Of a stretch of 63,505 nt of DNA, positions 1 through 63,505 are shown one piece after another. The notes under the pieces are model-generated. The model saw only the letters and a list, made by a program, of their open reading frames with translations, did no database searches and was not told where the DNA came from. Origin of the DNA: an uncultured Gemmiger sp. (GTDB lineage: Bacteria; Bacillota; Clostridia; Oscillospirales; Ruminococcaceae); the NCBI GenBank assembly GCA_944388145.1, contig CALXHQ010000012.1:1-63505 (forward strand), written 5' to 3'. The translations under genes and the position numbers were made by a program. Each line of letters starts with the position of its first letter. The first letter of the stretch is position 1.

Positions 1-237
1 CTCACCGAAACTTACTGCGAATATGGTGCCAACCACCTATCGGCGGTATGCGGCGGCTTCAGCAGCCATCCGGCTGATCAACCCTGAACTGGCTTGAATA
101 TTCCCTGTATCGGGGGTGTGCTGATGGGCAGTCCTGCTGCTCAGATAATACGATACAACCAAAGCAACCATAATGTGGCCCGCGTCGGATCTCCCCGGCG
201 CGGTGCCTTGTTTTGTCATAGAAGGAAGGTGAATAAG
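1..237. other. left edge without a clear gene
   Basis: Two plus-strand frames are open from the window edge and stop at 85-87 and 95-97. Either could be the 3' tail of a gene lying upstream of the window, probably another gene of the mobile element, but the remnant is too short to recognise. The rest up to the TnpW-like gene shows nothing I can name. Confidence 0.3.
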
Positions 238-405
238 TTGGATGAAGAAAGAAAGGCAGATGTGGTAATGATCCAACGAGTCAAAGGAACCACCTTTGTC
301 GTAAACTCCTTTTTCAATCAGTCTGGACAGGAAACCGCTGCCGATAAAATGGCGCGGCTAATCGAACGGGAAGTAAATTCTCCCCAATCGTTCACGAAAA
401 TTTAA
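238..405 (+). CDS. TnpW-like transposon-encoded small protein
   Basis: Small 55-residue protein with the core 'MIQRVKGTTFVVNSFF' followed by a helical tail containing 'DKMARLIERE'. This layout resembles TnpW proteins of Tn4451-like integrative elements, whose function is not known. I chose the TTG at 238 because an AGGAAGG Shine-Dalgarno sequence ends 8 bases upstream; the in-frame GTG at 229 overlaps that site. It lies just upstream of a serine recombinase, the usual context for TnpW. The family call rests on remembered similarity; the start is uncertain. Confidence 0.6.
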   Translation: MDEERKADVVMIQRVKGTTFVVNSFFNQSGQETAADKMARLIEREVNSPQSFTKI

Positions 406-498
406 CACTTTAATGTGATAAACTGCTTTCGCAGACGGCAAAGGTGCGGTATAATAGAAATAGAACCCAAAGCCCTTTAGTTCGTCGGATTGGAGGTT

Positions 499-654
499 AT
501 GATGTTACAGACGAACCAAAAGGACAAGAAAAAAACTGAATATATCGCGCTTTATTGCCGTGTGGCAACAATAAACCAGGTTTCTCTCATTCACGAGCAG
601 CAAGAAAGGGCAAACATTCTTGCTGCACTCCTGAAAGGGGGTGCGGTAGAATGA
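499..654 (+). CDS. short ORF resembling a resolvase N-terminus
   Basis: A 51-residue ORF behind a GGAGG-type ribosome binding site. It contains 'EYIALYCRVATINQ', which matches the first beta-strand of serine recombinase catalytic domains, but the normal catalytic serine after 'YCRV' is replaced by alanine and the ORF stops before the rest of the domain. Its stop overlaps the start of the full recombinase (ATGA at 651-654), so it may act as a translational leader coupling expression, or be a decayed remnant of a second recombinase. A role for the peptide itself is not established. Confidence 0.55.
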   Translation: MMLQTNQKDKKKTEYIALYCRVATINQVSLIHEQQERANILAALLKGGAVE

Positions 655-2324
655 TTCCAAACATCAACGATATGCTTTCCTGCCGGAATACGCTCAGCTT
701 GGATGCGCTGACCGCACTGTACTGCCGATTGTCTGTGGATGATGCCAACGACGGGGACAGCAATAGTATCCAGCACCAGAAAGAGATGTTGGAGCGGTAC
801 TGTAAAGAAAACGGCTATACCAATTATCGCTTCTATGTGGATGACGGTTATTCTGGTACAAACTTCGAGCGACCTGACTTCAAGAGGATGATTGCCGATG
901 TAGAGGCCGGAACAGTAAAGCGGGTCATCATCAAGGATATGTCCCGTTTTGGCCGTGACTATTTGCAGGTCGGAATGTTCACTGAAGTTCTCTTTGCACA
1001 GTACGATATTCACTTTATTGCTATCTCCAACAACGTGGACTCCCAAAAGGGGGAAAATGACTTAACCCCGTTTGTTAATCTGTTCAACGAGTGGTACGCG
1101 AGAGATTGTTCCCGCAAGCAACGAGCTGTGGCCCGGATGAAAGGAATGTCTGGTAAGCGTATCAGCACTCATCCTCCCTATGGTTATATCAAGGGGAAAG
1201 ATGGTATGCTTGTGCCGGATGAAGATACAGCCTGGGTGGTCAAGTTGATTTTCGACTTATGTATTCAGGGGCTTGGCCCGGTACAGATTGCAAACGAACT
1301 GACCCGCAGAAACATCCCTACGCCCGGCACATTGGCATATCGGCGCACAGGAAGCACTCACAATTACTACCCTGATGCGGAATGTGCATGGTCGGATAGC
1401 ACCATTGAAAATATCCTTTCTTACAAAGAGTACCTGGGCCATACCGTCAATTTTAAGACCTACTCTAAATCCTACAAGTTGAAAAAGCGGATGGTAACTC
1501 CGGAAGATCAGCAAATGGTTTTTGAGAACACCCATGAGGCTTTGGTTAGTCCGGAGGATTGGGAAACAGTGCAGCGTATCCGGGAACGTCGGCGCAGACC
1601 CAAAAAGCAAGACACACCTGCTCTCTTTTCCGGTATGCTGTTCTGTGCAGACTGCGGTTCTCCGCTGCGGGCACATCGAGGCCAAACCGTCAGCAAGGGA
1701 CAGGAATGCTACTGCTGTGGCAAGTACCGTGACCGAACAAAAAGCTGCACCATGCACTATATTCGCGCTGTGACTCTTGAAAAGCTGATACTGGACAATT
1801 TGAAACAGGTGGTACAGTTGGCACAAGAGGATGAGCAGGAATTTGTTCGGCGGTTGACCAGCCGTTCCATTCAGGAGCAGAAGGTTCAGGTACAGTCACT
1901 GCAAAAGGAACTGGCGCAAAAAGAACACAGGGCCAACGATCTGGATAACATCATCAAGCGGCTGTATGAGGACTCCATAACTGGAAAGCTGTCCGATGAA
2001 CGGTTCAGGATACTCTCTGCCGATTACGAGCAGGAACAGCAAACCCTTCGGGGTGAGATTCAGGATATTCAAGCCCAACTCGCAGAGATAGACAGCAAAA
2101 CCGTCAACATTGACAGCTTCCTCAAGGTAGCAAAAAAGTACACCGCTTTTGATGAACTTACCCCCGGAATGCTCCATGACCTGATTGAGAAAATTGTGAT
2201 CCATGAGGGGGATAAAAGCAGCGGCCATCGGCAGCAGCGCATTGACATTTATTATACCTTTATTGGTGAAGCTGGTGCATCCCAGGTGATTGCACAGCGC
2301 AAGCTAAAAGGAAAAGTAGCGTAA
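651..2324 (+). CDS. large serine recombinase (TnpX/resolvase family)
   Basis: Site-specific recombinase of 557 residues that would cut and rejoin element ends through a serine-DNA link. The N-terminal resolvase domain starts with 'ALYCRLS', with Ser28 as expected nucleophile. A recombinase domain follows, then a zinc ribbon near residue 332 ('CADCGSPLR' with a second cysteine pair about 30 residues on), a coiled coil ('EQKVQVQSLQKELAQKEHR') and a C-terminal segment like DUF4368. I start it at ATG 651, behind AAGGGGG, not at the earlier in-frame ATG 555, because residues before 651 do not resemble the family and overlap the short ORF at 499-654. It is the last gene of the element and points toward the chromosomal junction. 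Confidence 0.93.
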   Translation: MIPNINDMLSCRNTLSLDALTALYCRLSVDDANDGDSNSIQHQKEMLERYCKENGYTNYRFYVDDGYSGTNFERPDFKRMIADVEAGTVKRVIIKDMSRFGRDYLQVGMFTEVLFAQYDIHFIAISNNVDSQKGENDLTPFVNLFNEWYARDCSRKQRAVARMKGMSGKRISTHPPYGYIKGKDGMLVPDEDTAWVVKLIFDLCIQGLGPVQIANELTRRNIPTPGTLAYRRTGSTHNYYPDAECAWSDSTIENILSYKEYLGHTVNFKTYSKSYKLKKRMVTPEDQQMVFENTHEALVSPEDWETVQRIRERRRRPKKQDTPALFSGMLFCADCGSPLRAHRGQTVSKGQECYCCGKYRDRTKSCTMHYIRAVTLEKLILDNLKQVVQLAQEDEQEFVRRLTSRSIQEQKVQVQSLQKELAQKEHRANDLDNIIKRLYEDSITGKLSDERFRILSADYEQEQQTLRGEIQDIQAQLAEIDSKTVNIDSFLKVAKKYTAFDELTPGMLHDLIEKIVIHEGDKSSGHRQQRIDIYYTFIGEAGASQVIAQRKLKGKVA

Positions 2325-2347
2325 CATACTTTCGTACATTACGCTAC
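2316..2347. repeat. inverted repeat across the recombinase stop codon
   Basis: GTAGCGTAA at 2316-2324 and TTACGCTAC at 2339-2347 form a perfect 9-bp inverted repeat spanning the recombinase stop. There is no T tract, so it is a poor terminator. Its position at the gene end nearest the junction makes it a candidate for a recombinase binding site or element end; this is inference. Confidence 0.5.
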
Positions 2348-2429
2348 TTATCCTTAATTCAAAAAAGTTTCCTTAAGCGTCCTCGCCTTTGCGGGCGGCG
2401 GCTGCTTTCTCTTGTCGTTTGCGTGGCGG

Positions 2430-3239
2430 TTATTGCTGTTCCGACTGTTCCAGGGAAGCCAGCAGATCCTCAATCTCGGTATCCCCCTTGTGGAATCGGG
2501 CAAAGATATCCCAGTACAGCTCCACCATGGTCTCCGAGAACTCCTCGTTGCCGCTGATCAGATCGCTTTCAATTTCAGCAAAGTTGTCCCCATACTCGCT
2601 CTTGACATCAAGCCACTCCTGGCGGGTGGCGGCGTCCTCCTCATCGTCCAGGGCCTGTTCCATGTAGACATCCTGCATTTCCTGCAGGACACCGTCGCCA
2701 ATGTCGGTCTGGAATGCCTGCGCGCAGTTTTCAATGGCCACACTATAATAGTCGGCCGCGGCGTTCTCCAGGGCGTCGGCATCGCCGCCCTGGGCGGTCA
2801 CCGCGCGGAAATAGGCAATGGTCTCCCGGATGACCATGGCATACAGGTCATCCCGCTCCTGGCGGACCTGGTCATAGTAGTCGGTAAACACCGACTGGTT
2901 GGCCGCCACCGCGTCGTAGGTGGGGTCCACTGTGGCATACACCTGGTCGGCGCCGTCCTCCAGCCGCTGCACGGCGGCCTGGTAGGCTTCGGTGATGTCT
3001 GCCAGGATTTCCTCGGGGGTGCGGTTGTCCTCCGCCGCCGGGGCAGGGGTATCCTCTGCCGGGGCCGCGGTGGCCTCAGGGACAGGGGTGATCTCAGGGT
3101 CTGCGGCGGCCTCAGGCGCAGGGGTAGTCTCCGCCGGGGCCGTGGTGGGATCTGCGGCAGGCGTGGCGGTGGTTGTGGTGCAGGCCGCCAAAGACAGGGT
3201 CAGGGCAGCGGCGGCCAGTACAGCCAAAAAGCGTTTCAT
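2430..3239 (-). CDS. putative lipoprotein of unknown function
   Basis: 269 residues. The N-terminus 'MKRFLAVLAAAALTLSLAAC' is a signal peptide with a lipobox and Cys20 as the lipidation site. A low-complexity Ala/Pro/Thr/Glu linker runs to about residue 70, followed by an acidic helical domain with no motif I recognise. I use ATG 3239, which has GAGGAGG 10 bases upstream, instead of an in-frame TTG six bases earlier. It should sit on the outer face of the membrane. The gene is the first chromosomal gene beside the mobile element, and its composition matches the rest of the window, so it is probably resident. Confidence 0.8.
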   Translation of the reverse strand: MKRFLAVLAAAALTLSLAACTTTTATPAADPTTAPAETTPAPEAAADPEITPVPEATAAPAEDTPAPAAEDNRTPEEILADITEAYQAAVQRLEDGADQVYATVDPTYDAVAANQSVFTDYYDQVRQERDDLYAMVIRETIAYFRAVTAQGGDADALENAAADYYSVAIENCAQAFQTDIGDGVLQEMQDVYMEQALDDEEDAATRQEWLDVKSEYGDNFAEIESDLISGNEEFSETMVELYWDIFARFHKGDTEIEDLLASLEQSEQQ

Positions 3240-3311
3240 AAACAATGGTCCTCCTCTTGTTTTTTTGCGGCGCGGGCTGAAAGCCCAGGCCCGGTCAGCG
3301 GGCGCCGCGGC

Positions 3312-3345
3312 AAAAAGCAGCCGGCCTGTGCCGGCGGGCCGGCTG
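3312..3345 (-). terminator. intrinsic terminator of glpK
   Basis: Read on the minus strand, CAGCCGGCC and GGCCGGCTG form a 9-bp stem followed by CTTTTTG, about 30 bases after the glpK stop. Confidence 0.8.
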
Positions 3346-3376
3346 CCGGGCTCTGCCGTATTGTATCACAAATCCG

Positions 3377-4864
3377 TCATTCCGCCCAGTCCTTCGCCCG
3401 GCTGACCGCCTTTTTCCAGCCGGCATACAGCTCCTGCCGCCGGGCGGCATCCATCTGCGGCTCATATAGGCGGTCCAGGGTCCACTGGCTGCGGATGTCG
3501 TCCAGGCTTTGCCACACGCCGGTGGCCAGCCCGGCCAGGTAGGCCGCGCCCAGGGCGGTGGTTTCCCGGATCATGGGGCGGCGGATGGTCCGGCCCACAA
3601 TGTCCGCCTGGAACTGCATCAAAAAGTTGTTGGCCGAGGCCCCGCCATCCACCCGAAGCTCCTTCAGGGCGATGCCGGTGTCCTCCTCCATGGCATGCAG
3701 CACGTCGCCGGTCTGGTAGGCGATGGACTCCAGCGCTGCACGGATGATGTGATTGCGCCCTGCACCCCGGGTCAGGCCCAGGATGGCCCCCCGGGCATAC
3801 ATATCCCAGTAGGGCGCCCCCAGCCCGGTGAAAGCCGGCACCACATACACCCCGGCGCTGTCCTTGACCTTCTGGGCAAAATACTCGGTGTCGGACGCCT
3901 CGGTGATCAGGTGCAGCTCGTCCCGCAGCCACTGGACCACCGCGCCGCCCACAAACACGCTGCCCTCCAGTGCATACTGCACCCGGCCGCCGGTGCTGGC
4001 CGCAATGGTGGTCAACAGCCCGTTTTTGGAATCATACATCCGGCCGCCGGTGTTCATCAGCAAAAAGCAGCCGGTGCCGTAGGTGTTTTTGGCCTCGCCG
4101 GGGTCAAAGCAGGTCTGGCCGAACAGCGCCGCCTGCTGGTCGCCGGCAATGCCCGCAATGGGCACCTCCACCCCCTGGATATTCACCGTGCCGTAAACCT
4201 CGCTGCTGGTGCGCACTTCGGGCAGGACGGACAGGGGGATGCCCAGCCGGTCGCAGATGGTTTTGTCCCAGCAGAGGTTCCTGATGTCATACAGCATGGT
4301 GCGGCTGGCGTTGGTGTAGTCGGTCACATGGACCCTGCCGCCGGTCAGCTTCCAGATCAGCCAGGTATCCACCGTGCCGAACAGCAGCCCGCCGGCCTCG
4401 GCCTTCTGCCGGGCGCCGGGCACATGGTCCAGCATCCAGCGGATCTTGGTGGCGGAAAAGTAGGCGTCAATCAGCAGGCCGGTGTGCTCCTTCACATAGG
4501 CGGTGAAGGCGGCGTCCCGCTTCAGCTCCTCGCAGTATCCGGCGGTGCGGCGGCATTGCCAGACGATGGCGTTGTACACCGGGCGTCCGGTCTCTTTATC
4601 CCACAGGATGGCGGTCTCCCGCTGGTTGGTGATGCCGATGCCCGCAATGTCGTGCACGTCGATGCCGCTTTGGGCCAGCACCTCCATCAGCACACCGTAC
4701 TGGCTGGAATAGATCTCCATCGGGTCGTGTTCCACCCAGCCGGGGTGGGGGTAATGCTGGGTGAACTCCTTCTGGGCCAGGCCGATGATGTTCTGCTGCC
4801 GGTCAAACAGGATGCACCGGCTGCTGGTGGTGCCCTGATCCAGGGCGATGACAAACTGTTTCAT
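3377..4864 (-). CDS. glpK: glycerol kinase
   Basis: Phosphorylates glycerol to sn-glycerol-3-phosphate with ATP, trapping it in the cytoplasm. The 495-residue length is normal for the FGGY family. The phosphate-1 motif '[12 protein letters not shown]' is at the N-terminus; '[13 protein letters not shown]' and '[17 protein letters not shown]' are clear family signatures. It lies downstream of glpP on the same strand (57-base gap), so both probably share one transcript under the glpP leader terminator. The oxidoreductase operon at 7957-11061 would use its product. Confidence 0.97.
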
Positions 4865-4921
4865 CCAAAAAAGCCTCCCTTCGGCTGGTGGCGCAGCTTT
4901 CCCTGCTGCGCGCCGCCGGAT

Positions 4922-5515
4922 TTACATGTTCCAGACCGCCGGGCTGCTGGTGGATACCGCCGCCGCGCCTGCCCGCATGGCGGCCATCACCTCGTCCTTG
5001 TAACGGATCAGCCCGCCGGCGATCACCGGGGTGGTGGTGGAGGCCGCCACCTCGCCGATCACCCGGGGAATGATGCCGGGCAAAATCTCGAGAAAATCCG
5101 GCTTGCCCACGCCCAGCTGCCCCGGCAGGCTGGACAGCGCCAGCGAGTCCAGCATAAAGACGCGCTGTACCGTTAGGAACCCCAGATGCCTGGCCCTGCG
5201 CACCAGCGTGGGCCGGGTGGAGATGATGCCGTCCGGCCGGCAGAGCGCCGCCAGGGTGTCCACGGCAGCTTCCCGGCCGGAAAGCCCCTCCACCAGGTCG
5301 ATGTGCACAATGGCCAGCTTGCCGGCGGCCCGCACCCGGTCCACCAGCCGCCCGGCCGACGCCGCACTGCCAAACAGAAGAAATACGGCCCCGCACTCGC
5401 TCTGCAAAGCGGCATCCAGGCCGGCCTCCTCCTTGACAGCGGCGATCACCGGGCTGTCCATCAGCCTCCCGCAGACCTCCCTGTGGGTGCTGCGTTCCGT
5501 TTCCGTTCTATCCAA
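4922..5515 (-). CDS. glpP: glycerol-3-phosphate-responsive antiterminator GlpP
   Basis: 197-residue GlpP-family regulator. In Bacillus subtilis GlpP binds leader RNA when glycerol-3-phosphate is present and prevents termination ahead of glp genes. The sequence shows the TIM-barrel-like pattern of the family, for example 'VIAGGLIRYKDEVMAAMRAG' near the C-terminus and 'VHIDLVEGLSG' in the middle. The TTG start at 5515 has GGAGGGG six bases upstream; a later ATG ('MDSPVIAAVK') is a less likely alternative. It heads the glpP-glpK transcript, and its own leader carries a terminator, which suggests autoregulation. Confidence 0.92.
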   Translation of the reverse strand: MDRTETERSTHREVCGRLMDSPVIAAVKEEAGLDAALQSECGAVFLLFGSAASAGRLVDRVRAAGKLAIVHIDLVEGLSGREAAVDTLAALCRPDGIISTRPTLVRRARHLGFLTVQRVFMLDSLALSSLPGQLGVGKPDFLEILPGIIPRVIGEVAASTTTPVIAGGLIRYKDEVMAAMRAGAAAVSTSSPAVWNM

Positions 5516-5598
5516 ACGTTACCCCTCCCGGCGGGACCGGCCGCCCGCCCCGCTGCTGTGCCAAAAAACAGGAAAAATTCCGGTATAAATATGCAAAA

Positions 5599-5640
5599 AG
5601 CGGGGCGAACCCCGTTCGTCCCGCTCCACACTCTCGAACG
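5599..5640 (-). promoter_or_regulatory. terminator/antiterminator in the glpP leader
   Basis: On the minus strand, AGCGGG-A-CGAAC pairs with GTTCG-C-CCCGCT around a GGG loop and is followed by TTTTT (5599-5625), a strong intrinsic terminator between the glpP promoter and its start. The left arm contains CGAACG (plus 5613-5618), which can instead pair with CGTTCG at the extreme 5' end of the transcript (plus 5635-5640). The two structures exclude each other, as expected for an antitermination switch. The predicted start site is so close that the alternative stem may be shorter than drawn. Confidence 0.7.
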
Positions 5641-5645
5641 ATATC

Positions 5646-5674
5646 ATTATGGCAGAGCCACCAACAATTGTAAA
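5646..5674 (-). promoter_or_regulatory. promoter of glpP-glpK
   Basis: Minus strand TTTACA (5669-5674), 17-base spacer, CATAAT (5646-5651). Close to the sigma-A consensus, and it places the leader terminator inside the transcript. Confidence 0.65.
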
Positions 5675-5752
5675 GCCAAATCCCTCAGAATTTCCGTTTT
5701 GCATAAACGGCCGTTCAAAGATTAGGCAACTTGCTATATTTTGCGAAAATTA

Positions 5753-5782
5753 TTGACAAAAAACTGTGCACGGTAGTAGAGT
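5753..5782 (+). promoter_or_regulatory. promoter of the alpha/beta hydrolase gene
   Basis: TTGACA (5753-5758), 18-base spacer, TAGAGT (5777-5782). Confidence 0.65.
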
Positions 5783-5818
5783 GGAGCTGCAAGAATGTGC
5801 TCTGGAGAAGTGTGTATG

Positions 5819-5854
5819 GGCGCGAAGGCGGTTACAGGCCTTTGCGCCTTTTTT
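5819..5854 (+). terminator. leader terminator (attenuator) before the hydrolase gene
   Basis: GGCGCGAAGGC pairs with GCCTTTGCGCC (11 pairs, one G-T) and is followed by TTTTTT. It lies between the promoter at 5753-5782 and the hydrolase start at 5933, so transcription must read through it. There is no gene upstream on this strand that it could terminate. Confidence 0.75.
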
Positions 5855-5932
5855 GCAGCCCCGGCTCTGCTGTCTGCCGCCGCGCCCTGCCGTTGTTCCG
5901 GGAGCAACCTGATCCAAAGGAGGAATAAAAGT

Positions 5933-7762
5933 ATGAGTGCCGCAACCAAACCCAAACCGACAAAGGCCAAATTGTGGATGTGTATTGGCATTGCGCTGAT
6001 GCTGATCAGCATGATTGTCACATCGGTGGTGCAGACCAGCGGAGGGCGCGTTCAGATCGAGGACCTGGACATTGAGACGGACTCAGGTTATGTGATGTCA
6101 GCCTTCCTGTTCATCCCGGAAAACGCCACGGCGGATACGCCCGCGCCCGCCATCGTGACCAGCCATGGCTATTTCAACAACAAGGAAATGCAGGACGCCA
6201 ACTTTGTGGAGCTGTCCCGCCGCGGCTTTGTGGTGCTGGCCATCGACCAGCCCTCCCACGGAAACAGCGGGACCTATCCGGGCTGGGGCCTGGTCAACAC
6301 GGACGGTGTCTATCAGGGCGCGCTGGCACTCAGCCGGATGCCCTTTGTGGATACCAGCCGCATTGGTATTACCGGCCACTCGATGGGCGGCATGTCCTGC
6401 AATTCGGCCATCAATACAGACAACGCCAGCGCCAGCCCCATCATCTCGGCAGTGCTGCTCAACTGTGCTGACCCCACTTACACCGACGCGGACGGCAATT
6501 ACACCAATGTGTACGGCAGCCGCGATGTGGGTGTGGTCTCTGCCCAGTATGATGAGTTTTTCCATCAGTGGACCGACGAAAACGGGGTTGCGCGGGAGGC
6601 ACCCTATTATCTGGAGTGGCCCAACGCCCAGTCGTTTTTGTATTTCGGCACCGATCCCGCCGGCCAGGAAGCCCGCCAGGCTGACACCGTCTATACGGAC
6701 ACGGTGGACGGCCAGGAGTGCATGCGTGTGATCTATCGTCCCAACATCATCCATCCCTGGTCCCATTTCTCCTATCAGTCCACCCGGGACACCATCGATT
6801 TCTTTACCCAGGCGTTCGGTGCCCCCAACGAGATTGCGGCGACCGATCAGGTCTGGCAGTGGAAGGAAGCGTTCAACTTTGTGGGCGTTATCGGCATGGT
6901 TTTGTTCATGGCCAGCTTTGCCATCCTTATGACCCGCACGGCCGCGTTTGCCGACGTTGCGGCCCGTACGCCGGTCACCCCGCTGCAGGCATCCGCCCCT
7001 TCCGCCAAGGCATGGTTCTGGGGATCGCTGGCAGTCAGCGCCCTTTTCTCCTGCCTGATCTACCGCTGGTCGGTAGCTTTCGGCTATGGCTTGAAAACCC
7101 CGCAGATTGAATCGATGGGCCTTGGTTTCTGGAGCATGCTGTGCGGCCTGTTTACCATCCTCAGCATGGTGGTCTATTACCTGGCCTACGGCAAAAAGCA
7201 TGGGTTTGACCCGAAAGCGCGCGGTGTCCGCCTGCCGCTGCGCCGCGCCCTCAAGACGGTGCTGCTTGCGGTTATTGTGGTCGCCGCCACCTATGCATGG
7301 GTCTTTTTCGGCGGCTATTTCTTCCATGCGGACTTCCGCCTGTGGACGCTGGCTTTCAAAACCTTCGAGGCGGACAAGCTGGTCCAGGCCCTGCTGTACA
7401 TCCTGCTGTTCATGACGTACTACGTGGCGGCGTCGGTATCGGCCAATGCCTTCAACTACAATACCATCGGCGGCAAGCACAGCTGGGTGAACACCCTGAT
7501 TGTTGCCCTGTTCACCACGGCGCCGGCGCTGATCCTGCCGTGGATGCAGTACATCACCTACTTCACCACCAAGCAGATGCTTTGGCCGGCCAGCAATATG
7601 CATATCCTGTGGCTGTTCCCGATTGTTCTGATCCTTTTTGCGGCCACTTTCATTTCCCGAGCGGTCTACAAGGCAACCGGCAACCCGTACCTGGCAGGTA
7701 TCGTCAACGGCTGCATGGTCACCCTGATGACCGTCACCAACACCTGTACCACACTGATCTGA
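5933..7762 (+). CDS. membrane-anchored alpha/beta hydrolase
   Basis: 609 residues from ATG 5933 behind AAAGGAGG; the frame is open further upstream but that part overlaps the promoter and leader terminator. The N-terminal membrane segment 'LWMCIGIALMLISMIV' is followed by an alpha/beta-hydrolase domain: 'VTSHGYFNNKEMQDANFVEL' (oxyanion region), 'LAIDQPSHGNSG', and the nucleophile elbow 'GHSMGG'. The C-terminal third has roughly seven or eight hydrophobic helices. The catalytic domain probably faces outside. The substrate is unknown; an ester or lipid is plausible. It lies between the two glp transcription units and shares a leader-terminator layout with them, so a role in releasing glycerol is possible but unproven. 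Confidence 0.85.
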   Translation: MSAATKPKPTKAKLWMCIGIALMLISMIVTSVVQTSGGRVQIEDLDIETDSGYVMSAFLFIPENATADTPAPAIVTSHGYFNNKEMQDANFVELSRRGFVVLAIDQPSHGNSGTYPGWGLVNTDGVYQGALALSRMPFVDTSRIGITGHSMGGMSCNSAINTDNASASPIISAVLLNCADPTYTDADGNYTNVYGSRDVGVVSAQYDEFFHQWTDENGVAREAPYYLEWPNAQSFLYFGTDPAGQEARQADTVYTDTVDGQECMRVIYRPNIIHPWSHFSYQSTRDTIDFFTQAFGAPNEIAATDQVWQWKEAFNFVGVIGMVLFMASFAILMTRTAAFADVAARTPVTPLQASAPSAKAWFWGSLAVSALFSCLIYRWSVAFGYGLKTPQIESMGLGFWSMLCGLFTILSMVVYYLAYGKKHGFDPKARGVRLPLRRALKTVLLAVIVVAATYAWVFFGGYFFHADFRLWTLAFKTFEADKLVQALLYILLFMTYYVAASVSANAFNYNTIGGKHSWVNTLIVALFTTAPALILPWMQYITYFTTKQMLWPASNMHILWLFPIVLILFAATFISRAVYKATGNPYLAGIVNGCMVTLMTVTNTCTTLI

Positions 7763-7771
7763 CAGCCAAGA

Positions 7772-7800
7772 TTGACCCAGCAGACGTCACGTGATATACT
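7772..7800 (+). promoter_or_regulatory. promoter of the glycerol-3-phosphate oxidoreductase operon
   Basis: TTGACC (7772-7777), 17-base spacer, TATACT (7795-7800). A very good sigma-A match, directly after the hydrolase stop. Confidence 0.75.
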
Positions 7801-7825
7801 GAAAACAGTAAAAACTGCGGACAAC

Positions 7826-7917
7826 CTGCTTCGAGCGAGAGAGTAAAGCAGATGCCCGGCACCCCCGGTACGCCTGTGCGGCCGGGGTGTGCTGCGGCGT
7901 TTGCTTTGCTCTTTTTT
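7826..7917 (+). promoter_or_regulatory. terminator/antiterminator leader of the oxidoreductase operon
   Basis: A long hairpin pairs AGAGTAAAGCA (7840-7850) with TGCTTTGCTCT (7902-7912), closed inside by CACCCCCGG and CCGGGGTGTG, and is followed by a T tract (7913-7917). Upstream, CTGCTT (7826-7831) can pair with AAGCAG (7846-7851), which would take away the terminator's left arm. Promoter, switch and gene start are all present in order. The motif TTCGAG followed by GAGAG also occurs in the glpP leader, so GlpP is the obvious candidate regulator. Confidence 0.75.
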
Positions 7918-7956
7918 GTTTGGCTGTCCGCCTGGTTTTTCCAAAGGAGGCATTCT

Positions 7957-9414
7957 ATGTACGATGTCGTCATCATCGGCTGCGGCGTGGTGGGCGCCGC
8001 CACCGCCTACCGCCTGGCCCGCTATGACCTGCGCACCCTGGTGCTGGAGGCAAACAACGACGTGGCCAATGCCACCACCAAAGCCAACAGCGCCATCCTT
8101 CACGCCGGCTACGACCCGGAGCCCGGCACCAAAATGGCTGCGCTGAACGTGGAGGGCAACCGCATGGCCATCGAGATCTGCCGCAGGCTGGACGTGCCGG
8201 TCAAGCAGACCGGGTCGCTGGTGCTGGCCTTCACCCCGGAACAGCTGCCCCATCTGCAAACACTCTATGACCGGGGCACCGCCAACGGGGTGCCGGGATT
8301 ACAGCTGCTTTCGGGCGATGAGGCCCGCGCGCTGGAACCGAATCTGTCAACGGAAGTCTGCGGCGCGCTGCTTGCCCCCACCGCCGCGGTGGTGGACCCC
8401 TGGGGCTTTGCCCTGGCCATGATCGAGACTGCGGTGCGAAACGGCGTCGAGCTGCACCGCTCGGCCCCGGTCACCGCCATCCGGGCCGGGGAGGGCGGCG
8501 GCTTTGTGCTTGCCACCCCCCAGGGGGAGGTGGAAACCCGGTTTGTCATTAACGCCGCCGGCGTCAACGCCGACCGGGTGCACGCCCTGCTGGAGCCGGT
8601 GGACTGGCGGATGCAGCCCAGCCGCGGCGAATACTATCTGCTGGACAAGAGCGAGGGCGGCCGGGTCGGCCGGGTGATCTTCCAGTGCCCCGGCCCCGAG
8701 GGCAAGGGTGTGCTGGTGGCCCCCACCGTCCACGGCAACCTGATCGTCGGCCCCAACGCCGAGCCGGTCACCGACCGGCGGGACCTGGGCAACACCGCCG
8801 CCGGTCTGGCCTTTGTCAAGGCGCGGGCAATGCAGAGCGTGCCTTCCATCCGCTTTGGCGAGAATATCCGCAACTTCAGCGGCATCCGCGCCAACACCGA
8901 CCGGGATGACTTTCTCATCGGGTGGAGCAAAGCCTATCCGGGCTTTCTCGACCTGGCGGGCATCAAATCCCCCGGCCTGACCAGCGCCCCGGCCATCGGC
9001 AAGCTGGCCGCCGACATGCTGGGGGAGGCCGGCCTGCCCCTGACGGAAAAACCGGATTTTCTCGACGAGCGCCATGTGGTGCGCTTCCGCTATGCCACCC
9101 CCGAACAAAAGGCCGCGCTGATCGCCAAAGACCCCCGCTACGGCCGGGTGATCTGCCGGTGCGAAACCATCACCGAGGGCGAGATCCTGGACGCCATCCA
9201 CAGCCCGGTGCCCGCCACCACCGTCAACGGGGTCAAGCGCCGCTGCAACGCCGGCATGGGCCGGTGCCAGGGCGGCTTCTGCGGGCCGCGGGTGCAGGCC
9301 ATCCTGGCCCGGGAGCTGGGCGTCAGCCCCACCGAAATTTTGATGGACCAGGCCGGCAGCTGGGTGCTGTGCGGCGAAACCAAACAAACCGAGGAGGTGC
9401 CCACCCATGGCTGA
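7957..9414 (+). CDS. FAD-dependent glycerol-3-phosphate dehydrogenase-type oxidoreductase with BFD-like [2Fe-2S] domain
   Basis: 485 residues from ATG 7957 behind AAAGGAGG. 'DVVIIGCGVVGAATAYRLA' is the FAD-binding beta-alpha-beta motif of the DAO/LhgO/GlpA group. The C-terminal 90 residues form a BFD-like iron-sulfur domain with cysteines in 'VICRCETITEGEI' and 'RRCNAGMGRCQGGFC'. It overlaps the next gene by 8 bases and forms a three-gene operon with it and a DUF1667 gene, a set known in Clostridia next to glpK. The likely reaction is oxidation of glycerol-3-phosphate to dihydroxyacetone phosphate; the exact electron acceptor is not visible. Confidence 0.88.
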   Translation: MYDVVIIGCGVVGAATAYRLARYDLRTLVLEANNDVANATTKANSAILHAGYDPEPGTKMAALNVEGNRMAIEICRRLDVPVKQTGSLVLAFTPEQLPHLQTLYDRGTANGVPGLQLLSGDEARALEPNLSTEVCGALLAPTAAVVDPWGFALAMIETAVRNGVELHRSAPVTAIRAGEGGGFVLATPQGEVETRFVINAAGVNADRVHALLEPVDWRMQPSRGEYYLLDKSEGGRVGRVIFQCPGPEGKGVLVAPTVHGNLIVGPNAEPVTDRRDLGNTAAGLAFVKARAMQSVPSIRFGENIRNFSGIRANTDRDDFLIGWSKAYPGFLDLAGIKSPGLTSAPAIGKLAADMLGEAGLPLTEKPDFLDERHVVRFRYATPEQKAALIAKDPRYGRVICRCETITEGEILDAIHSPVPATTVNGVKRRCNAGMGRCQGGFCGPRVQAILARELGVSPTEILMDQAGSWVLCGETKQTEEVPTHG

Positions 9415-10705
9415 AACCTACCAGCTCATCGTCATCGGCGGCGGCCCGGCGGGGCTTGCCGCAGCCTGCAAAGCCTGGGAGCAGGGCCTGCGCCGGGTGC
9501 TTGTCCTGGAGCGGGACTGCGAACTGGGCGGCATCCTGAACCAGTGCATCCACAACGGCTTCGGCCTGCACCGCTTTGGCGAGGAACTCACCGGCCCCGA
9601 GTATGCCGGCCGTTACATCGCCATGCTGGCCGAAACCGGCGTGGAGGTCCGGCTGGACACGATGGTGCTCCAGCTGGTGCCGGGACGGGACGGCCACCCC
9701 CATGAGGTGCACGCCGTCAACGGCAAACAGGGCTATCAGGTGCTCCAGGCACAGGCCGTTGTGCTGGCCATGGGCTGCCGGGAGCGCACCCGCGGCGCCA
9801 TCTCCATCCCCGGCGAGCGGCCCTCCGGCATTTTCACCGCCGGCGCGGCCCAGCGGTTTTTGAACATTGAGGGCTATATGGTCGGCCGCCGGGTGGTCAT
9901 CCTCGGCTCCGGCGACATCGGCCTCATCATGGCCCGCCGCATGACGCTGGAGGGCGCCAAGGTGCTGGCCTGCGTTGAGCTGATGCCCTACTCCGGCGGT
10001 TTGACCCGCAACATTGTCCAGTGTTTGCAGGATTACAACATCCCGCTGTATCTGTCCCACACCGTCACCGACATCCGCGGCCATGACCGGGTGGAGCAGG
10101 TGGTGGTGAGCCGGGTCGGCCCCGACCGTCAGCCCATTCCCGGCACCGAGATGGTCTTTGACTGCGACACCCTGCTTTTGAGCGTCGGTCTGATCCCCGA
10201 AAACGAGCTGTCCCGCGGCGCGGGCGTGGAGATCGATCCCCGCACCCGCGGCCCGGTGGTGGCCGAAAACCGGGAAACCAGCATCCCCGGCATTTTTGCC
10301 TGCGGCAATGTGCTGCACGTGCACGATCTGGTGGACTTTGTCTCGGCGGAAAGCGAGCGTGCCGGCGCCGCAGCCGCCCAGTATGTCCAGGCGCAGGACG
10401 CCGCTCCCGGCGCGCCGGCACCCGCAGCCGCCATCCCGGTGCAGGCGGGGGAGGGCGTCAGCTACACGGTGCCCCAGCACCTGCACCCGGCGGCGCTTGC
10501 CGCCGGGGCCGAGCTGTTCTTCCGGGTGCGGCGGGTCACCAAAACCGCAAACATCCTGGTGGAGGATGCCAACGGCGCCCGGGTGGCAAAGTTTGCCCGC
10601 ACCCATCTGGCCCCCGGCGAGATGGAGAACATCACCCTGCCCGCGGCGCTGCTGGCCCGCGCCACCCCGCCCCTGACCGTCCGCATTGAGGAGGTGCAAG
10701 CATGA
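9407..10705 (+). CDS. NAD(P)/FAD-dependent oxidoreductase subunit
   Basis: 432 residues. N-terminal FAD motif 'LIVIGGGPAGLAAACKAWEQ', second nucleotide-binding motif 'VVILGSGDIGLIMARRM', and 'GIFACGNVLHVHDLVDFV' near the end of the flavin domain; the last 90 residues form an extra C-terminal domain. Overlaps the previous gene by 8 bases and the next by 4, so the three are translationally coupled. Most likely it passes electrons from the GlpA-like partner to NAD(P) or ferredoxin; that is inference from the conserved gene trio. Confidence 0.87.
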   Translation: MAETYQLIVIGGGPAGLAAACKAWEQGLRRVLVLERDCELGGILNQCIHNGFGLHRFGEELTGPEYAGRYIAMLAETGVEVRLDTMVLQLVPGRDGHPHEVHAVNGKQGYQVLQAQAVVLAMGCRERTRGAISIPGERPSGIFTAGAAQRFLNIEGYMVGRRVVILGSGDIGLIMARRMTLEGAKVLACVELMPYSGGLTRNIVQCLQDYNIPLYLSHTVTDIRGHDRVEQVVVSRVGPDRQPIPGTEMVFDCDTLLLSVGLIPENELSRGAGVEIDPRTRGPVVAENRETSIPGIFACGNVLHVHDLVDFVSAESERAGAAAAQYVQAQDAAPGAPAPAAAIPVQAGEGVSYTVPQHLHPAALAAGAELFFRVRRVTKTANILVEDANGARVAKFARTHLAPGEMENITLPAALLARATPPLTVRIEEVQA

Positions 10706-11061
10706 AAGAGCTTGTTTGTATCGTCTGCCCCCGCGGCTGCCGCCTGACGGTGGACGAGGAACAGGGCTACAAAGTTACCGGCAACAGCTGCCCCCGCGGC
10801 GCCGAGTACGGCCGCACCGAGCTGCAAAACCCCACCCGCACCCTGACCACCACCGTCTGTGTGGCGGGCGGGCTGCACCGCCGCCTGCCGGTGCGCACCA
10901 ACCGGGCCATCCCCAAGGCGCTGCTGCCCGCCGCCATGGCCGAGGCTGCCCGGGTCCGGCTGCAGGCACCGGTGGCAGCCGGGCAGATCATTATCCCCAA
11001 CCTGCTGGGCACCGGCGCCGACCTGATTGCCAGCCGTGCCATGCCGGCGGCCGGGGCTTGA
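10702..11061 (+). CDS. DUF1667 protein (third subunit of the oxidoreductase set)
   Basis: 119 residues beginning 'MKELVCIVCPRGCRLTV', with 'CxxCPRGC' and a second 'NSCPRGAEYG'; the cysteines suggest a small metal or Fe-S site. DUF1667 proteins regularly follow the two oxidoreductases in clostridial glycerol operons. The start overlaps the upstream stop (ATGA), supporting co-translation. Biochemical role unknown. Confidence 0.88.
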   Translation: MKELVCIVCPRGCRLTVDEEQGYKVTGNSCPRGAEYGRTELQNPTRTLTTTVCVAGGLHRRLPVRTNRAIPKALLPAAMAEAARVRLQAPVAAGQIIIPNLLGTGADLIASRAMPAAGA

Positions 11062-11125
11062 TTCTGTCCGCCGGATGGGATACCATATATTACAGCGGGT
11101 CGAGAAACTCGACGCGCTGCCGGTG

Positions 11126-11167
11126 TCGCCGTCGTCGGCACAGGTCCGCCGACGGCGACGGATTTTA
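11126..11167 (+). terminator. probable terminator of the oxidoreductase operon
   Basis: GTCGCC and GTCGGC pair with GCCGAC and GGCGAC (one 3-base bulge), followed by GGATTTTAACTTTT. The stem is strong but the T tract is interrupted. Confidence 0.6.
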
Positions 11168-11273
11168 ACTTTTCCGACAGTCTGTATATACTCAACCCCA
11201 TCCAAGGGTGTATCTGAAAAATCTTCCGCATTTTTGATGGATTGGATACACACGAACAAACAGAGGTATTCCC

Positions 11274-11615
11274 ATGCCCTTTATCGACGCCCGTCTCACA
11301 GTGCCGGTGGACCCCGCCGGCAAGGAGGCCCTCAAGGCCGACTTCGGCCGGGCCATCCCCACCCTGCACAAGACCGAAACCTATCTGATGGTGCAAATCA
11401 CCGACAGCTGCGACCTGTGGATGGCCGGCGAAAAGCTGGACCGGGGCGCCTATGTCTCGGTCAGCCTGTTCGGCAGCGCAGCCCCCGCCGACTATGAGGC
11501 CATGACCGGCCGCATCTGCCAGATTCTGGACGACCGGCTGGGGATTCCCGGCGATAAGGTCTATGTGACCTACCACCCGGTCAGCGACTGGGGCTGGAAC
11601 GGCAGCAATTTCTGA
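11274..11615 (+). CDS. MIF-family tautomerase-like protein
   Basis: 113 residues, 'MPFIDARLTV' at the N-terminus with Pro2, the catalytic base of the tautomerase superfamily after removal of Met1. The C-terminal 'VYVTYHPVSDWGWNGSNF' closely follows the MIF pattern (VGWNNSTF in mammals). Length equals that of MIF proteins (about 115). Probably a cytoplasmic phenylpyruvate-type tautomerase; physiological substrate unknown. Monocistronic, with a strong terminator right after it. The 5' side contains nested short inverted repeats (GTGTATC with GATACAC, about 11208-11256). Confidence 0.85.
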   Translation: MPFIDARLTVPVDPAGKEALKADFGRAIPTLHKTETYLMVQITDSCDLWMAGEKLDRGAYVSVSLFGSAAPADYEAMTGRICQILDDRLGIPGDKVYVTYHPVSDWGWNGSNF

Positions 11616-11640
11616 CCGCCCCAAACCGTGCCAAACGGAT

Positions 11641-11684
11641 ACAGACCGCCCGCCGAGCAATACTCCGGCGGGCGGTCTGTGTTT
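11641..11684 (+). terminator. strong intrinsic terminator
   Basis: ACAGACCGCCCGCCG pairs with the complementary right arm ending GGTCTGT, 15 pairs with a short loop, then GTTTT. Ends the tautomerase transcript. Confidence 0.85.
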
Positions 11685-11689
11685 TCCGG

Positions 11690-12140
11690 GGAAAAGTTTT
11701 CCACAATAGCGGGGGCATCCGTGGAAAACCCGCAGCCCCGGCCGTGGAAACAACCGGATTTTTGGCTTTGCAGCGGGTTTTCGCGCTGTTTTGATTGCAA
11801 GCCCCGCCCGGAGAGCGTATAATAGAATCAGCCTTAGCCGCCGCCCGGGCCGGCGGCTGTGCCTGTGCGCCAAAAGCGGGCATCTGTGCGCGAGAATTGT
11901 CGGTTTTTTGTCGATGCTGCGCAATGATCAAATTGCAAGGGCTTTGCGCCAGATTGGTCGAAATTTCCATCTGTGCGGCGCAATGCCGCGCCCTGCCCCC
12001 GCAGAAGGATTACAGTTTGTAAACGGGTATTCCACAGTTGAAAATGTTGAAAACCCTGTTGAAACTGTTAAAAACCCGGTGGATTTTCCAAATCGTATCA
12101 TTTTGGGCCGGGTTTGCGGGCCAAGGCCCTCAACAATTTG
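11690..12140 (+). other. long non-coding stretch with its own promoter and DnaA-box-like sites
   Basis: No convincing gene. It holds TTTTCCACA (11697-11705), reverse copies TTTTCCACG and GTTTCCACG (11720-11728, 11743-11751), a near match TATTCCACA at about 12027, a run of four GTTGAAAA-like units at about 12037-12075, and an excellent promoter: TTGCAA (11795-11800), 17 bases, TATAAT (11818-11823). That promoter is 400 bases upstream of the next gene, which has its own promoter at 12141, so an untranslated small RNA may start here. A terminator for such an RNA is not obvious. Confidence 0.45.
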
Positions 12141-12169
12141 TTGAACTGCCACCGCGAAAATGATACAAT
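12141..12169 (+). promoter_or_regulatory. promoter of the rhomboid-like gene
   Basis: TTGAAC (12141-12146), 17-base spacer, TACAAT (12164-12169). Confidence 0.7.
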
Positions 12170-12231
12170 AAGCCCACCCCAACACCCCGGCGGGCCCCTT
12201 CCGCCGTACAACAAAAAGCTATGGAGGCCGT

Positions 12232-12891
12232 ATGAACTGGCTCGATCGTCTCAACCGCCGCTTTGGGCGGTATGGCATCCCCGGGCTGATCAATCTGATC
12301 ATTATCGGGCAGGTGGTTGTCTGGATCATCACCATGTTTATCAATCAAAACGTCTACCCCCTGCTCCGGCTCACCCGCAGCGGCCTGCTGCAAGGGCAAC
12401 TGTGGCGGCTGGTCAGCTTTATCTTTGTGCCCACCCTGCAAACCAATCTTTTCTATTTTGCCATGGAGATGTATTTTTACTGGTGGGTGGGCAGTGCGCT
12501 GGAGCGTGCCTGGGGCGATTTTCGCTTTACGGTCTACTGGCTGGCGGGGATGCTGGGCGCCATCATCAGCTGCCTGATCACCGGCATCGGCACCACGTCC
12601 GGCCTGTTTTTAAGCCTGTTCTTTGCCTATGCCTGGATGTGGCCGGACCAGCAGATCCTGCTGTTCTTCTTCATCCCGGTCAAAGTCAAGTGGATTGGCT
12701 GGATCTCCGGCGGGCTCTGGATACTGGAGCTGGTCATGGCCATCCTGCGGCTGGACCTGGTCTCGGTTTCCAGCCTGGTGTTCGGCCTGGCGGGCTTCCT
12801 GCTCTTTTTCGGCGGCGAGATGTTCCACTGGTGCAAGGACACCATCGTCAGCTACAAGCGCCGCCGTGACTGGCGCAACAAATGGAAGTGA
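12232..12891 (+). CDS. rhomboid-like integral membrane protein, probably inactive
   Basis: 219 residues with about six membrane helices. 'GLLQGQLWRLVSFIFVP' and 'VGSALERAWGDFRFTVYWLAG' fit the rhomboid pattern (GQxWRL, LExxWGxxRF), and 'TTSGLFLSLFFAY' could correspond to the GxSG helix. However, I find no histidine in the last helices where the catalytic His of rhomboid proteases should be ('VFGLAGFLLFFGGEMFHW' has its only His at the membrane edge). It is therefore more likely a pseudo-rhomboid than a protease. It precedes darA by 86 bases on the same strand. Confidence 0.7.
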   Translation: MNWLDRLNRRFGRYGIPGLINLIIIGQVVVWIITMFINQNVYPLLRLTRSGLLQGQLWRLVSFIFVPTLQTNLFYFAMEMYFYWWVGSALERAWGDFRFTVYWLAGMLGAIISCLITGIGTTSGLFLSLFFAYAWMWPDQQILLFFFIPVKVKWIGWISGGLWILELVMAILRLDLVSVSSLVFGLAGFLLFFGGEMFHWCKDTIVSYKRRRDWRNKWK

Positions 12892-12977
12892 AGCCCTGCC
12901 GGAGCCGTCTGCCGGCAGCGCCTGCTGCTGCGAATCTTATCCTGTGCCATGCACAGAACAAAACGGGAGGTATACCC

Positions 12978-13301
12978 ATGAAACTTGTCACTGCAATCGT
13001 CAACAAAGAGGATTCCAAGGCTGTCTGCAATGAGCTGCTGCGCGCCCATTTCTATGTCACGCGGCTGGCCACCACCGGCGGCTTTCTGATGGCGGGCAAC
13101 ATGACGCTGATGATCGGCACTGAGGATGACCGGGTGGATGAGTGCATCGCCTGCATTTCCAAGTGCTGCAAGCAGCGCACCGAAATTGTCCCCGGCACCG
13201 CCTCCATCGGCCTTGGCATTGAGAGCGCCATGCCCATCGAGGTCACCGTGGGCGGCGCCACCGTCTTTGTCACCAACGTGGAGCGGTTTGAAAAGCTGTG
13301 A
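12978..13301 (+). CDS. darA: cyclic di-AMP receptor DarA (PstA)
   Basis: 107-residue PII-like protein that binds cyclic di-AMP in Firmicutes. 'MKLVTAIVNKEDSKAVCNEL', 'RLATTGGFLMAGNMTLMIG' and 'DDRVDECIACI' are family signatures. I start at ATG 12978 (GGGAGG upstream). The stop overlaps the holB start (TGATG). In Bacillus the same neighbourhood is darA-yaaR-holB-ricT; here yaaR is missing. Confidence 0.95.
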   Translation: MKLVTAIVNKEDSKAVCNELLRAHFYVTRLATTGGFLMAGNMTLMIGTEDDRVDECIACISKCCKQRTEIVPGTASIGLGIESAMPIEVTVGGATVFVTNVERFEKL

Positions 13302-14212
13302 TGCTGGACCGTCTGGCCGGCAACACCGCGCTGAAACAGGATCTCGCCGCGGCATTGGCTGCGGACAGGCTGGCACACAGCATTCTCCTTGTGGGGGAAC
13401 AGGGCTGCGGGGCCGGCTTTGCCGCGCGCTGCCTGGCGGCAGACTACCTCTATCCCGGCGGCGGTCCCCACGCCGAGGCGGTGCTGCGCGGCCAGGATAC
13501 CGAGTGTATCTCCATCCGCGGGGAGGGGGCCTCCGGCCAGATCAAGGTGGAGCGCATCCGTGACGCCCGGGAGGAGATCACCCACTCGGCCCTGGCGGAG
13601 GATGCCCGCGGCCGGGTCCTGTTCGTCTACGGCGCCCAGAATATGAATCAGAGTTCGGCCAACGCGCTGCTGAAGATCATTGAGGAACCGCCCGAGGGGG
13701 TGCTGTTCCTGTTCACCGCCGCCAGTGCGGCGGCGGTGCTGCCCACCATCCGCAGCCGTTGCGCGGCCTACACCATTGCGCCGGTGCCGGGGGAGGAGTG
13801 TGCTGCGGTATTGCGGCAGCATCTGCCCGCCCTGACCCGGGACGCCGCAGACGATCTGGCCTTTTTGTACGAGGGGCACATCGGCCTGGGGCTGGCCGCC
13901 GTGCAGCAGCCGGACATCCGGGAGGCGCTGGACCGCGCCCGGACGTTTGCCGGGTATGCCCGCCAGCAGGACAGTTACCGCGCCCTGGCCCTGACCGCCA
14001 GGATGGAGAAGGACCGCGCCGCAGCGGGCGCGTTTTTCCAGCAGCTGGCCTTTGTGGGCAGCGCCGCCCTGCGCCGCCCCGGCTACGGCGGGTTGGAGGC
14101 AGACCGCGCCGCCGTGCTGCTGCGGGCGGCCGGCAAAGCCCGGGAGGCCCTGCGCGCCAACGGCAACCTGCGGCTGCTTTTGGCGGTTTTCACGGCGGAA
14201 AGCTGCCGCTGA
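13301..14212 (+). CDS. holB: DNA polymerase III delta-prime subunit
   Basis: 303-residue clamp-loader subunit. 'LAHSILLVGEQGCGAGFAA' is the degenerate P-loop region, without the usual GKT lysine; 'QNMNQSSANALLKIIEEPPE' is the most conserved delta-prime/DnaX-like motif, and 'TIRSRC' follows. The zinc-binding cysteines many delta-prime proteins carry after the P-loop are absent here. ATG 13301 overlaps the darA stop; a GTG three bases earlier is possible. The position between darA and ricT supports the call. Confidence 0.92.
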   Translation: MLDRLAGNTALKQDLAAALAADRLAHSILLVGEQGCGAGFAARCLAADYLYPGGGPHAEAVLRGQDTECISIRGEGASGQIKVERIRDAREEITHSALAEDARGRVLFVYGAQNMNQSSANALLKIIEEPPEGVLFLFTAASAAAVLPTIRSRCAAYTIAPVPGEECAAVLRQHLPALTRDAADDLAFLYEGHIGLGLAAVQQPDIREALDRARTFAGYARQQDSYRALALTARMEKDRAAAGAFFQQLAFVGSAALRRPGYGGLEADRAAVLLRAAGKAREALRANGNLRLLLAVFTAESCR

Positions 14213-14264
14213 TCCCGCCCAGCCCGAAAGACAACCCACATTTTCACATTTCAAAGGAACCAAC

Positions 14265-15119
14265 ATGAAAGTTATCTCCGTCAAATTTAAGGAAAACGGC
14301 CGTGCCTACTATTTTGACCCGGCTGATCTGGACATCCGCCGCGGTGACTTTGTCATCGTGGAGACCGCCCGCGGTACCGAGTGCGGCGAGGTTGTCCGCG
14401 GCGTGCACGAGGTGTCCGAGAACGGTTTCAACAAGGAGCTGAAGCCGGTGGTGCGCATGGCCGACGGCGTTGACGTGCGCCGGATGCATCAGAACCACGC
14501 CGATGAGCGCCGCGCCTTCGAAATCTGCAATCAGCGCATCGCCGCCCACGGCCTGGCCATGAAGCTGGTTGAGGCCGAGTACACCCTGGACCGCAACAAG
14601 CTGATCTTTTATTTCACTGCCGATAACCGGGTGGATTTCCGTGAGCTGGTCAAGGACCTGGCCAGCCATTTCCACACCCGCATTGAGCTGCGCCAGATCG
14701 GCGTGCGGGACGAGAGCAAGATGCTGGGCGGTTTGGGCATCTGCGGCCAGCCCTTCTGCTGCAGCCGCTTCCTCAAAAGCTTCCAGCCGGTATCCATCAA
14801 GATGGCCAAGGAGCAGGGCCTTTCCCTCAACCCCACCAAGATCAGCGGCGCCTGCGGCCGCCTGATGTGCTGCCTGGCCTATGAGCAGAAAAGCTACGAG
14901 TATCTCAACTCCATCACCCCCCAGGTGGGCAGCGTGGTGCGCACCCCCGACGGCGAGGGCGTGGTCACCGAGGTGAACGTGATCGCCGGTACCCTGAAGG
15001 TGCGCAGCAACGTGGAGAGCCTGCCCCCCAAGGTGTACAAGCGGGAGGAATGCGTCTATCTGCGGGGCGGCCGCCGTGCCCCCCGCCGTCCCGAGCCGGA
15101 GGACACCGGCAGCCGGTGA
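14265..15119 (+). CDS. ricT: PSP1-domain protein RicT (YaaT)
   Basis: 284 residues. In Bacillus RicT joins RicA and RicF in a complex with Fe-S clusters that promotes RNase Y processing and sporulation phosphorelay. '[18 protein letters not shown]' opens the PSP1 domain; cysteines in '[15 protein letters not shown]' and '[12 protein letters not shown]' match the family's cluster ligands. Starts at ATG 14265 with AAAGGA upstream; 52 bases after holB and probably co-transcribed. Confidence 0.95.
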
Positions 15120-15165
15120 TCCGCGGGTTTGCGCCCGCTGCAGCGTATTTTCTGTCGCTTCGGAC

Positions 15166-15194
15166 TTGCAAAGCGCCGCCATCAATGGTACAAT
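15166..15194 (+). promoter_or_regulatory. promoter of the ferredoxin gene
   Basis: TTGCAA (15166-15171), 17-base spacer, TACAAT (15189-15194); strong match, leaving a 5' leader of about 110 bases. Confidence 0.75.
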
Positions 15195-15309
15195 GTTTCT
15201 AACCAACAGGGTCCGGGCAAGTTGGATTTCCTGTTGCTGGCCGCCGGACTGTCGGCCGTGCAGTGCGCCGGTGGCAAATTCATCCAGCACGGAGATAAGG
15301 AGTTTCACA

Positions 15310-15477
15310 ATGGCTCATACCGTTACTGACGAGTGCGTTGCTTGCGGCGCATGTGTTGACACCTGCCCCGTCGGCGCCATCACTCTGGGCGACAAGGCTG
15401 AGGTTGATGCTTCCGCTTGCGTCGATTGCGGCGCCTGCGAGGGTGTCTGCCCCACCGGCGCTATCAAGGCCGAGTAA
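15310..15477 (+). CDS. 2[4Fe-4S] ferredoxin
   Basis: 55-residue clostridial-type ferredoxin. Two CxxCxxCxxxCP motifs ('[12 protein letters not shown]' and '[12 protein letters not shown]') bind two [4Fe-4S] clusters. Starts at ATG 15310 behind GATAAGGAG. Cytoplasmic low-potential electron carrier, the natural partner of NifJ and NfnAB encoded elsewhere in the window. It has its own promoter and terminator, as expected for an abundant protein. Confidence 0.97.
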
Positions 15478-15494
15478 TCTGCATTGACAGCCAA

Positions 15495-15545
15495 AACGCG
15501 GCACAGGGCCCGGGGATTGCCCCGCTCTGTGCCGCGTTGCTTTTT
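15495..15545 (+). terminator. terminator of the ferredoxin gene
   Basis: AACGCGGCACAG pairs perfectly with CTGTGCCGCGTT, followed by GCTTTTT. Confidence 0.9.
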
Positions 15546-15566
15546 GCCCTTTTGGAGCCGGACCAA

Positions 15567-15613
15567 CCGCAAAGCCCGCCCCCGGATGTGTATCCGGGGG
15601 CGGGCTTTTGCGG
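15567..15613. terminator. bidirectional terminator between convergent genes
   Basis: CCGCAAAGCCCGCCCCCGGA and its complement form a 20-bp class stem with A and T runs inside both arms; serves the ferredoxin side and the minus-strand kinase operon. Confidence 0.8.
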
Positions 15614-15645
15614 TATGCTGGGGGGCCTGCCTCAGGGGCGGGGGA

Positions 15646-16734
15646 TCATTCCACCACACCGCCCATGCTGGTCAGCAGGAAGAGGTTCTGTTCGGCGGTG
15701 CCGCGGTAATTCTCAATGCCGAACGCCTCGGCATAGACGGCGCGGTTTTCCAGCGAGGGGTCAATGCCGTGCATGATGCAGGCATCCACGATGGAAACGC
15801 CGTGGTACCCTTCCAGCAGGGTGGTCAGGTCGTCGGTTTCCGGGTCAGGTTCCTGGCGGTTTTCCAGGTAACTGCGGGCCATCTCGTCGGCCTCCTCGGC
15901 GCTGGTGAGCTGCGTCATGTAGAACGTAATATCGTCCTGCTCCGGCAGATCGCCGGTGGTCAGGTTCTGTTCCACGTCAAAGCGGGGCAGGCCGTCGCCG
16001 CCCTCATTGAGCATCGTCCAGGTGAAGGCCAGCAGCGGTTTGCCATCGGCGTCAATCACCGAAAGGCTGTTCTCATCCAGGGCGGGGGTGCCGCTCAGGT
16101 CGGTGCGGGTGATGTTGTCCTCGCCGTCCAGCTGGTAGTAGGTGACGTGGATGGTCTCGCCGTCAATCTGCAGGACATACACGCTGTCATCCAGGCAGGC
16201 CAGCCAGAACTTGTCGGGGCCGAACTGGTCCAGGATGCCGCTGGCCTCGGCCAGGTCGGTCAGCGCCTGCTCCGGGTCGGTCTGCACGTCCCGGGGGGTC
16301 AGGGTCACGCCGTCCACCCGAAGATAGTAGGTGTCGCCGCTCTGTACCAGGCTGCAATCGTGGCCGTCCAGGTCCAGGTTTTCCAGATCGGACCAATCGA
16401 TTTCGGTCAGGTCGGTCTCCGCCAGCAGGGTAGTGGTGTCGGCGTCGGGGGCCTGGCTTTCCAGCGTGGCGGTGCCGTCGGCCAGGGTGACCAGGTAGGC
16501 AGTGCCGTCCGGACCAACGCCGCCCCACTGGCCGTTTTGCAGCAGGGCCATCAGGTCAGCCGGGTCCATCGCCTGATCCGCGGCGGGAGCAGCCGCCTCG
16601 GGGGAGGCAGCAGGCGATGCCGTGGGGGCCGCGGTGGGCGCCGGGGTGGGGGAGGCTGCCGGTTCCTCCTCCTCGCCGCAGGCCACCAGGCTGAGGGCCA
16701 GCGCCAGGCAGAGCAAAGGTTTTGTCAGTTTCAT
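15646..16734 (-). CDS. lipoprotein at the end of the kinase operon
   Basis: 362 residues. Lipobox 'LSLVAC' with Cys19, then a Pro/Ala/Ser/Thr spacer, then an acidic beta-rich domain without a recognised motif. It follows the receptor kinase gene by 21 bases on the same strand, so the two are co-transcribed. It could be an extracellular partner or ligand-binding protein for the kinase's outer domain; that is inference only. Confidence 0.82.
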   Translation of the reverse strand: MKLTKPLLCLALALSLVACGEEEEPAASPTPAPTAAPTASPAASPEAAAPAADQAMDPADLMALLQNGQWGGVGPDGTAYLVTLADGTATLESQAPDADTTTLLAETDLTEIDWSDLENLDLDGHDCSLVQSGDTYYLRVDGVTLTPRDVQTDPEQALTDLAEASGILDQFGPDKFWLACLDDSVYVLQIDGETIHVTYYQLDGEDNITRTDLSGTPALDENSLSVIDADGKPLLAFTWTMLNEGGDGLPRFDVEQNLTTGDLPEQDDITFYMTQLTSAEEADEMARSYLENRQEPDPETDDLTTLLEGYHGVSIVDACIMHGIDPSLENRAVYAEAFGIENYRGTAEQNLFLLTSMGGVVE

Positions 16735-16755
16735 AAAGGTTCCCTCCCGGGTTAT

Positions 16756-19542
16756 TTAATCCTCGTAAAAATAGGTAGAAAGGTTGGGCGTGCCCTCCAG
16801 ATAGCCGACGCCGATCAGCTCGGCACAGTTTGCATCGTCCCATTGCACTGCGATACCGAGCAAGGCATCCCCACCTGCCGTGTAGATCGTGCTGCGTCTG
16901 TCATCGGTCGGCGTCGCGGTCAGGCCGGCCGCCTGGGCGGCAGCCTCCACATCCGATTTGGAGTCCCCGATTGCCGCAATCTTGGTTCCCTGATAGGAGA
17001 CCTTCGCCTCGGGGTCCACCAGGTTGGCCGAAGCGGCGCTTTCGCCGCCGACTTTGATACCGTAGCCCAGGCCGTACATCGGGTCGATGGCGTCCTGGGT
17101 AAAGTTGATCGCCACAAGCTGGATGGTGGTGCGCACATCCTTGCGCAGGTAGTAGGTGGCGCCGCTCATACCGGGCAGAAGATCGGGCCCCCTCTCCAGC
17201 GTCCAACCGTTGTCCACAAACTGCTGCACCGTGAGGGGCGCCGTGTACTCAACCCCGTCGATGGTGTAGCTGAAGCCTTCCAGGCCGTACTGCCGCATAA
17301 AGGCCATATCGCTGTATGCGGCGGGTTCGCCGGTGACGTGAGCGTTGACATCCAGCCATTTGGGAACCAGGTTGTAAACGTCAAGTGTGTAATAATTAAT
17401 ATTTCCTTCATACTCGCTGACCATCAGGTAAACATCGTCCGTGTCATACTTGAGATCGCCGAACTCATCAATTGCACTGCCCGGGTACAGGTCCAGTGCC
17501 TGGCTCAGCGAGCCGCCCATGCCGACATCTCCGCCCATTCGGAAGGTGTTGCCTATCTCGTCCAGATAATTGTCGTTCAAACTTAATTCTGTAACCCTCA
17601 GACCCGTTACTGTGCAGTCTTCCAGCGGTTGCCTTAGTTGAGTTTGGTTTTCAATGGTAACTCGAATAGAACCGTACTCGTTGATCAGGGCCGTTTGGTA
17701 AAGTTCAAGTTCCTCGCCCGGGGCCAGCTGGGTGCCCTCCAGCGACTCGTCCTCAAGCACCCAGCCCTGGTCAAGGAAGCTGCTCAGCGCGGCGGGCAGC
17801 TCCATCTGGACGCCGTTGAGGACAAACGAGCGGTAGACCTGGGTGTCCTCGCCGCCCTTCACCGTATCGGTGAGGGTAATCTCGCCGGTGATGGCGGAAA
17901 CGGCATTGCTCTCAGTGGTGCTGCCTTTATCAGAAGTGGTACTGCTGGCCGGAGCCTCACTGCTGGTACTGCTGCTGGCCGGGCTGTTGCTGACAGCGCT
18001 GCTTGTGCCGCCGGTGGGGACAGAATCCCCGCGGGGGATCAGGGCAATGGCCGCCACAATCACCAGAACCGCCGCAACGCCGCCCGCAATGATGGGCACC
18101 AGCGGCACGCCGCCCTTTTGGGGCTGTGCAGGGGCCTGCGCCTTGGCTGCCGGCCCGGACGGGGCGGCACCCGGCGCGGGCTGGCGCTGCTCGGTGCGGG
18201 TGCGCTCCTGCGGGTTGGTGGAAGCTGCCGGGCGGTTGGCCCAGGGGTCCGCCGGGGCAGGCACTGCGGCGGGCGCGGGCTGTTCCGGCTCCTGTTCCTG
18301 GGCGGGTTCCGGGGCGGACTGTTCCGCCTGGGGCGCAGCCTGCGGCACGGCCGGCTGGTTTTCCTCCGCCTTGGACGGCTGGGGGGCGGGCTGCTCCACA
18401 GCCACGGCGCCGGGGGTAGCAATCTCCACCGGCGCGTCCGCCAGCACGGTGTGGTCGGTGGGGGCATCCGCCAGCACGGTGTGGCTGCTCCCGCCGCCGG
18501 CAGCGGGGCGGCTGCCCTCCTGCGCTGTCTGGCGGTTGTCCGGGGCGATGGTGGCGTCCTCGGGGTTTTTCAGGGCCTTTTCCAGGTCGGCCAGGAACTC
18601 GTCCAGCGTCTGGTAACGGTCGGGCTGGCGGACGGCCAGCGCTTTCATAATGACATTGCTGATGGCGATGGGGCAGGCGGCCTCGGTTTCCGCGGGGGCG
18701 GGCAGCTGGTCGCGGTACATGCGCTCCATCGAGTCATCCGGCGCCACGCCCACAATGCACCGGTAAAGGGTGGCGGCCAGGGCATACACATCGGTCCAGG
18801 GGCCCTGATGTCCCTTGCTGCGGTACTGCTCCTCGGGGGCATAGCCGGGCTTGAGGATGACCGACAGGCTCTTGATGTCGGTCTTGGAAACCTCGCGGGC
18901 GGCGCCAAAGTCCAGCAGCTTGGTGCTGCCGTCGTGCATGACCATGATATTGTCCGGGCTGATATCCCGATGGATGATACCGTCGGCGTGCACATGCCGC
19001 AGCGAGCGCATCACCGGCATCAGCAGCCGGACAGCCTCGGTGGGGGAGAGGCGGCCCCGCTGGTCCAGATAGTCCTTCAGGTTGACGCCGTCCAAAAAGT
19101 CCATGATGATGTAGGCGGTGCCGTTCTCCTCACAGAAATCGCGCACGCCCACAATACCGGGCTCCTCATAGAAGCGGGCCAGGACCCGGGCCTCGCTCAA
19201 GAACTTTTCCTTGTTGCGGTTGAAGGTGTCCTGATGGGTGCCCAGGGTGGCAAACACCATCAGCGATGCATCGTGGTTGCGGTTGACATAGCCCGCCATG
19301 TAAAATTCCTTGATGGCGATCTTCAGGCCCAGGACGGTGTCGCGGCCCACATAGGTGATGCCAAAGCCGCCCTCGCCCAGCACACGTCCCACCTGATACC
19401 GCTGCTTGATCAGGGTGCCGGGCACCAGGTGATGGGGCAGCGCCACATAGTGGCCAATGTCAAATCCGCAGTGTTCACAGATGCCGTTGGGTGCCGCTGC
19501 CTCCTTGAGGCAGTTGGGGCAGAATCTCTGTCCGCTGGTCAT
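16756..19542 (-). CDS. transmembrane Ser/Thr protein kinase with N-terminal zinc ribbon
   Basis: 928 residues. Cys8/Cys11 and Cys22/Cys25 form a zinc ribbon. The kinase domain (about 45-320) has the glycine loop 'LGEGGFG', Lys in 'IAIKEFY', the catalytic loop 'HRDISPDN', 'LLDFGAA', and 'YAPEEQY'. A long Ala/Pro/Gln linker leads to a single membrane helix 'LVPIIAGGVAAVLVIVAAIA', then a Ser/Thr-rich stalk and an outer domain of about 380 residues. All kinase residues needed for activity are present. It would sense an external cue and phosphorylate cytoplasmic targets, with the FHA protein and PP2C phosphatase of the same operon as natural partners. Confidence 0.93.
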   Translation of the reverse strand: MTSGQRFCPNCLKEAAAPNGICEHCGFDIGHYVALPHHLVPGTLIKQRYQVGRVLGEGGFGITYVGRDTVLGLKIAIKEFYMAGYVNRNHDASLMVFATLGTHQDTFNRNKEKFLSEARVLARFYEEPGIVGVRDFCEENGTAYIIMDFLDGVNLKDYLDQRGRLSPTEAVRLLMPVMRSLRHVHADGIIHRDISPDNIMVMHDGSTKLLDFGAAREVSKTDIKSLSVILKPGYAPEEQYRSKGHQGPWTDVYALAATLYRCIVGVAPDDSMERMYRDQLPAPAETEAACPIAISNVIMKALAVRQPDRYQTLDEFLADLEKALKNPEDATIAPDNRQTAQEGSRPAAGGGSSHTVLADAPTDHTVLADAPVEIATPGAVAVEQPAPQPSKAEENQPAVPQAAPQAEQSAPEPAQEQEPEQPAPAAVPAPADPWANRPAASTNPQERTRTEQRQPAPGAAPSGPAAKAQAPAQPQKGGVPLVPIIAGGVAAVLVIVAAIALIPRGDSVPTGGTSSAVSNSPASSSTSSEAPASSTTSDKGSTTESNAVSAITGEITLTDTVKGGEDTQVYRSFVLNGVQMELPAALSSFLDQGWVLEDESLEGTQLAPGEELELYQTALINEYGSIRVTIENQTQLRQPLEDCTVTGLRVTELSLNDNYLDEIGNTFRMGGDVGMGGSLSQALDLYPGSAIDEFGDLKYDTDDVYLMVSEYEGNINYYTLDVYNLVPKWLDVNAHVTGEPAAYSDMAFMRQYGLEGFSYTIDGVEYTAPLTVQQFVDNGWTLERGPDLLPGMSGATYYLRKDVRTTIQLVAINFTQDAIDPMYGLGYGIKVGGESAASANLVDPEAKVSYQGTKIAAIGDSKSDVEAAAQAAGLTATPTDDRRSTIYTAGGDALLGIAVQWDDANCAELIGVGYLEGTPNLSTYFYED

Positions 19543-19579
19543 ATCTTTTCCTCCTTATTGTCTGCCATTTGCTGGCGGT

Positions 19580-20488
19580 TCAGCGTTTATCCCGGTCCAC
19601 AAACTCCAGCGCAACAATGGCTACTGCGGCATACACGGCGGTATGCACCAGCAAAAAGCCCCAGTTGGCGGCCAGGCTGCCGGCCTTGTGGTCATAGTCA
19701 GGGTTGATCTCCACCTCGTAATGTTCCTTCATCAGCTCGTCCACCTGCTCATTTGTCAGGGGCAGGCCCTCCTCCTGGACAATCGTCTGCATTCTCACGG
19801 TGGCGTTGACAAGCTCGGTGTTGGGCAGGTTGTTGTAATCGGCCGAGATGGCAGTGGCGTTAAGGCCCCACTTGCTGATGGTCGCACTGCCCACAATGCC
19901 CATCGGCCCTTCCAGCGTGAACAGCATCCCCGAGAACAGCAGCTGAAGGATCAGCACAAAGGGCATAACCGTCATGGCGGTGGTGGGGGACCGGACAATG
20001 GCCGAGATGGCCAGACCCAGCACGTCGGCCGCATAGGTGACCAGGAAATAGGTGACGAAGTATTCCAGCAGCACGCTGCCGAACAGCGGCTGCACGGCGG
20101 GATAGTTGAGCACTGCCGCGCTGATGCCCAGCAGGATGCCCGCCTGCACCAGGCAGATGCCCGCCTGGAAGATCAGGTGGCTGACCACATAGCTGGAGAT
20201 GTGCAGCCCGGCGTAATGTTCCCGCTGGATGATGGCCCGCTCCTTGCAGATGGACTGGATCGAGTTGAAGATGCCGATCCAGATACAGGCCGAGATCAGC
20301 GTGAAGCAGCCCCGGAATGTCTCGCCGGTGTAGACAAACATATTCTGCCCCAGCACAGCCGAGACCAGCGCTGAGATCACCGCGCCGAAGATCAGCACCT
20401 TCCAGCCGCATTCATTGAGAAACAGCCGCCAGTGCTTGCCAAGATAGATGCCCACCTGGGTCAGGCGGGATGCCTTTGCGTTGCTCAT
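19580..20488 (-). CDS. ABC-2 type transporter permease
   Basis: 302 residues with about six hydrophobic helices, for example 'VLIFGAVISALVSAVLGQNM' and 'YVVSHLIFQAGICLVQAGIL'. The sequence 'SICKERAIIQREHYAGLHIS' before the second helix is typical of ABCG/ABC-2 permeases. Its start overlaps the ATPase stop (ATGA on the minus strand). It should pair with the FHA-ABC ATPase to form an exporter; the substrate cannot be told. Confidence 0.9.
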   Translation of the reverse strand: MSNAKASRLTQVGIYLGKHWRLFLNECGWKVLIFGAVISALVSAVLGQNMFVYTGETFRGCFTLISACIWIGIFNSIQSICKERAIIQREHYAGLHISSYVVSHLIFQAGICLVQAGILLGISAAVLNYPAVQPLFGSVLLEYFVTYFLVTYAADVLGLAISAIVRSPTTAMTVMPFVLILQLLFSGMLFTLEGPMGIVGSATISKWGLNATAISADYNNLPNTELVNATVRMQTIVQEEGLPLTNEQVDELMKEHYEVEINPDYDHKAGSLAANWGFLLVHTAVYAAVAIVALEFVDRDKR

Positions 20489-22017
20489 ACGGTACCCCCT
20501 GCATATTCCGCATACTTTTCAATGTAATAGTCCGAAAGGCCGTCGCCGTTCTCGTCCGGGCGGTTGATCCGCTTGACGATGCCCTCCATGGTGTCGGTCT
20601 CAAAAAATTCCTTTGCCGCATCGATCGACCCATAAAAGACCAGATGGCCGCTGTTGGTTTTTGCACTTTTGGCCAGCACCACCACCTTGTCGAACAGGTG
20701 GGCCACCCGGTCGGGCGCATGGGTGATGACCATGACGATCTTGCCCTCGTCGGCAATCACGCGCAGGTTCTGCATCAGGCTGGCTGCCATGATGCCGTCC
20801 AGGCCGGAGTCCGGCTCGTCCAGAAAGAAGAGGCTGGGGTCGGCGATCAGTTCCACAGCAATGTTCAGCCGCTTTTTCTGCCCGCCGCTGAGCTTGCGCA
20901 CCATCGAGTCGCGCTCCCGGTGCAGGCCCAGCATATCCAGCACCTGCTCGATGCGCTCCCGCCGCTGGGCGGCGGTGGTGTGGGCGGGCATCTTCATCTG
21001 GGCGGCGTTGTCCAGCGTGTGGTAGACGGTATCGTCGTCCCGCAGCAGGTCCTGCTGGGGCACAAAGCCGATCTCGTACTTCATATGGGAGTATTCCTTG
21101 TACACATCCCGGCCGCCGTGGGTGATCTTGCCCCTGGCCTTCTCGTAGCCCATCACTGCGTTGAAGAAGGTGGTCTTGCCGGCGCCGGAACCGCCCAGCA
21201 CCAGCACCAGGTCGCCCGGGTCGACGGTCAGGTCGATGTTTTCCAGCAGCACCCGCTTTTTGAACAGGTTGCGCACGCTGCGCTCCTCAATGTGGATGGA
21301 CAGCTGGCTCCCGGTGAAGGCCGGCGCATTGTACAGCAGCCGGTCCCCCAAAAACAGGAACATGGTGCCCGCAATGCGCACCACATCCATGGGGTGCAGC
21401 TCGGCGGGCTGATCGATGCGCTGGTTGTTCAGATACACACCGTTGGTGCTGTCATGGTCGATGATGGACCAGCCCCGCACCCCCCGGTGGAAGGTGGCAT
21501 GCTTTTTGGACACCGCCGGGTCGGCGATCTTGATGCCCTCCCTGCTCAGGGTGGTGCGCCCGATGTGGATATCGCCGGTGGCATCGCTCAGGCTGGTGGT
21601 GGTCCAGTCCGCCTCCGTCCAGGAGGTGGAAAAGATCATCACCACCGCATCGGGGTGGGGGCTGTCCAGGCTGCGGCGGTCAATGCGGATCACATCGCCG
21701 TCCTTGAGCATGCAGGCGTCGGTGGCGGCATTTTTGCCGTAGGGCACGCCGTCCACAAAGGTGCCGTTCAAACTGCCCAGGTCCCGGTAGCAGTAGCCAT
21801 CCTCCAGCTGGAGGATCTCGCCATGCCGGCGGGAGACTATGCTGCTGGACAGCTGCAGGTCCGCCGGGCTTTGTTCCATGGCGCGGCCCAGCATCATGCC
21901 GGACTGCACATCCACCGTGCGCATCTTGCGGGTGGTGTCCCACACAAACAGTTTTGCCGGCTTGGTCTCGCCGGGTTCATACAGTACGGTTGCGCTCAAA
22001 GCTTCATTCCCCCTCAC
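20485..22017 (-). CDS. FHA-domain ABC transporter ATPase
   Basis: 510 residues. Two forkhead-associated domains precede the ATPase: the first has 'IVSRRHGEI' and 'SLNGTFVDG', the second 'AVSKKHATF' and 'STNGVYLNN'. The ABC domain shows Walker A 'GGSGAGKTT', Q-loop 'FVPQQDLL', signature 'LSGGQ', Walker B 'LFFLDEPDSGLDG' and switch His in 'VITHAPDR'. FHA domains bind phosphothreonine, so transport is probably gated by the operon's kinase and phosphatase. Overlaps both neighbours by 4 bases. Confidence 0.95.
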   Translation of the reverse strand: MRGNEALSATVLYEPGETKPAKLFVWDTTRKMRTVDVQSGMMLGRAMEQSPADLQLSSSIVSRRHGEILQLEDGYCYRDLGSLNGTFVDGVPYGKNAATDACMLKDGDVIRIDRRSLDSPHPDAVVMIFSTSWTEADWTTTSLSDATGDIHIGRTTLSREGIKIADPAVSKKHATFHRGVRGWSIIDHDSTNGVYLNNQRIDQPAELHPMDVVRIAGTMFLFLGDRLLYNAPAFTGSQLSIHIEERSVRNLFKKRVLLENIDLTVDPGDLVLVLGGSGAGKTTFFNAVMGYEKARGKITHGGRDVYKEYSHMKYEIGFVPQQDLLRDDDTVYHTLDNAAQMKMPAHTTAAQRRERIEQVLDMLGLHRERDSMVRKLSGGQKKRLNIAVELIADPSLFFLDEPDSGLDGIMAASLMQNLRVIADEGKIVMVITHAPDRVAHLFDKVVVLAKSAKTNSGHLVFYGSIDAAKEFFETDTMEGIVKRINRPDENGDGLSDYYIEKYAEYAGGTV

Positions 22018-22757
22018 TCGCCGTCGTCGATCCAGATGGTGATGGCGGTGCGGTTGTCCCGCTGCCCGCCCCGGTGGTCGTTGCGGCTGATCAGCTCCAG
22101 CATGTTCTCCATCCAGATGTCGGGGTCATTGGCTTCCTCCAGGCAGATCTGGATCTGTTCCTCGGTGATATACTCCCAAAAGCCGTCGGTGCACAGCAGC
22201 AGCTGCTGGGAGCCTTTCAGCGGGATGTCCGGTTCCAGCTCCACCTGGGATTTGGTCCAGGGGGTGCCCAGCACCCGCAGCAGTTTGCTGCGGTCCTCAT
22301 GGAAGCGGATCTCACCGTCCTTCACCTGGCCGATGGCGGACAGCATCTGAGTGACGCTGTGGTCAAAAGTCCGGCGCAGCAGGCGGCTGTTTTCGGCGTA
22401 ATAGGTGCGGGAGTCCCCCACATGGCCCCAATAAATGTTTTTGTCATCCACCAGCACCACATTCAGGGTGGTTTTCATCTGGCTTTCGCTGTGCTGCTGG
22501 TGCTGGCGGTCCAGCACCGCCTGCTGGGCCGCCCAGAACATCTGTTCCAGTTTCTGGCCTGAGGCAGCCGGCAGAATGCCGGCGTAATCGGCCACAGTGG
22601 TACAGGCCAGCTCAGCCGCCACCTCACCCAGGTCCAGGCCGCCCAGGCCGTCGGCCACCGCAAAGCAGTAGCCAAAGCGGGTGCGGCAGACCGCCAGGCG
22701 GTCCTCGTTTTGTTCCCGGTCCCCCACATCGGTGTAGGTCTTGTATCGAATCCTCAC
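22014..22757 (-). CDS. PP2C-type Ser/Thr protein phosphatase
   Basis: 247 residues. Metal-binding motifs of PP2C are visible: 'TDVGDREQNEDR' at the N-terminus, 'AVADGLGG', 'HVGDSRTYY' in the middle and 'HRGGQRDNRTAI' at the C-terminus. GTG start at 22757 with GGGGGAG upstream. First gene of a five-gene operon with FHA-ABC, permease, kinase and lipoprotein; it would remove phosphate placed by the kinase. Cytoplasmic. Confidence 0.94.
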   Translation of the reverse strand: MRIRYKTYTDVGDREQNEDRLAVCRTRFGYCFAVADGLGGLDLGEVAAELACTTVADYAGILPAASGQKLEQMFWAAQQAVLDRQHQQHSESQMKTTLNVVLVDDKNIYWGHVGDSRTYYAENSRLLRRTFDHSVTQMLSAIGQVKDGEIRFHEDRSKLLRVLGTPWTKSQVELEPDIPLKGSQQLLLCTDGFWEYITEEQIQICLEEANDPDIWMENMLELISRNDHRGGQRDNRTAITIWIDDGE

Positions 22758-22917
22758 AGCTCCCCCTTTCCCCGCCCGACGGGCGGGTCACAAAGCATGA
22801 TGTTTCCTTCCGGCGGGGCGGGCACCGCCCCGTGTTGTCAAAGCTTGCCCGGCGGCGCAGGGGTATTGCGGTGCACCGCGCAAAAGGGCAGACTTTGGCT
22901 GATTATACATATTATAA

Positions 22918-22946
22918 AGTATAAGAAACTGTTTTTGATAAGTCAA
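22918..22946 (-). promoter_or_regulatory. promoter of the phosphatase-kinase operon
   Basis: Minus strand TTGACT (22941-22946), 17-base spacer, TATACT (22918-22923). The leader to the GTG start is about 150 bases and holds no structure I recognise; the remainder of the 342-base gap also shows nothing else. Confidence 0.75.
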
Positions 22947-23099
22947 GCAACGCCTGTTGCCATTGGGAAACTTCCATGGCAATGCCCCCGGGCTCCCCCT
23001 GCGAAAGATGCGGCAATCTGTGCACAAAACAAGGCAGTTCCGCCCGGCTTATGCAAAACCGGCAGAACTGCCTGCAAAAAAAGCTGTATTTCCCGCTGG

Positions 23100-23615
23100 T
23101 CAAAAGAGCTTGGTCTTCTGGGCGGGTTTTGGGTCAAAGGGGGTAAGCTCATGGTGGCGGCGCACAAAGACCATGCGGGTGTGCTCCTCCACCTTGCCGC
23201 GGGGCTTGGTCACAGTGTAGAAGGTGCGGCTGATGTTGTAGTAGCCGCGCAGATGGCGGACCAGATACTGGGCCACCGCGGGCAGACAGTCGGTATCCTC
23301 AATGTCCTCATAGTTGTAGTCGGCGTAGAGGAAGGTGGTCTTTTCGCCGTCCACCAGCAGGCTGATGCCCGCCGCATCCAGCTGAAGCTCGTCCACCACC
23401 GACTGTTTCAGCCCGGCGGTACCGCACTCGGCGGCCAGCCGTTCCGCGCGGGCGCGCTGCTCCATCGGCACCGACTGCAGGTCCAGCTGTTCACACCCCC
23501 GCTGACCGATCTCCAGCAGAATGTCCCGCATCATACGGCTTTCCACCAGGGGGCGGATCTTTTCGCGGGCGCGGGCCTCCCCGGTTTTTGTGGTGATCTT
23601 CTGCAGCAGCCCCAT
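23100..23615 (-). CDS. hypothetical protein
   Basis: 171 residues from ATG 23615 (AGGAGG 9 bases upstream). Helical and charged at the N-terminus ('MGLLQKITTKTGEARAREKI'), then a mixed domain with 'ISLLVDGEKTTFLYADYNYE'. No membrane segment or signal peptide, and I do not recognise the family. It lies after the arg cluster but has its own extended -10 promoter, so it need not belong to arginine metabolism. Confidence 0.7.
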   Translation of the reverse strand: MGLLQKITTKTGEARAREKIRPLVESRMMRDILLEIGQRGCEQLDLQSVPMEQRARAERLAAECGTAGLKQSVVDELQLDAAGISLLVDGEKTTFLYADYNYEDIEDTDCLPAVAQYLVRHLRGYYNISRTFYTVTKPRGKVEEHTRMVFVRRHHELTPFDPKPAQKTKLF

Positions 23616-23652
23616 GGGGCGATCCCTCCTGGAATTTTTTCCTGTTTTCGTC

Positions 23653-23691
23653 AAAAAACCGGACGGTTCGGCGCCGTCCGGTTGTATTATA
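23653..23691 (-). promoter_or_regulatory. argF terminator overlapping the next promoter
   Basis: Minus strand ACCGGACGG and CCGTCCGGT (plus 23658-23682) form a 9-bp stem followed by six T: the terminator of the arg transcript. TGCTATAAT, an extended -10, is at plus 23686-23694 directly upstream, so the promoter of the hypothetical gene starts transcription in or just before the terminator stem. Confidence 0.7.
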
Positions 23692-23756
23692 GCACATCCT
23701 GCGGGGTGTCTGCCAGTCCCAAACAGCAGGTTTTTTCTGCCGCCTTTCCCGGCGGA

Positions 23757-24671
23757 TCAATACCCTGCCAGCAGAATGGCCAGCACCGCTTTTTCCACAT
23801 GCAGGCGGTTCTCGGCCTCGTCGAAGATATCGGCGGCATGGGCTTCCAGCACATCGTCGGTGATCTCCTCGCCCCGGCGGGCGGGCAGCGGGTGCTGCAC
23901 CAGGCAGCCCGGCGCAGCCAGCGCCATGCGGGCGGCGTCCAGCGTAAAGCCGGCAAAGTCCCGGCGGCGGCGCTCAGCCTCCCGCTCCATGCCCATGCTG
24001 ATCCACACATCGGTGAACAGCACCTGGGCATCTTTGGCCGCCTCGTCCGGGTCGGAGGTCAGGCGGAAGCGCCCGCCGTACCCGGCGGCAAAACGCAGCA
24101 CGTCGGCGGCGGGACGGTAGCCGCGGGGGCAGGCCACCGTGATGGACATGCCCGCCTTCAGGCAGCCGACAATCAGGCTGTTGGCCATGTTGTAGCCGTC
24201 ACCGATAAAACCGGCGCGCACCCCTTCCAGCCCGCCGAGTTTTTCCCGCACCGTCATCAGGTCGGTCAGCACCTGCAGCGGGTGGCCGTAGTCGGTCATG
24301 CCGGAGATCACCGGCACGCCGCTGTACCGGGCCAGCGCCTCCACCTCGCTCTGGCGGTAGGTGCGGTAGACCAGCGCGTCATAGTAGCGGCCCAGCACCC
24401 GGGCGGTGTCCTGGATGGGTTCGCCGCGGGCGATCTGCAGCTCGGTGGCGGCGTTCAAAAAGGTGCCAAGGCCGCCCATCTGGTAGATGCCCACCTCAAA
24501 GCTGGTGCGGGTGCGGGTGGAATTTTTGTTGAAGATCAGCGCCACCGCCTTGCCTTCCAGCAGTTTGGGGTCCTGCCCGGCCCGGTGCAGCCGCTTGAGC
24601 TCGTCGGCCACGTCCAGCACATGCAGCAGTTCCTCGGGCGAAAGGTCGCCCAGTTTCAACAGATGCTTCAT
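23757..24671 (-). CDS. argF: ornithine carbamoyltransferase
   Basis: Condenses ornithine and carbamoyl phosphate to citrulline. 304 residues from ATG 24671 (GGGAGG 8 bases upstream; the GTG at 24680 overlaps that site). Carbamoyl-phosphate motif 'STRTRTSFE' and ornithine-side 'DVWISMGME' are present. Oddly, the usual HCLP motif reads 'HPLPARRGEE', the cysteine replaced by proline as in aspartate carbamoyltransferases, and the second motif is 'SGMTDYGHPLQ' where N-G-L/M-T/S is common. SMGME and gene context still favour ArgF. Last gene of the arg cluster, 20 bases after argD. Confidence 0.9.
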   Translation of the reverse strand: MKHLLKLGDLSPEELLHVLDVADELKRLHRAGQDPKLLEGKAVALIFNKNSTRTRTSFEVGIYQMGGLGTFLNAATELQIARGEPIQDTARVLGRYYDALVYRTYRQSEVEALARYSGVPVISGMTDYGHPLQVLTDLMTVREKLGGLEGVRAGFIGDGYNMANSLIVGCLKAGMSITVACPRGYRPAADVLRFAAGYGGRFRLTSDPDEAAKDAQVLFTDVWISMGMEREAERRRRDFAGFTLDAARMALAAPGCLVQHPLPARRGEEITDDVLEAHAADIFDEAENRLHVEKAVLAILLAGY

Positions 24672-24691
24672 CAAATGCACCTCCCGGATGG

Positions 24692-25930
24692 TCAGGCGTT
24701 GGGTTCGGCAGGCTCAGCAGGCTGCATGGGCGCTTCCGGCTCCTCGGGCGGTACCTCGGCCAGGCTCTCGGCCAGAATCTGCACCGCGCGGTCCACATCG
24801 CCGGGGGTCAGGACCAGCGGCGGCAGCAGCCGCACCCGGTCCTTGGCGGTCAGCACCAGCAGGCCGTTGTGTTCGCAGCGGGTGCGCACCTCGCTGGCCT
24901 TGCGGCCGCCCTTGAGCGCGATGCCCACCATCAGGCCCAGGCCGCTGACTTCCGCCACCTCGGGCAGTTCGGCCAGCTGCCGGCGCAGCCGGGCGGCGCA
25001 GGCGTTGACATTGTCAAAAAAGGCGTCGTCCATCCGGTCCACCACCACGCAGGCGCCGGCGCAGGCCACCGGGTTGCCGCCGAAGGTGGAGCCGTGGCTG
25101 CCGGGGCCCATACATTTGGCCACCTTGTCCTCCATCAGCACGGCGCCGATGGGCAGGCCGCCGCCCAGTGCCTTGGCCAGCGTGACAATGTCCGGCGTGA
25201 TGCCGTAGTGCTGGCAGGCCAGGAAGGCGCCGGTGCGGCCGACGCCGGTCTGAACCTCGTCCACAATGAGCAGTACGTCCCGCCCGGCGCAGAGCTCCGC
25301 CACGCGGTGGACGTAGTCGGAATCCAGCGCGATGACGCCGCCCTCGCCCTGGACCAGTTCCATCATGACGGCGCAGACGGTGTTATCCTGCAAAGCGGCC
25401 TCCAGCGCGGCGGCGTCGCCGGCGGGCAGGTAGCCGAAATCCTCCGGGAAGGGGCCGAAATCCTGGTGGAACACTTCCTGGCCGGTGGCGGTCAGGGTGG
25501 CCAGCGTGCGGCCGTGGAAGGAGTTGACCAGGCTGAGGACCTTGCTGCGGCCGGGGCCGTAGGTGTCCACGCTGTATTTGCGGGCGCACTTGATGGCGCC
25601 CTCGTTGGCCTCGGCGCCGGAGTTTGCAAAGAACACCTTGTCCAGCCCGGTGCGCTTGCACAGCTTGCGGGCCAGCTTGACGCAGGGGCCGGTGTAGTAC
25701 AGGTTGGAGGTGTGCTGCAGCTGTGCAGCCTGGGCTGCCACCGCGGCGGACCATTCGGGGTCGCAGTAGCCCAGCGCGTTGACGCCGATGCCGGAGGTGA
25801 AATCCAGATATGCCCGGCCATCGGCGTCCCACACGGTCATGCCGCTGCCCCGCTCCAACACCAGCGGGCTGCGGGCGTAGGTGTGCAGGATATACTTTTT
25901 GTCGCGTTTGATGATTTTTTCGGTGTTCAT
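24692..25930 (-). CDS. argD: acetylornithine aminotransferase
   Basis: PLP enzyme converting N-acetylglutamate semialdehyde to N-acetylornithine. 412 residues from ATG 25930 (GAGGTG upstream); the open frame extends further but that part runs into the repeat at 26021-26162. 'LLIVDEVQTGVGRTGAF' holds the PLP-contacting Asp, 'VTLAKALGGGLPIGA' the Schiff-base lysine region, and 'STFGGNPVACAGA' follows. Gene order argB-argD-argF supports the call over other class-III aminotransferases. The C-terminal tail is unusually rich in Glu/Pro. Confidence 0.95.
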   Translation of the reverse strand: MNTEKIIKRDKKYILHTYARSPLVLERGSGMTVWDADGRAYLDFTSGIGVNALGYCDPEWSAAVAAQAAQLQHTSNLYYTGPCVKLARKLCKRTGLDKVFFANSGAEANEGAIKCARKYSVDTYGPGRSKVLSLVNSFHGRTLATLTATGQEVFHQDFGPFPEDFGYLPAGDAAALEAALQDNTVCAVMMELVQGEGGVIALDSDYVHRVAELCAGRDVLLIVDEVQTGVGRTGAFLACQHYGITPDIVTLAKALGGGLPIGAVLMEDKVAKCMGPGSHGSTFGGNPVACAGACVVVDRMDDAFFDNVNACAARLRRQLAELPEVAEVSGLGLMVGIALKGGRKASEVRTRCEHNGLLVLTAKDRVRLLPPLVLTPGDVDRAVQILAESLAEVPPEEPEAPMQPAEPAEPNA

Positions 25931-26020
25931 GGCGGTCACCTCGAAAGAGTAAAAGAGATTAACAAATGGCGGGGGCTTTTGTACTTTTGGATTTTGGGTT
26001 GAGCAGCGGGGTGGAGGGCT

Positions 26021-26162
26021 GTTTTTTCTCAGCCCGGCGGGGCTGTGGGTTTCTTTTTTACCGGCAGTCTGCCGGGAGCATTCTTCTTTCGTCACCGAAA
26101 GAGGAACGCCTTCCGCCGTACAACGGTAAAAGAGAAACCACCAACCCCGCCAGGCCGAAAAC
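26021..26162. repeat. MH repeat, minimal copy (argB-argD gap)
   Basis: Shortest copy: a reverse terminal module (26021-26079), one hairpin (26080-26107, loop TCAC, i.e. GTGA on the other strand) and a forward terminal module (26108-26162). It looks like a full copy from which everything between the two outer hairpins has been lost. Fills most of the gap between argB and argD. No coding capacity I believe in. Confidence 0.85.
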
Positions 26163-26166
26163 AGTT

Positions 26167-27021
26167 TTACCGGCTGCCCCGGCGGTAGAACAGCGTGCCC
26201 GACCCGCGGTCGGAGAACATCTCCAGCAACACCGAGTGGGGCACCCGCCCGTCAATGATGACCGCCTCGTGGACGCCCTCATAGATGGCATCGGCCATGC
26301 CGTCGATCTTGGGGATCATGCCGCCGGCAATCACGCCCGCCGCCTTGTAGCCCGCAATCTCGGACAGTTCCACCTCGGGGATCAGGGTGCTCTCGTCATC
26401 CTTATTATACAACAGGCCGACAATATCGGTCATGGAAACCAGCTTTTCGGCGTGCAGCGCGATGGCAATGGCCGCGGCGGCGGTATCGGCGTTGATGTTG
26501 TAGGGGATACCGCTGTCGTCCATGCCCACCGTGGCGATCACCGGGATGAACCCATCGGACAGCAGGTGCTCGATCAGGGTGGTGTCCACCCGTTCCACGT
26601 TGCCCACATAGCCCAGGTCGGCGTCCGTCTTGCGGGTGCAGGTGATCATGTGGCCGTCCATGCCGCACAGGCCCACGCCGCGGCCCTTCAGCAGCGCCAC
26701 CAGGTCCTTGTTCACCTGTCCGGCCAGCACCTGCTGTACAATGGCCATAGTCTCCCGGTCGGTGTAGCGCAGGCCGTTCACGAATTTGGACTCCTTGCCC
26801 ACCTTGTCCAGCATCTGGTTGATGGCCGGGCCGCCGCCGTGAACCAGCACCACCCGCACGCCCAGCAGCGTCAGGGTGACCAGGTCGTTCATAACAGCCA
26901 GTTTCAGCGCATCGTTGACCATGGCGTTGCCGCCGTACTTGATGACCAGCGTCTTGCCGTGGTATTTCTGGATATAGGGCGTTGCCTCGGAAAACAGCAG
27001 CGCCATCTCTTCATTTTTCAT
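26167..27021 (-). CDS. argB: acetylglutamate kinase
   Basis: Phosphorylates N-acetylglutamate, second step of arginine synthesis and usual point of arginine feedback. 284 residues, ATG 27021 behind GGGAGG. Motifs 'VIKYGGNAMVND' and 'LVHGGGPAINQML' are typical of the amino-acid kinase fold, with 'MTDIVGLLYNKDD' and 'IAGGMIPKIDGM' at the C-terminal half. Starts 20 bases after argJ, same strand. Confidence 0.97.
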   Translation of the reverse strand: MKNEEMALLFSEATPYIQKYHGKTLVIKYGGNAMVNDALKLAVMNDLVTLTLLGVRVVLVHGGGPAINQMLDKVGKESKFVNGLRYTDRETMAIVQQVLAGQVNKDLVALLKGRGVGLCGMDGHMITCTRKTDADLGYVGNVERVDTTLIEHLLSDGFIPVIATVGMDDSGIPYNINADTAAAAIAIALHAEKLVSMTDIVGLLYNKDDESTLIPEVELSEIAGYKAAGVIAGGMIPKIDGMADAIYEGVHEAVIIDGRVPHSVLLEMFSDRGSGTLFYRRGSR

Positions 27022-27040
27022 GGGCGGATGCCTCCCTGAT

Positions 27041-28279
27041 TCAGGTTCGATAGTCCCCGTTGATCTTGACGTAGTCGTAGGTCAAATCACAGCCCCAGGC
27101 TTTGGCCTCGGCGTCGCCGCAGCCCATATCCACCAGGATGTCGATCTCCTTCTCGGCCAGGACTTTGGCGGCCTCCTCTTCGCTGTAAGGGTGGTAGGCG
27201 GCGTTCTCGCAGACAAAGACCTCACCGGCCCTGGATTTCAGCCGCACCGACACATGGTCGATGGGGAAATCCCCCGGCGTGTAGCCGATGGCGCAGAGCA
27301 CCCGGCCCCAGTTGGCGTCGGCGCCGAACATGGCCGCCTTGAACAGGGTGGAGTGGATGACGCTCTTGGACACATCCCGGGCCACCTGCAGGGAGGGGGC
27401 ATGGGTGACGGTGCATTCCAGCAGCTTGGTGGCGCCCTCGCCGTCGCCGGCCAGCTCGCGGCAGAGCTGCTCGGCCACCTGGGTCAGCGCGGTGAGAAAG
27501 ATGGTGTAATCCTCGGTATCCGGCTGCAGGGGGGCGTTGCCCGCCAGGCCGGAGGCCAGCAGGATGACGGTATCGTTGGTGGAGGTGTCACCGTCCACCG
27601 AGATCTGGTTGAAGGTGGCGGGCACCACGGCGGACAGGGCGGTTTGCAGCACGTCCGGCGCCACGCTGGCGTCGGTGGTTATAAACAGCAGCATGGTGGC
27701 CATGTTGGGGTGGATCATGCCGGAGCCCTTGGCGATGGCGCCCAGCCGGCAGGTCCTGCCGCTCAGGGTGAACTCCACCGCCGCCTGCTTGGGATGGGTG
27801 TCGGTGGTCATGATGGCGGTGGCGGCGGCCAGGCTTCCGGCGGGGCTGGCTTCCAGCCTGGCGGCGGCGTCCGGGATGCCGGCGGCGAAGGGCTCGATGC
27901 TCATAGCCTGACCGATAACGCCGGTGGAGGCGGGCAGCACATCGCTCTCGGCCACGCCCAGGGCCTGGGCGGCCAGTTTGCAGACATCATGGGCCAGCTG
28001 GACGCCGTTCGGCGCGCAGGTGTTGGCGTTGCCCGAGTTGACGACGATGGCCTGGGCATGGCCGTCGGCCAGATGTTCCCGATCCACCGTGATGGGCGCG
28101 CCGTAGACCTTGTTGGTGGTGTAGCAGGCGGCGCCCGCACAGCGCACGTCGGCCTTCAGGATCGCCAGGTCGGGCTTGGAATGGTTGCGGCGGATGCCGC
28201 AGTGGACGCCCGCGGCCGAAAACCCTTTCGGCGCGCAGACGCCGCCCTCCACGGGCGTGAGCGGAAAGTTTTTCATCAT
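27041..28279 (-). CDS. argJ: glutamate N-acetyltransferase / amino-acid acetyltransferase
   Basis: Moves the acetyl group from N-acetylornithine to glutamate, closing the cyclic pathway. 412 residues. The self-cleavage motif is seen in 'ATAIMTTDTHPK' (cleavage before the Thr, which becomes the nucleophile of the beta chain), with 'GSGMIHPNMATML' and 'SVDGDTSTNDT' further on. Together with ArgB, C, D, F, G and H it gives a complete route; no separate argA was seen, so ArgJ may supply both activities. Confidence 0.97.
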   Translation of the reverse strand: MMKNFPLTPVEGGVCAPKGFSAAGVHCGIRRNHSKPDLAILKADVRCAGAACYTTNKVYGAPITVDREHLADGHAQAIVVNSGNANTCAPNGVQLAHDVCKLAAQALGVAESDVLPASTGVIGQAMSIEPFAAGIPDAAARLEASPAGSLAAATAIMTTDTHPKQAAVEFTLSGRTCRLGAIAKGSGMIHPNMATMLLFITTDASVAPDVLQTALSAVVPATFNQISVDGDTSTNDTVILLASGLAGNAPLQPDTEDYTIFLTALTQVAEQLCRELAGDGEGATKLLECTVTHAPSLQVARDVSKSVIHSTLFKAAMFGADANWGRVLCAIGYTPGDFPIDHVSVRLKSRAGEVFVCENAAYHPYSEEEAAKVLAEKEIDILVDMGCGDAEAKAWGCDLTYDYVKINGDYRT

Positions 28280-28336
28280 AATATTCTCTTCTCTCTATGA
28301 TTTCGTTTTGTTGGGTATCGGGTTTGCTGCGGGGCC

Positions 28337-29072
28337 GTTTTTTCTCAGCCCGGCGGGGCTGCGGGTTTCGATTTTAGCGGCAGTCTGCCGGGGGCATTCT
28401 TCTTTCATCACTGAAAGAAGAATCAAGAAAGGTGCCACCGGTTTCGACGCGGTGGACGCACGACGAGGGGCTTGCCGGCACCGAGCGATCATATCGCGAC
28501 CTGCGCCGCAGGCGCAGCGCCGGCAACGGGCGGAGCGATGAGCGAGCCCGTTCCTCTGTCCTTCATTGCCGAAAAGGCAATCACGGATGGAGGCTGAGCC
28601 GCCCCGCAACAGCGTGGTGCCCGGCCCTACCTTGCGGGCCGGGGGATCGTTTTACTCCCCCTGTTCCTGCGGGAAGGCTTGTTGCGGTATTTGTAATAAC
28701 TGCCCGCCGTTTGGTCTCTCCTGCGGTTGCCGGCAGGAACGCTCTGCACGGGCAGCCTGAAACCTGCCGGCAAGGCAACGGGGGTGACCCAACGTACCCT
28801 CGGCCCGCAGGGTAGGGCCGAGCACCTGGCGGCTGTGGGGCGCTACAACGTATCCTCAGACTGGGGTCCAGGGGATAAGTTCCCCTGGTCGGGCGCCCAC
28901 CGCCTCGAAACCGGTGGCACCTTTCTCGGTTCCTCTTTCGGTGACGAAAGAGGAACGCCTTCCACCGTGCAACGGCAAAAGAGAAACCGCCAACCCCGCT
29001 GAGCAAAAAAACGCTTACCGCCGTACAACGGTAAAAGCGAAACCACCAGCCCCGCCAGGCCGAGAAAAGAAC
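28337..29072. repeat. MH repeat, full-length copy (argJ-argC gap)
   Basis: Left arm (reverse): terminal module 28337-28395, hairpin H4 28396-28423 (ATTCTTCTTTCA and its complement, loop TCAC), H3 28435-28455 (CCACCG/CGGTGG), a GC-rich stretch with TTGCC/GGCAA and CGGGC/GCCCG stems, and H1 28620-28643 (CCCGGCCC/GGGCCGGG). A middle of about 155 bases follows. Right arm (forward): H1 28799-28822 (CTCGGCCC/GGGCCGAG), H2 28868-28888 (CCAGGGG/CCCCTGG), H3 28897-28917, H4 28929-28956 (GTTCCTCTTTCG, loop GTGA), and two terminal modules 28957-29072. It lies opposite in orientation to the copy at 48704-49396, whose middle it matches when reversed. Confidence 0.88.
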
Positions 29073-29154
29073 GGCAAAACCGACCGCCTTACATCCCGCC
29101 CGCAAACGCCAAACAAAAAAATCAAAATTGCTCCCGCACAGGACGCATCAAACC

Positions 29155-30093
29155 TTATTCCAGCCCCGCTGTCTCGGGCAGGCCCAGCATCAGATTCATG
29201 CACTGGACCGCTGCGCCGGAGGCACCTTTTCCCAGGTTATCAAACAGGGCTGCCAGCAGCATCTGGCTGCCGTCCGGGCTGGCGGTGCAGTAGATCTCCA
29301 GCCGGTCGGTGCCGGCCAGGGCGTTGGATGCCAGAAAACCGTTTTCCGGCATCTCGCCCAGCGGGTGTACCGTGATCTGGCTTTGTCCGGCGTAATACCC
29401 GGCCAGCGCCCGGGCGATCTCGGCGGCGGGGGCCTTGGCCAGCGCCATGTGCAGCGGCAGGATGGTCTGCATCCCGCAATAGTAGTCGGCCACCACCGGC
29501 ACAAAGGCGGGCGGCGCGGCCAGGCCGCAAACCGCCTGCATCTCGGGCAGGTGCTTGTGGTGCAGCGTCAGGCCGTAGCTGCGGGGGCTGTCCAGCGCGG
29601 CGGGACGGTCCTGCGCCTGATACTCCGCGATCATGCCCTTGCCGCCGCCCGAATAGCCGGTCAGGCTGGTGACGGTGAAGGGGTAGTCCGGCGGCAGCAG
29701 GCCCATCTGCACCAGCGGCGCCGCCAGCACCGCAAAGCCGGTGGCGTGGCAGCCGGGCACCGCCACCCGGGCCGCCTCCACAATGCGCTCCCGCTGGCCG
29801 GCCAGCTCGGGCAGGCCGTAGACCCAGCCCGGTGCGGTGCGGTGGGCGGTGGAGGTGTCCAGCACCCGCACACTGTCCGGGATCAGCGGCACGATCTCCC
29901 GCGAGGCGGCGTCCGGCAGGCAGAGGAACACCAGGTCCGCCCCGGCGCAGCAGGCGGCGCGGGCTTCCAGGTTTTTGCGATCCGCCTCCGGGATGGAGAT
30001 AAGCTCCAGCTCCGGCCGGCCTGACAGCCGGTCCAGAAGCCGAAGGCCGGTGGTGCCGGCGGAACCGTCAACGAAAATTTTGTAGGTCTTCAT
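29155..30093 (-). CDS. argC: N-acetyl-gamma-glutamyl-phosphate reductase, short type
   Basis: NADPH-dependent reduction of acetylglutamyl phosphate to the semialdehyde. 312 residues, the short (type 2) form. N-terminal nucleotide site 'FVDGSAGTTGLRLLDRL'; catalytic cysteine in 'VPGCHATGF'; 'SLTGYSGGGKGMI' near the substrate site. Located between argH and argJ. The repeat that separates it from argJ (875-base gap) makes a single long arg transcript less certain. Confidence 0.95.
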   Translation of the reverse strand: MKTYKIFVDGSAGTTGLRLLDRLSGRPELELISIPEADRKNLEARAACCAGADLVFLCLPDAASREIVPLIPDSVRVLDTSTAHRTAPGWVYGLPELAGQRERIVEAARVAVPGCHATGFAVLAAPLVQMGLLPPDYPFTVTSLTGYSGGGKGMIAEYQAQDRPAALDSPRSYGLTLHHKHLPEMQAVCGLAAPPAFVPVVADYYCGMQTILPLHMALAKAPAAEIARALAGYYAGQSQITVHPLGEMPENGFLASNALAGTDRLEIYCTASPDGSQMLLAALFDNLGKGASGAAVQCMNLMLGLPETAGLE

Positions 30094-30128
30094 GCAAAGT
30101 CCCCTCCGAACGTTTGGGAATCCGGATT

Positions 30129-31529
<1,401 letters not shown>

Positions 31530-31711
31530 AATGGGTACCTCCTGTTTGTTGTGGATGGATGCCAGCCCGCCCGGCTGCGGGGGCGCGGCGGACAGGCCGG
31601 GAAAATGACAAGCCGCCCAGGGCGGGCCCTGCGGCGCGGCCCTGGGACGGCAGACAGATTTTCGAAAATTGGGGATTGGGGGGGTGAACAGCGGGGGCGA
31701 TAAAACCTTCC
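31530..31711. other. gap upstream of argH before the repeat
   Basis: GC-rich spacer with an argH Shine-Dalgarno (GGAGGTACC) near its right edge at 31540. I see no promoter-like pair or terminator I would defend here. Confidence 0.4.
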
Positions 31712-31925
31712 CTCGGCCCGCAAGGTAGGGCCGAGCACCGCAATTTGGCGGGATGACACAACGTATCCTCAGGCTGGGGTCCAGGGGATGAGTTCCCCTG
31801 GTCGGGCGTCCACCGCCTCGAAACCGGTGGCACCTTTCTCGGTTCCTCTTTCGGTGACGAAAGAGGAACGCCTACCGCAGGATGCCGGTAAAAGCGAAAT
31901 CACCCGCCCCGCCAAGTGGCAGGGG
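31712..31925 (+). repeat. MH repeat, half copy (argG-argH gap)
   Basis: Forward arm only: H1 31712-31735, H2 31781-31801 (CCAGGGG/CCCCTGG), H3 31810-31830 (CCACCG/CGGTGG), H4 31842-31869 (GTTCCTCTTTCG, loop GTGA, perfect 12-bp stem) and one terminal module 31870-31925. The reverse arm and the middle are missing. Confidence 0.88.
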
Positions 31926-32008
31926 CAAAATTGCCCGCCCTGCAACACACCCGCAAGCATCTTAGATAACAATCAAGATCGTTCCGCCCTCTGCCGGCAA
32001 GGCCTTTC

Positions 32009-33244
32009 TCACTCCTTGGGCCACTTTTTGGCCAGCTTGGCGCGCTCGGCGATGGGCAGGCCGAACAGGTTGATGAACCCGGCGGAATCGGCCTGGTTGT
32101 AGTCGTCATCCTCACCGAAGGAAGCGGTCTGCTCGTCGTACAGCGTGTAGGGGCTGGTGACGCCGGCGTTGATCATGTTGCCCTTGTACAGCTTGAGGGT
32201 CACATCGCCGGTGACGGTCTTTTGCAGCTCGTCGGTGAAGGCGCAGATGGCCTCCCGCAGGGGAGTGTACCACTGGCCGTTGTAGACGATCTCGCCCATC
32301 TTCTGGGCGATGATGTCCTTGAAGTGGAAGCTTTCCTTGTCCAGCGTGATGGTCTCCAGCACGTTGTGGGCCTTGTACAGGATGGTGCCGCCGGGGGTCT
32401 CGTAGACGCCGCGGCTCTTCATGCCCACCAGGCGGTTTTCAACAATGTCCAGCAGGCCGATGCCGTTTTCGCCGCCCACCTTGTTCAGGTACTCGATCAG
32501 GCTGACGCCGTCCATCTCCTTGCCGTCCACAGCGGTGGGGATGCCCTTTTCAAAGTGGATGGTCACATAGGTGGGGGTGTCGGGCGCCTGCTCGGGGCTG
32601 ACGCCCAGCTCCAGAAAGCCGGGCTTGTTGTACTGGGGCTCGTTCTTCGGGTCCTCCAGGTCCAGGCCCTCGTGGGACAGATGCCACAGGTTCTTGTCTT
32701 TGGAGTAGTTGGTTTCCCGGTTGATGCGCAGGGGGATGTGGTGGGCCTCGGCGTAGTCAATCTCCTCGTCGCGGCTCTTGATGTCCCACTCGCGCCAGGG
32801 GGCGATGATGGCCATGTCGGGGGCCAGCGCCTTCAGGGTCAGCTCAAAGCGGACCTGGTCGTTGCCCTTGCCGGTGCAGCCGTGGCAGATGGCGTCGGCG
32901 CCCTCTTTGATGGCGATCTCGGCCAGGCCCTTGGCGATGCAGGGGCGGGCATGGCTGGTGCCCAGCAGGTAGTCCTCGTACTTGGCGTCGGCTTTCAGGC
33001 AGGGCCAGATGAAGTCCTCCACGTACTCTTTCTTCAGATCCAGCACATACAGCTTGGAGGCGCCGGTCTTTTTGGCCTTCTCCTCCAGGCCGTCCAGCTC
33101 GGTGCCCTGGCCCACGTCGCCGGAGACGGCGATGACCTCGCAATTATTGTAGTTTTCCTTCAGCCAGGGGATGATGATGGACGTGTCCAGACCGCCGGAG
33201 TAGGCCAGCACAACCTTTTTGATATCTTTCTTTGCCTTTTTCAT
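32009..33244 (-). CDS. argG: argininosuccinate synthase
   Basis: ATP-dependent joining of citrulline and aspartate. 411 residues from ATG 33244 (AGGAG upstream; a TTG six bases earlier is also in frame). ATP-pyrophosphatase P-loop '[10 protein letters not shown]' near the N-terminus; '[13 protein letters not shown]' and '[18 protein letters not shown]' are conserved. First gene of the arg cluster, downstream of a sigma-A promoter and ArgR-like operators. Confidence 0.97.
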
Positions 33245-33332
33245 GGTCAATACGCTCCTGTCCTCGAAAATCGGGCGCCGGCCGGGGGAAGATACCGCCC
33301 GCCCTGCGGCCGCCGTCCCGTATGCTTCAATT

Positions 33333-33346
33333 TGAATAAATATTCA
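33333..33346. promoter_or_regulatory. ArgR operator 1 (ARG box)
   Basis: TGAATAAATATTCA, a near-perfect palindrome matching the ArgR/AhrC consensus half-sites, placed just downstream of the argG -10 element, so bound repressor would block initiation. Confidence 0.85.
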
Positions 33347-33358
33347 TTGCATATTCCC

Positions 33359-33386
33359 ATTATAGACTGGAAAATCCAAAATGCAA
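33359..33386 (-). promoter_or_regulatory. argG promoter
   Basis: Minus strand TTGCAT (33381-33386), 16-base spacer, TATAAT (33359-33364). Perfect -10, moderate -35. Confidence 0.7.
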
Positions 33387-33461
33387 GATGGCGTTTTTGA
33401 CAAACAACCAAAAATGCTCCTCATCATTTTGTATTCTTTGCTGCAATTGGTTTTTTCTTTG

Positions 33462-33475
33462 TGGATAAATATTCA
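33462..33475. promoter_or_regulatory. ArgR operator 2 (ARG box)
   Basis: TGGATAAATATTCA, one base different from operator 1 and about 129 bases upstream of it. Two spaced boxes are usual for arginine operons repressed by hexameric ArgR with DNA looping. Confidence 0.75.
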
Positions 33476-33669
33476 CTATTTTTTGTGTTATACAAAAAAT
33501 ATGCACTATGTCCGGGCCGGGCTTTTTGCGCCGCCTGAACGTAACGTCCGCATGGGGCAGGGCGGGCGTTCACCCCGCCGCTGCCGAACGGCAAAATCGG
33601 GGCCGGCCATCACCGGGCCGGGGAAAATAGCCGGCATCCCGCAACGCCATGGCCGTCCAAAAATTTCCC

Positions 33670-33699
33670 TTGCCAAACACCGGGTTCATCCCCTATACT
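33670..33699 (+). promoter_or_regulatory. promoter of corA
   Basis: TTGCCA (33670-33675), 18-base spacer, TATACT (33694-33699). The rest of the 528-base divergent gap (33500-33660) shows no further element. Confidence 0.6.
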
Positions 33700-33772
33700 G
33701 GTACTATGTAAAATTGTGGCCCTGTGCCCTGGAATGATCGCGCCAACGCGGCGGGAATGGCGGGTGTGAACC

Positions 33773-34714
33773 ATGTTGAAGATTTATCGTACCAAGGATC
33801 AGCAGCTGACGCGGACCCAGGCCTTTGAGGAGGGCTGCTGGGTCTGCCTGACCGCCCCCAGCCCCGACGAGATCCGCAAGGTGGCCACCACCCTGGACAT
33901 TGAGCCCGCCGACCTGCAGGCCGCCCTGGATAATGAGGAGAGCGCCCGCATCTCGCTGGAGGACGGCTACACCCTGATCCTGGTGGACATTCCCATCAAG
34001 GAGCAGGGCTCCAGCGAGGGAGTCTACACCACCATCCCCCTGGGCATCCTGCTCACCCAGCAGCTGATTGTCACCGTCTGTTCGGTGGACACGCCGGTGC
34101 TGGCCGATTTTTCGGCCTGCCGGGTGCGGAGCTTTTCCACCCGCAAAAAGATGCGCTTTGTCTACCAGATCCTCTACCGGGCGGCTACCATCTATCAGCA
34201 GGAGCTGCGCCTGATCGACCGCCGCCGCCAGGCGCTGGAGGCCAATCTCTCCGGCCAGCTGGAGGACAAGGACCTGATGGAACTGCACCGGCTGGAATCG
34301 ACCCTGGTTTATTTTGCCACCAGTCTGCGGGCCAACAATACCGTTATGGACCGGCTGACCCGCTACAAGCGGCTGGAACAATATCCCGACGACCGGGAGC
34401 TGCTGGACGATGTGATCGTTGAGCTGCGTCAGGCCATCGAGATGACCAGCATCTACCGCGACGATATCAAGGGCACGCGGGAACTGTTCTCAGCCATTTT
34501 GGACAACCGCCTGAATAACGCCATGAAATATCTGACCTCCATCACGCTGATCATGGCGGTGCCCACCGTGATTTCGGGGCTGTACGGCATGAACGTCAAC
34601 GCCGACAGTATGCCCTTTGTGGGCAGCGGCGCCGCCTTTGGCATTGTATGCGCCATCATCGGGCTGGTCTGTGTGGCGGCCGCCTGGGTGCTGCACAAAA
34701 AGCATATGCTGTAA
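33773..34714 (+). CDS. corA: CorA-family magnesium/cobalt channel
   Basis: 313 residues. Long cytoplasmic N-terminal domain, then two C-terminal membrane helices ('YLTSITLIMAVPTVISGLY' and 'GIVCAIIGLVCVAAAWVL') separated by the selectivity loop with the signature 'YGMNVN'. This is the standard CorA layout; the pentamer conducts Mg2+ into the cell. Own promoter; not obviously linked to its neighbours. Confidence 0.95.
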   Translation: MLKIYRTKDQQLTRTQAFEEGCWVCLTAPSPDEIRKVATTLDIEPADLQAALDNEESARISLEDGYTLILVDIPIKEQGSSEGVYTTIPLGILLTQQLIVTVCSVDTPVLADFSACRVRSFSTRKKMRFVYQILYRAATIYQQELRLIDRRRQALEANLSGQLEDKDLMELHRLESTLVYFATSLRANNTVMDRLTRYKRLEQYPDDRELLDDVIVELRQAIEMTSIYRDDIKGTRELFSAILDNRLNNAMKYLTSITLIMAVPTVISGLYGMNVNADSMPFVGSGAAFGIVCAIIGLVCVAAAWVLHKKHML

Positions 34715-34827
34715 GCCCGCCCCGGGCTGCCGCAAAACCGGCGCGCCCCGCAAAAACAGATTAATGGATGCCGGCAAAGGCATTTTGATTTCCCAGTTTT
34801 ATAAGGTTCATAAGGAGAGATGATCCC

Positions 34828-36456
34828 ATGCTTACCAAACGTGAGAGCGGCATCCTGATGCCGCTGTCCAGCCTGCCGGGCGGTTACGGCATCGGCTCGC
34901 TGGGTGCGCCGGCCCGCCGGTTTGTGGATTTCCTGGTCCGCGCCGGGCAAAGTGTCTGGCAGATCCTGCCGGTGGGGCCCACCGGCTATGGCGACAGCCC
35001 CTACCAGAGCTGCTCTGCCTTTGCGGGCAATCCTTATTTTATCGACCTGGACCTGCTGGCAGCCGACGGCCTGCTCTCCCGGGCGGACTACGCCTTTCTG
35101 GACTGGGGCGACGACCCCGAACGGGTGGATTACGGCCTTTTGTACAAAAAGCGGCTGCCGGTGCTGCGGCTGGCTTACCTCAACTTTCTGCGGCAGCGGC
35201 CGCTGCCCGGCTGCGACACCCCCTACCCGGACGACTGGTATGCCTTCCTCTTCCGCAGCGACAACTGGCTGCCTGATTACTGCCTGTACATGGCCGTCAA
35301 GCAGGAAAATGGCATGAAGGACTGGCAGCAGTGGCCCCGGGCCTACCGCCTGCGCGACCCGGCCACGCTGGAGAAATTCCGCGCCGACCACGCCGGAGAG
35401 CTGGGCTTCTGGGCCTTTGTGCAGTATGAGTTCGACCGCCAGTGGCGGGCGCTCAAACACTATGCCAACAGCCGGGGCATCCGCATCATGGGCGACATCC
35501 CCATCTATGTGGCGGCGGATTCCGCCGACGCCTGGACCGGCGGCAGGCTGTTCGAGATGGATGCCGAGGGGCATCCGCTGCGGGTGGCCGGCTGCCCGCC
35601 GGATTACTTTGCCGCCGACGGCCAGCTGTGGGGCAACCCCCTGTACGACTGGCCCTACCACAAGCGCACCGGCTACGCCTGGTGGGTCAGCCGGGTGCGC
35701 CATGCGCTGGACATCTACGACATCTTGCGCATCGATCACTTCCGCGGGTTTGACACCTACTGGGCCATCCCGGCGGGGGAGTCCACCGCCCGCCACGGCA
35801 AGTGGGAGAAGGGCCCCGGCATGGACCTGTTCCGCGCGCTGCACACGGCCCTGGGCGACCTGCCCATCGTGGCCGAGGACCTGGGCGAGCTGTTTGACTC
35901 GGTGCGGGAACTGCTGAAGGAAAGCGGTTTTCCCGGCATGAAGGTGCTGCAGTTTGCCCTGGACGGCACCGACAATGAGTATCTGCCCCACAACTACCCC
36001 CGCAACTGTGTCTGCTATCCCGGCACACACGACAATGACACGCTGCTGGGCTGGTGGGAAAACGGCGCCTCGGCGGAGAAGCAGAGTGAACTGACCGCCT
36101 ATCTTGCCCTGACCCCGCAGGAGGGTCTGCGGGACGGCGTACTGCGGGGCGTACTGGCCAGCCCGGCACTGCTGGCCATTGTGCCCATGGCAGACTGGCT
36201 AGGCCTTGGCAGTGAGGCCCGCATGAACACCCCCGGCCGCGCCGACGGCAACTGGCAGTGGCGCGCCGCCGAAACCGCGCTGACCCCGGCCCTGGCCGGC
36301 GAGATCCGTACCATCACCGCCCGGTATTTCCGCGCCCGGGCGGCAAAGCCCGGCGGGGAGGATACGCCGGCCGCACCCGCACCCGGCCCGGCGCAGGCCG
36401 CCCCGCAAAAAGCACAGTCAAACGAGAAAAAGAGCGTACAGTCTGTTCAAAATTAA
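34828..36456 (+). CDS. malQ: 4-alpha-glucanotransferase (amylomaltase)
   Basis: 542-residue GH77 enzyme that transfers alpha-1,4-glucan chains, used in glycogen or maltodextrin turnover. 'GILMPLSSLPGGYGIGSLG', 'ILRIDHFRGFDTYWAIP', 'VAEDLGELF' (acid/nucleophile region) and 'GTHDNDTLLGWW' are family hallmarks. Starts at ATG 34828 behind AAGGAGAG. The last 35 residues are a low-complexity Pro/Ala/Gln tail not found in typical MalQ. Cytoplasmic. Confidence 0.96.
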   Translation: MLTKRESGILMPLSSLPGGYGIGSLGAPARRFVDFLVRAGQSVWQILPVGPTGYGDSPYQSCSAFAGNPYFIDLDLLAADGLLSRADYAFLDWGDDPERVDYGLLYKKRLPVLRLAYLNFLRQRPLPGCDTPYPDDWYAFLFRSDNWLPDYCLYMAVKQENGMKDWQQWPRAYRLRDPATLEKFRADHAGELGFWAFVQYEFDRQWRALKHYANSRGIRIMGDIPIYVAADSADAWTGGRLFEMDAEGHPLRVAGCPPDYFAADGQLWGNPLYDWPYHKRTGYAWWVSRVRHALDIYDILRIDHFRGFDTYWAIPAGESTARHGKWEKGPGMDLFRALHTALGDLPIVAEDLGELFDSVRELLKESGFPGMKVLQFALDGTDNEYLPHNYPRNCVCYPGTHDNDTLLGWWENGASAEKQSELTAYLALTPQEGLRDGVLRGVLASPALLAIVPMADWLGLGSEARMNTPGRADGNWQWRAAETALTPALAGEIRTITARYFRARAAKPGGEDTPAAPAPGPAQAAPQKAQSNEKKSVQSVQN

Positions 36457-36748
36457 CCAGGCCGGGCATGGTCTTTGTCAAACTCGCACACGATTCAACT
36501 TTTTTTCACCTGTTTCTTTGTACAAACCAAAGATAGGCAGGCCAAACTAGCTGTGATACAATAAGAAAACAGAATAATAAAATAAAAATGGGGGCGCCTG
36601 CCTCCACTGAATGCGCCCGGCGGCGGATGTTCCGCCAGATGCTGTCCGCTTGACACAGCGGTCAGCCTGATTCCTGTTTTCCCCCTTGACGGCGGGGACA
36701 GGCCGCTGCCATTGGCGCCGTTTCCGTGATAGGGAAGGGGATTTGCAA
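36457..36748 (+). promoter_or_regulatory. promoter and long leader of the GGDEF-like gene
   Basis: TAGGCA (36534-36539), 17-base spacer, TACAAT (36557-36562) with an extended TG. The leader is about 180 bases and contains short stems (GGCGG/CCGCC near 36612-36634; CCGCT/AGCGG near 36646-36662). It does not match the cyclic-di-GMP riboswitch cores I know. Confidence 0.5.
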
Positions 36749-37534
36749 GTGAAACAGGAATACACCCGCAGCGAGGTTGCTGCATTGCTGGAGACACTGC
36801 GCCAGGTTTTTCAGGATGTGATGTTGGTCGATGCCGCTTCCGGCGCCATTTTGGATGACCGCGCCGACCAGCCCACCGGTGAGTATTGCCAGCTGCCGGT
36901 GCTGGATGACCAGGGCCGTGGCTGGCAGCCGCTGAGCGGAGAGGAGCTGAGCCTGTTGCTCTACTATTCGGTGGCGGTGGAGAACCGCGCCTGCCTGCTG
37001 CTGATCAGCTGTCATCTGCCGGACACCCTGCGGGCGGAAAATCGCGAGGCCAACGCTCTGCTCCGCCAGCTGGCCAAGTATCAGGAGGAGCTCAACCGCG
37101 ACTATGTGACGGGCGCCTACAACCGCCGCTATCTGGCCGAAACCTGGCAGCCCGCCATGACCGGCCACACCCCCTGCGCCGTGCTGGTGCGGGTGAACGA
37201 GTATGCCAGCGTGTGCAGCGAGTACGGCAGCGACGCCGGCGACAACTGCCTGAACGCCGCCGCGGGCATTTTGCAGCGGGCGGTGGGCGCCGACCCGAAC
37301 AAGGGGATTCTGGTCCGGCTGGAGGATGGTATGTTCCTGCTGACCGCCGACTGCCCCGCCGCACAGGTGGTGGACCACCTGCGCCAGGCCATGGACGAGA
37401 GCCGCCATGTGTTCAGCATCTCGCTGTCCCGCCGGGCCGAGTTCACCATGGCCATTGCCGCTGCCAACTGGGTCGAGGCAGGCAGCTGGGATCTGCTGCT
37501 GGCCCTGGCCGAACAGCGTCTGGCCGACGCCTGA
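36749..37534 (+). CDS. degenerate GGDEF-domain protein
   Basis: 261 residues from GTG 36749 (AAGGGGA upstream). The N-terminal 110 residues are a PAS/GAF-like sensory region. The C-terminal half begins with 'DYVTGAYNRRYL', the usual start of GGDEF domains (D-x-L-T-G-L-x-N-R-R), but the active-site motif is 'RLEDGMF' instead of RxGGDEF, so diguanylate cyclase activity is unlikely. It may be a nucleotide sensor or a decayed cyclase. No membrane segment. Confidence 0.75.
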   Translation: MKQEYTRSEVAALLETLRQVFQDVMLVDAASGAILDDRADQPTGEYCQLPVLDDQGRGWQPLSGEELSLLLYYSVAVENRACLLLISCHLPDTLRAENREANALLRQLAKYQEELNRDYVTGAYNRRYLAETWQPAMTGHTPCAVLVRVNEYASVCSEYGSDAGDNCLNAAAGILQRAVGADPNKGILVRLEDGMFLLTADCPAAQVVDHLRQAMDESRHVFSISLSRRAEFTMAIAAANWVEAGSWDLLLALAEQRLADA

Positions 37535-37638
37535 TCCCCCCAATTGAATATCCCGCCCCCTGGATGCGCATACTATCCGGTGTAAGGGCAGGGCACACCG
37601 CCCCGCCCGAATGCTGCGCATACAGGGGGTATTTGTAT

Positions 37639-38079
37639 ATGAGCGACCACACCACCGACAATGAGGCCATGCTGCAAGAGATTGTGCAGAACACCGAGCT
37701 GGGCAAAAACACGCTGGATGAGATGATGACCCTGACCCGCGACCAGCAGCTGAAAAACGAGATGCTGCGCCAAAAGCGGGAATACCGCCGCCTGAACCAG
37801 GCCGCCCACACCGCGCTGGACGCCATCGGCGCCCAGGCCAAAGGGCAGAGCGCCGCCGCCCGCATGGGGGTAAGCATGGGCATCCGCACCCGCACCATGA
37901 TGGACAAGTCCACCCGCAACCTGGCCACCATGCTGGCCGAGGGCAGCGGCCAGGGCGTGATGGACTGCAAGCGTGCCGAGACCGATTATCCCCAGGCGTC
38001 CCCCGGGGCCCGCAGGCTGATGCGGGAGCTGTGCGCCTTTCAGGAGCAGGCCGAGCAGACCTGGCGGGGCTTTCTGTAA
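37639..38079 (+). CDS. hypothetical helical protein
   Basis: 146 residues from ATG 37639. Almost entirely alpha-helical and charged ('LGKNTLDEMMTLTRDQQLKN', 'MLRQKREYRRLNQAAHTALD'), with a Met/Ala-rich middle. No signal, no membrane helix, no motif I recognise. Possible weak coiled coil. Sits alone between the GGDEF-like gene and the GH115-like gene. Confidence 0.72.
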   Translation: MSDHTTDNEAMLQEIVQNTELGKNTLDEMMTLTRDQQLKNEMLRQKREYRRLNQAAHTALDAIGAQAKGQSAAARMGVSMGIRTRTMMDKSTRNLATMLAEGSGQGVMDCKRAETDYPQASPGARRLMRELCAFQEQAEQTWRGFL

Positions 38080-38141
38080 CCGAGCCGCCCTGTCACACCA
38101 TCCAAATTGAATTGAATCTACTTGTGCATTGTGCGCAAAAG

Positions 38142-38194
38142 CCACGCCGCGGCGCCCCACCATCTGGCCAAGGGGTACCGCGGCGTGGTATGAT
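38142..38194 (+). promoter_or_regulatory. promoter of the GH115-like gene with overlapping inverted repeat
   Basis: TGGCCA (38165-38170), 18-base spacer, TATGAT (38189-38194). An 11-bp inverted repeat, CCACGCCGCGG (38142-38152) and CCGCGGCGTGG (38178-38188), ends flush with the -10. On the minus strand it is followed by CTTTTG, so it may be a terminator of antisense transcription, or an operator. Confidence 0.55.
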
Positions 38195-38296
38195 GTTACC
38201 AGATTGTATCGGAATTTCGGCCTGCCGCACCGGCAGCGCCCCGAATCCCGAAAACTACCGGCGGCGCCCCGCGCCCGCCAGAGAGGGATGTCTGCT

Positions 38297-40276
38297 ATGG
38301 AATTTTTGCTGACCCGCCGCGTACAGATCTCGGCCCAATGGTCCAGTGAGCCGCTGCGCCGCGCCATGGACCGGTTTCGCCGGGATTTGGAGCTGACGCT
38401 GAACAGCGGCGAGCTGGTGCCTGCCGGGCGCATCCTGCTCTGCCTTTCCCGGGATCTGGCCCCGGAACAGTATACCATCGACCTGCAAAGCAGCGACTCG
38501 ATGGTCATCTGCGCCGCGGACGATCTGGGGGCCGTCTACGCGCTACTGTGGCTCAGCCGCACGGCGCTGAACATCCAGCCCCTCTGGTTCTGGAATGACC
38601 AAAAGTTTGAAAAGCGGGAGCTGGCCGCCATCCGTGAGCAGCACATCGCCGCCCGGCCGGCCTCGGTGGGGTTGCGCGGGTGGGATTTTTCCGGCGGTCA
38701 GCTGTTGGCCAACTGGGATGCCGGCGCCCCCAACCTGGGCTGGGAGATGGCCTTTGAGGCATTGCTGCGGCTGGGCGGCAACTTTGTGGCGCTGCCCCAG
38801 GGTGCCCCCGCCGACCTGGCGGCCGCCATGGGCCTGTGGCGCCTGCAGCCGGACGGCCAGCCGCTGGAGGCCCCCGCCTTTGCCAATGCCTGCCCCGGCA
38901 AACCGGCGCTGTTTTCGGCCAGCGCCGGTCACTGGGAAAAGCTGTGGGCCGACACCGTGGAGCAAAACAAGCATAAAAAGCTGATCTGGCGGCTGGGTCT
39001 GCCCGGCGACTGCGCCATCCTGCCGGAGAGCACCGCCGCACCGCTGGACAGCCAGGGCGTCAGCCTGAGCCGGGTGCTGCGCGCCCAGTACGACGCCGTG
39101 CGCACCCGGTTGCCCGCGGCGCCGGTCTGCTTTTCGCTGAACGAGCACACCGCCGCCCTGGCCCGGGCCGGGGCGCTGGCCCTGCCGGAGGATGTCATCC
39201 TGCTCTGGCCGGACAACGGCCACGGCAAATTTTTGGCTCCGCGGCCGGGCAGCGCCGATCCCCGCACCCCCCAGCTGCCCGCAGCGGGCACGGCGGGGCG
39301 GCAGGGGGTGTTCTTCCATGCGGCGGTCAGTGACGGCGTTGCCGGCAACTGCCTGACCATGTACCCTGCCGCCATGGAGCAGGCCGCCCAGGAACTGTGC
39401 GATGTCTTTGAGCTGGGTGCCCGGGCCATGTGGCTGGTCAGCGCCGGATGCGTCAAGCCCCATGTCTATCCGCTGGATGTGCTGGCCGCGCTGTGGCTGG
39501 ATGTGGACACCGACCTTTCCGCCCACCGCACCGATTACCTGAATACATATTACCGCGCGCCCGACAATTGGGCGCTGCAGCCCCGCCAGCTGGACGATCT
39601 GAACACCTGCTGGAAGTCCTGGCCGCAGGCCACCGCAGCCTACGGCGCCTGGCCGGACCAACGTGCCGGCGAGCAGCTGATGGTCTGCGGCAGCCGGGCA
39701 CTGGCCGCCGCGTGGCTGGCCGGCCGCACTGCCACACCGGTGCCTGCACTGCGCTGGGCGGCGGGGGACAAACCCTTTGCCGACCAGCTTGCCTGGCTGC
39801 GGGAGGTGTGCGCCACGGCATTGCCCGGCTTTGAGACCCTGCAGTCCGGCTGCGAGTATGCCGCGCGCCCCACCACCCGCCTTTGGGCCGACACGCTGCT
39901 GGGCCAGGTGCGGCTGTACCGTCAGTGTTTGCAGGGCACCATCCATCTGTGCGACGCCTGGCAGAGCTGGCAGCAGCGGGAGTACCGCACCTGCTTCCGG
40001 CTGCTTGGCCGGGCGGCCAACGCCTTTGACACCGCCCGCCGGGTGCTGGGCGGCTGTGCCCATGGCCGCTGGTCCGGTTTTTACCGCCAGGAGGAGACTG
40101 CCACCGACCTGGGCCGCACCGTCTGGGTGCTGCGGTCGCTGATGGCGCTGCCCCGCGCCGCCGGCGACGGCCCCGAGTATACCACCTGGCAGCGGGACCT
40201 GCTGGGGGACAAGGCCCCCGCCGCCGCCATGCTGGACGAGCCCCTCTGGACCGCCATGGAGAAAGCCGGCAGATAG
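38297..40276 (+). CDS. GH115-like glycosidase (alpha-glucuronidase family)
   Basis: 659 residues from ATG 38297 (GAGGG 9 bases upstream). The N-terminal domain resembles the non-catalytic alpha/beta domain found in front of GH67/GH115 catalytic domains. The block 'GARAMWLVSAGCVKPHVYPL' followed by 'DVLAALWLDVDTDL' parallels the GH115 segment around I-x-N-V-G-D-I-K-P. It lacks a signal peptide, unlike many GH115 enzymes, so it would act in the cytoplasm on imported oligosaccharides. The activity, xylan-type glucuronic acid removal, is a family expectation only. Confidence 0.7.
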   Translation: MEFLLTRRVQISAQWSSEPLRRAMDRFRRDLELTLNSGELVPAGRILLCLSRDLAPEQYTIDLQSSDSMVICAADDLGAVYALLWLSRTALNIQPLWFWNDQKFEKRELAAIREQHIAARPASVGLRGWDFSGGQLLANWDAGAPNLGWEMAFEALLRLGGNFVALPQGAPADLAAAMGLWRLQPDGQPLEAPAFANACPGKPALFSASAGHWEKLWADTVEQNKHKKLIWRLGLPGDCAILPESTAAPLDSQGVSLSRVLRAQYDAVRTRLPAAPVCFSLNEHTAALARAGALALPEDVILLWPDNGHGKFLAPRPGSADPRTPQLPAAGTAGRQGVFFHAAVSDGVAGNCLTMYPAAMEQAAQELCDVFELGARAMWLVSAGCVKPHVYPLDVLAALWLDVDTDLSAHRTDYLNTYYRAPDNWALQPRQLDDLNTCWKSWPQATAAYGAWPDQRAGEQLMVCGSRALAAAWLAGRTATPVPALRWAAGDKPFADQLAWLREVCATALPGFETLQSGCEYAARPTTRLWADTLLGQVRLYRQCLQGTIHLCDAWQSWQQREYRTCFRLLGRAANAFDTARRVLGGCAHGRWSGFYRQEETATDLGRTVWVLRSLMALPRAAGDGPEYTTWQRDLLGDKAPAAAMLDEPLWTAMEKAGR

Positions 40277-40396
40277 GCCGGCGATGGCATTGGGATGGCG
40301 AATAGCCGCAGCGCGGCCTGACAAGGTTCCCTGTATCCGACAAAACAAAAGCGCCGGGGATCTTTCCGATTTCCCTAACGCCCCATCCTGACTTTT

Positions 40397-40442
40397 CCCT
40401 GTATTGCGGATTGCCTGCAATCAAACAATACAGGGCTTTTTT
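40397..40442 (+). terminator. terminator after the GH115-like gene
   Basis: CCCTGTATTG pairs with CAATACAGGG, then CTTTTTT; 120 bases after the stop codon and 60 before the sigma factor gene. Confidence 0.85.
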
Positions 40443-40503
40443 CTGCCCGATGGTGTAACAGCCAGACGCTTTTCCCGTTATTTTTGATGAAAGGGGGCCC
40501 GCC

Positions 40504-41061
40504 ATGATGGAGGATCATGAGATTGTAGCGCTCTACTTTGCCCGCAGTGAAAGTGCCATCACCGAGACCGCCCGCAAGTTCGGCGCCTACTGCCGGACCA
40601 TCGCCTGGAACATCCTGGGCAGCCGCCGGGACGCCGAAGAGTGTGAGAACGATACCTGGCTGGCCGCCTGGAACAGCATCCCGCCCAACCATCCGGCCCG
40701 GCTGGCGCCCTACCTGGGCCGCATCACCCGCAATCTGGCGCTGGACCGGTACGACCAGGCCCACGCCCAAAAGCGGGGCGGTGTTTCCGGTGTGATGGCC
40801 GAGTTGGACGACTGCCTGCCCGACCCGGCCCTGGTCCACCACACGGTGGAAGCCGCCGAGACCGCCCGGCAGATCAGCGCTTTCCTGCGCGAACAGCCGG
40901 CCGAGGCGCGGCGCTTTTTTCTGCGGCGGTACTGGTACTGTGACAAAACCGCCGATATTGCCCGGCGCTACGGTGTCAGCGAGGGCAAGGTCCGGGTGAC
41001 GCTGCACCGCACCCGGGAAAAACTGAAGGATTTTCTGCAACAACAGGGGGTGGAACTATGA
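40504..41061 (+). CDS. sigma-70 family (ECF-type) sigma factor
   Basis: 185 residues. Region 2 is seen as 'AWNILGSRRDAEECENDTWL' with 'YLGRITRNLALDRYDQAHA'; region 4 as 'ADIARRYGVSEGKVRVTLHR' with the helix-turn-helix. ECF-type layout with regions 2 and 4 only. Its last codons overlap the start of the next gene (41058), a membrane protein that is the probable anti-sigma factor or sensor. Target genes unknown. Confidence 0.9.
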   Translation: MMEDHEIVALYFARSESAITETARKFGAYCRTIAWNILGSRRDAEECENDTWLAAWNSIPPNHPARLAPYLGRITRNLALDRYDQAHAQKRGGVSGVMAELDDCLPDPALVHHTVEAAETARQISAFLREQPAEARRFFLRRYWYCDKTADIARRYGVSEGKVRVTLHRTREKLKDFLQQQGVEL

Positions 41062-42428
41062 CCGCGAAAGATCTGTTTGAAGCCGTCGGCCTGGTGGATG
41101 AGGACCTGATCGAGGAGGCCGATGCGCCTGTACCCGGCAAAAAGACGCATTTCCCAGCCTGGCGGCGGGCGCTGCCGCTGGCGGCCTGTTTCTGCCTGGC
41201 GGTGGGGGCGGTATTGGCCTGGCGGAGGGTATCCGGCAGCAGCCTGGCCGGCAGCGAGGCGCAGGCCCAGCTGTCCACGGCCACCGCGCCGGAAAGCGAG
41301 AATCCCCCGCTGCCCGAGGTGCAGGCGGAGGCCGGTGCCGCCCCGGATGCGCCGGTGCAGGCGGAGAACGCCCCGGACATGGCCGCCGCCCCCGAGGAGC
41401 GGGGTACCGCCGACCGGGCGCTGGACGCCTTGCTGCCGGCGGAGGTGGCGGACGCCATCACCCCGGCAGCCGGTGACGGCGGGGGAGCCGCACTGGCAGC
41501 CAGCGCCGGGGAATTGCTGGGCACCGCCGCTGACCCGGCCCCCGCCGCCTGGCCGGACACGATGCCGGTCTACCGCAGCCCGCTGGCGGACGGCAGCCTG
41601 GATGAGGCCGGCATGCGGGACACCCTGCGCCAGGTGCTCGAGGCGCTGGGCCGGGACCCGGACCTGGCGCAGGACGCCGTGCTGGCCTACAACTGGTCGC
41701 CGGAAGAGGTCGGCCAGGCCGACCGGATCGCCGCCGAGCTGTTGGAACAGTTCGGCACCGGCAGTATGCTGGAATTTTGGGGCGGACTGGCCCAGCTGGA
41801 GCTGACCCTGGACGACGGCAGCACCCTGACCGTGCGCAACGACCAACAGGTGACGTTGGACGCCGCCGACAGCGGCAGCCTGCACCCGTTGACCGGGCAG
41901 GAGCTGGCGGCAAACGCCGGGCTGCTGGCCGCACTGGGCGGCTACGACACGCTGTGCAGCCCCCAAACCCACAGCTGGACCGACGGCAGCGCTCTGCCCG
42001 CCCAGCCGGAACTGACCGGCAGCGGCCTGCCCGGCCGCATGACCGGGCTGCTGGCAGAGACAGACGGCCGGCTGGCGGCCTTCACCCTGTCCGGCGCCGC
42101 CCGGGCGGAGCAGGTGGCGGAACTGGCGGTACTTCCGCTGGATGAGGCGGAGGCCCTTTTGCAGAACGGCGGCTATCTGGGCGTGGGGTATGAGGGCGGC
42201 GAGCCCTCCCAGGGCAGTATCGTGGATGCCCGGCTGGGGTATCTTTCCGGCGACGCGCTCTACTATGTGCCGGTGTGGCAGTTCACGGTGGACTTCGGCC
42301 CGGCGGAGGAGGCCTCCTACCCCGCCGCCGACCCCGACACCGGCGCGGTGCTGCACGCCTACTTCACCTATTGGGTTCCTGCGGTGGATGCAGACGCACT
42401 GACCAGCCTGATCACCCAATCCCGCTGA
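41058..42428 (+). CDS. single-pass membrane protein coupled to the sigma factor
   Basis: 456 residues. A short cytoplasmic N-terminus of about 45 residues, one helix 'ALPLAACFCLAVGAVLAW', then a large Ala/Pro/Glu-rich outer domain. Overlaps the sigma gene by 4 bases (ATGA), the usual sign of a sigma/anti-sigma pair. The N-terminus is shorter than a zinc-type anti-sigma domain and has no HxxxCxxC motif, so the mechanism is unclear. The outer domain has no recognised fold. Confidence 0.78.
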   Translation: MTAKDLFEAVGLVDEDLIEEADAPVPGKKTHFPAWRRALPLAACFCLAVGAVLAWRRVSGSSLAGSEAQAQLSTATAPESENPPLPEVQAEAGAAPDAPVQAENAPDMAAAPEERGTADRALDALLPAEVADAITPAAGDGGGAALAASAGELLGTAADPAPAAWPDTMPVYRSPLADGSLDEAGMRDTLRQVLEALGRDPDLAQDAVLAYNWSPEEVGQADRIAAELLEQFGTGSMLEFWGGLAQLELTLDDGSTLTVRNDQQVTLDAADSGSLHPLTGQELAANAGLLAALGGYDTLCSPQTHSWTDGSALPAQPELTGSGLPGRMTGLLAETDGRLAAFTLSGAARAEQVAELAVLPLDEAEALLQNGGYLGVGYEGGEPSQGSIVDARLGYLSGDALYYVPVWQFTVDFGPAEEASYPAADPDTGAVLHAYFTYWVPAVDADALTSLITQSR

Positions 42429-42476
42429 TCCTTGCCGCGGGGATGCTCGGCCGCGCAGCAACGCGAAAAATTCCTC

Positions 42477-42505
42477 TTTGCAGGCGGGCAGGATTCTGAT
42501 ATAAT
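42477..42505 (+). promoter_or_regulatory. promoter of the two-component genes
   Basis: TTTGCA (42477-42482), 17-base spacer, TATAAT (42500-42505), preceded by TG (extended -10). Confidence 0.75.
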
Positions 42506-42552
42506 AGAAACTGTCTAACCGCATACAGGATTTGCCGAGAGGAGAGGATTGC

Positions 42553-43257
42553 TTGCATATCGCCGTCGTGGAGGACGATCAGGAAAGCCGCCAGCAGCTG
42601 GAGGAGTATATCCATCAGTACGGGCAGGAGCACGGCATGACCTTTGATGTGGAGCTGTTTGCCGGCGGCGACCAGATCGTTGCACAGGACACCTCCCGGT
42701 TTGACATCATCCTGCTGGACATTGAGATGCCCGGCATGAACGGCATGGAGGCCGCCACAAAGCTGCGTGCCCGGGATTCAGACGTGGTGCTGGTGTTTGT
42801 GACCAACATGGCCCAGTACGCCATCCACGGGTATGAGGTGGGCGCCCTGGATTTTGTGCTCAAGCCCATCAGCTACTATACCTTCCGGGTACGGTTTGAG
42901 CGTGCCATCCACCGGGCATTGCAGCGGGAGGGCGGCCAGGTGCTGCTGACCTGCCCGGACGGGGTGGTCCGGCTGAACACCCGGGACATTTACTATGTGG
43001 AAGTGCAGAACCGCCAGCTGCACTACCACACCCTGCAGGGCGAGTATGTGCTGCGGGGCACCATGCAGCAGGCCGAACAGGAGCTGGGCCGCCACCACTT
43101 TGTGCGGTGCAGCCACTGGTGCCTGGTCAATCTGCGCCATGTCACTGAGGTTCATCGGGACACCGTGGTGGTGGCCGGGCAGGAACTGGCCATCAGCCGG
43201 CGCAACTACACCGCCTTTCTCACCGCGCTGACCAACTATGTGGGGGGAGACGCCTGA
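42553..43257 (+). CDS. LytTR-family response regulator
   Basis: 234 residues from TTG 42553 (GGAGAGG five bases upstream). Receiver domain: 'AVVEDD' acidic pair, phospho-acceptor Asp in 'IILLDIEMPGMNG', conserved Lys in 'LKPIS'. C-terminal LytTR DNA-binding domain: 'IYYVEVQNRQLHYHT', 'FVRCSHWCLVNLRHV' and 'AISRRNYTAF'. AgrA/VirR type. Stop overlaps the kinase start. Targets unknown; no precursor peptide gene is visible nearby. Confidence 0.94.
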   Translation: MHIAVVEDDQESRQQLEEYIHQYGQEHGMTFDVELFAGGDQIVAQDTSRFDIILLDIEMPGMNGMEAATKLRARDSDVVLVFVTNMAQYAIHGYEVGALDFVLKPISYYTFRVRFERAIHRALQREGGQVLLTCPDGVVRLNTRDIYYVEVQNRQLHYHTLQGEYVLRGTMQQAEQELGRHHFVRCSHWCLVNLRHVTEVHRDTVVVAGQELAISRRNYTAFLTALTNYVGGDA

Positions 43258-44549
43258 TGCATCCGGTGGAACTTTTTTGTATCATCTGGCGGCTGGCCGG
43301 GCTGTGGCTGGCCGCCCTTGTGTTTCTTCTGCCGCTGCGCCGCCGCAGCCTGCCGGTCTGGCAGGCTGCGGCGGGCACGGCGGTCTGCATCGCGCTGCGG
43401 GTCCTGCTGCTGCAGGTCACCCTGGGCGGCGGCGCGGCCGGGCTGTGGGTCTGTTACCTTGCCAGCTATCTGCTGGTAACGACGGTGACGGCGCTGTGGA
43501 CCGACCAGGCCCCCACCGGCACACTTTACTGCGGCGTGTGGGCGCTGGTTTTGTACTATCTGGGGGATTCGCTGCTTCTCATCTGCCGCCGCGCGGCGGA
43601 GTTCTGGCAGCTGGCCCCGGCCCCCGCCCTGGCCGCCGCAGCGCTGCCGGTGCTGATTTTTTATCTGGTGGTGGGGTGCACGCTGGCCCGCTTTATGCCG
43701 GTAAACCACCAGTACCAGATCGGCCCGCGGGAAACGGCCTCCGCCTTTGTGCTGCTGGCCCTGATTTTGCTGCTGGCCCAGCTGTCCCACACCCACTGGT
43801 ACCAGGAGGACGACTGGGCCGTGTGGGTCTTTCCGCTGCTGATCGAGGTGTACTGCGCCACGCTGCTCTACCTGCAGCACGAGCTGTTCAAAAAGAGCTA
43901 TCTCAGCCAGGACCTGGCCATGCTCAACCAGCTGTGGGCCCAGCAAAAGTCCCAATACGCGCTGGCAAAGCGCAACATTGCCCTGATCAACCGCAAATGC
44001 CATGAGCTGAAGCATCAGATCCGCGCCATGCACGCCATGTTTGGCGAGGAGAAGGCCGATTATCTGGACGAGCTGGAACAGTCGGTGCGCATTTATGACG
44101 CCATTGCCAAGACCGGCAACGAGGTGCTGGACACCGTCCTGACCGAAAAAAGCCTGGTCTGTGAGGCCAGCCAGATCCAGTGCCACTGCGTGGCCGACGG
44201 CCAGCTGCTGGACTTTATGGACCCGGTCGACCTGTATGCCATCTTTGCCAACGCGCTGGACAATGCCATCGAACATGTGCGCTGCATCCAGGACAAGGAG
44301 CGCCGCATCATCGACGTGCTGGTCTATGCCGAGAACAAGCTGCTGGCCATCCAGGTCAGCAACCCGGTGCAGTCGGCGCCGCGCTTTGGGGCCGACGGTC
44401 TGCCGGTAAGCACAAAGTCCGGTGATGGCCCCCATGGCTACGGCCTGAAGAGCGTGCGCCACGCGGTGCAGAAATACGGCGGCTTTCTCACCGTCAAGGT
44501 GGAGGACGGCTGTTTCCATCTGCGCATCCTGCTGCCGGTAAAAAGTTGA
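43257..44549 (+). CDS. GHKL-type sensor histidine kinase (AgrC-like)
   Basis: 430 residues. Six or so N-terminal membrane helices up to about residue 195, then a coiled region with the likely phospho-histidine in 'CHELKHQIRAMH', the N-box 'FANALDNAIEH' and the G-box 'GYGLKSVRHAVQKYGG'. This is the AgrC/ComD-like type that often senses peptides, though none is encoded here. Partner of the upstream LytTR regulator. Confidence 0.92.
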   Translation: MHPVELFCIIWRLAGLWLAALVFLLPLRRRSLPVWQAAAGTAVCIALRVLLLQVTLGGGAAGLWVCYLASYLLVTTVTALWTDQAPTGTLYCGVWALVLYYLGDSLLLICRRAAEFWQLAPAPALAAAALPVLIFYLVVGCTLARFMPVNHQYQIGPRETASAFVLLALILLLAQLSHTHWYQEDDWAVWVFPLLIEVYCATLLYLQHELFKKSYLSQDLAMLNQLWAQQKSQYALAKRNIALINRKCHELKHQIRAMHAMFGEEKADYLDELEQSVRIYDAIAKTGNEVLDTVLTEKSLVCEASQIQCHCVADGQLLDFMDPVDLYAIFANALDNAIEHVRCIQDKERRIIDVLVYAENKLLAIQVSNPVQSAPRFGADGLPVSTKSGDGPHGYGLKSVRHAVQKYGGFLTVKVEDGCFHLRILLPVKS

Positions 44550-44556
44550 TACCACC

Positions 44557-44600
44557 CCAACCCGGGCGCCCCATTGCGGGTGCCCGGGTTGGTTGATCCT
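44557..44600 (+). terminator. probable terminator of the two-component operon
   Basis: CCAACCCGGGC pairs with GCCCGGGTTGG, but the following T tract is weak. Confidence 0.55.
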
Positions 44601-44612
44601 GCGGGTTTTGTC

Positions 44613-44641
44613 TTTACTTTTTTGCCAAAATGCCGTAAAAT
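44613..44641 (+). promoter_or_regulatory. promoter of nfnAB
   Basis: TTTACT (44613-44618), 17-base spacer, TAAAAT (44636-44641). Confidence 0.7.
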
Positions 44642-44745
44642 TGTAACGTAATGCTTTCATGGCGCAATGCGGTAAAGCGGCAGGCGGTTGCCTCTGTGCG
44701 AAGTGCTGCGCCCGGAAAAATCTATGAATGCAAAGGAGAACGACC

Positions 44746-45588
44746 GTGTTCAAGATCGCAAAAAAACGCAGCCTGAACCCCACGGTGACCGAGATGTCCA
44801 TCGAAGCACCGCTGATTGCCAAAAAGGCAAAGGCCGGCCAGTTTATCATCCTGCGCGCCAAGGATGACTCGGAGCGCATCCCGCTGACCATCGCCGGCAC
44901 CGACCCTGTGGCCGGTACGGTGGATATCATCTTCCAGCTGGTGGGCGCCGGCACCATGCAGCTGAACACCCTGAACGAGGGCGAGTGCCTGCACGACTTT
45001 GTGGGCCCCCTGGGCAAGGCCACCGAGATCGACGGCCTGAAGAACGTCTGCGTGGTGGGCGGCGGTGTGGGCTGCGCCATCGCGCTGCCGGTGGCCCGGG
45101 CGCTGCACGCCGCCGGCGCCAAGGTGACCGGCATTGTGGGCTTCCGCAACAAGGACCTGGTCATCCTGGAGGATGAGTTCCGCGCCTGCTGCGACGAGCT
45201 GATCCTGGTGACCGACGACGGCAGCTACGGCCAGAAGGGCGTTGTCACCGCCCCGCTGGAGCAGTGCATCCAGAACGGCGCCAATTTTGACGAGGTCATC
45301 GCCATCGGTCCGCTGATCATGATGAAATTCGTGGTGGCCACCACCAAAAAATACAACGTCAAGACCGTTGTCTCCATGAACCCCATCATGGTGGACGGCA
45401 CCGGCATGTGCGGCGGCTGCCGCCTGACCGTGGGCGGCAAGACGGTGTTTGCCTGCGTGGACGGCCCCGACTTTGACGGCTTTGAGGTGGATTTTGACGA
45501 GGCCATGCAGCGCGGCACCATGTACCGCGATTTTGAGGCGCACGCCCGCGAGGAGCAGTGCAACCTGCTGAACCAGGAGGTAAAGTGA
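44746..45588 (+). CDS. nfnA: NADH-dependent ferredoxin:NADP+ oxidoreductase subunit A
   Basis: 280 residues from GTG 44746 (AAAGGAGA upstream). FAD-binding domain, then NAD-binding domain with 'VCVVGGGVGCAIALPVARAL', then a [2Fe-2S] site 'GMCGGCRLTVGGKTVFAC'. NfnAB carries out electron bifurcation: reduced ferredoxin plus NADH reduce 2 NADP+. Followed immediately by nfnB, the normal order. Could be annotated as a dihydroorotate dehydrogenase electron-transfer subunit, but the partner decides. Confidence 0.9.
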   Translation: MFKIAKKRSLNPTVTEMSIEAPLIAKKAKAGQFIILRAKDDSERIPLTIAGTDPVAGTVDIIFQLVGAGTMQLNTLNEGECLHDFVGPLGKATEIDGLKNVCVVGGGVGCAIALPVARALHAAGAKVTGIVGFRNKDLVILEDEFRACCDELILVTDDGSYGQKGVVTAPLEQCIQNGANFDEVIAIGPLIMMKFVVATTKKYNVKTVVSMNPIMVDGTGMCGGCRLTVGGKTVFACVDGPDFDGFEVDFDEAMQRGTMYRDFEAHAREEQCNLLNQEVK

Positions 45589-45589
45589 A

Positions 45590-47005
45590 ATGCCGGCTAT
45601 CCAACGCAATATGGACCCCAAAAAGTGCCCCATGCCCAGCCAGGACCCCAACGTCCGCAACAAGAACTTCAAGGAAGTCGCCCTGGGCTACACCGCCGAC
45701 ATGGCCGTGAACGAGGCAAAGCGCTGCCTGCAGTGCAAGAATCATCCCTGCCGCACCGGCTGCCCGGTGGACATTGACATTCCCGGTTTCATCGCCAAGG
45801 TGGCCGAGGGGGATTTTGAGGCGGCCTACCAGATTCTGTCCGCCTCCAGCGCGCTGCCCGCGGTCTGCGGCCGCGTCTGCCCCCAGGAGAACCAGTGCGA
45901 GGGCAAGTGCATCCGTGGCATCAAGGGCGAGCCGGTGGGCATCGGCCGTCTGGAGCGGTTTGTGGCCGACTGGCACCGGGAGAACGTACATACCCCGGTC
46001 ACCCCGCCGGCCCCCAACGGCCACAAGGTGGCGGTGATCGGCGCGGGCCCCTCCGGCCTGACCGCCGCCGGCGACCTGGCCAAGATGGGCTACAAGGTCA
46101 CGGTGTTCGAGGCCCTGCATGTGGCGGGCGGCGTGCTGATGTACGGCATTCCCGAGTTCCGTCTGCCCAAGGACATCGTCCAGAACGAGATTGACGGCCT
46201 GCGCGCCCTGGGCGTGGACATCGAGACCAACATGGTCATCGGCAAGGTGCTGACCATCGACGAGCTGATGGGTGAGTACGGCTTTGAGGCGGTCTACATT
46301 GCCTCCGGCGCCGGTCTGCCCCGGTTCATGGGCATCCCGGGCGAGAGCCTGAAGGGCGTCTACTCGGCCAATGAGTACCTGACCCGCGTCAACCTGATGA
46401 AGGCCTATCTGCCCGACAGCCGCACCCCCATCAAGAAGAGCCGGAAGGTGGCCGTGGTGGGCGGCGGCAACGTGGCCATGGACGCGGCCCGCTGCGCCAA
46501 GCGCCTGGGCGCCGAGACTGTCTACATTGTCTACCGCCGCGGCATGGCCGAGCTGCCCGCCCGCAAGGAGGAAGTGGAGCACGCTGAGGAGGAGGGCATC
46601 ATCTTCAAGACCCTCACCAACCCGGTGGAGGTGCTCTCCGACGACAACGGCTGTGTCCGGGGCATGATCTGCGTGGAGATGGAGCTGGGCGAGCCGGACG
46701 CCTCCGGCCGCCGCCGTCCCATCGTCAAGCAGGGCAGCGAGTTCGAGCTGGATGTGGACACCATGATCATGGCGCTGGGCACCAGCCCCAACCCGCTGAT
46801 CCGCCACACCACCCCCGGCCTGGACGCCGACAAGCACGGCTGCATCATCACCGACGGCCCCGACGGCCTGACCAGCCGGCCCTTTGTCTATGCGGGCGGT
46901 GACGCCGTCACCGGTGCCGCCACCGTCATTCTGGCCATGGGCGCCGGCAAGGAGGCCGCCAAGGCCATCGACAAGGCCATCAAAGCCAAGGCCGGCGAAG
47001 CGTAA
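45590..47005 (+). CDS. nfnB: NADH-dependent ferredoxin:NADP+ oxidoreductase subunit B (GltA-like)
   Basis: 471 residues. N-terminal cysteine clusters ('CLQCKNHPCRTGC' and 'CGRVCPQENQCEGKC') bind two [4Fe-4S] centres; two Rossmann motifs, 'VAVIGAGPSGLTAAGDLA' and 'VAVVGGGNVAMDAARCA', bind FAD and NADPH. Homologous to the small subunit of glutamate synthase, but no large subunit is present, and nfnA directly precedes it, which favours NfnB. RBS overlaps the nfnA stop. Confidence 0.92.
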   Translation: MPAIQRNMDPKKCPMPSQDPNVRNKNFKEVALGYTADMAVNEAKRCLQCKNHPCRTGCPVDIDIPGFIAKVAEGDFEAAYQILSASSALPAVCGRVCPQENQCEGKCIRGIKGEPVGIGRLERFVADWHRENVHTPVTPPAPNGHKVAVIGAGPSGLTAAGDLAKMGYKVTVFEALHVAGGVLMYGIPEFRLPKDIVQNEIDGLRALGVDIETNMVIGKVLTIDELMGEYGFEAVYIASGAGLPRFMGIPGESLKGVYSANEYLTRVNLMKAYLPDSRTPIKKSRKVAVVGGGNVAMDAARCAKRLGAETVYIVYRRGMAELPARKEEVEHAEEEGIIFKTLTNPVEVLSDDNGCVRGMICVEMELGEPDASGRRRPIVKQGSEFELDVDTMIMALGTSPNPLIRHTTPGLDADKHGCIITDGPDGLTSRPFVYAGGDAVTGAATVILAMGAGKEAAKAIDKAIKAKAGEA

Positions 47006-47041
47006 CCCCCGGCCGCCCCGTCTTTCCACACAACTTGTTTT

Positions 47042-47076
47042 ACAGAGGCCTGCTCCGGCGGGCCTCTGTTTTTTGT
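47042..47076 (+). terminator. terminator of nfnAB
   Basis: ACAGAGGCC pairs with GGCCTCTGT, then TTTTTG; strong. Confidence 0.85.
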
Positions 47077-47106
47077 GCCGATCGCCGGGGCAGGGGAGCG
47101 GCCCGG

Positions 47107-47156
47107 CGGGGAAAGTTTTCCACACGACGGGTGGAAAATGTGGAAAACTTTCCCCG
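47107..47156. repeat. 18-bp inverted repeat with DnaA-box-like sequences
   Basis: GGGGAAAGTTTTCCACA (47108-47124) is repeated perfectly inverted at 47139-47155 with a 14-base spacer that contains another GTGGAAAA. Each arm contains TTTTCCACA, one mismatch from the DnaA box TTATCCACA. It lies between the nfnAB terminator and the mnmE promoter. Confidence 0.75.
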
Positions 47157-47189
47157 GTTTTTCCGCCGGGTTCCCTGACGTCCGCCGCA

Positions 47190-47218
47190 TTGTGGAAGCC
47201 CACATTTTGTGGTAAAAT
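47190..47218 (+). promoter_or_regulatory. promoter of mnmE
   Basis: TTGTGG (47190-47195), 17-base spacer, TAAAAT (47213-47218). Confidence 0.6.
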
Positions 47219-47288
47219 AATTATATATACGGATTTTTGCGCCGGGCTGTCAAAATAGCCCGGCGCCCCAGAAACAGAGGATTTTGCC

Positions 47289-48677
47289 ATGCAGCTCCGC
47301 AGTACCATCTGTGCGCTGGCGACGCCCCCCGGGGAGGGGGGGATCGCCGTGGTGCGCCTGTCCGGCCCGGACACCTACCCCATTGCCGCCAAGGTCTTTG
47401 TACCCATCCATAAACAGAAGTCGGTGTTGGAGGCCAAAGGCTACACCGCGCTGTTCGGCCACTATATTCTGGCCGGGCAGGAGATGGACGAGACGGTGGC
47501 GCTGTTCTACCGCGCCCCCCACAGTTACACCGGCGAGGATGTGATCGAACTTTCGGTTCACGGTGGCAGCGCCATGTCGGACGGGCTGCAACAGGCGTTG
47601 ATCGCCGCCGGCGCGGTGCCCGCCGCCCCCGGCGAGTTCACCCGCCGCGCACTGGAGAACGGCCGCATGAGCCTGACCCAGGCCGAGGCGGTGATGGAGG
47701 TCATCTCGGCAAACGGGCGGCAGGGTGCAGCGCTGGCCAAGTCCGCGCTGGACGGCCGCCTGGCCCGGGAGGCGGGGGAGATCCGCCGGGCGCTGCAATC
47801 GCTGGCCGCCCACCTGACTGCCTGGATCGATTACCCCGAGGAGGATGTGTACGAGCTTGCCCCCGCTGAGCTGAAGACCACCCTTCAACAGCAAAAGGCA
47901 AAGCTGGATGGCTGGGTGGACAGCTACAACGCGGGGGCGGTGCTGCGCCACGGGGTGGATTGTGTGCTGCTGGGGCGGCCCAACGTGGGCAAAAGCACAC
48001 TCTTAAACCTGCTGGCCGGGTTTGACCGGGCCATCGTCACGCCGGTGGCGGGTACCACCCGGGATGTGGTGGAGCAGACAGTGCAGCTGGGGGATATCCG
48101 GCTGAACCTGTTTGATACCGCAGGCGTCCGGGCCGAGGAGGAGGCCGACGCCATCGAGGCCGAGGGCATCCGCCGCAGCTGGAAAAAATTGGAGGAAGCC
48201 GGGCTGGTACTGGCAGTGTTTGACGCCGGCGCCCCGGTGACGGAGGCGGACATTGAGATTGCCCGCCGCTGCCAGGGCCGCCCGGCGCTGGCCATCTTCA
48301 ACAAGCAGGACCTGGCCGCGGATACCCATCAGTTTGACGAGGGGCTGCTGACCCCCTATTTCCGGCAGGTGATCCGGCTGTGTGCCCGGGACGCCGCCAG
48401 CCTGAAACCGCTGTCCGACGCGGTGGCCGGGCTGTTGGGCACTGCCGGCCTGGACCCGAACGCCGCAGCGCTGGTCAGCCGGCGGCAGCTGGCGGCAGCC
48501 ACCGCCGCCCGGGACGCGGTGGGGGAGGCCATCGCTGCGGTGGACGCGGGGTTCGGCCTGGACGCGGCGGGCGTCTGCATCGAGGACGCGCTGCGCGCCC
48601 TGGCCGACCTGACCGGAGAGGACGCCACCGAGGCTGTCATCGACGAGGTGTTCTCCACTTTTTGCGTGGGGAAATAA
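47289..48677 (+). CDS. mnmE: tRNA uridine-5-carboxymethylaminomethyl modification GTPase
   Basis: 462 residues. With MnmG it modifies uridine 34 of several tRNAs. N-terminal folate-binding domain ('ALATPPGEGGIAVVRLSG'), helical domain, and inserted G domain with 'GRPNVGKSTLLN', 'VAGTTRDV', 'LFDTAGVR' and 'NKQD'. The C-terminal catalytic motif C-x-G-K is 'FCVGK'. mnmG follows, but 775 bases later because a full-length MH repeat lies between them. Confidence 0.97.
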   Translation: MQLRSTICALATPPGEGGIAVVRLSGPDTYPIAAKVFVPIHKQKSVLEAKGYTALFGHYILAGQEMDETVALFYRAPHSYTGEDVIELSVHGGSAMSDGLQQALIAAGAVPAAPGEFTRRALENGRMSLTQAEAVMEVISANGRQGAALAKSALDGRLAREAGEIRRALQSLAAHLTAWIDYPEEDVYELAPAELKTTLQQQKAKLDGWVDSYNAGAVLRHGVDCVLLGRPNVGKSTLLNLLAGFDRAIVTPVAGTTRDVVEQTVQLGDIRLNLFDTAGVRAEEEADAIEAEGIRRSWKKLEEAGLVLAVFDAGAPVTEADIEIARRCQGRPALAIFNKQDLAADTHQFDEGLLTPYFRQVIRLCARDAASLKPLSDAVAGLLGTAGLDPNAAALVSRRQLAAATAARDAVGEAIAAVDAGFGLDAAGVCIEDALRALADLTGEDATEAVIDEVFSTFCVGK

Positions 48678-48703
48678 CGGGCGGCAGGCTGCCTGCCGGT
48701 GAT

Positions 48704-49396
48704 GGTTTTCTCAGCCCGGCGGGGTTGGTGGTTTCTCGTTTGCCGTTCTGCGGCGAGGTGTGTTACTCTTTATCTTGGTGGGATTGGTGGCTTCTCTTTT
48801 GCCGTTGCACTACGGAAGGCGTTCCTCTTTCGACACCGAAAGAGGAACCGAGAAAGGTGCCACCGTTCCGATGCGGTGGACGCCGGCTTGAGGGCCTTGC
48901 CCTCAAGACTCCCGCCCAAGATTGACGGCAGCCACCCCGCCACCGGGATGCGCTCGGCCCTACCCTGCGGGCCGAGGAAACGTTGGATGTCCCCCAATGC
49001 CTTGCCGGCAGGTTTCCTGCGTCTGGTTTGTGCTGTTCGCCCGCCGAAAAAAAACAAATCAAAGGCAGCTGTTGCAAATACCGCAACAAACCTTCCGGCA
49101 GGAACGGGGGAGTAAAACGACCCCCCGGCCCGCAAGGTAGGGCCGGGCACCACCTGTTGGCGGGGCGGCTGCCGTTTATCGCAGGCAGGATTGCAAAGGG
49201 CAAGGCCCTTTGCTCGTGCGTCCACCGCCTCGAAACCGGTGGCACCTTTCTTGATTCTTCTTTCAGTGATGAAAGAAGAATGCCCCCGGCAGACTGCCGG
49301 TAAAAAAGAAACCCACAGCCTTACCGGGCTGAGAAAAAATGCCCGCGGCACCCCGCCGCTAAAATCGAAGCCCGCAGCCCCGCCGGGCTGAGCCCC
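48704..49396. repeat. MH repeat, full-length copy (mnmE-mnmG gap)
   Basis: Left arm (reverse): two terminal modules 48704-48820, H4 48821-48848 (GTTCCTCTTTCG stem, loop ACAC), H3 48860-48879, H2 48887-48907 (CTTGAGGGC/GCCCTCAAG), H1 48953-48976 (CTCGGCCC/GGGCCGAG). Middle about 147 bases. Right arm (forward): H1 49124-49147 (CCCGGCCC/GGGCCGGG), H2 49193-49213 (GCAAAGGGC/GCCCTTTGC), H3 49222-49242, H4 49254-49281 (ATTCTTCTTTCA, loop GTGA) and two terminal modules 49282-49396. Within one copy the two arms use different sequences for the same helices. Confidence 0.88.
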
Positions 49397-49452
49397 CCAA
49401 ACCCCAGAAAGACCCGCACACCAACATTCCTCCAACGAAAGGACGAACCATT

Positions 49453-51324
49453 TTGATCGACCATCTTGGCAGTTACGACGTGATCGTGATCGGCGCCGGC
49501 CACGCCGGCATCGAGGCCGCCCACGCGGCGGCGGTGCTGGGCGCCAAAACCGCTGTATTCACCCTCACGCTGGACTTTATCGGCAATATGCCCTGCAACC
49601 CCTCCATCGGCGGCACCGCCAAGGGCCATCTGGTGCGGGAGATCGACGCGCTGGGCGGACTGATGGGCATTGCCGCCGACGCCACCTTCCTGCAAAGCCG
49701 GATGCTTAACCGGGGCAAAGGCCCCGCGGTGCACAGCCTGCGGGTGCAGACCGACCGCAAGCGCTACCATATCTATATGAAGCACGCCCTGGAGCTGACC
49801 CCGAACCTGGACATCCACCAGGCCGAGGTTGTAGGCCTGAACGTGCAGGACGGCCATGTGGCGGGCGTTTACACCAACCTGAACGGCTACTACGCCTGCA
49901 AGTGTGTGGTCATTGCCACCGGCACCACGCTGGGCGGCCGCATCTTTGTGGGCGAGGCCAGCTACGCCGGCGGCCCGGACGGCCAGCACGCCGCCACCCG
50001 CCTGACCGCGGACCTGGCGGCGAAGGGCTTTCCGCTGCGCCGGTTCAAGACCGGCACCCCCGCCCGTGTCCACCGCCGCAGCATCGACTTTTCCAAGCTG
50101 GAACGCCAGCCCGGCGACCCGGACGAGAGTTTGCAGCCTTTCAGCTTTCTGACCCGCCAGCCGATGCATAATAAGGTGGACTGCTACATCACCTACACCA
50201 ATCCCGAAACCCACAAGGTCATCCTGGATAACCTGGACCGGTCGCCGCTCTACGGCGGCGAGATTCAGGGCGTCGGCCCCCGCTACTGCCCCTCCATTGA
50301 GGATAAGGTGGTGCGCTTCAAGGACAAGGCGCGCCACCCGGTGTTCGTCGAGCCCTGCGGCGAGGATACCGAGGAGATGTATCTGCAGGGGCTTTCCTCC
50401 AGCCTGCCGGAGGCGGTGCAGAACGCCATGTACCACACCATCGCCGGGTTTGAACATCTGGAAATCATGCGTCCGGCCTACGCCATTGAGTACGACTGCG
50501 TGGACCCCACCAGCCTGTACCCCACGCTGGAAAGCAAGGTGGTGGCTGGCGTTTACGGAGCCGGGCAGTTCAACGGCACCTCCGGCTATGAGGAGGCCGC
50601 CGCCCAGGGCCTGCTGGCGGGCCTGAACGCCGCCCGCCATGCGCTGGGCAAATCCGAGCTGGTGCTGGCGCGGCACACCAGCTACCTGGGCACGCTGGTG
50701 GACGACCTGGTGACTAAAGGTGTCATGGATCCCTACCGGATGATGACCAGCCGCAGCGAGTACCGGCTGAGCCTGCGCCAGGACAACGCCGATGAGCGGC
50801 TGACCCCAATCGGGCGGGAGTACGGCCTGGTGGACGACGCCCGCTGGGCGCAGTTCTGCCGCGACCGGGACATCAAAACCGTCGAGCTGGCCCGGCTGGC
50901 CCGCACCAAAGTCAAGCTGGCCGACCTGCGGGCCGCAGCGGGGGAGGGGGTCAACATCGGCGAGAGCGGCGGCACCGCCGAGGAACTGCTCCGCCGTCCC
51001 GGCATCCGGTATGAGATGATTGCCAAGGTGATCGGCTGGGGTGAGGGCGTCACCCCCACCATGGCGCTGCGCATCGAGACCGAGATCCGCTACGCGGGCT
51101 ACATTGCCCGGGAGCAGCGGGTCATCCGGGAGATCCAGCGCCACGAGAATGTGGCCATCCCCGCCGATTTTGACTATGCGCCGCTTTCCACTCTGACGCT
51201 GGAAGCCCGGGAAAAGCTGGCGAAGATCCGTCCCCGGACGCTGGCCCAGGCCGGACGCATCCCCGGCGTGTCGCCCAGTGATATCTCGCAGCTGTCGCTG
51301 GCGCTGCTGAAAGTGAAAAAGTAA
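49453..51324 (+). CDS. mnmG: tRNA uridine-5-carboxymethylaminomethyl modification enzyme MnmG
   Basis: 623 residues from TTG 49453 (GAAAGGACG upstream). FAD-binding 'VIVIGAGHAGIEAAHAAA', 'PCNPSIGGTAKGHLVREIDA', and 'GQFNGTSGYEEAAAQG' are MnmG signatures; C-terminal helical domain binds MnmE and tRNA. Works as an MnmE-MnmG complex using methylene-tetrahydrofolate and NADH. Flanked on both sides by MH repeats. Confidence 0.97.
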   Translation: MIDHLGSYDVIVIGAGHAGIEAAHAAAVLGAKTAVFTLTLDFIGNMPCNPSIGGTAKGHLVREIDALGGLMGIAADATFLQSRMLNRGKGPAVHSLRVQTDRKRYHIYMKHALELTPNLDIHQAEVVGLNVQDGHVAGVYTNLNGYYACKCVVIATGTTLGGRIFVGEASYAGGPDGQHAATRLTADLAAKGFPLRRFKTGTPARVHRRSIDFSKLERQPGDPDESLQPFSFLTRQPMHNKVDCYITYTNPETHKVILDNLDRSPLYGGEIQGVGPRYCPSIEDKVVRFKDKARHPVFVEPCGEDTEEMYLQGLSSSLPEAVQNAMYHTIAGFEHLEIMRPAYAIEYDCVDPTSLYPTLESKVVAGVYGAGQFNGTSGYEEAAAQGLLAGLNAARHALGKSELVLARHTSYLGTLVDDLVTKGVMDPYRMMTSRSEYRLSLRQDNADERLTPIGREYGLVDDARWAQFCRDRDIKTVELARLARTKVKLADLRAAAGEGVNIGESGGTAEELLRRPGIRYEMIAKVIGWGEGVTPTMALRIETEIRYAGYIAREQRVIREIQRHENVAIPADFDYAPLSTLTLEAREKLAKIRPRTLAQAGRIPGVSPSDISQLSLALLKVKK

Positions 51325-51338
51325 GCGTTTCTGGGATG

Positions 51339-52100
51339 GTTCCTCTTTCGGTGACGAAAGAGGAACGCCCCCGCCGCCGAACGGAAAAGTCGAAACCACC
51401 CACCCTGCCGGGCCGATGCAAGCATCGGCCCCCACGCAAAGGTACTGTCTGACGGCAGAAACGATCTGTACGGGTAACCACACACCTGCCGGCAGCAGCC
51501 GGGGATAACCAGCGTTTCCTCGGCCCGCAGGGTAGGGCCGAGCACCTGCCATTGGCGGGGCGCTACAACGTATCCTCAGGCTGGGGACCAGGGGATAAGT
51601 TCCCCTGGTCGGGCGTCCACCGCCTCGAAACCGGTGGCACCTTTCTCGGTTCCTCTTTCGGTGACGAAAGAGGAACGCCCCCGCCGCCGAGCGGAAAAAT
51701 CGAAACCACCCACCCTGCCGGGCCGATGCAAGCATCGGCCCCCACGCAAAGGTACTGTCTGACGGCAGAAACGATCTGTACGGGTAACCACACACCTGCC
51801 GGCAGCAGCCGGGGATAACCAGCGTTTCCTCGGCCCGCAGGGTAGGGCCGAGCACCTGCCATTGGCGGGGCGCTACAACGTATCCTCAGGCTGGGGACCA
51901 GGGGATAAGTTCCCCTGGTCGGGCGTCCACCGCCTCGAAACCGGTGGCACCTTTCTCGGTTCCTCTTTCGGTGACGAAAGAGGAACGCCCCCCGCCGCCG
52001 AACGGAAAAATTGAAACCACTCACCCTGCCGGGCCGAGATAAAACACCCCGGCAGCCCTGCCGGTAAAGTAGAAACCGCCCACCCCGCCAAGCCGAAAAA
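51339..52100 (+). repeat. MH repeat, tandemly duplicated half copies (mnmG-rsmG gap)
   Basis: A 310-bp unit (51341-51650) is repeated at 51651-51960 with only about two differences by eye; a third partial unit begins at 51961. Each unit has H4 (51339-51366, 51649-51676, 51959-51986), a terminal module, a small GCCGATGC/GCATCGGC hairpin, half of the middle, H1 (51519-51542, 51829-51852), H2 (GACCAGGGG/CCCCTGGTC) and H3. A last terminal module ends near 52100. All forward orientation. Confidence 0.9.
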
Positions 52101-52183
52101 AAACAGCAACCGGCAATCCCGCCATCATATTCCAAAAATAGCAGCCAAACCACCCCCAAACTCTCTTCCTTCGGAGGTATCCC

Positions 52184-52888
52184 ATGATCGACAAAACCCG
52201 CCTTGCACAGAAATGTTCCACGTGGAACATTGACCTCACCGGCAGCCAGCTGGACCTGCTGGACCGCTACGCCCAGCTGCTGGTGGACTATAACCAAAAG
52301 GTCAACCTGACCGCCATCACCACCCCCGAAGGCATCGAGGACCGACATTTTGCCGACAGTCTGCTTTTTGCCGCCCAGCCGGAAGTCTGCGGCAAACTGG
52401 TGGACGTGGGCACCGGAGCGGGCTTTCCCGGTGTGGTGGCTAAGATCCTCAAGCCTGACTTGCAGCTGACCTTGATGGAACCCACTGGCAAGCGGGTGGA
52501 TTTTCTCAAATATCTCTGCGGCGAGCTGGGGCTTTCGGGCGTTGCATTTGCCAAGGAGCGCGCCGAGGAGGCCGCCCGCAAGTCCTGGCGGGAACAATTC
52601 GACGTTGCCTGCGCCCGCGCCGTGGCCGCCCTGCCTGTGCTGTGCGAATACTGCCTGCCGCTTGTCCGGGTGGGGGGCGTCTTTATCGCCATGAAGGGCC
52701 CCGATGCGCCCCAGGAACTGGCCGCCTCCGGCAGCGCGCTGAACAAGCTGGGCGGCAGGGCAGGGGAGACCCGCCGGTTCACCCTGCCCGACGGCAGTGC
52801 CCGCTGTCTGGTCCTGCTGAAAAAAATATCGCAGACTCCGCCCGCTTATCCCAGAAACGGCGGAAAAATTGCAAAAAAGCCGCTTTGA
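52184..52888 (+). CDS. rsmG: 16S rRNA (guanine-N7) methyltransferase
   Basis: 234 residues. Methylates G527 of 16S rRNA in the decoding centre using S-adenosylmethionine. 'LVDVGTGAGFPGVVAKIL' is the SAM-binding motif I; 'ARAVAALPVLCEYCLPLVR' follows later. Codons about 11-16 contain a parS palindrome. Normal neighbour of mnmG and noc in Firmicutes. Confidence 0.96.
   Translation: MIDKTRLAQKCSTWNIDLTGSQLDLLDRYAQLLVDYNQKVNLTAITTPEGIEDRHFADSLLFAAQPEVCGKLVDVGTGAGFPGVVAKILKPDLQLTLMEPTGKRVDFLKYLCGELGLSGVAFAKERAEEAARKSWREQFDVACARAVAALPVLCEYCLPLVRVGGVFIAMKGPDAPQELAASGSALNKLGGRAGETRRFTLPDGSARCLVLLKKISQTPPAYPRNGGKIAKKPL
52214..52229. promoter_or_regulatory. parS site inside rsmG
   Basis: TGTTCCACGTGGAACA, a perfect 16-bp palindrome and a close match to the conserved bacterial parS (TGTTTCACGTGAAACA class), binding site for ParB/Spo0J. 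Confidence 0.92.
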
Positions 52889-52892
52889 GGCA

Positions 52893-52936
52893 TCGATTCG
52901 CCGGGGTTTGACTCGAACCCCGGCGAACGATTTTTC
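52893..52936 (+). terminator. terminator of rsmG
   Basis: TTCGCCGGGGTT pairs with AACCCCGGCGAA, then CGATTTTT. A second hairpin (GGCGG/CCGCC class, 53002-53052) with CTTTTTT follows, so termination is doubled. Confidence 0.8.
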
Positions 52937-53148
52937 TGGCAGGCTTTTCCTGCCTGTGCTATGCTGTTTTATATGGAAACGCAGCACCGGCAGCTGTATG
53001 GCGGGCGGCGGCCCGGAACCCCCGGCGCCGGGTTCCGCCCGCCCGGCTTTTTTGGCCTGCGCTGCGTTTTGTGTCGTTGCAAAACCGGCGCGGGCCTTTT
53101 TGTCTGCCATTCGGCCAGCCCCCTGCCGCAGAAAAGGGAGGTAGATCC

Positions 53149-54255
53149 ATGAACGAAAAACAAAGAACCGGCAAGGTGCTGCTGCTGCCGGTGGACGCCA
53201 TCGAGCCGTCCCCCTGGCAGGCGCGCACCGCCTTCGATGAGACCGAGATTGCGGCCCTGGCGGTGAGCATTTTGCAAAACGGGCTGCTGCAGCCCATCAG
53301 CGTGCGGCGGGTGGGGCTGCGCAAATACCAGCTGATCGCCGGCGAGCGGCGGCTGCGGGCCTGCAAGCTGGCCAAGTTGGATAAGGTGCCCGCCATCCTG
53401 TCCGACTGGTCGGACAGCGAGAGCGCCGCCCTGGGCCTTTTGGAGAACATCCAGCGCAGCCAGCTGGACCCCTTTGACACCGCCCGGGGCCTGCGGGAAG
53501 TGATCCGCCTTTGGGGCTGCACCCAGGCTGAGGCTGCCCGCCGCTTGGGCCTGAGCCAGCCGGCGCTGGCCAACAAACTGCGGCTGCTCAGCCTGACGCC
53601 GGCCCAGCAGCAGATTTGCACCGCCCACCTCCTGACCGAGCGCCATGCCCGCGCTGTGCTCCGCCTGCCTGAGAGCCGCCGCACCGCCGCCCTGGAGAAG
53701 ATTGCCCGGGAGGGGTTGAGTGTGCGGGAGGCAGACAAGTTGGTGGAGGCCATGCTCAACGCCGGGCCGGACAAGCCCTCGCCCTGCCGCAAGACCACGC
53801 CGATGGTTCGGGATGTGCGGCTGTTTGTGAACACCTTACAGCACGCGGTGGACCTGATGACCCAGAAGGGCATTCCTGCCACCACCACCTGCGGGCGAAG
53901 GGACGGCTGTCTGGAATACACTGTGCGCATCCCGGTGGAGAGCGCCGATACCAACCTGCCCCTGCCGGAGCCGGCCAAAGCCCCGGCAGCGCCATCCGCA
54001 GCGCTCCGATCCGCCGCAGCGGCGGAGGAAACGCCTGCCGCCGATGCCGGGGAGATTGCCGCCAGCCTGGGCGCCGCCCTGTGGTCCGGGCAGGCAAGCC
54101 CCCGCCAGCCTGTGATGCCGCCGCCCGCCGCCATGCCTACGGCGGAAACTGCACCGCTTTCCGCCGGCGAAGTGCCCGCCGGTGAGGAGGAATGCGGTGA
54201 GGAGGAAATTGAGATCACCCCCGCCACCGTCGCCAGCCTGACCCGCCAGCCGTGA
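53149..54255 (+). CDS. noc: Noc-like ParB-family nucleoid occlusion protein
   Basis: 368 residues from ATG 53149 (GGGAGG upstream). ParB/Sulfiredoxin-like N-domain with 'GERRLRACKLAKLDKVP' and 'LLENIQRSQLDPFDTA'; helix-turn-helix 'GLSQPALANKLRLLSL'; 'LLTERHARAVLRLP' matches Noc (ITERHARALI) better than Spo0J. The order rsmG-noc-parA/B is typical. Two oddities: the N-terminal amphipathic membrane-binding helix of Bacillus Noc is missing, and a low-complexity Ala/Pro/Glu tail of about 110 residues follows the dimerisation domain. Confidence 0.85.
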   Translation: MNEKQRTGKVLLLPVDAIEPSPWQARTAFDETEIAALAVSILQNGLLQPISVRRVGLRKYQLIAGERRLRACKLAKLDKVPAILSDWSDSESAALGLLENIQRSQLDPFDTARGLREVIRLWGCTQAEAARRLGLSQPALANKLRLLSLTPAQQQICTAHLLTERHARAVLRLPESRRTAALEKIAREGLSVREADKLVEAMLNAGPDKPSPCRKTTPMVRDVRLFVNTLQHAVDLMTQKGIPATTTCGRRDGCLEYTVRIPVESADTNLPLPEPAKAPAAPSAALRSAAAAEETPAADAGEIAASLGAALWSGQASPRQPVMPPPAAMPTAETAPLSAGEVPAGEEECGEEEIEITPATVASLTRQP

Positions 54256-54368
54256 GGCCGCATCGCACGCCGCAGACCCATGCCGGTTCGGTGCCTTGTC
54301 CATTGCGCCTTTTGGGCAGCCGCCCCGGAAGTTTGGTGCAGCCGGCCACCTGCCGCCGATATAAAATA

Positions 54369-54415
54369 ACCGCGCCGCAGTCGGAAAAGTTCCGGCCGCG
54401 GCGCGGTCTGTTTTT
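54369..54415. terminator. bidirectional terminator between noc and serS
   Basis: ACCGCGCCGC pairs with GCGGCGCGGT; followed by CTGTTTTT on the plus strand and TTATTTT on the minus strand. Confidence 0.8.
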
Positions 54416-54426
54416 GGTGGGATGCC

Positions 54427-55734
54427 TTACTTTTTCTTGGGGATCAGCACCTTGGTGCCGCCCATGTAGGGCTGCAGCACCTCAGGGATGGTCACCGTGC
54501 CATCGGCCTGCAGGTGGTTCTCCAGGAAGGCGATCAGCATGCGGGGCGGGGCCACGCAGGTGTTGTTCAGGGTGTGGGCCAGCTGGGTCTTGCCGTTCTC
54601 ATCCTTGTAGCGGATACGCAAACGGCGGGCCTGGGCGTCGCCCAGGTTGGAGCAGCTGCACACCTCAAAATATTTCTGCTGGCGGGGGCTCCAGGCCTCA
54701 ATGTCGCAGCTCTTGACCTTCAGGTCAGCCAGGTCGCCGGAGCAGCACTCCAGCTGGCGGACCGGGATCTCCATCGAGCGGAACAGCTCCACCGAGTAAT
54801 GCCACATCTTGTCATACCAGGTCATGCTGTCCTCCGGCTTGCAGACGACAATCATCTCCTGCTTTTCAAACTGATGGATGCGGTAAACGCCCCGCTCCTC
54901 AATGCCGTGGGCGCCCTTTTCCTTGCGGAAGCAGGGGGAATAGCTGGTCAGCGTCAGCGGCAGCTTGGCGCCGTCCAGCGTCTGGTCAATGAAGCGGCCG
55001 ATCATCGAATGTTCCGAGGTTCCGATCAGGTAGAGATCCTCGCCCTCGATCTTGTACATCATGGCGTCCATCTCGGGGAAGGACATCACGCCCTGCACCA
55101 CGTTGCCGTGGATCATAAAGGGCGGGATCACATAGGTGAAGCCCTTGTTGATCATAAAGTCGCGGGCGTAGGCCAGCACCGCCTCATGCAGGCGGGCGAT
55201 GTCGCCCAGCAGGTAGTAGAACCCGTTGCCCGACACCCGGCCGGCGGCGTCCAGGTCGATGCCATCGAAGCTTTCCATGATATCCACATGGTAGGGGATG
55301 GGGTAATCCGGCACAACCGGCTCACCAAAGCGCTGTACCTCCACATTGTAGCTGTCATCGGGGCCGATGGGCACACTGGGATCAATCATCTGGGGGATCT
55401 GATACATGATCTCCTGGATGCGGGCCTTCAGCTCGGTCTGGCGGGCCTCCAGCTCTTTCAGGCGGTCCGCCTGGGCGGTGACCTGCTTTTTGACTTCTTC
55501 CGCCTCGGCAGCCTTGGCGGGGTCTTTCTTTGCCTGGCCCATCAGCACGCCGATCTGTTTGGAAAGCTTGTTGCGGTTGGCGCGCAGGGTGTCGCCCTCA
55601 CCAATAACGGCGCGGTAATCGGCGTCCAGTTTGATGACCTCATCCACCAGCGGCAGCTTCTCGTCCTGGAACTTTTTCTTGATGTTTTCTTTGACTTCGT
55701 CGGGATGTTCCCGAACAAAACGGATGTCCAGCAT
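54427..55734 (-). CDS. serS: serine-tRNA ligase
   Basis: 435 residues from ATG 55734 ('MLDIRFVREHPDEVKENIKK'); AAGGAG upstream. N-terminal coiled-coil arm for tRNA-Ser ('EEVKKQVTAQADRLKELEAR'), then class II catalytic motifs: 'SPCFRKEKGAHG' and 'ARRLRIRYKDENGKTQLAHT'. Class II motif 3 is 'NNTCVAPPRMLIAFLENH'. Acts in the cytoplasm. Transcribed from a promoter whose -10 lies in the parB terminator stem (55826-55880); no T-box leader was seen. Confidence 0.97.
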   Translation of the reverse strand: MLDIRFVREHPDEVKENIKKKFQDEKLPLVDEVIKLDADYRAVIGEGDTLRANRNKLSKQIGVLMGQAKKDPAKAAEAEEVKKQVTAQADRLKELEARQTELKARIQEIMYQIPQMIDPSVPIGPDDSYNVEVQRFGEPVVPDYPIPYHVDIMESFDGIDLDAAGRVSGNGFYYLLGDIARLHEAVLAYARDFMINKGFTYVIPPFMIHGNVVQGVMSFPEMDAMMYKIEGEDLYLIGTSEHSMIGRFIDQTLDGAKLPLTLTSYSPCFRKEKGAHGIEERGVYRIHQFEKQEMIVVCKPEDSMTWYDKMWHYSVELFRSMEIPVRQLECCSGDLADLKVKSCDIEAWSPRQQKYFEVCSCSNLGDAQARRLRIRYKDENGKTQLAHTLNNTCVAPPRMLIAFLENHLQADGTVTIPEVLQPYMGGTKVLIPKKK

Positions 55735-55825
55735 GTTTTGCCCACTCCTTAATGCAATTTCATAGGCCCGGCCGGCAATGGCGCAGCGGGCCGTCGGCAG
55801 CTGCCGGATGCGGCAGCATCGTCCG

Positions 55826-55880
55826 AAAAAAGGGGTATTCTCCAATAAAAAGAATACCCCTTTTTTGTGCGGTTTGTCAA
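55826..55880 (-). promoter_or_regulatory. parB terminator carrying the serS promoter
   Basis: AGGGGTATTCT (55831-55841) and AGAATACCCCT (55851-55861) form an 11-bp stem flanked by A and T runs: a terminator after parB (and possibly bidirectional). On the minus strand TTGACA (55875-55880), 18 bases, TATTCT (55851-55856) forms a promoter whose -10 is part of that stem. Confidence 0.7.
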
Positions 55881-55989
55881 TCAAAATGTGTAAAAACCGG
55901 GTCCCTGCGCTCCGCGGGCAGGGCTTGCGGAACACAGCGCCACCGGAACAGGGGATTTTGCGCCGTCCCGACGGCCGGCCTGGGTCTGA

Positions 55990-56910
55990 TCAGACCGGTT
56001 CCTCTCCCTCGTCCCCGGCAGCGGCTTCCCCGGCTGTCTCGGGGTCATACTGTCCCAACAGCCGGGCATACTGGGCCAGCTGATTGTCCGAATAAAAATC
56101 GATCTGCAGGCTGCCCTTGCCCTCCTTGTAGCGGATGCGCACTTCGCTGCCGGTCACCTCCTTCAGGGCGGCCTCCAGCTCCACAGCAATCTTGGGCCGG
56201 TCAAACGGGTCCTCAACCCTGGGCGGCTTAGGCGGGCGGTTCAGCTTGCGGCAAAGGGCCTCCGCCTGGCGGACGTTCATTCCCTTGGCCTCGATTTGCT
56301 GCGCCGCCGCCTCGATCAGGTTGGCATCGCTCAAGCCCAACAGCGCTTTGGCGTGGCCGGCGGTCAGCTGGCCGCTCCGCACCTGATCCCGCACTGTCTC
56401 CGGCAGGGCCAGCAGGCGCAGCGTGTTTGCCAGCGAGCTGCGGCTTTTTCCCAGCCGTTTTGCGGCGGTTTCCTGGGTCATGCCATACTTGTCAATCAGC
56501 TGCTGGCAGCCCTCGGCCTCCTCGATAGGGTCCAGGTCCTCCCGCTGCAAATTTTCGATCAGCGCCAGGGCGGCAGCCTGCTCGTCGGTCACTTCCTTGA
56601 CCAGCACAGGCACCTCATCCAGGCCGGCCATGCGGGCGGCGCGCCAGCGGCGCTCACCGGCAATAATCACATAGCCGGGCCCCGCTTTTTTCGGCCGCAC
56701 CGCAATGGGCTGCAGCAGCCCGTTTTCCGCAATGCTGGCCGAAAGCTCTGCCAGCGCGGTTTCGTCAAAGGTTTTGCGCGGCTGTTCGGGGTCAGGCTCG
56801 ATCTCCCGCACCGGCAGGCTGGTGACGGTGGCATCGTCGCCGGCCTGGGCGGGGAGATCCGCAAACAGACTGTCCAGACCACGGCCCAGGCCGCCTTTGG
56901 GTCTTGCCAT
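55990..56910 (-). CDS. parB: chromosome partitioning protein ParB (Spo0J)
   Basis: 306 residues. 'MARPKGGLGRGLDSLF' is the ParA-interacting N-terminus; 'AGERRWRAARMAG' and 'LIENLQREDLDPIEEAEG' are the CTP-binding boxes; helix-turn-helix 'GKSRSSLANTLRLL' and 'LTAGHAKALLGL'. Binds parS and spreads as a CTP-dependent clamp. Directly downstream of parA, 79 bases apart. Confidence 0.97.
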   Translation of the reverse strand: MARPKGGLGRGLDSLFADLPAQAGDDATVTSLPVREIEPDPEQPRKTFDETALAELSASIAENGLLQPIAVRPKKAGPGYVIIAGERRWRAARMAGLDEVPVLVKEVTDEQAAALALIENLQREDLDPIEEAEGCQQLIDKYGMTQETAAKRLGKSRSSLANTLRLLALPETVRDQVRSGQLTAGHAKALLGLSDANLIEAAAQQIEAKGMNVRQAEALCRKLNRPPKPPRVEDPFDRPKIAVELEAALKEVTGSEVRIRYKEGKGSLQIDFYSDNQLAQYARLLGQYDPETAGEAAAGDEGEEPV

Positions 56911-56989
56911 ATGGATCGGCTCCTTTCAATCAAGGGATAGGGAAGGGGTGCAGGGCTGCCGGCTGTTCTGTTTTTGCCGGCCGAGCGGG

Positions 56990-57757
56990 TCATTCCCGCT
57001 CATTGGCTGCCAAAAATTCCCGCGCCAGGCTCATGTAGGCCTCGCTGCCGCGGCCGTTCGGCTCGTAGTAGTTGATCGGCATCCCAAAGCTGGGCGCCTC
57101 GCTCAGGCGGACGGTGCGGGGGATCACACTCTTGTACACCTTGTTGCCGTAATACTTCTTTACCTGCGCCACCACCTGCATGGTCAGGTTCAGGCGCCCG
57201 GCGTACATGGTGAACACTACCCCCTCAATGTCCAGATAATGGTTGTACTTCTTGCGCACCATCTTCAAGGTGGACATCAGCTCGGACAATCCCTCCAGGG
57301 CGTAGTATTCGCACTGAATGGGAATCAGCACCGTATCGCAGGCGCACAGGCCGTTGAGCGTCAGCAGGTCCAGCGAGGGCGGGCAGTCGATAAAAATGTA
57401 ATCGTACAGATCCGTGGCGGGAGCCAACGCCATGCGCAGGCGGTTTTCGCGGCGGGGCATGCCGACCAGTTCAATACCGGCGCCGGCCAGCTCGGTGTTG
57501 GAGGGCAGCAGGTCGGTATGGAACTTGGTTTTGACGATGGCTTCCCGCACATCCGCATCCCCCAGCAGGCAGGGATACACCCCCGTTTCCAGCGTGTGCT
57601 TCGCCACGCCAAAGCCGGAGGTCGTGTTGCCCTGGGGGTCCAGGTCCACCACAAGCACCCGTTTGCCCAGCGAGGCAATGCAGGACGCCAGGTTTACCAC
57701 TGTCGTCGTTTTGCCCACGCCGCCTTTCTGGTTTGCCACCGCAATGACTTTGGCCAT
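56990..57757 (-). CDS. parA: chromosome partitioning ATPase ParA (Soj)
   Basis: 255 residues from ATG 57757 (GGAGGGG upstream). Deviant Walker A 'KGGVGKTTT' (residues 11-19) with the signature Lys11, 'DLDPQGNTT' and 'DYIFIDCPPSLDLLTL'. Forms ATP-dependent dimers on DNA that move ParB-parS complexes. A parS palindrome lies 183 bases upstream of the start, between parA and the divergent carboxypeptidase gene. Confidence 0.97.
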   Translation of the reverse strand: MAKVIAVANQKGGVGKTTTVVNLASCIASLGKRVLVVDLDPQGNTTSGFGVAKHTLETGVYPCLLGDADVREAIVKTKFHTDLLPSNTELAGAGIELVGMPRRENRLRMALAPATDLYDYIFIDCPPSLDLLTLNGLCACDTVLIPIQCEYYALEGLSELMSTLKMVRKKYNHYLDIEGVVFTMYAGRLNLTMQVVAQVKKYYGNKVYKSVIPRTVRLSEAPSFGMPINYYEPNGRGSEAYMSLAREFLAANERE

Positions 57758-57939
57758 ACTGCCCCTCCTGTGCTGCATTGAAATTTGGCCCAAAATCCTG
57801 CATTTTGCCGGTTTTGGCGCCCAATGCATCCATTATAGCACACTGGCCCACCAATAAAAAGGCAAACCATCCATTTTTGGCGTTTTTCCCGGTTTTGGGG
57901 CCGCAAAACCGCCGCATTTCGCTGCCAGGGGGGCTAAAA

Positions 57940-57955
57940 TGTTCCACGTGGAACA
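57940..57955. promoter_or_regulatory. parS site upstream of parA
   Basis: TGTTCCACGTGGAACA, identical to the site in rsmG. Intergenic between parA and the carboxypeptidase gene, which may also let ParB influence parAB transcription. Confidence 0.92.
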
Positions 57956-58031
57956 TTTTGCCTGCGCAGAAGTGCATTTAGTCAATTGTAAAATTTTGGG
58001 AGGTTTTCAGACTTTTTCCAGTGAAATCTGT

Positions 58032-58037
58032 TATAGT
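58032..58037 (+). promoter_or_regulatory. candidate -10 of the carboxypeptidase promoter
   Basis: TATAGT 50 bases before the gene start. I cannot identify a good -35, so support is limited. Confidence 0.4.
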
Positions 58038-58086
58038 AGGGGAGAACACACCGGCAGGCAGCCCTTGAAAGGAGGAGCCTTCTATC

Positions 58087-59154
58087 ATGCAGCAGAGCAA
58101 TCGTCGCCCCGGGCCGGGGGCATATCCGGCAAAATACCACCGCGGCAGGCGGCCAATCCGGCGCCGCCGTGACACGCCGCTTCAGGCGGCTGGGCGGTTT
58201 TTGTCCGTGTTTGTGGTTACTCTGGCACTGACGTTGGGTGTCGGGCTGGGAGCAGCCGCACTGCTGGGCCGGCTGCCGCTCCGGGAAACGGCGCCGGCGG
58301 CATCCAAAGCCATCCTCTCCGCCGTCCCCACACCGGCCCCCACACCCGAACCGCTGGCCGTGGACCTGACCGGCCTGCACAGCCCTCATGCGCTGCTGAT
58401 AAGCCGGGACGGCACCGAGCTGGGCGCGCTGGATGCTGATGCGGCGATCTATCCCGCTTCCATGACCAAGATTATGACGGTGCTGCTGGGGGTGGAAAAC
58501 CTGCCCGACCTGGACGCCGAGGTGACGGTGGACCCGGACATCTTTGCCGATCTGTGGGCGGAAAATGCAGCCATGGCGGGCTTTGCCCCCGGGGAGACGG
58601 TGACGGTGCGGGACATTTTGTACGGGTCGCTGCTGCCTTCCGGCGCAGAATGCAGCGTGACGATTGCCCAGCTGGTGGACGGCAGTGTGGAAGCCTTTGC
58701 CGATCGCATGAATGCCCGCGCTGCCGAGCTGGGCCTGCAGCACACCCATTTTGTCAACCCCACCGGCCTGCATGATCCCGCACACATCTCCACCGTGCGG
58801 GACATTGCCACCCTGCTGAACACCGCCCTGGAAAACCCGGTGTTCCGGACGCTGTTCACCACCCGCAGCTACACCACCACCCCCACCGACGCCCATCCGG
58901 AGGGCATCCAGATGAACAGCGTGATGTTTTCGATGTTGGGGATCAAAACCATCCCCGGGGTGACGCTGCTGGGCGGCAAGACCGGCTTTACCGACCAGGC
59001 AGGGCAGTGCCTGGCCAGCCTGGCCGAGTGCGGCGGCGAGGAGTACATCCTGGTCACCGCCGGCGCCCCCGGCAATAACCATGAGGAATTTTTGCACATT
59101 GAGGACGCAGTCACCGTGTACGGCCGGCTGGCACAGGCGAAGGGAGCGGCTTGA
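58087..59154 (+). CDS. D-alanyl-D-alanine carboxypeptidase (peptidase S11, DacF-like)
   Basis: 355 residues. Trims the terminal D-Ala of peptidoglycan stem peptides. A short basic N-terminus is followed by one hydrophobic anchor 'SVFVVTLALTLGVGLGAAAL' and an outer penicillin-binding domain. Catalytic SxxK in 'YPASMTKIM', KTG in 'LLGGKTGF'. The second motif, normally S-x-N, reads S-G-A in 'LLPSGAECSV'. No second C-terminal domain is seen. Confidence 0.9.
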   Translation: MQQSNRRPGPGAYPAKYHRGRRPIRRRRDTPLQAAGRFLSVFVVTLALTLGVGLGAAALLGRLPLRETAPAASKAILSAVPTPAPTPEPLAVDLTGLHSPHALLISRDGTELGALDADAAIYPASMTKIMTVLLGVENLPDLDAEVTVDPDIFADLWAENAAMAGFAPGETVTVRDILYGSLLPSGAECSVTIAQLVDGSVEAFADRMNARAAELGLQHTHFVNPTGLHDPAHISTVRDIATLLNTALENPVFRTLFTTRSYTTTPTDAHPEGIQMNSVMFSMLGIKTIPGVTLLGGKTGFTDQAGQCLASLAECGGEEYILVTAGAPGNNHEEFLHIEDAVTVYGRLAQAKGAA

Positions 59155-59194
59155 GGGCCAGCCCCCCTTTGCCTGTCGGGATTCTCCGCACGCA

Positions 59195-59234
59195 AAAGTG
59201 CCCCCGCACCGTTTTCGGTGCGGGGGCACTTTTC
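59195..59234. terminator. bidirectional terminator between carboxypeptidase gene and nifJ
   Basis: AAAAGTGCCCCCGCACC and GGTGCGGGGGCACTTTT form a perfect 17-bp stem with A and T runs at the two ends, convenient for convergent genes. Confidence 0.92.
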
Positions 59235-59282
59235 TGGTTGTATCACCGCGGCATCAGGCGGCGCTGGCAAAGCCGGTACAGA

Positions 59283-62200
59283 TTACTTGTACAGCTCGAC
59301 CAGGCGGGTCAGATGCTCGTAGCGGGCTTCGGCAGCTTCCTGGTTCTTGGCGAACAGCTCCTTGGCACGCTCCGGGAAGGCGCGGCTCAGGCGGCTGTAA
59401 CGGGTCTCGTTGTTCAGGAAGTCCTGATACTTGCTCATATCGCCAGCCTTGGAGGTCAGGGTGAAGGGGTTCTTGCCCTGGGCCTTGAGGGCCGGGTTGA
59501 AGGTGAACAGGTTCCAGTAGCCGGCCTCGACTGCCTTCTTCATCTCGTTCTGGCAGTTGGTCATGCCGCCCTTGACACCGTGCAGCTCGCAGGGAGCGTA
59601 GCCGATGACGATGGACGGGCCGGGATAAGCCTCAGCCTCAGCGATGGCCTTGACAGCCTGAGCCATGTTGGCGCCCAGAGCGATCTGAGCGACGTAGATG
59701 TAGCCGTAGGTCATGCAGATCTCGGCCAGGCTCTTCTTGCTGATCTCCTTGCCGGCAGCAGCGAACTGGCAGACCTCACCGATGTTGGAGGCCTTGGAAG
59801 CCTGTCCGCCGGTGTTGGAGTACATCTCGGTGTCGAAGACCATGACATTGACGTCGTGGCCGGAAGCCAGGACATGATCCAGGCCGCCGTAGCCGATGTC
59901 GTATGCCCAGCCGTCGCCGCCGAAGATCCAGAAGCTCTTCTTGGCCAGGTACTGCTTGTCCTTCAGGATCTCCTTGGACTCGTCGCAGCCGCAGGCTTCC
60001 AGAGCAGCGATCAGGTCCTTGGTGGGCTGATCGTTGGCCTTGGTGTTGGCCTTGGTCTCCAGATACTTGTCGATGACTGCATCCAGCTCGGCGTTCTTGC
60101 CCTTCAGAGCCTCGACCTTCTTGATCAGGTTCTCACGGACAGTCTCGTAGCCGATCTGCATGCCCAGGCCGTGCTCGGCGTTGTCCTCGAACAGGGAGTT
60201 GATCCAGGCAGGACCACAGCCGGACTCCTTGTTGACGGTGTACGGGCTGATGGAAGCGGTGCCGCCCCAGATGGAGGAGCAGCCGGTGGCGTTGGAGATG
60301 AACATCTTCTCGCCAAACAGCTGGGTGATCAGGCGGGCATAGCTGGTCTCGGCGCAGCCAGCGCAGGAGCCGGAGAACTCAAGCAGCGGCTGGTTGAACT
60401 GGGAGCCCTTGACGGTGGTTTCCGGCATCATACCGGGCTTCTTGCGGATGTTCTCGACGCAGTAGTCGAAAGCAGCCTGCTGCTCGCTCTGGCTCTCCTG
60501 CGGCTTCATCTCGATGGCCTTGGTGGGGCAGACAGTGACACACTCGCCGCAGCCCATGCAGTCCAGCGGGCTGACGGACATGGTGAACTTGTACTCACCG
60601 GCCTTGGGCTTGGTGTCGGCGCACTTCAGGGAAGCGGGCGCAGCGGCGACCTCATCGGCGGTCAGGCAGAACGGGCGGATGGTGGCATGGGAGCAGACAA
60701 AGGCGCAGCTGTTGCACTGGACGCACTTGTTGGGATCCCAGCAGGGAACCATAACCGCGGTGCCGCGCTTCTCGTAGGCGGAAGCACCCAGCTCCCACTC
60801 GCCGTTGGGGTTGTGGGCAAAGGCGGAAACCGGCAGGCTGTCGCCGTCCATACGGGCGACGGGCTCCATGATGTCGCGGACCATCTTGACCAGCTCGGGA
60901 CGGCCGGACAGCTCGTGGGCCGGGGCATCGGGGGCGGGGTTGTGCCAGCTCTCGGGCACCTCAACCTTGTGGACAGCGTCCACGCCGGCATCGATGGCCT
61001 TGTAGTTCATCTCGACAACCGCGTCGCCCTTCTTGCCGTAGCTCTTCTTGGCGGCCTGCTTCATGTAATCGACAGCCTCGTCGATGGGCATGATGTTGGC
61101 CAGCTTGAAGAAGGCGGACTGCAGGATGGTGTTGGTGCGCTTGCCCATACCGATCTCGATGGCCTTGTCGATGGCGTTGATGGTGTACAGCTGGATGTTG
61201 TTGTCCGCGATGTACTTCTTGTCAGCGGCGTTCAGGTGCTGGTCCAGCTCCTCATCGCTCCACTGGCAGTTGATCATAAAGACGCCGCCGGGCTTGACAT
61301 CCTGGACCATCTTCATGCCCATGTGGATGTAAGCGGGGTTGTGGCAGGCAACAAAGTCAGCCTGGTTGATGTAGTAGGGGCTGCGGATCGGGTGGTCGCC
61401 GAAGCGCAGGTGGCTGATGGTGACGCCGCCGGTCTTCTTGGAGTCATACTGGAAGTATGCCTGGATGTACTTGTCGGTGTGGTCGCCGATGATCTTGGTG
61501 GAGTTCTTGTTGGCGCCGACCGTGCCGTCGCCGCCCAGGCCCCAGAACTTGCACTCGATGGTGCCGGGGGCAGCGGTGATGGGGGCGGGCTTGACCTCGG
61601 GCAGGCTCAGGTTGGTCACGTCATCGACGATGCCAATGGTGAAGCGGGCCTTGGGGGCGTCCTTCTCCAGCTCCTTGTAAACAGCGAAGACGGAGGACGG
61701 CGGGGTGTCCTTGCTGCCCAGGCCGTAGCGGCCGCCGGTCAGCACGATGTCGTTCAGGCCGGCCTCACGCAGGGTGGCGGCGACATCCAAGTACAGGGGC
61801 TCGCCCAGGGAGCCGGGCTCCTTGGTGCGGTCCAGGACAGCAATCTTCTTGACCGTCTTGGGCAGGACCTTCAGCAGGGCCTCGGACACCCAGGGGCGGT
61901 ACAGGCGGACGAGCACCAGGCCGACCTTCTCGCCGTGGGCGTTCAGGTAGTCGATGACTTCCTCGGCCACGTCGCAGATGGAGCCCATGGCGATGATGAC
62001 GCGGTCAGCGTCCTCGGCGCCGTAGTAGTTGAACAGATCGTAGTTGGTGCCGATCTTGGCGTTGATCTTGTCCATGTACTTCTTGACAACAGCGGGCAGC
62101 GCCAGGTAAGCCTCGTTGCAGGCCTCGCGGTGCTGGAAGAAGATATCGCCGTTCTCATGGCTGCCGCGGGTCTTGGGGTGCTCGGGGTTCAGCGCCTCGG

Positions 62201-62813
62201 CACGGAACTTGGCAACGGCGTCCATGTTGCACATTTCCTTCAGGTCCTCGTAGTCCCACTTTTCGATCTTCTGGATCTCGTGGGAGGTACGGAAGCCGTC
62301 GAAGAAGTTGACGAAAGGCACGCGGCCCTCGATGGCGGACAGATGGGCAACGGGCGACAGGTCCATGACCTCCTGCGGGTTGGATTCGCACAGCATGGCG
62401 AAGCCGGTCTGGCGGGTGGCGTAGACGTCGCTGTGATCGCCAAAGATGTTCAGCGCCTGGGTGGCAACGGTACGGGCCGAGACATCAAAGACGCAGGGCA
62501 GCTGCTCGGCTGCGATCTTGTACATGTTGGGGATCATCAGCAGCAGGCCCTGGGATGCGGTGAAGGTGGTGGTGATGGCACCGGTGCCAAGTGCACCGTG
62601 GACAGCACCGGCTGCACCGGCTTCGGACTCCATCTCGACCACCTTAACCTGGTTGCCGAAGATGTTTTTCAGGCCGGCGGCAGACCACTGGTCAACCGTA
62701 TCAGCCATCGGGCTGGAGGGCGTGATCGGGTAAATCGCCGCCACGTCGGTGAAGGCATACGCTACGTGCGCCGCAGCGGTATTGCCGTCCATAGACTGTT
62801 TTGCTCTGGGCAT
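59283..62813 (-). CDS. nifJ: pyruvate:ferredoxin (flavodoxin) oxidoreductase
   Basis: 1176 residues from ATG 62813 (GGAGGAAG upstream; the frame stays open further but into the leader). Single-chain PFOR, full length. Oxidises pyruvate with CoA to acetyl-CoA and CO2, reducing ferredoxin. 'AAIYPITPSSPMADTVDQW' starts domain I; two ferredoxin-type clusters, 'CVQCNSCAFVCSH' and 'CMGCGECVTVCP', are in the middle; a further cysteine pair 'GSCAGCAETSY' and the TPP motif 'GGDGWAYDIGYGGLDH' are in the C-terminal third. Codon usage looks like that of a highly expressed gene. Confidence 0.97.
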   Translation of the reverse strand: MPRAKQSMDGNTAAAHVAYAFTDVAAIYPITPSSPMADTVDQWSAAGLKNIFGNQVKVVEMESEAGAAGAVHGALGTGAITTTFTASQGLLLMIPNMYKIAAEQLPCVFDVSARTVATQALNIFGDHSDVYATRQTGFAMLCESNPQEVMDLSPVAHLSAIEGRVPFVNFFDGFRTSHEIQKIEKWDYEDLKEMCNMDAVAKFRAEALNPEHPKTRGSHENGDIFFQHREACNEAYLALPAVVKKYMDKINAKIGTNYDLFNYYGAEDADRVIIAMGSICDVAEEVIDYLNAHGEKVGLVLVRLYRPWVSEALLKVLPKTVKKIAVLDRTKEPGSLGEPLYLDVAATLREAGLNDIVLTGGRYGLGSKDTPPSSVFAVYKELEKDAPKARFTIGIVDDVTNLSLPEVKPAPITAAPGTIECKFWGLGGDGTVGANKNSTKIIGDHTDKYIQAYFQYDSKKTGGVTISHLRFGDHPIRSPYYINQADFVACHNPAYIHMGMKMVQDVKPGGVFMINCQWSDEELDQHLNAADKKYIADNNIQLYTINAIDKAIEIGMGKRTNTILQSAFFKLANIMPIDEAVDYMKQAAKKSYGKKGDAVVEMNYKAIDAGVDAVHKVEVPESWHNPAPDAPAHELSGRPELVKMVRDIMEPVARMDGDSLPVSAFAHNPNGEWELGASAYEKRGTAVMVPCWDPNKCVQCNSCAFVCSHATIRPFCLTADEVAAAPASLKCADTKPKAGEYKFTMSVSPLDCMGCGECVTVCPTKAIEMKPQESQSEQQAAFDYCVENIRKKPGMMPETTVKGSQFNQPLLEFSGSCAGCAETSYARLITQLFGEKMFISNATGCSSIWGGTASISPYTVNKESGCGPAWINSLFEDNAEHGLGMQIGYETVRENLIKKVEALKGKNAELDAVIDKYLETKANTKANDQPTKDLIAALEACGCDESKEILKDKQYLAKKSFWIFGGDGWAYDIGYGGLDHVLASGHDVNVMVFDTEMYSNTGGQASKASNIGEVCQFAAAGKEISKKSLAEICMTYGYIYVAQIALGANMAQAVKAIAEAEAYPGPSIVIGYAPCELHGVKGGMTNCQNEMKKAVEAGYWNLFTFNPALKAQGKNPFTLTSKAGDMSKYQDFLNNETRYSRLSRAFPERAKELFAKNQEAAEARYEHLTRLVELYK

Positions 62814-63049
62814 TTTTCTTCCTCCGTTTACAATATTCAGCACCCGCAGTGTGGACAGCGCCGGATGAATCCGGTCTTTGGCGGCAAGACCCGCCAAAAG
62901 CCCGGCACGCAGATGCGCACCCCCTTTCCACCCAAAACCGAAAGGAAATGCACATACCCTATGCCGGGACAGCCCCCGCATCCGCAGGAACAGTACCTTG
63001 TTTAAGAGCAGGCAAAAGCCGCCCCAAATTGGCACTTTTGCTTATCCCC

Positions 63050-63079
63050 ATTGTACCAAAAATCAGGCTTTTTCGTAAA
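63050..63079 (-). promoter_or_regulatory. promoter of nifJ
   Basis: Minus strand TTTACG (63074-63079), 18-base spacer, TACAAT (63050-63055). It leaves a leader of about 235 bases with two stem-forming pairs (GCAAAAG/CTTTTGC near 63010-63040; TTTGGCGG/CCGCCAAA near 62876-62900). Confidence 0.6.
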
Positions 63080-63259
63080 GTCCAATTGCATAGAAAGATG
63101 CCTAATTTTTTGGTTGACAATTATGCAATTTGCCCAAGTTTCCATTTTTTCTCTGGAATATCCGTCATTTTTGCAGGCGGAAATCATAGGGTCTTTGTGG
63201 GGATTGACGGGAAACACGGCGCATTTCCGGGATTTGGCAGCGGCGGACAGGGCAGGCTG

Positions 63260-63505
63260 CCGGGCTGTTCTTTCTCTGCCTGGCTGGGTTTTGGGTGTTG
63301 CTTTTTCTATTCGGCGGTGGCAGGCGTTTTTTTCTCTGCCTGGCTGGGTTTTGGGTGTTGCTTTTTCTATTCGGCGGTGGCGGGCGTTTTTTTCTCTGCC
63401 TGGCTGGGTTTTAGGTGTTGCTTTTTCCATTCGGCGGTGGCAGGCGTTTTTTTCTCTGCCTGGCTGGGTTTTAGGTGTTGCTTTTTCCATTCGGCGGTGG
63501 CAGGC
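63260..63505 (-). repeat. 60-bp minisatellite related to the MH terminal module
   Basis: Four copies of a 60-base unit run without spacers to the window edge (about 63267-63505), with few differences between copies. Read on the minus strand each unit has ACCGCCG, a GGAAAAAG box, then AACCCAGCCAGGCAGAG and an A run, the same order as the terminal module of the MH repeats (ACCGCCG, CGGTAAAAG, CCCCGCCAGGCCGAG, A run). The minus frame stays open because 60 is a multiple of 3, giving a 20-residue repeat, but I do not consider it coding. Confidence 0.8.

What the first reader, a model, noticed from the sequence alone, without database searches (positions are those of the whole stretch)
48704..49396. 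Second full-length MH repeat with strong pairing-preserving substitutions between its arms
Same order of hairpins as in the arg copy, but the helices use different bases. H2 is CTTGAGGGC/GCCCTCAAG in one arm and GCAAAGGGC/GCCCTTTGC in the other, versus GACCAGGGG/CCCCTGGTC in the 51-kb copies. H4 is GTTCCTCTTTCG or ATTCTTCTTTCA, each with its exact complement. H1 is CTCGGCCC/GGGCCGAG or CCCGGCCC/GGGCCGGG. Changing both sides of a stem together is direct evidence for selection on the fold.
Basis: seen in the sequence. Interest (0 to 1): 0.9.

Follow-up and report, generated by a model that had tools for sequence, protein, structure and literature searches.

The report
Mobile intergenic repeat with pseudoknotted arms
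A non-coding DNA repeat that comes and goes between genes of Gemmiger gut bacteria keeps a knotted fold in each of its two arms even as the letters change, so evolution seems to be preserving a shape in what looks like a mobile element of unknown mechanism.

Summary
Window 48704-49396 is a 0.7-kb inverted repeat between mnmE and mnmG; stems H1, H2 and H4 read as described. It belongs to an interspersed family in Gemmiger: 464 units in 29 of 35 genus genomes (sum mine).

Stem double changes alone do not prove selection: template switching and conversion between copies can produce them. Better evidence, not in the finding, is two pseudoknots. The H4 loop pairs with bases just 5' of hairpin H3 (40 of 47 distinct loop/partner combinations have 3 or more pairs, permutations at most 26; combinations absent from the discovery set: 25 of 31, permutations at most 20). 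The H3 loop pairs with bases 3' of H3. Hairpin-copying artefacts would not explain these.

The two arms are diverged, not a recent inversion. Insertion sites are filled or empty between species. G-T pairs do not exceed A-C pairs, which does not favour a one-strand RNA.

Best reading: a non-autonomous, MITE- or REPIN-like mobile element whose arms are kept as a folded recognition structure, more likely DNA. No Rfam match at gathering. The enzyme is unknown; Y1 transposase, reverse transcriptase and TnpB do not track copy number.

The parts
48704..49396 (.). whole element: inverted-repeat intergenic element between mnmE and mnmG
48718..48771 (+). outer repeat unit, left, copy 1 (59-bp spacing)
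   Evidence: family D2
48777..48830 (+). outer repeat unit, left, copy 2
   Evidence: family D2
48818..48909 (+). left-arm core unit (H4-PK1-H3-PK2-H2), model R1 score 101 bits
48821..48848 (+). hairpin H4, loop ACAC at 48833-48836
48857..48859 (+). PK1 partner GTG, pairs with H4 loop CAC 48834-48836
48860..48879 (+). hairpin H3, loop TTCCGATG
48884..48886 (+). PK2 partner CGG, pairs with H3 loop CCG 48868-48870
48887..48907 (+). hairpin H2
48953..48976 (+). hairpin H1
49124..49147 (-). hairpin H1 of right arm
49191..49284 (-). right-arm core unit, model R1 score 90.8 bits
49193..49213 (-). hairpin H2 of right arm
49214..49216 (-). PK2 partner CGA of right arm
49222..49242 (-). hairpin H3 of right arm
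49243..49246 (-). PK1 partner GGTG of right arm
49254..49281 (-). hairpin H4 of right arm, loop TCAC
49276..49333 (.). outer repeat unit, right, copy 1
   Evidence: family D1
49335..49392 (.). outer repeat unit, right, copy 2
   Evidence: family D1
25999..26174 (.). related short copy (outer units and H4) between argD and argB
28325..29068 (.). related two-armed copy between argJ and argC
31692..31916 (.). related single-arm copy between argH and argG
51337..52101 (.). related copy with a tandem-duplicated arm between mnmG and rsmG

Best explanation
It is a non-coding, non-autonomous mobile repeat, working like a MITE or REPIN. It lies between genes and has two inward-facing arms. Each arm holds a roughly 90-nt module of three hairpins (H4, H3, H2) tied by two pseudoknots (H4 loop to the bases 5' of H3; H3 loop to the bases 3' of H3). 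The module is kept because its folded single strand, more likely DNA than RNA, is what an unidentified enzyme acting in trans recognises when the element is copied or moved. Shown here: the family, the covariation, the diverged arms, and filled and empty orthologous sites. Inferred: that the fold is read by a mobility enzyme, and that it is read in DNA.
For: PK1: 40 of 47 distinct H4-loop/partner combinations have 3 or more contiguous Watson-Crick pairs; the best of 10,000 permutations reached 26 (134 of 150 rows parsed, 16 dropped). PK1 was first seen by eye in units that also enter this set; of the 31 combinations that do not occur in the 63-unit alignment, 25 pair, permutations at most 20. 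In 63 units PK1 cells are 96.8% and PK2 cells 99.5% paired. Mobility: four window sites are filled here and empty in relatives: mnmG-rsmG in 5 of 5, 26.0 kb in 3 of 4, 28.3-29.1 kb in 4 of 4, 31.7 kb in 5 of 5; near 30.1 kb three relatives are filled while this genome and G034 are empty. Whole-element copying: two arms of one element average 64-91% identity by genome, the best arm of another element 88-99%. DNA level: over all pairs of 63 units, G-T 14, A-C 23, other mismatches 37, Watson-Crick 1833; in the six pseudoknot pairs G-T 0, A-C 2, other 5, Watson-Crick 371. RVT_1 was not found in 8 of the 9 genomes with 18 or more units.
Against: No mobilising enzyme was found. No target-site duplication was shown: intergenic flanks are too diverged, and 8 copies aligned with flanks in one relative showed none by eye. 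An A-rich linker (AAA invariant in 63 units) beside a T-A-rich upper stem resembles RNA H-type pseudoknots (recalled, not tested). Some units break PK1, e.g. loop GCCGCC with partner CCGCC, 6 units. PK2 varies almost only at one pair, and its states scatter over the tree (12 changes against a minimum of 13 in shuffled labels), so its number of independent changes is unknown. Conversion between copies inflates all such counts. It was not tested whether the empty sites are losses. The empty G006 mnmG-rsmG spacer holds a short hairpin that resembles H4.
Confidence: 0.5

Rival explanations
1. The arms act as RNA: a structured element in the mRNA between operon genes that protects, processes, attenuates or ends the transcript; because the arms face inward, either reading direction meets a sense arm first. 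Mobility is incidental.
For: All five window sites lie between co-directional genes of biosynthesis or tRNA/rRNA-modification clusters, so the element is probably transcribed. Terminator-like sites are in excess: 8 found against a mean of 1.9 (sd 1.7) in shuffles, 3 of them on the strand of mnmE-mnmG. Pseudoknots with an invariant AAA linker fit RNA (triplex idea recalled).
Against: No excess of G-U over A-C (14 to 23 over all pairs of 63 units; 23 to 29 in the 120 of 142 distinct A3 rows with at least 85% Watson-Crick cells). No Rfam match at gathering. The same gene junctions lack it in related species.
Confidence: 0.27
2. Mutational upkeep only: template switching and conversion between copies keep each hairpin perfect, with no selection on the fold.
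For: H4 stems stay Watson-Crick (538 pairs, 0 G-T, 2 mismatches in the upper 10 bp of 54 distinct hairpins; the parser requires 7 contiguous pairs, so this is biased). Whole-stem replacement between orthologs. Template switching is documented (PMC8794818, passages).
Against: Does not explain co-change of a loop and a partner outside the hairpin.
Confidence: 0.13
3. IS200/IS605 or REP element mobilised by a Y1 transposase in the same genome.
For: Palindromic hairpin repeats in inverted pairs resemble BIMEs and REPINs; 6 of the 9 genomes with 18 or more units do have a Y1_Tnp match.
Against: Y1_Tnp (PF01797) was not found in this genome, in G019 (49 units) or in G031 (24 units), and has 8 matches in G026, which has no unit. 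GTAG occurs in 0 of 63 core units.
Confidence: 0.05

Closest known systems
REPINs / BIMEs (REP elements with TnpA_REP)
   Same: Intergenic palindromic repeats in inverted pairs; in the known case the fold is recognised in single-stranded DNA (PMC8266576, passages; PMC3116915, search listing only)
   Different: Much longer (about 0.5-0.8 kb), several hairpins and two pseudoknots per arm, no GTAG in the core units, Y1 transposase does not track copy number
MITEs (bacterial)
   Same: Short, non-coding, inverted halves, multicopy, filled and empty sites (PMC10969869, search listing only)
   Different: No autonomous partner or target duplication found; arms carry a conserved pseudoknotted fold
Palindromic candidate structured RNAs of human microbiomes
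   Same: Structures on both strands of intergenic DNA in gut bacteria (PMC8040213, passages)
   Different: The four examples in the passages seen are 80-132 bp and mainly from Bacteroidetes; Gemmiger, Faecalibacterium, Subdoligranulum and pseudoknot have 0 occurrences in the main text; its supplements were not read, so overlap with its list is not excluded

Membership tests
REP / REPIN (TnpA_REP type) | GTAG tetranucleotide at the foot of the hairpin | tested here: not met
   GTAG in 0 of 63 core units; the outer repeat units were not scanned for it
REP / REPIN (TnpA_REP type) | Y1 (HUH) transposase gene in the host | tested here: not met
   PF01797: 0 matches in this genome, G019 and G031; present in 6 of 9 genomes with 18 or more units
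MITE | Short non-coding element with inverted halves | tested here: met
MITE | Presence/absence at orthologous sites | tested here: met
MITE | Target-site duplication | tested here: inconclusive
   Flanks of empty and filled sites too diverged; none seen by eye around 8 aligned copies
MITE | Autonomous partner sharing the ends | tested here: inconclusive
   Only Y1_Tnp, RVT_1 and TnpB families searched; whole genomes were not available as files
Rfam RNA families (4227) | Score at or above gathering cut-off | tested here: not met
   0 matches in the window; only hit over the element at E up to 5 was Archaea_SRP, 20.8 bits against a cut-off of 96.5
IS200/IS605 with TnpB | TnpB tracks the element | tested here: not met
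   PF07282 over cut-off in 2 of 35 genomes, G003 (5 units) and G009 (4 units); none over cut-off in the 9 genomes with 18 or more units

The most novel reading that the evidence does not exclude
A class of mobile bacterial repeats whose recognition signal is a double pseudoknot of single-stranded DNA, moved by an enzyme family not yet linked to such substrates, and spread as a diverged superfamily through the order.
Probability: 0.25. Interest if true: 0.85.

Novelty: new variant of a known kind. Interest (0 to 1): 0.6.

Why it matters
Interspersed palindromic repeats are common in bacteria, but these arms keep a two-pseudoknot fold through hundreds of copies in one genus, and the first pseudoknot also in diverged units of other genera. 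That makes a direct test possible: in which molecule, DNA or RNA, is the fold kept, and what protein reads it? If DNA, it would widen the known signals of mobile DNA beyond simple hairpins. It also warns that hairpin covariation alone in such repeats is not proof of RNA function.

Tried and rejected
Rfam at gathering and by E-value over the element: nothing credible. Phage and plasmid collections with window 48780-49320: no match; IMG/VR exact-pattern scan: 0. Y1 transposase, reverse transcriptase and TnpB as drivers: no agreement with copy number. Recent inversion of one arm: rejected. Terminator role: not rejected; 8 terminator-like sites against a mean of 1.9, though the strongest, 8 G-C pairs, is on the strand opposite to mnmE-mnmG. 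Literature searches for a description of this repeat showed none in their listings, which were capped; supplements and most subscription journals were not available. Order-level matches (9 genomes besides this one) are mostly near 30 bits; I treat them as leads, and two (L171, L172) do not keep PK1. In a first count of G-T against A-C I left out the three outermost H4 pairs (3 G-T, 16 A-C, 9 other, 1714 Watson-Crick); these held 11 G-T and 7 A-C, so I recounted over all pairs and give that count.

Full report
WHAT IS THERE. The element at 48704-49396 lies between mnmE (47289-48677) and mnmG (49453-51324), both on the plus strand. The window has no tRNA and no Rfam match at gathering. The element's two halves are inverted copies, 74-76% complementary in the two longest blocks. 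The minimum-energy RNA fold pairs the two halves with each other (z -14.5), but what relatives share is the set of local hairpins: in G010 the two arm units are on average only 64% alike.

FAMILY. In this genome (G000, 2.73 Mb, 29 contigs) a DNA search gives 46 matches. A model (R1) built from 63 units with nested pairs only finds 18 units here and 464 in 29 of 35 genus genomes (sum mine); 6 genomes have none. The genus is Gemmiger: of 42 stretches with an exact core pattern in named genomes, 28 are Gemmiger records, some with contig lengths equal to those of G019; the other 14, from other groups, were not inspected and may be chance. With R1, 7 of 148 genomes match at family level, 10 of 394 at order level and 1 of 398 at phylum level, the window's own genome counted each time; these large searches use stricter filters. 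Most full elements have two units facing inward (by eye).

FOLD. Aligned units show hairpins H4, H3 and H2. Two further interactions cross them. PK1: the H4 loop pairs with the bases just 5' of H3 (CAC/GTG, CGC/GCG, AAC/GTT, GAC/GTC, GCC/GGC). PK2: the H3 loop pairs with the bases 3' of H3 (TCG/CGA, CCG/CGG and once CCC/GGG). I found both by eye, in units that also make up A1. PK pairs were not in model R1, so the model did not force them. On A1, 96.9% of 1907 cells pair, against 82.6% in shuffles and at most 54.2% in slid controls; the count of further pair types is lower than in shuffles. On the wider set A3 (150 rows, 142 distinct, many also in A1), 40 of 47 distinct loop/partner combinations have 3 or more pairs; swapped partners do so in 30% of cases, and no permutation of 10,000 passed 26 (16 of 150 rows dropped by the parser). 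Of 31 combinations not in A1, 25 pair, permutations at most 20. The 7 failures are loop GCCGCC with CCGCC (6 units), which could be a flipped loop, and six combinations from weak hits. On a tree built without the pseudoknot columns PK1 changed 11 times (5' side 11, 3' side 10; shuffled minimum 31) and PK2 12 times (12 and 11; shuffled minimum 13). The near-equal counts of the two sides fit joint change, but the PK2 states are scattered almost as in shuffled labels, so conversion between copies or a poor tree may inflate that number.

WHY STEM CHANGES ARE NOT ENOUGH. Template switching can create and maintain perfect stems and invert loops (PMC8794818, passages seen). The same element in G010 and G021 at the orthologous mnmE-mnmG site has H4 replaced as a block, with neighbouring sequence nearly unchanged. 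So hairpin covariation is compatible with mutation and conversion. The pseudoknots are not easily so.

DNA OR RNA. If one strand acted as RNA, G-U should outnumber A-C at paired columns. Over all 31 pairs of 63 units there are 14 G-T and 23 A-C cells, and in the six pseudoknot pairs 0 and 2; 11 of the 14 G-T lie in the three outermost H4 pairs, and 6 of the A-C come from one column pair, 84-94. In the 120 of 142 distinct A3 rows with at least 85% Watson-Crick cells there are 23 and 29. This favours DNA, or both strands, or mutational upkeep; it does not settle the matter. The invariant AAA linker and the excess of terminator-like sites are the hints of RNA.

MOBILITY. mnmG-rsmG: about 860 bp here against about 20-105 bp in five relatives; the G006 spacer holds a short H4-like hairpin but no unit is visible. 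Site 26.0 kb (argD-argB): 227-250 bp here against 27-29 bp in three relatives; in the fourth, G016, the contigs end in units on both sides. Site 28.3-29.1 kb (argJ-argC): 842-864 bp here against 11-35 bp in four. Site 31.7 kb (argH-argG): 444-489 bp here against 61-132 bp in five, with no unit visible in the printed spacers. Near 30.1 kb (argC-argH) the reverse holds: G021, G010 and G016 have 460-861 bp with units, this genome 63-82 bp, and G034 aligns without a break. At mnmE-mnmG, elements are seen in G000, G016, G010 and G021 and not in G006. All five window sites lie between co-directional genes. In 20 hand-picked elements of six genomes, two arms of one element are on average less alike (64-91% by genome) than best-matching arms of different elements (88-99%), so arms diverged before whole elements were copied; G031 (91 against 95%) shows it least.

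DRIVER. Y1_Tnp was not found in G000, G019 and G031 and has 8 matches in G026, which has no unit; 6 of the 9 genomes with 18 or more units have some Y1_Tnp match. RVT_1 was not found in 8 of those 9, which argues against copying through RNA, with the caution that several are incomplete. TnpB passes its cut-off in 2 of 35. The element was not found in the phage, plasmid or viral collections as searched.

VERDICT. A real family with a conserved fold, most likely a mobile element of MITE or REPIN style with an unusual pseudoknotted arm. Membership in REP is not met; membership in MITE is partly met and partly untestable here.

Noticed in passing
L255:18340-18790 (G006) and window 51400-51900: A second hairpin repeat (GATGCAAGCAxCG...ACGCAAAGG) is shared between the G006 mnmE-mnmG spacer and the 51-kb copies; the G006 spacer also has TGTAGGGCGGGCGATTTCGCCCGCC, which looks like a GTAG-type REP (recalled).
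   Followed up: no
L262:17440-18760, L261:4540-6160, L259/L260: Several relatives carry a small extra gene between mnmE and mnmG that is not seen in the window or in G006.
   Followed up: partly
window 51337-52101: The mnmG-rsmG copy has one arm duplicated head to tail.
   Followed up: partly
G016 and G023 contigs: Many contigs begin or end in a unit, so copy numbers are probably underestimated by assembly breaks.
   Followed up: no
L051:3627-4328, L182, L052:5029-5198: Arrays of truncated H4-PK1 units lie outside the main arms in G016.
   Followed up: no
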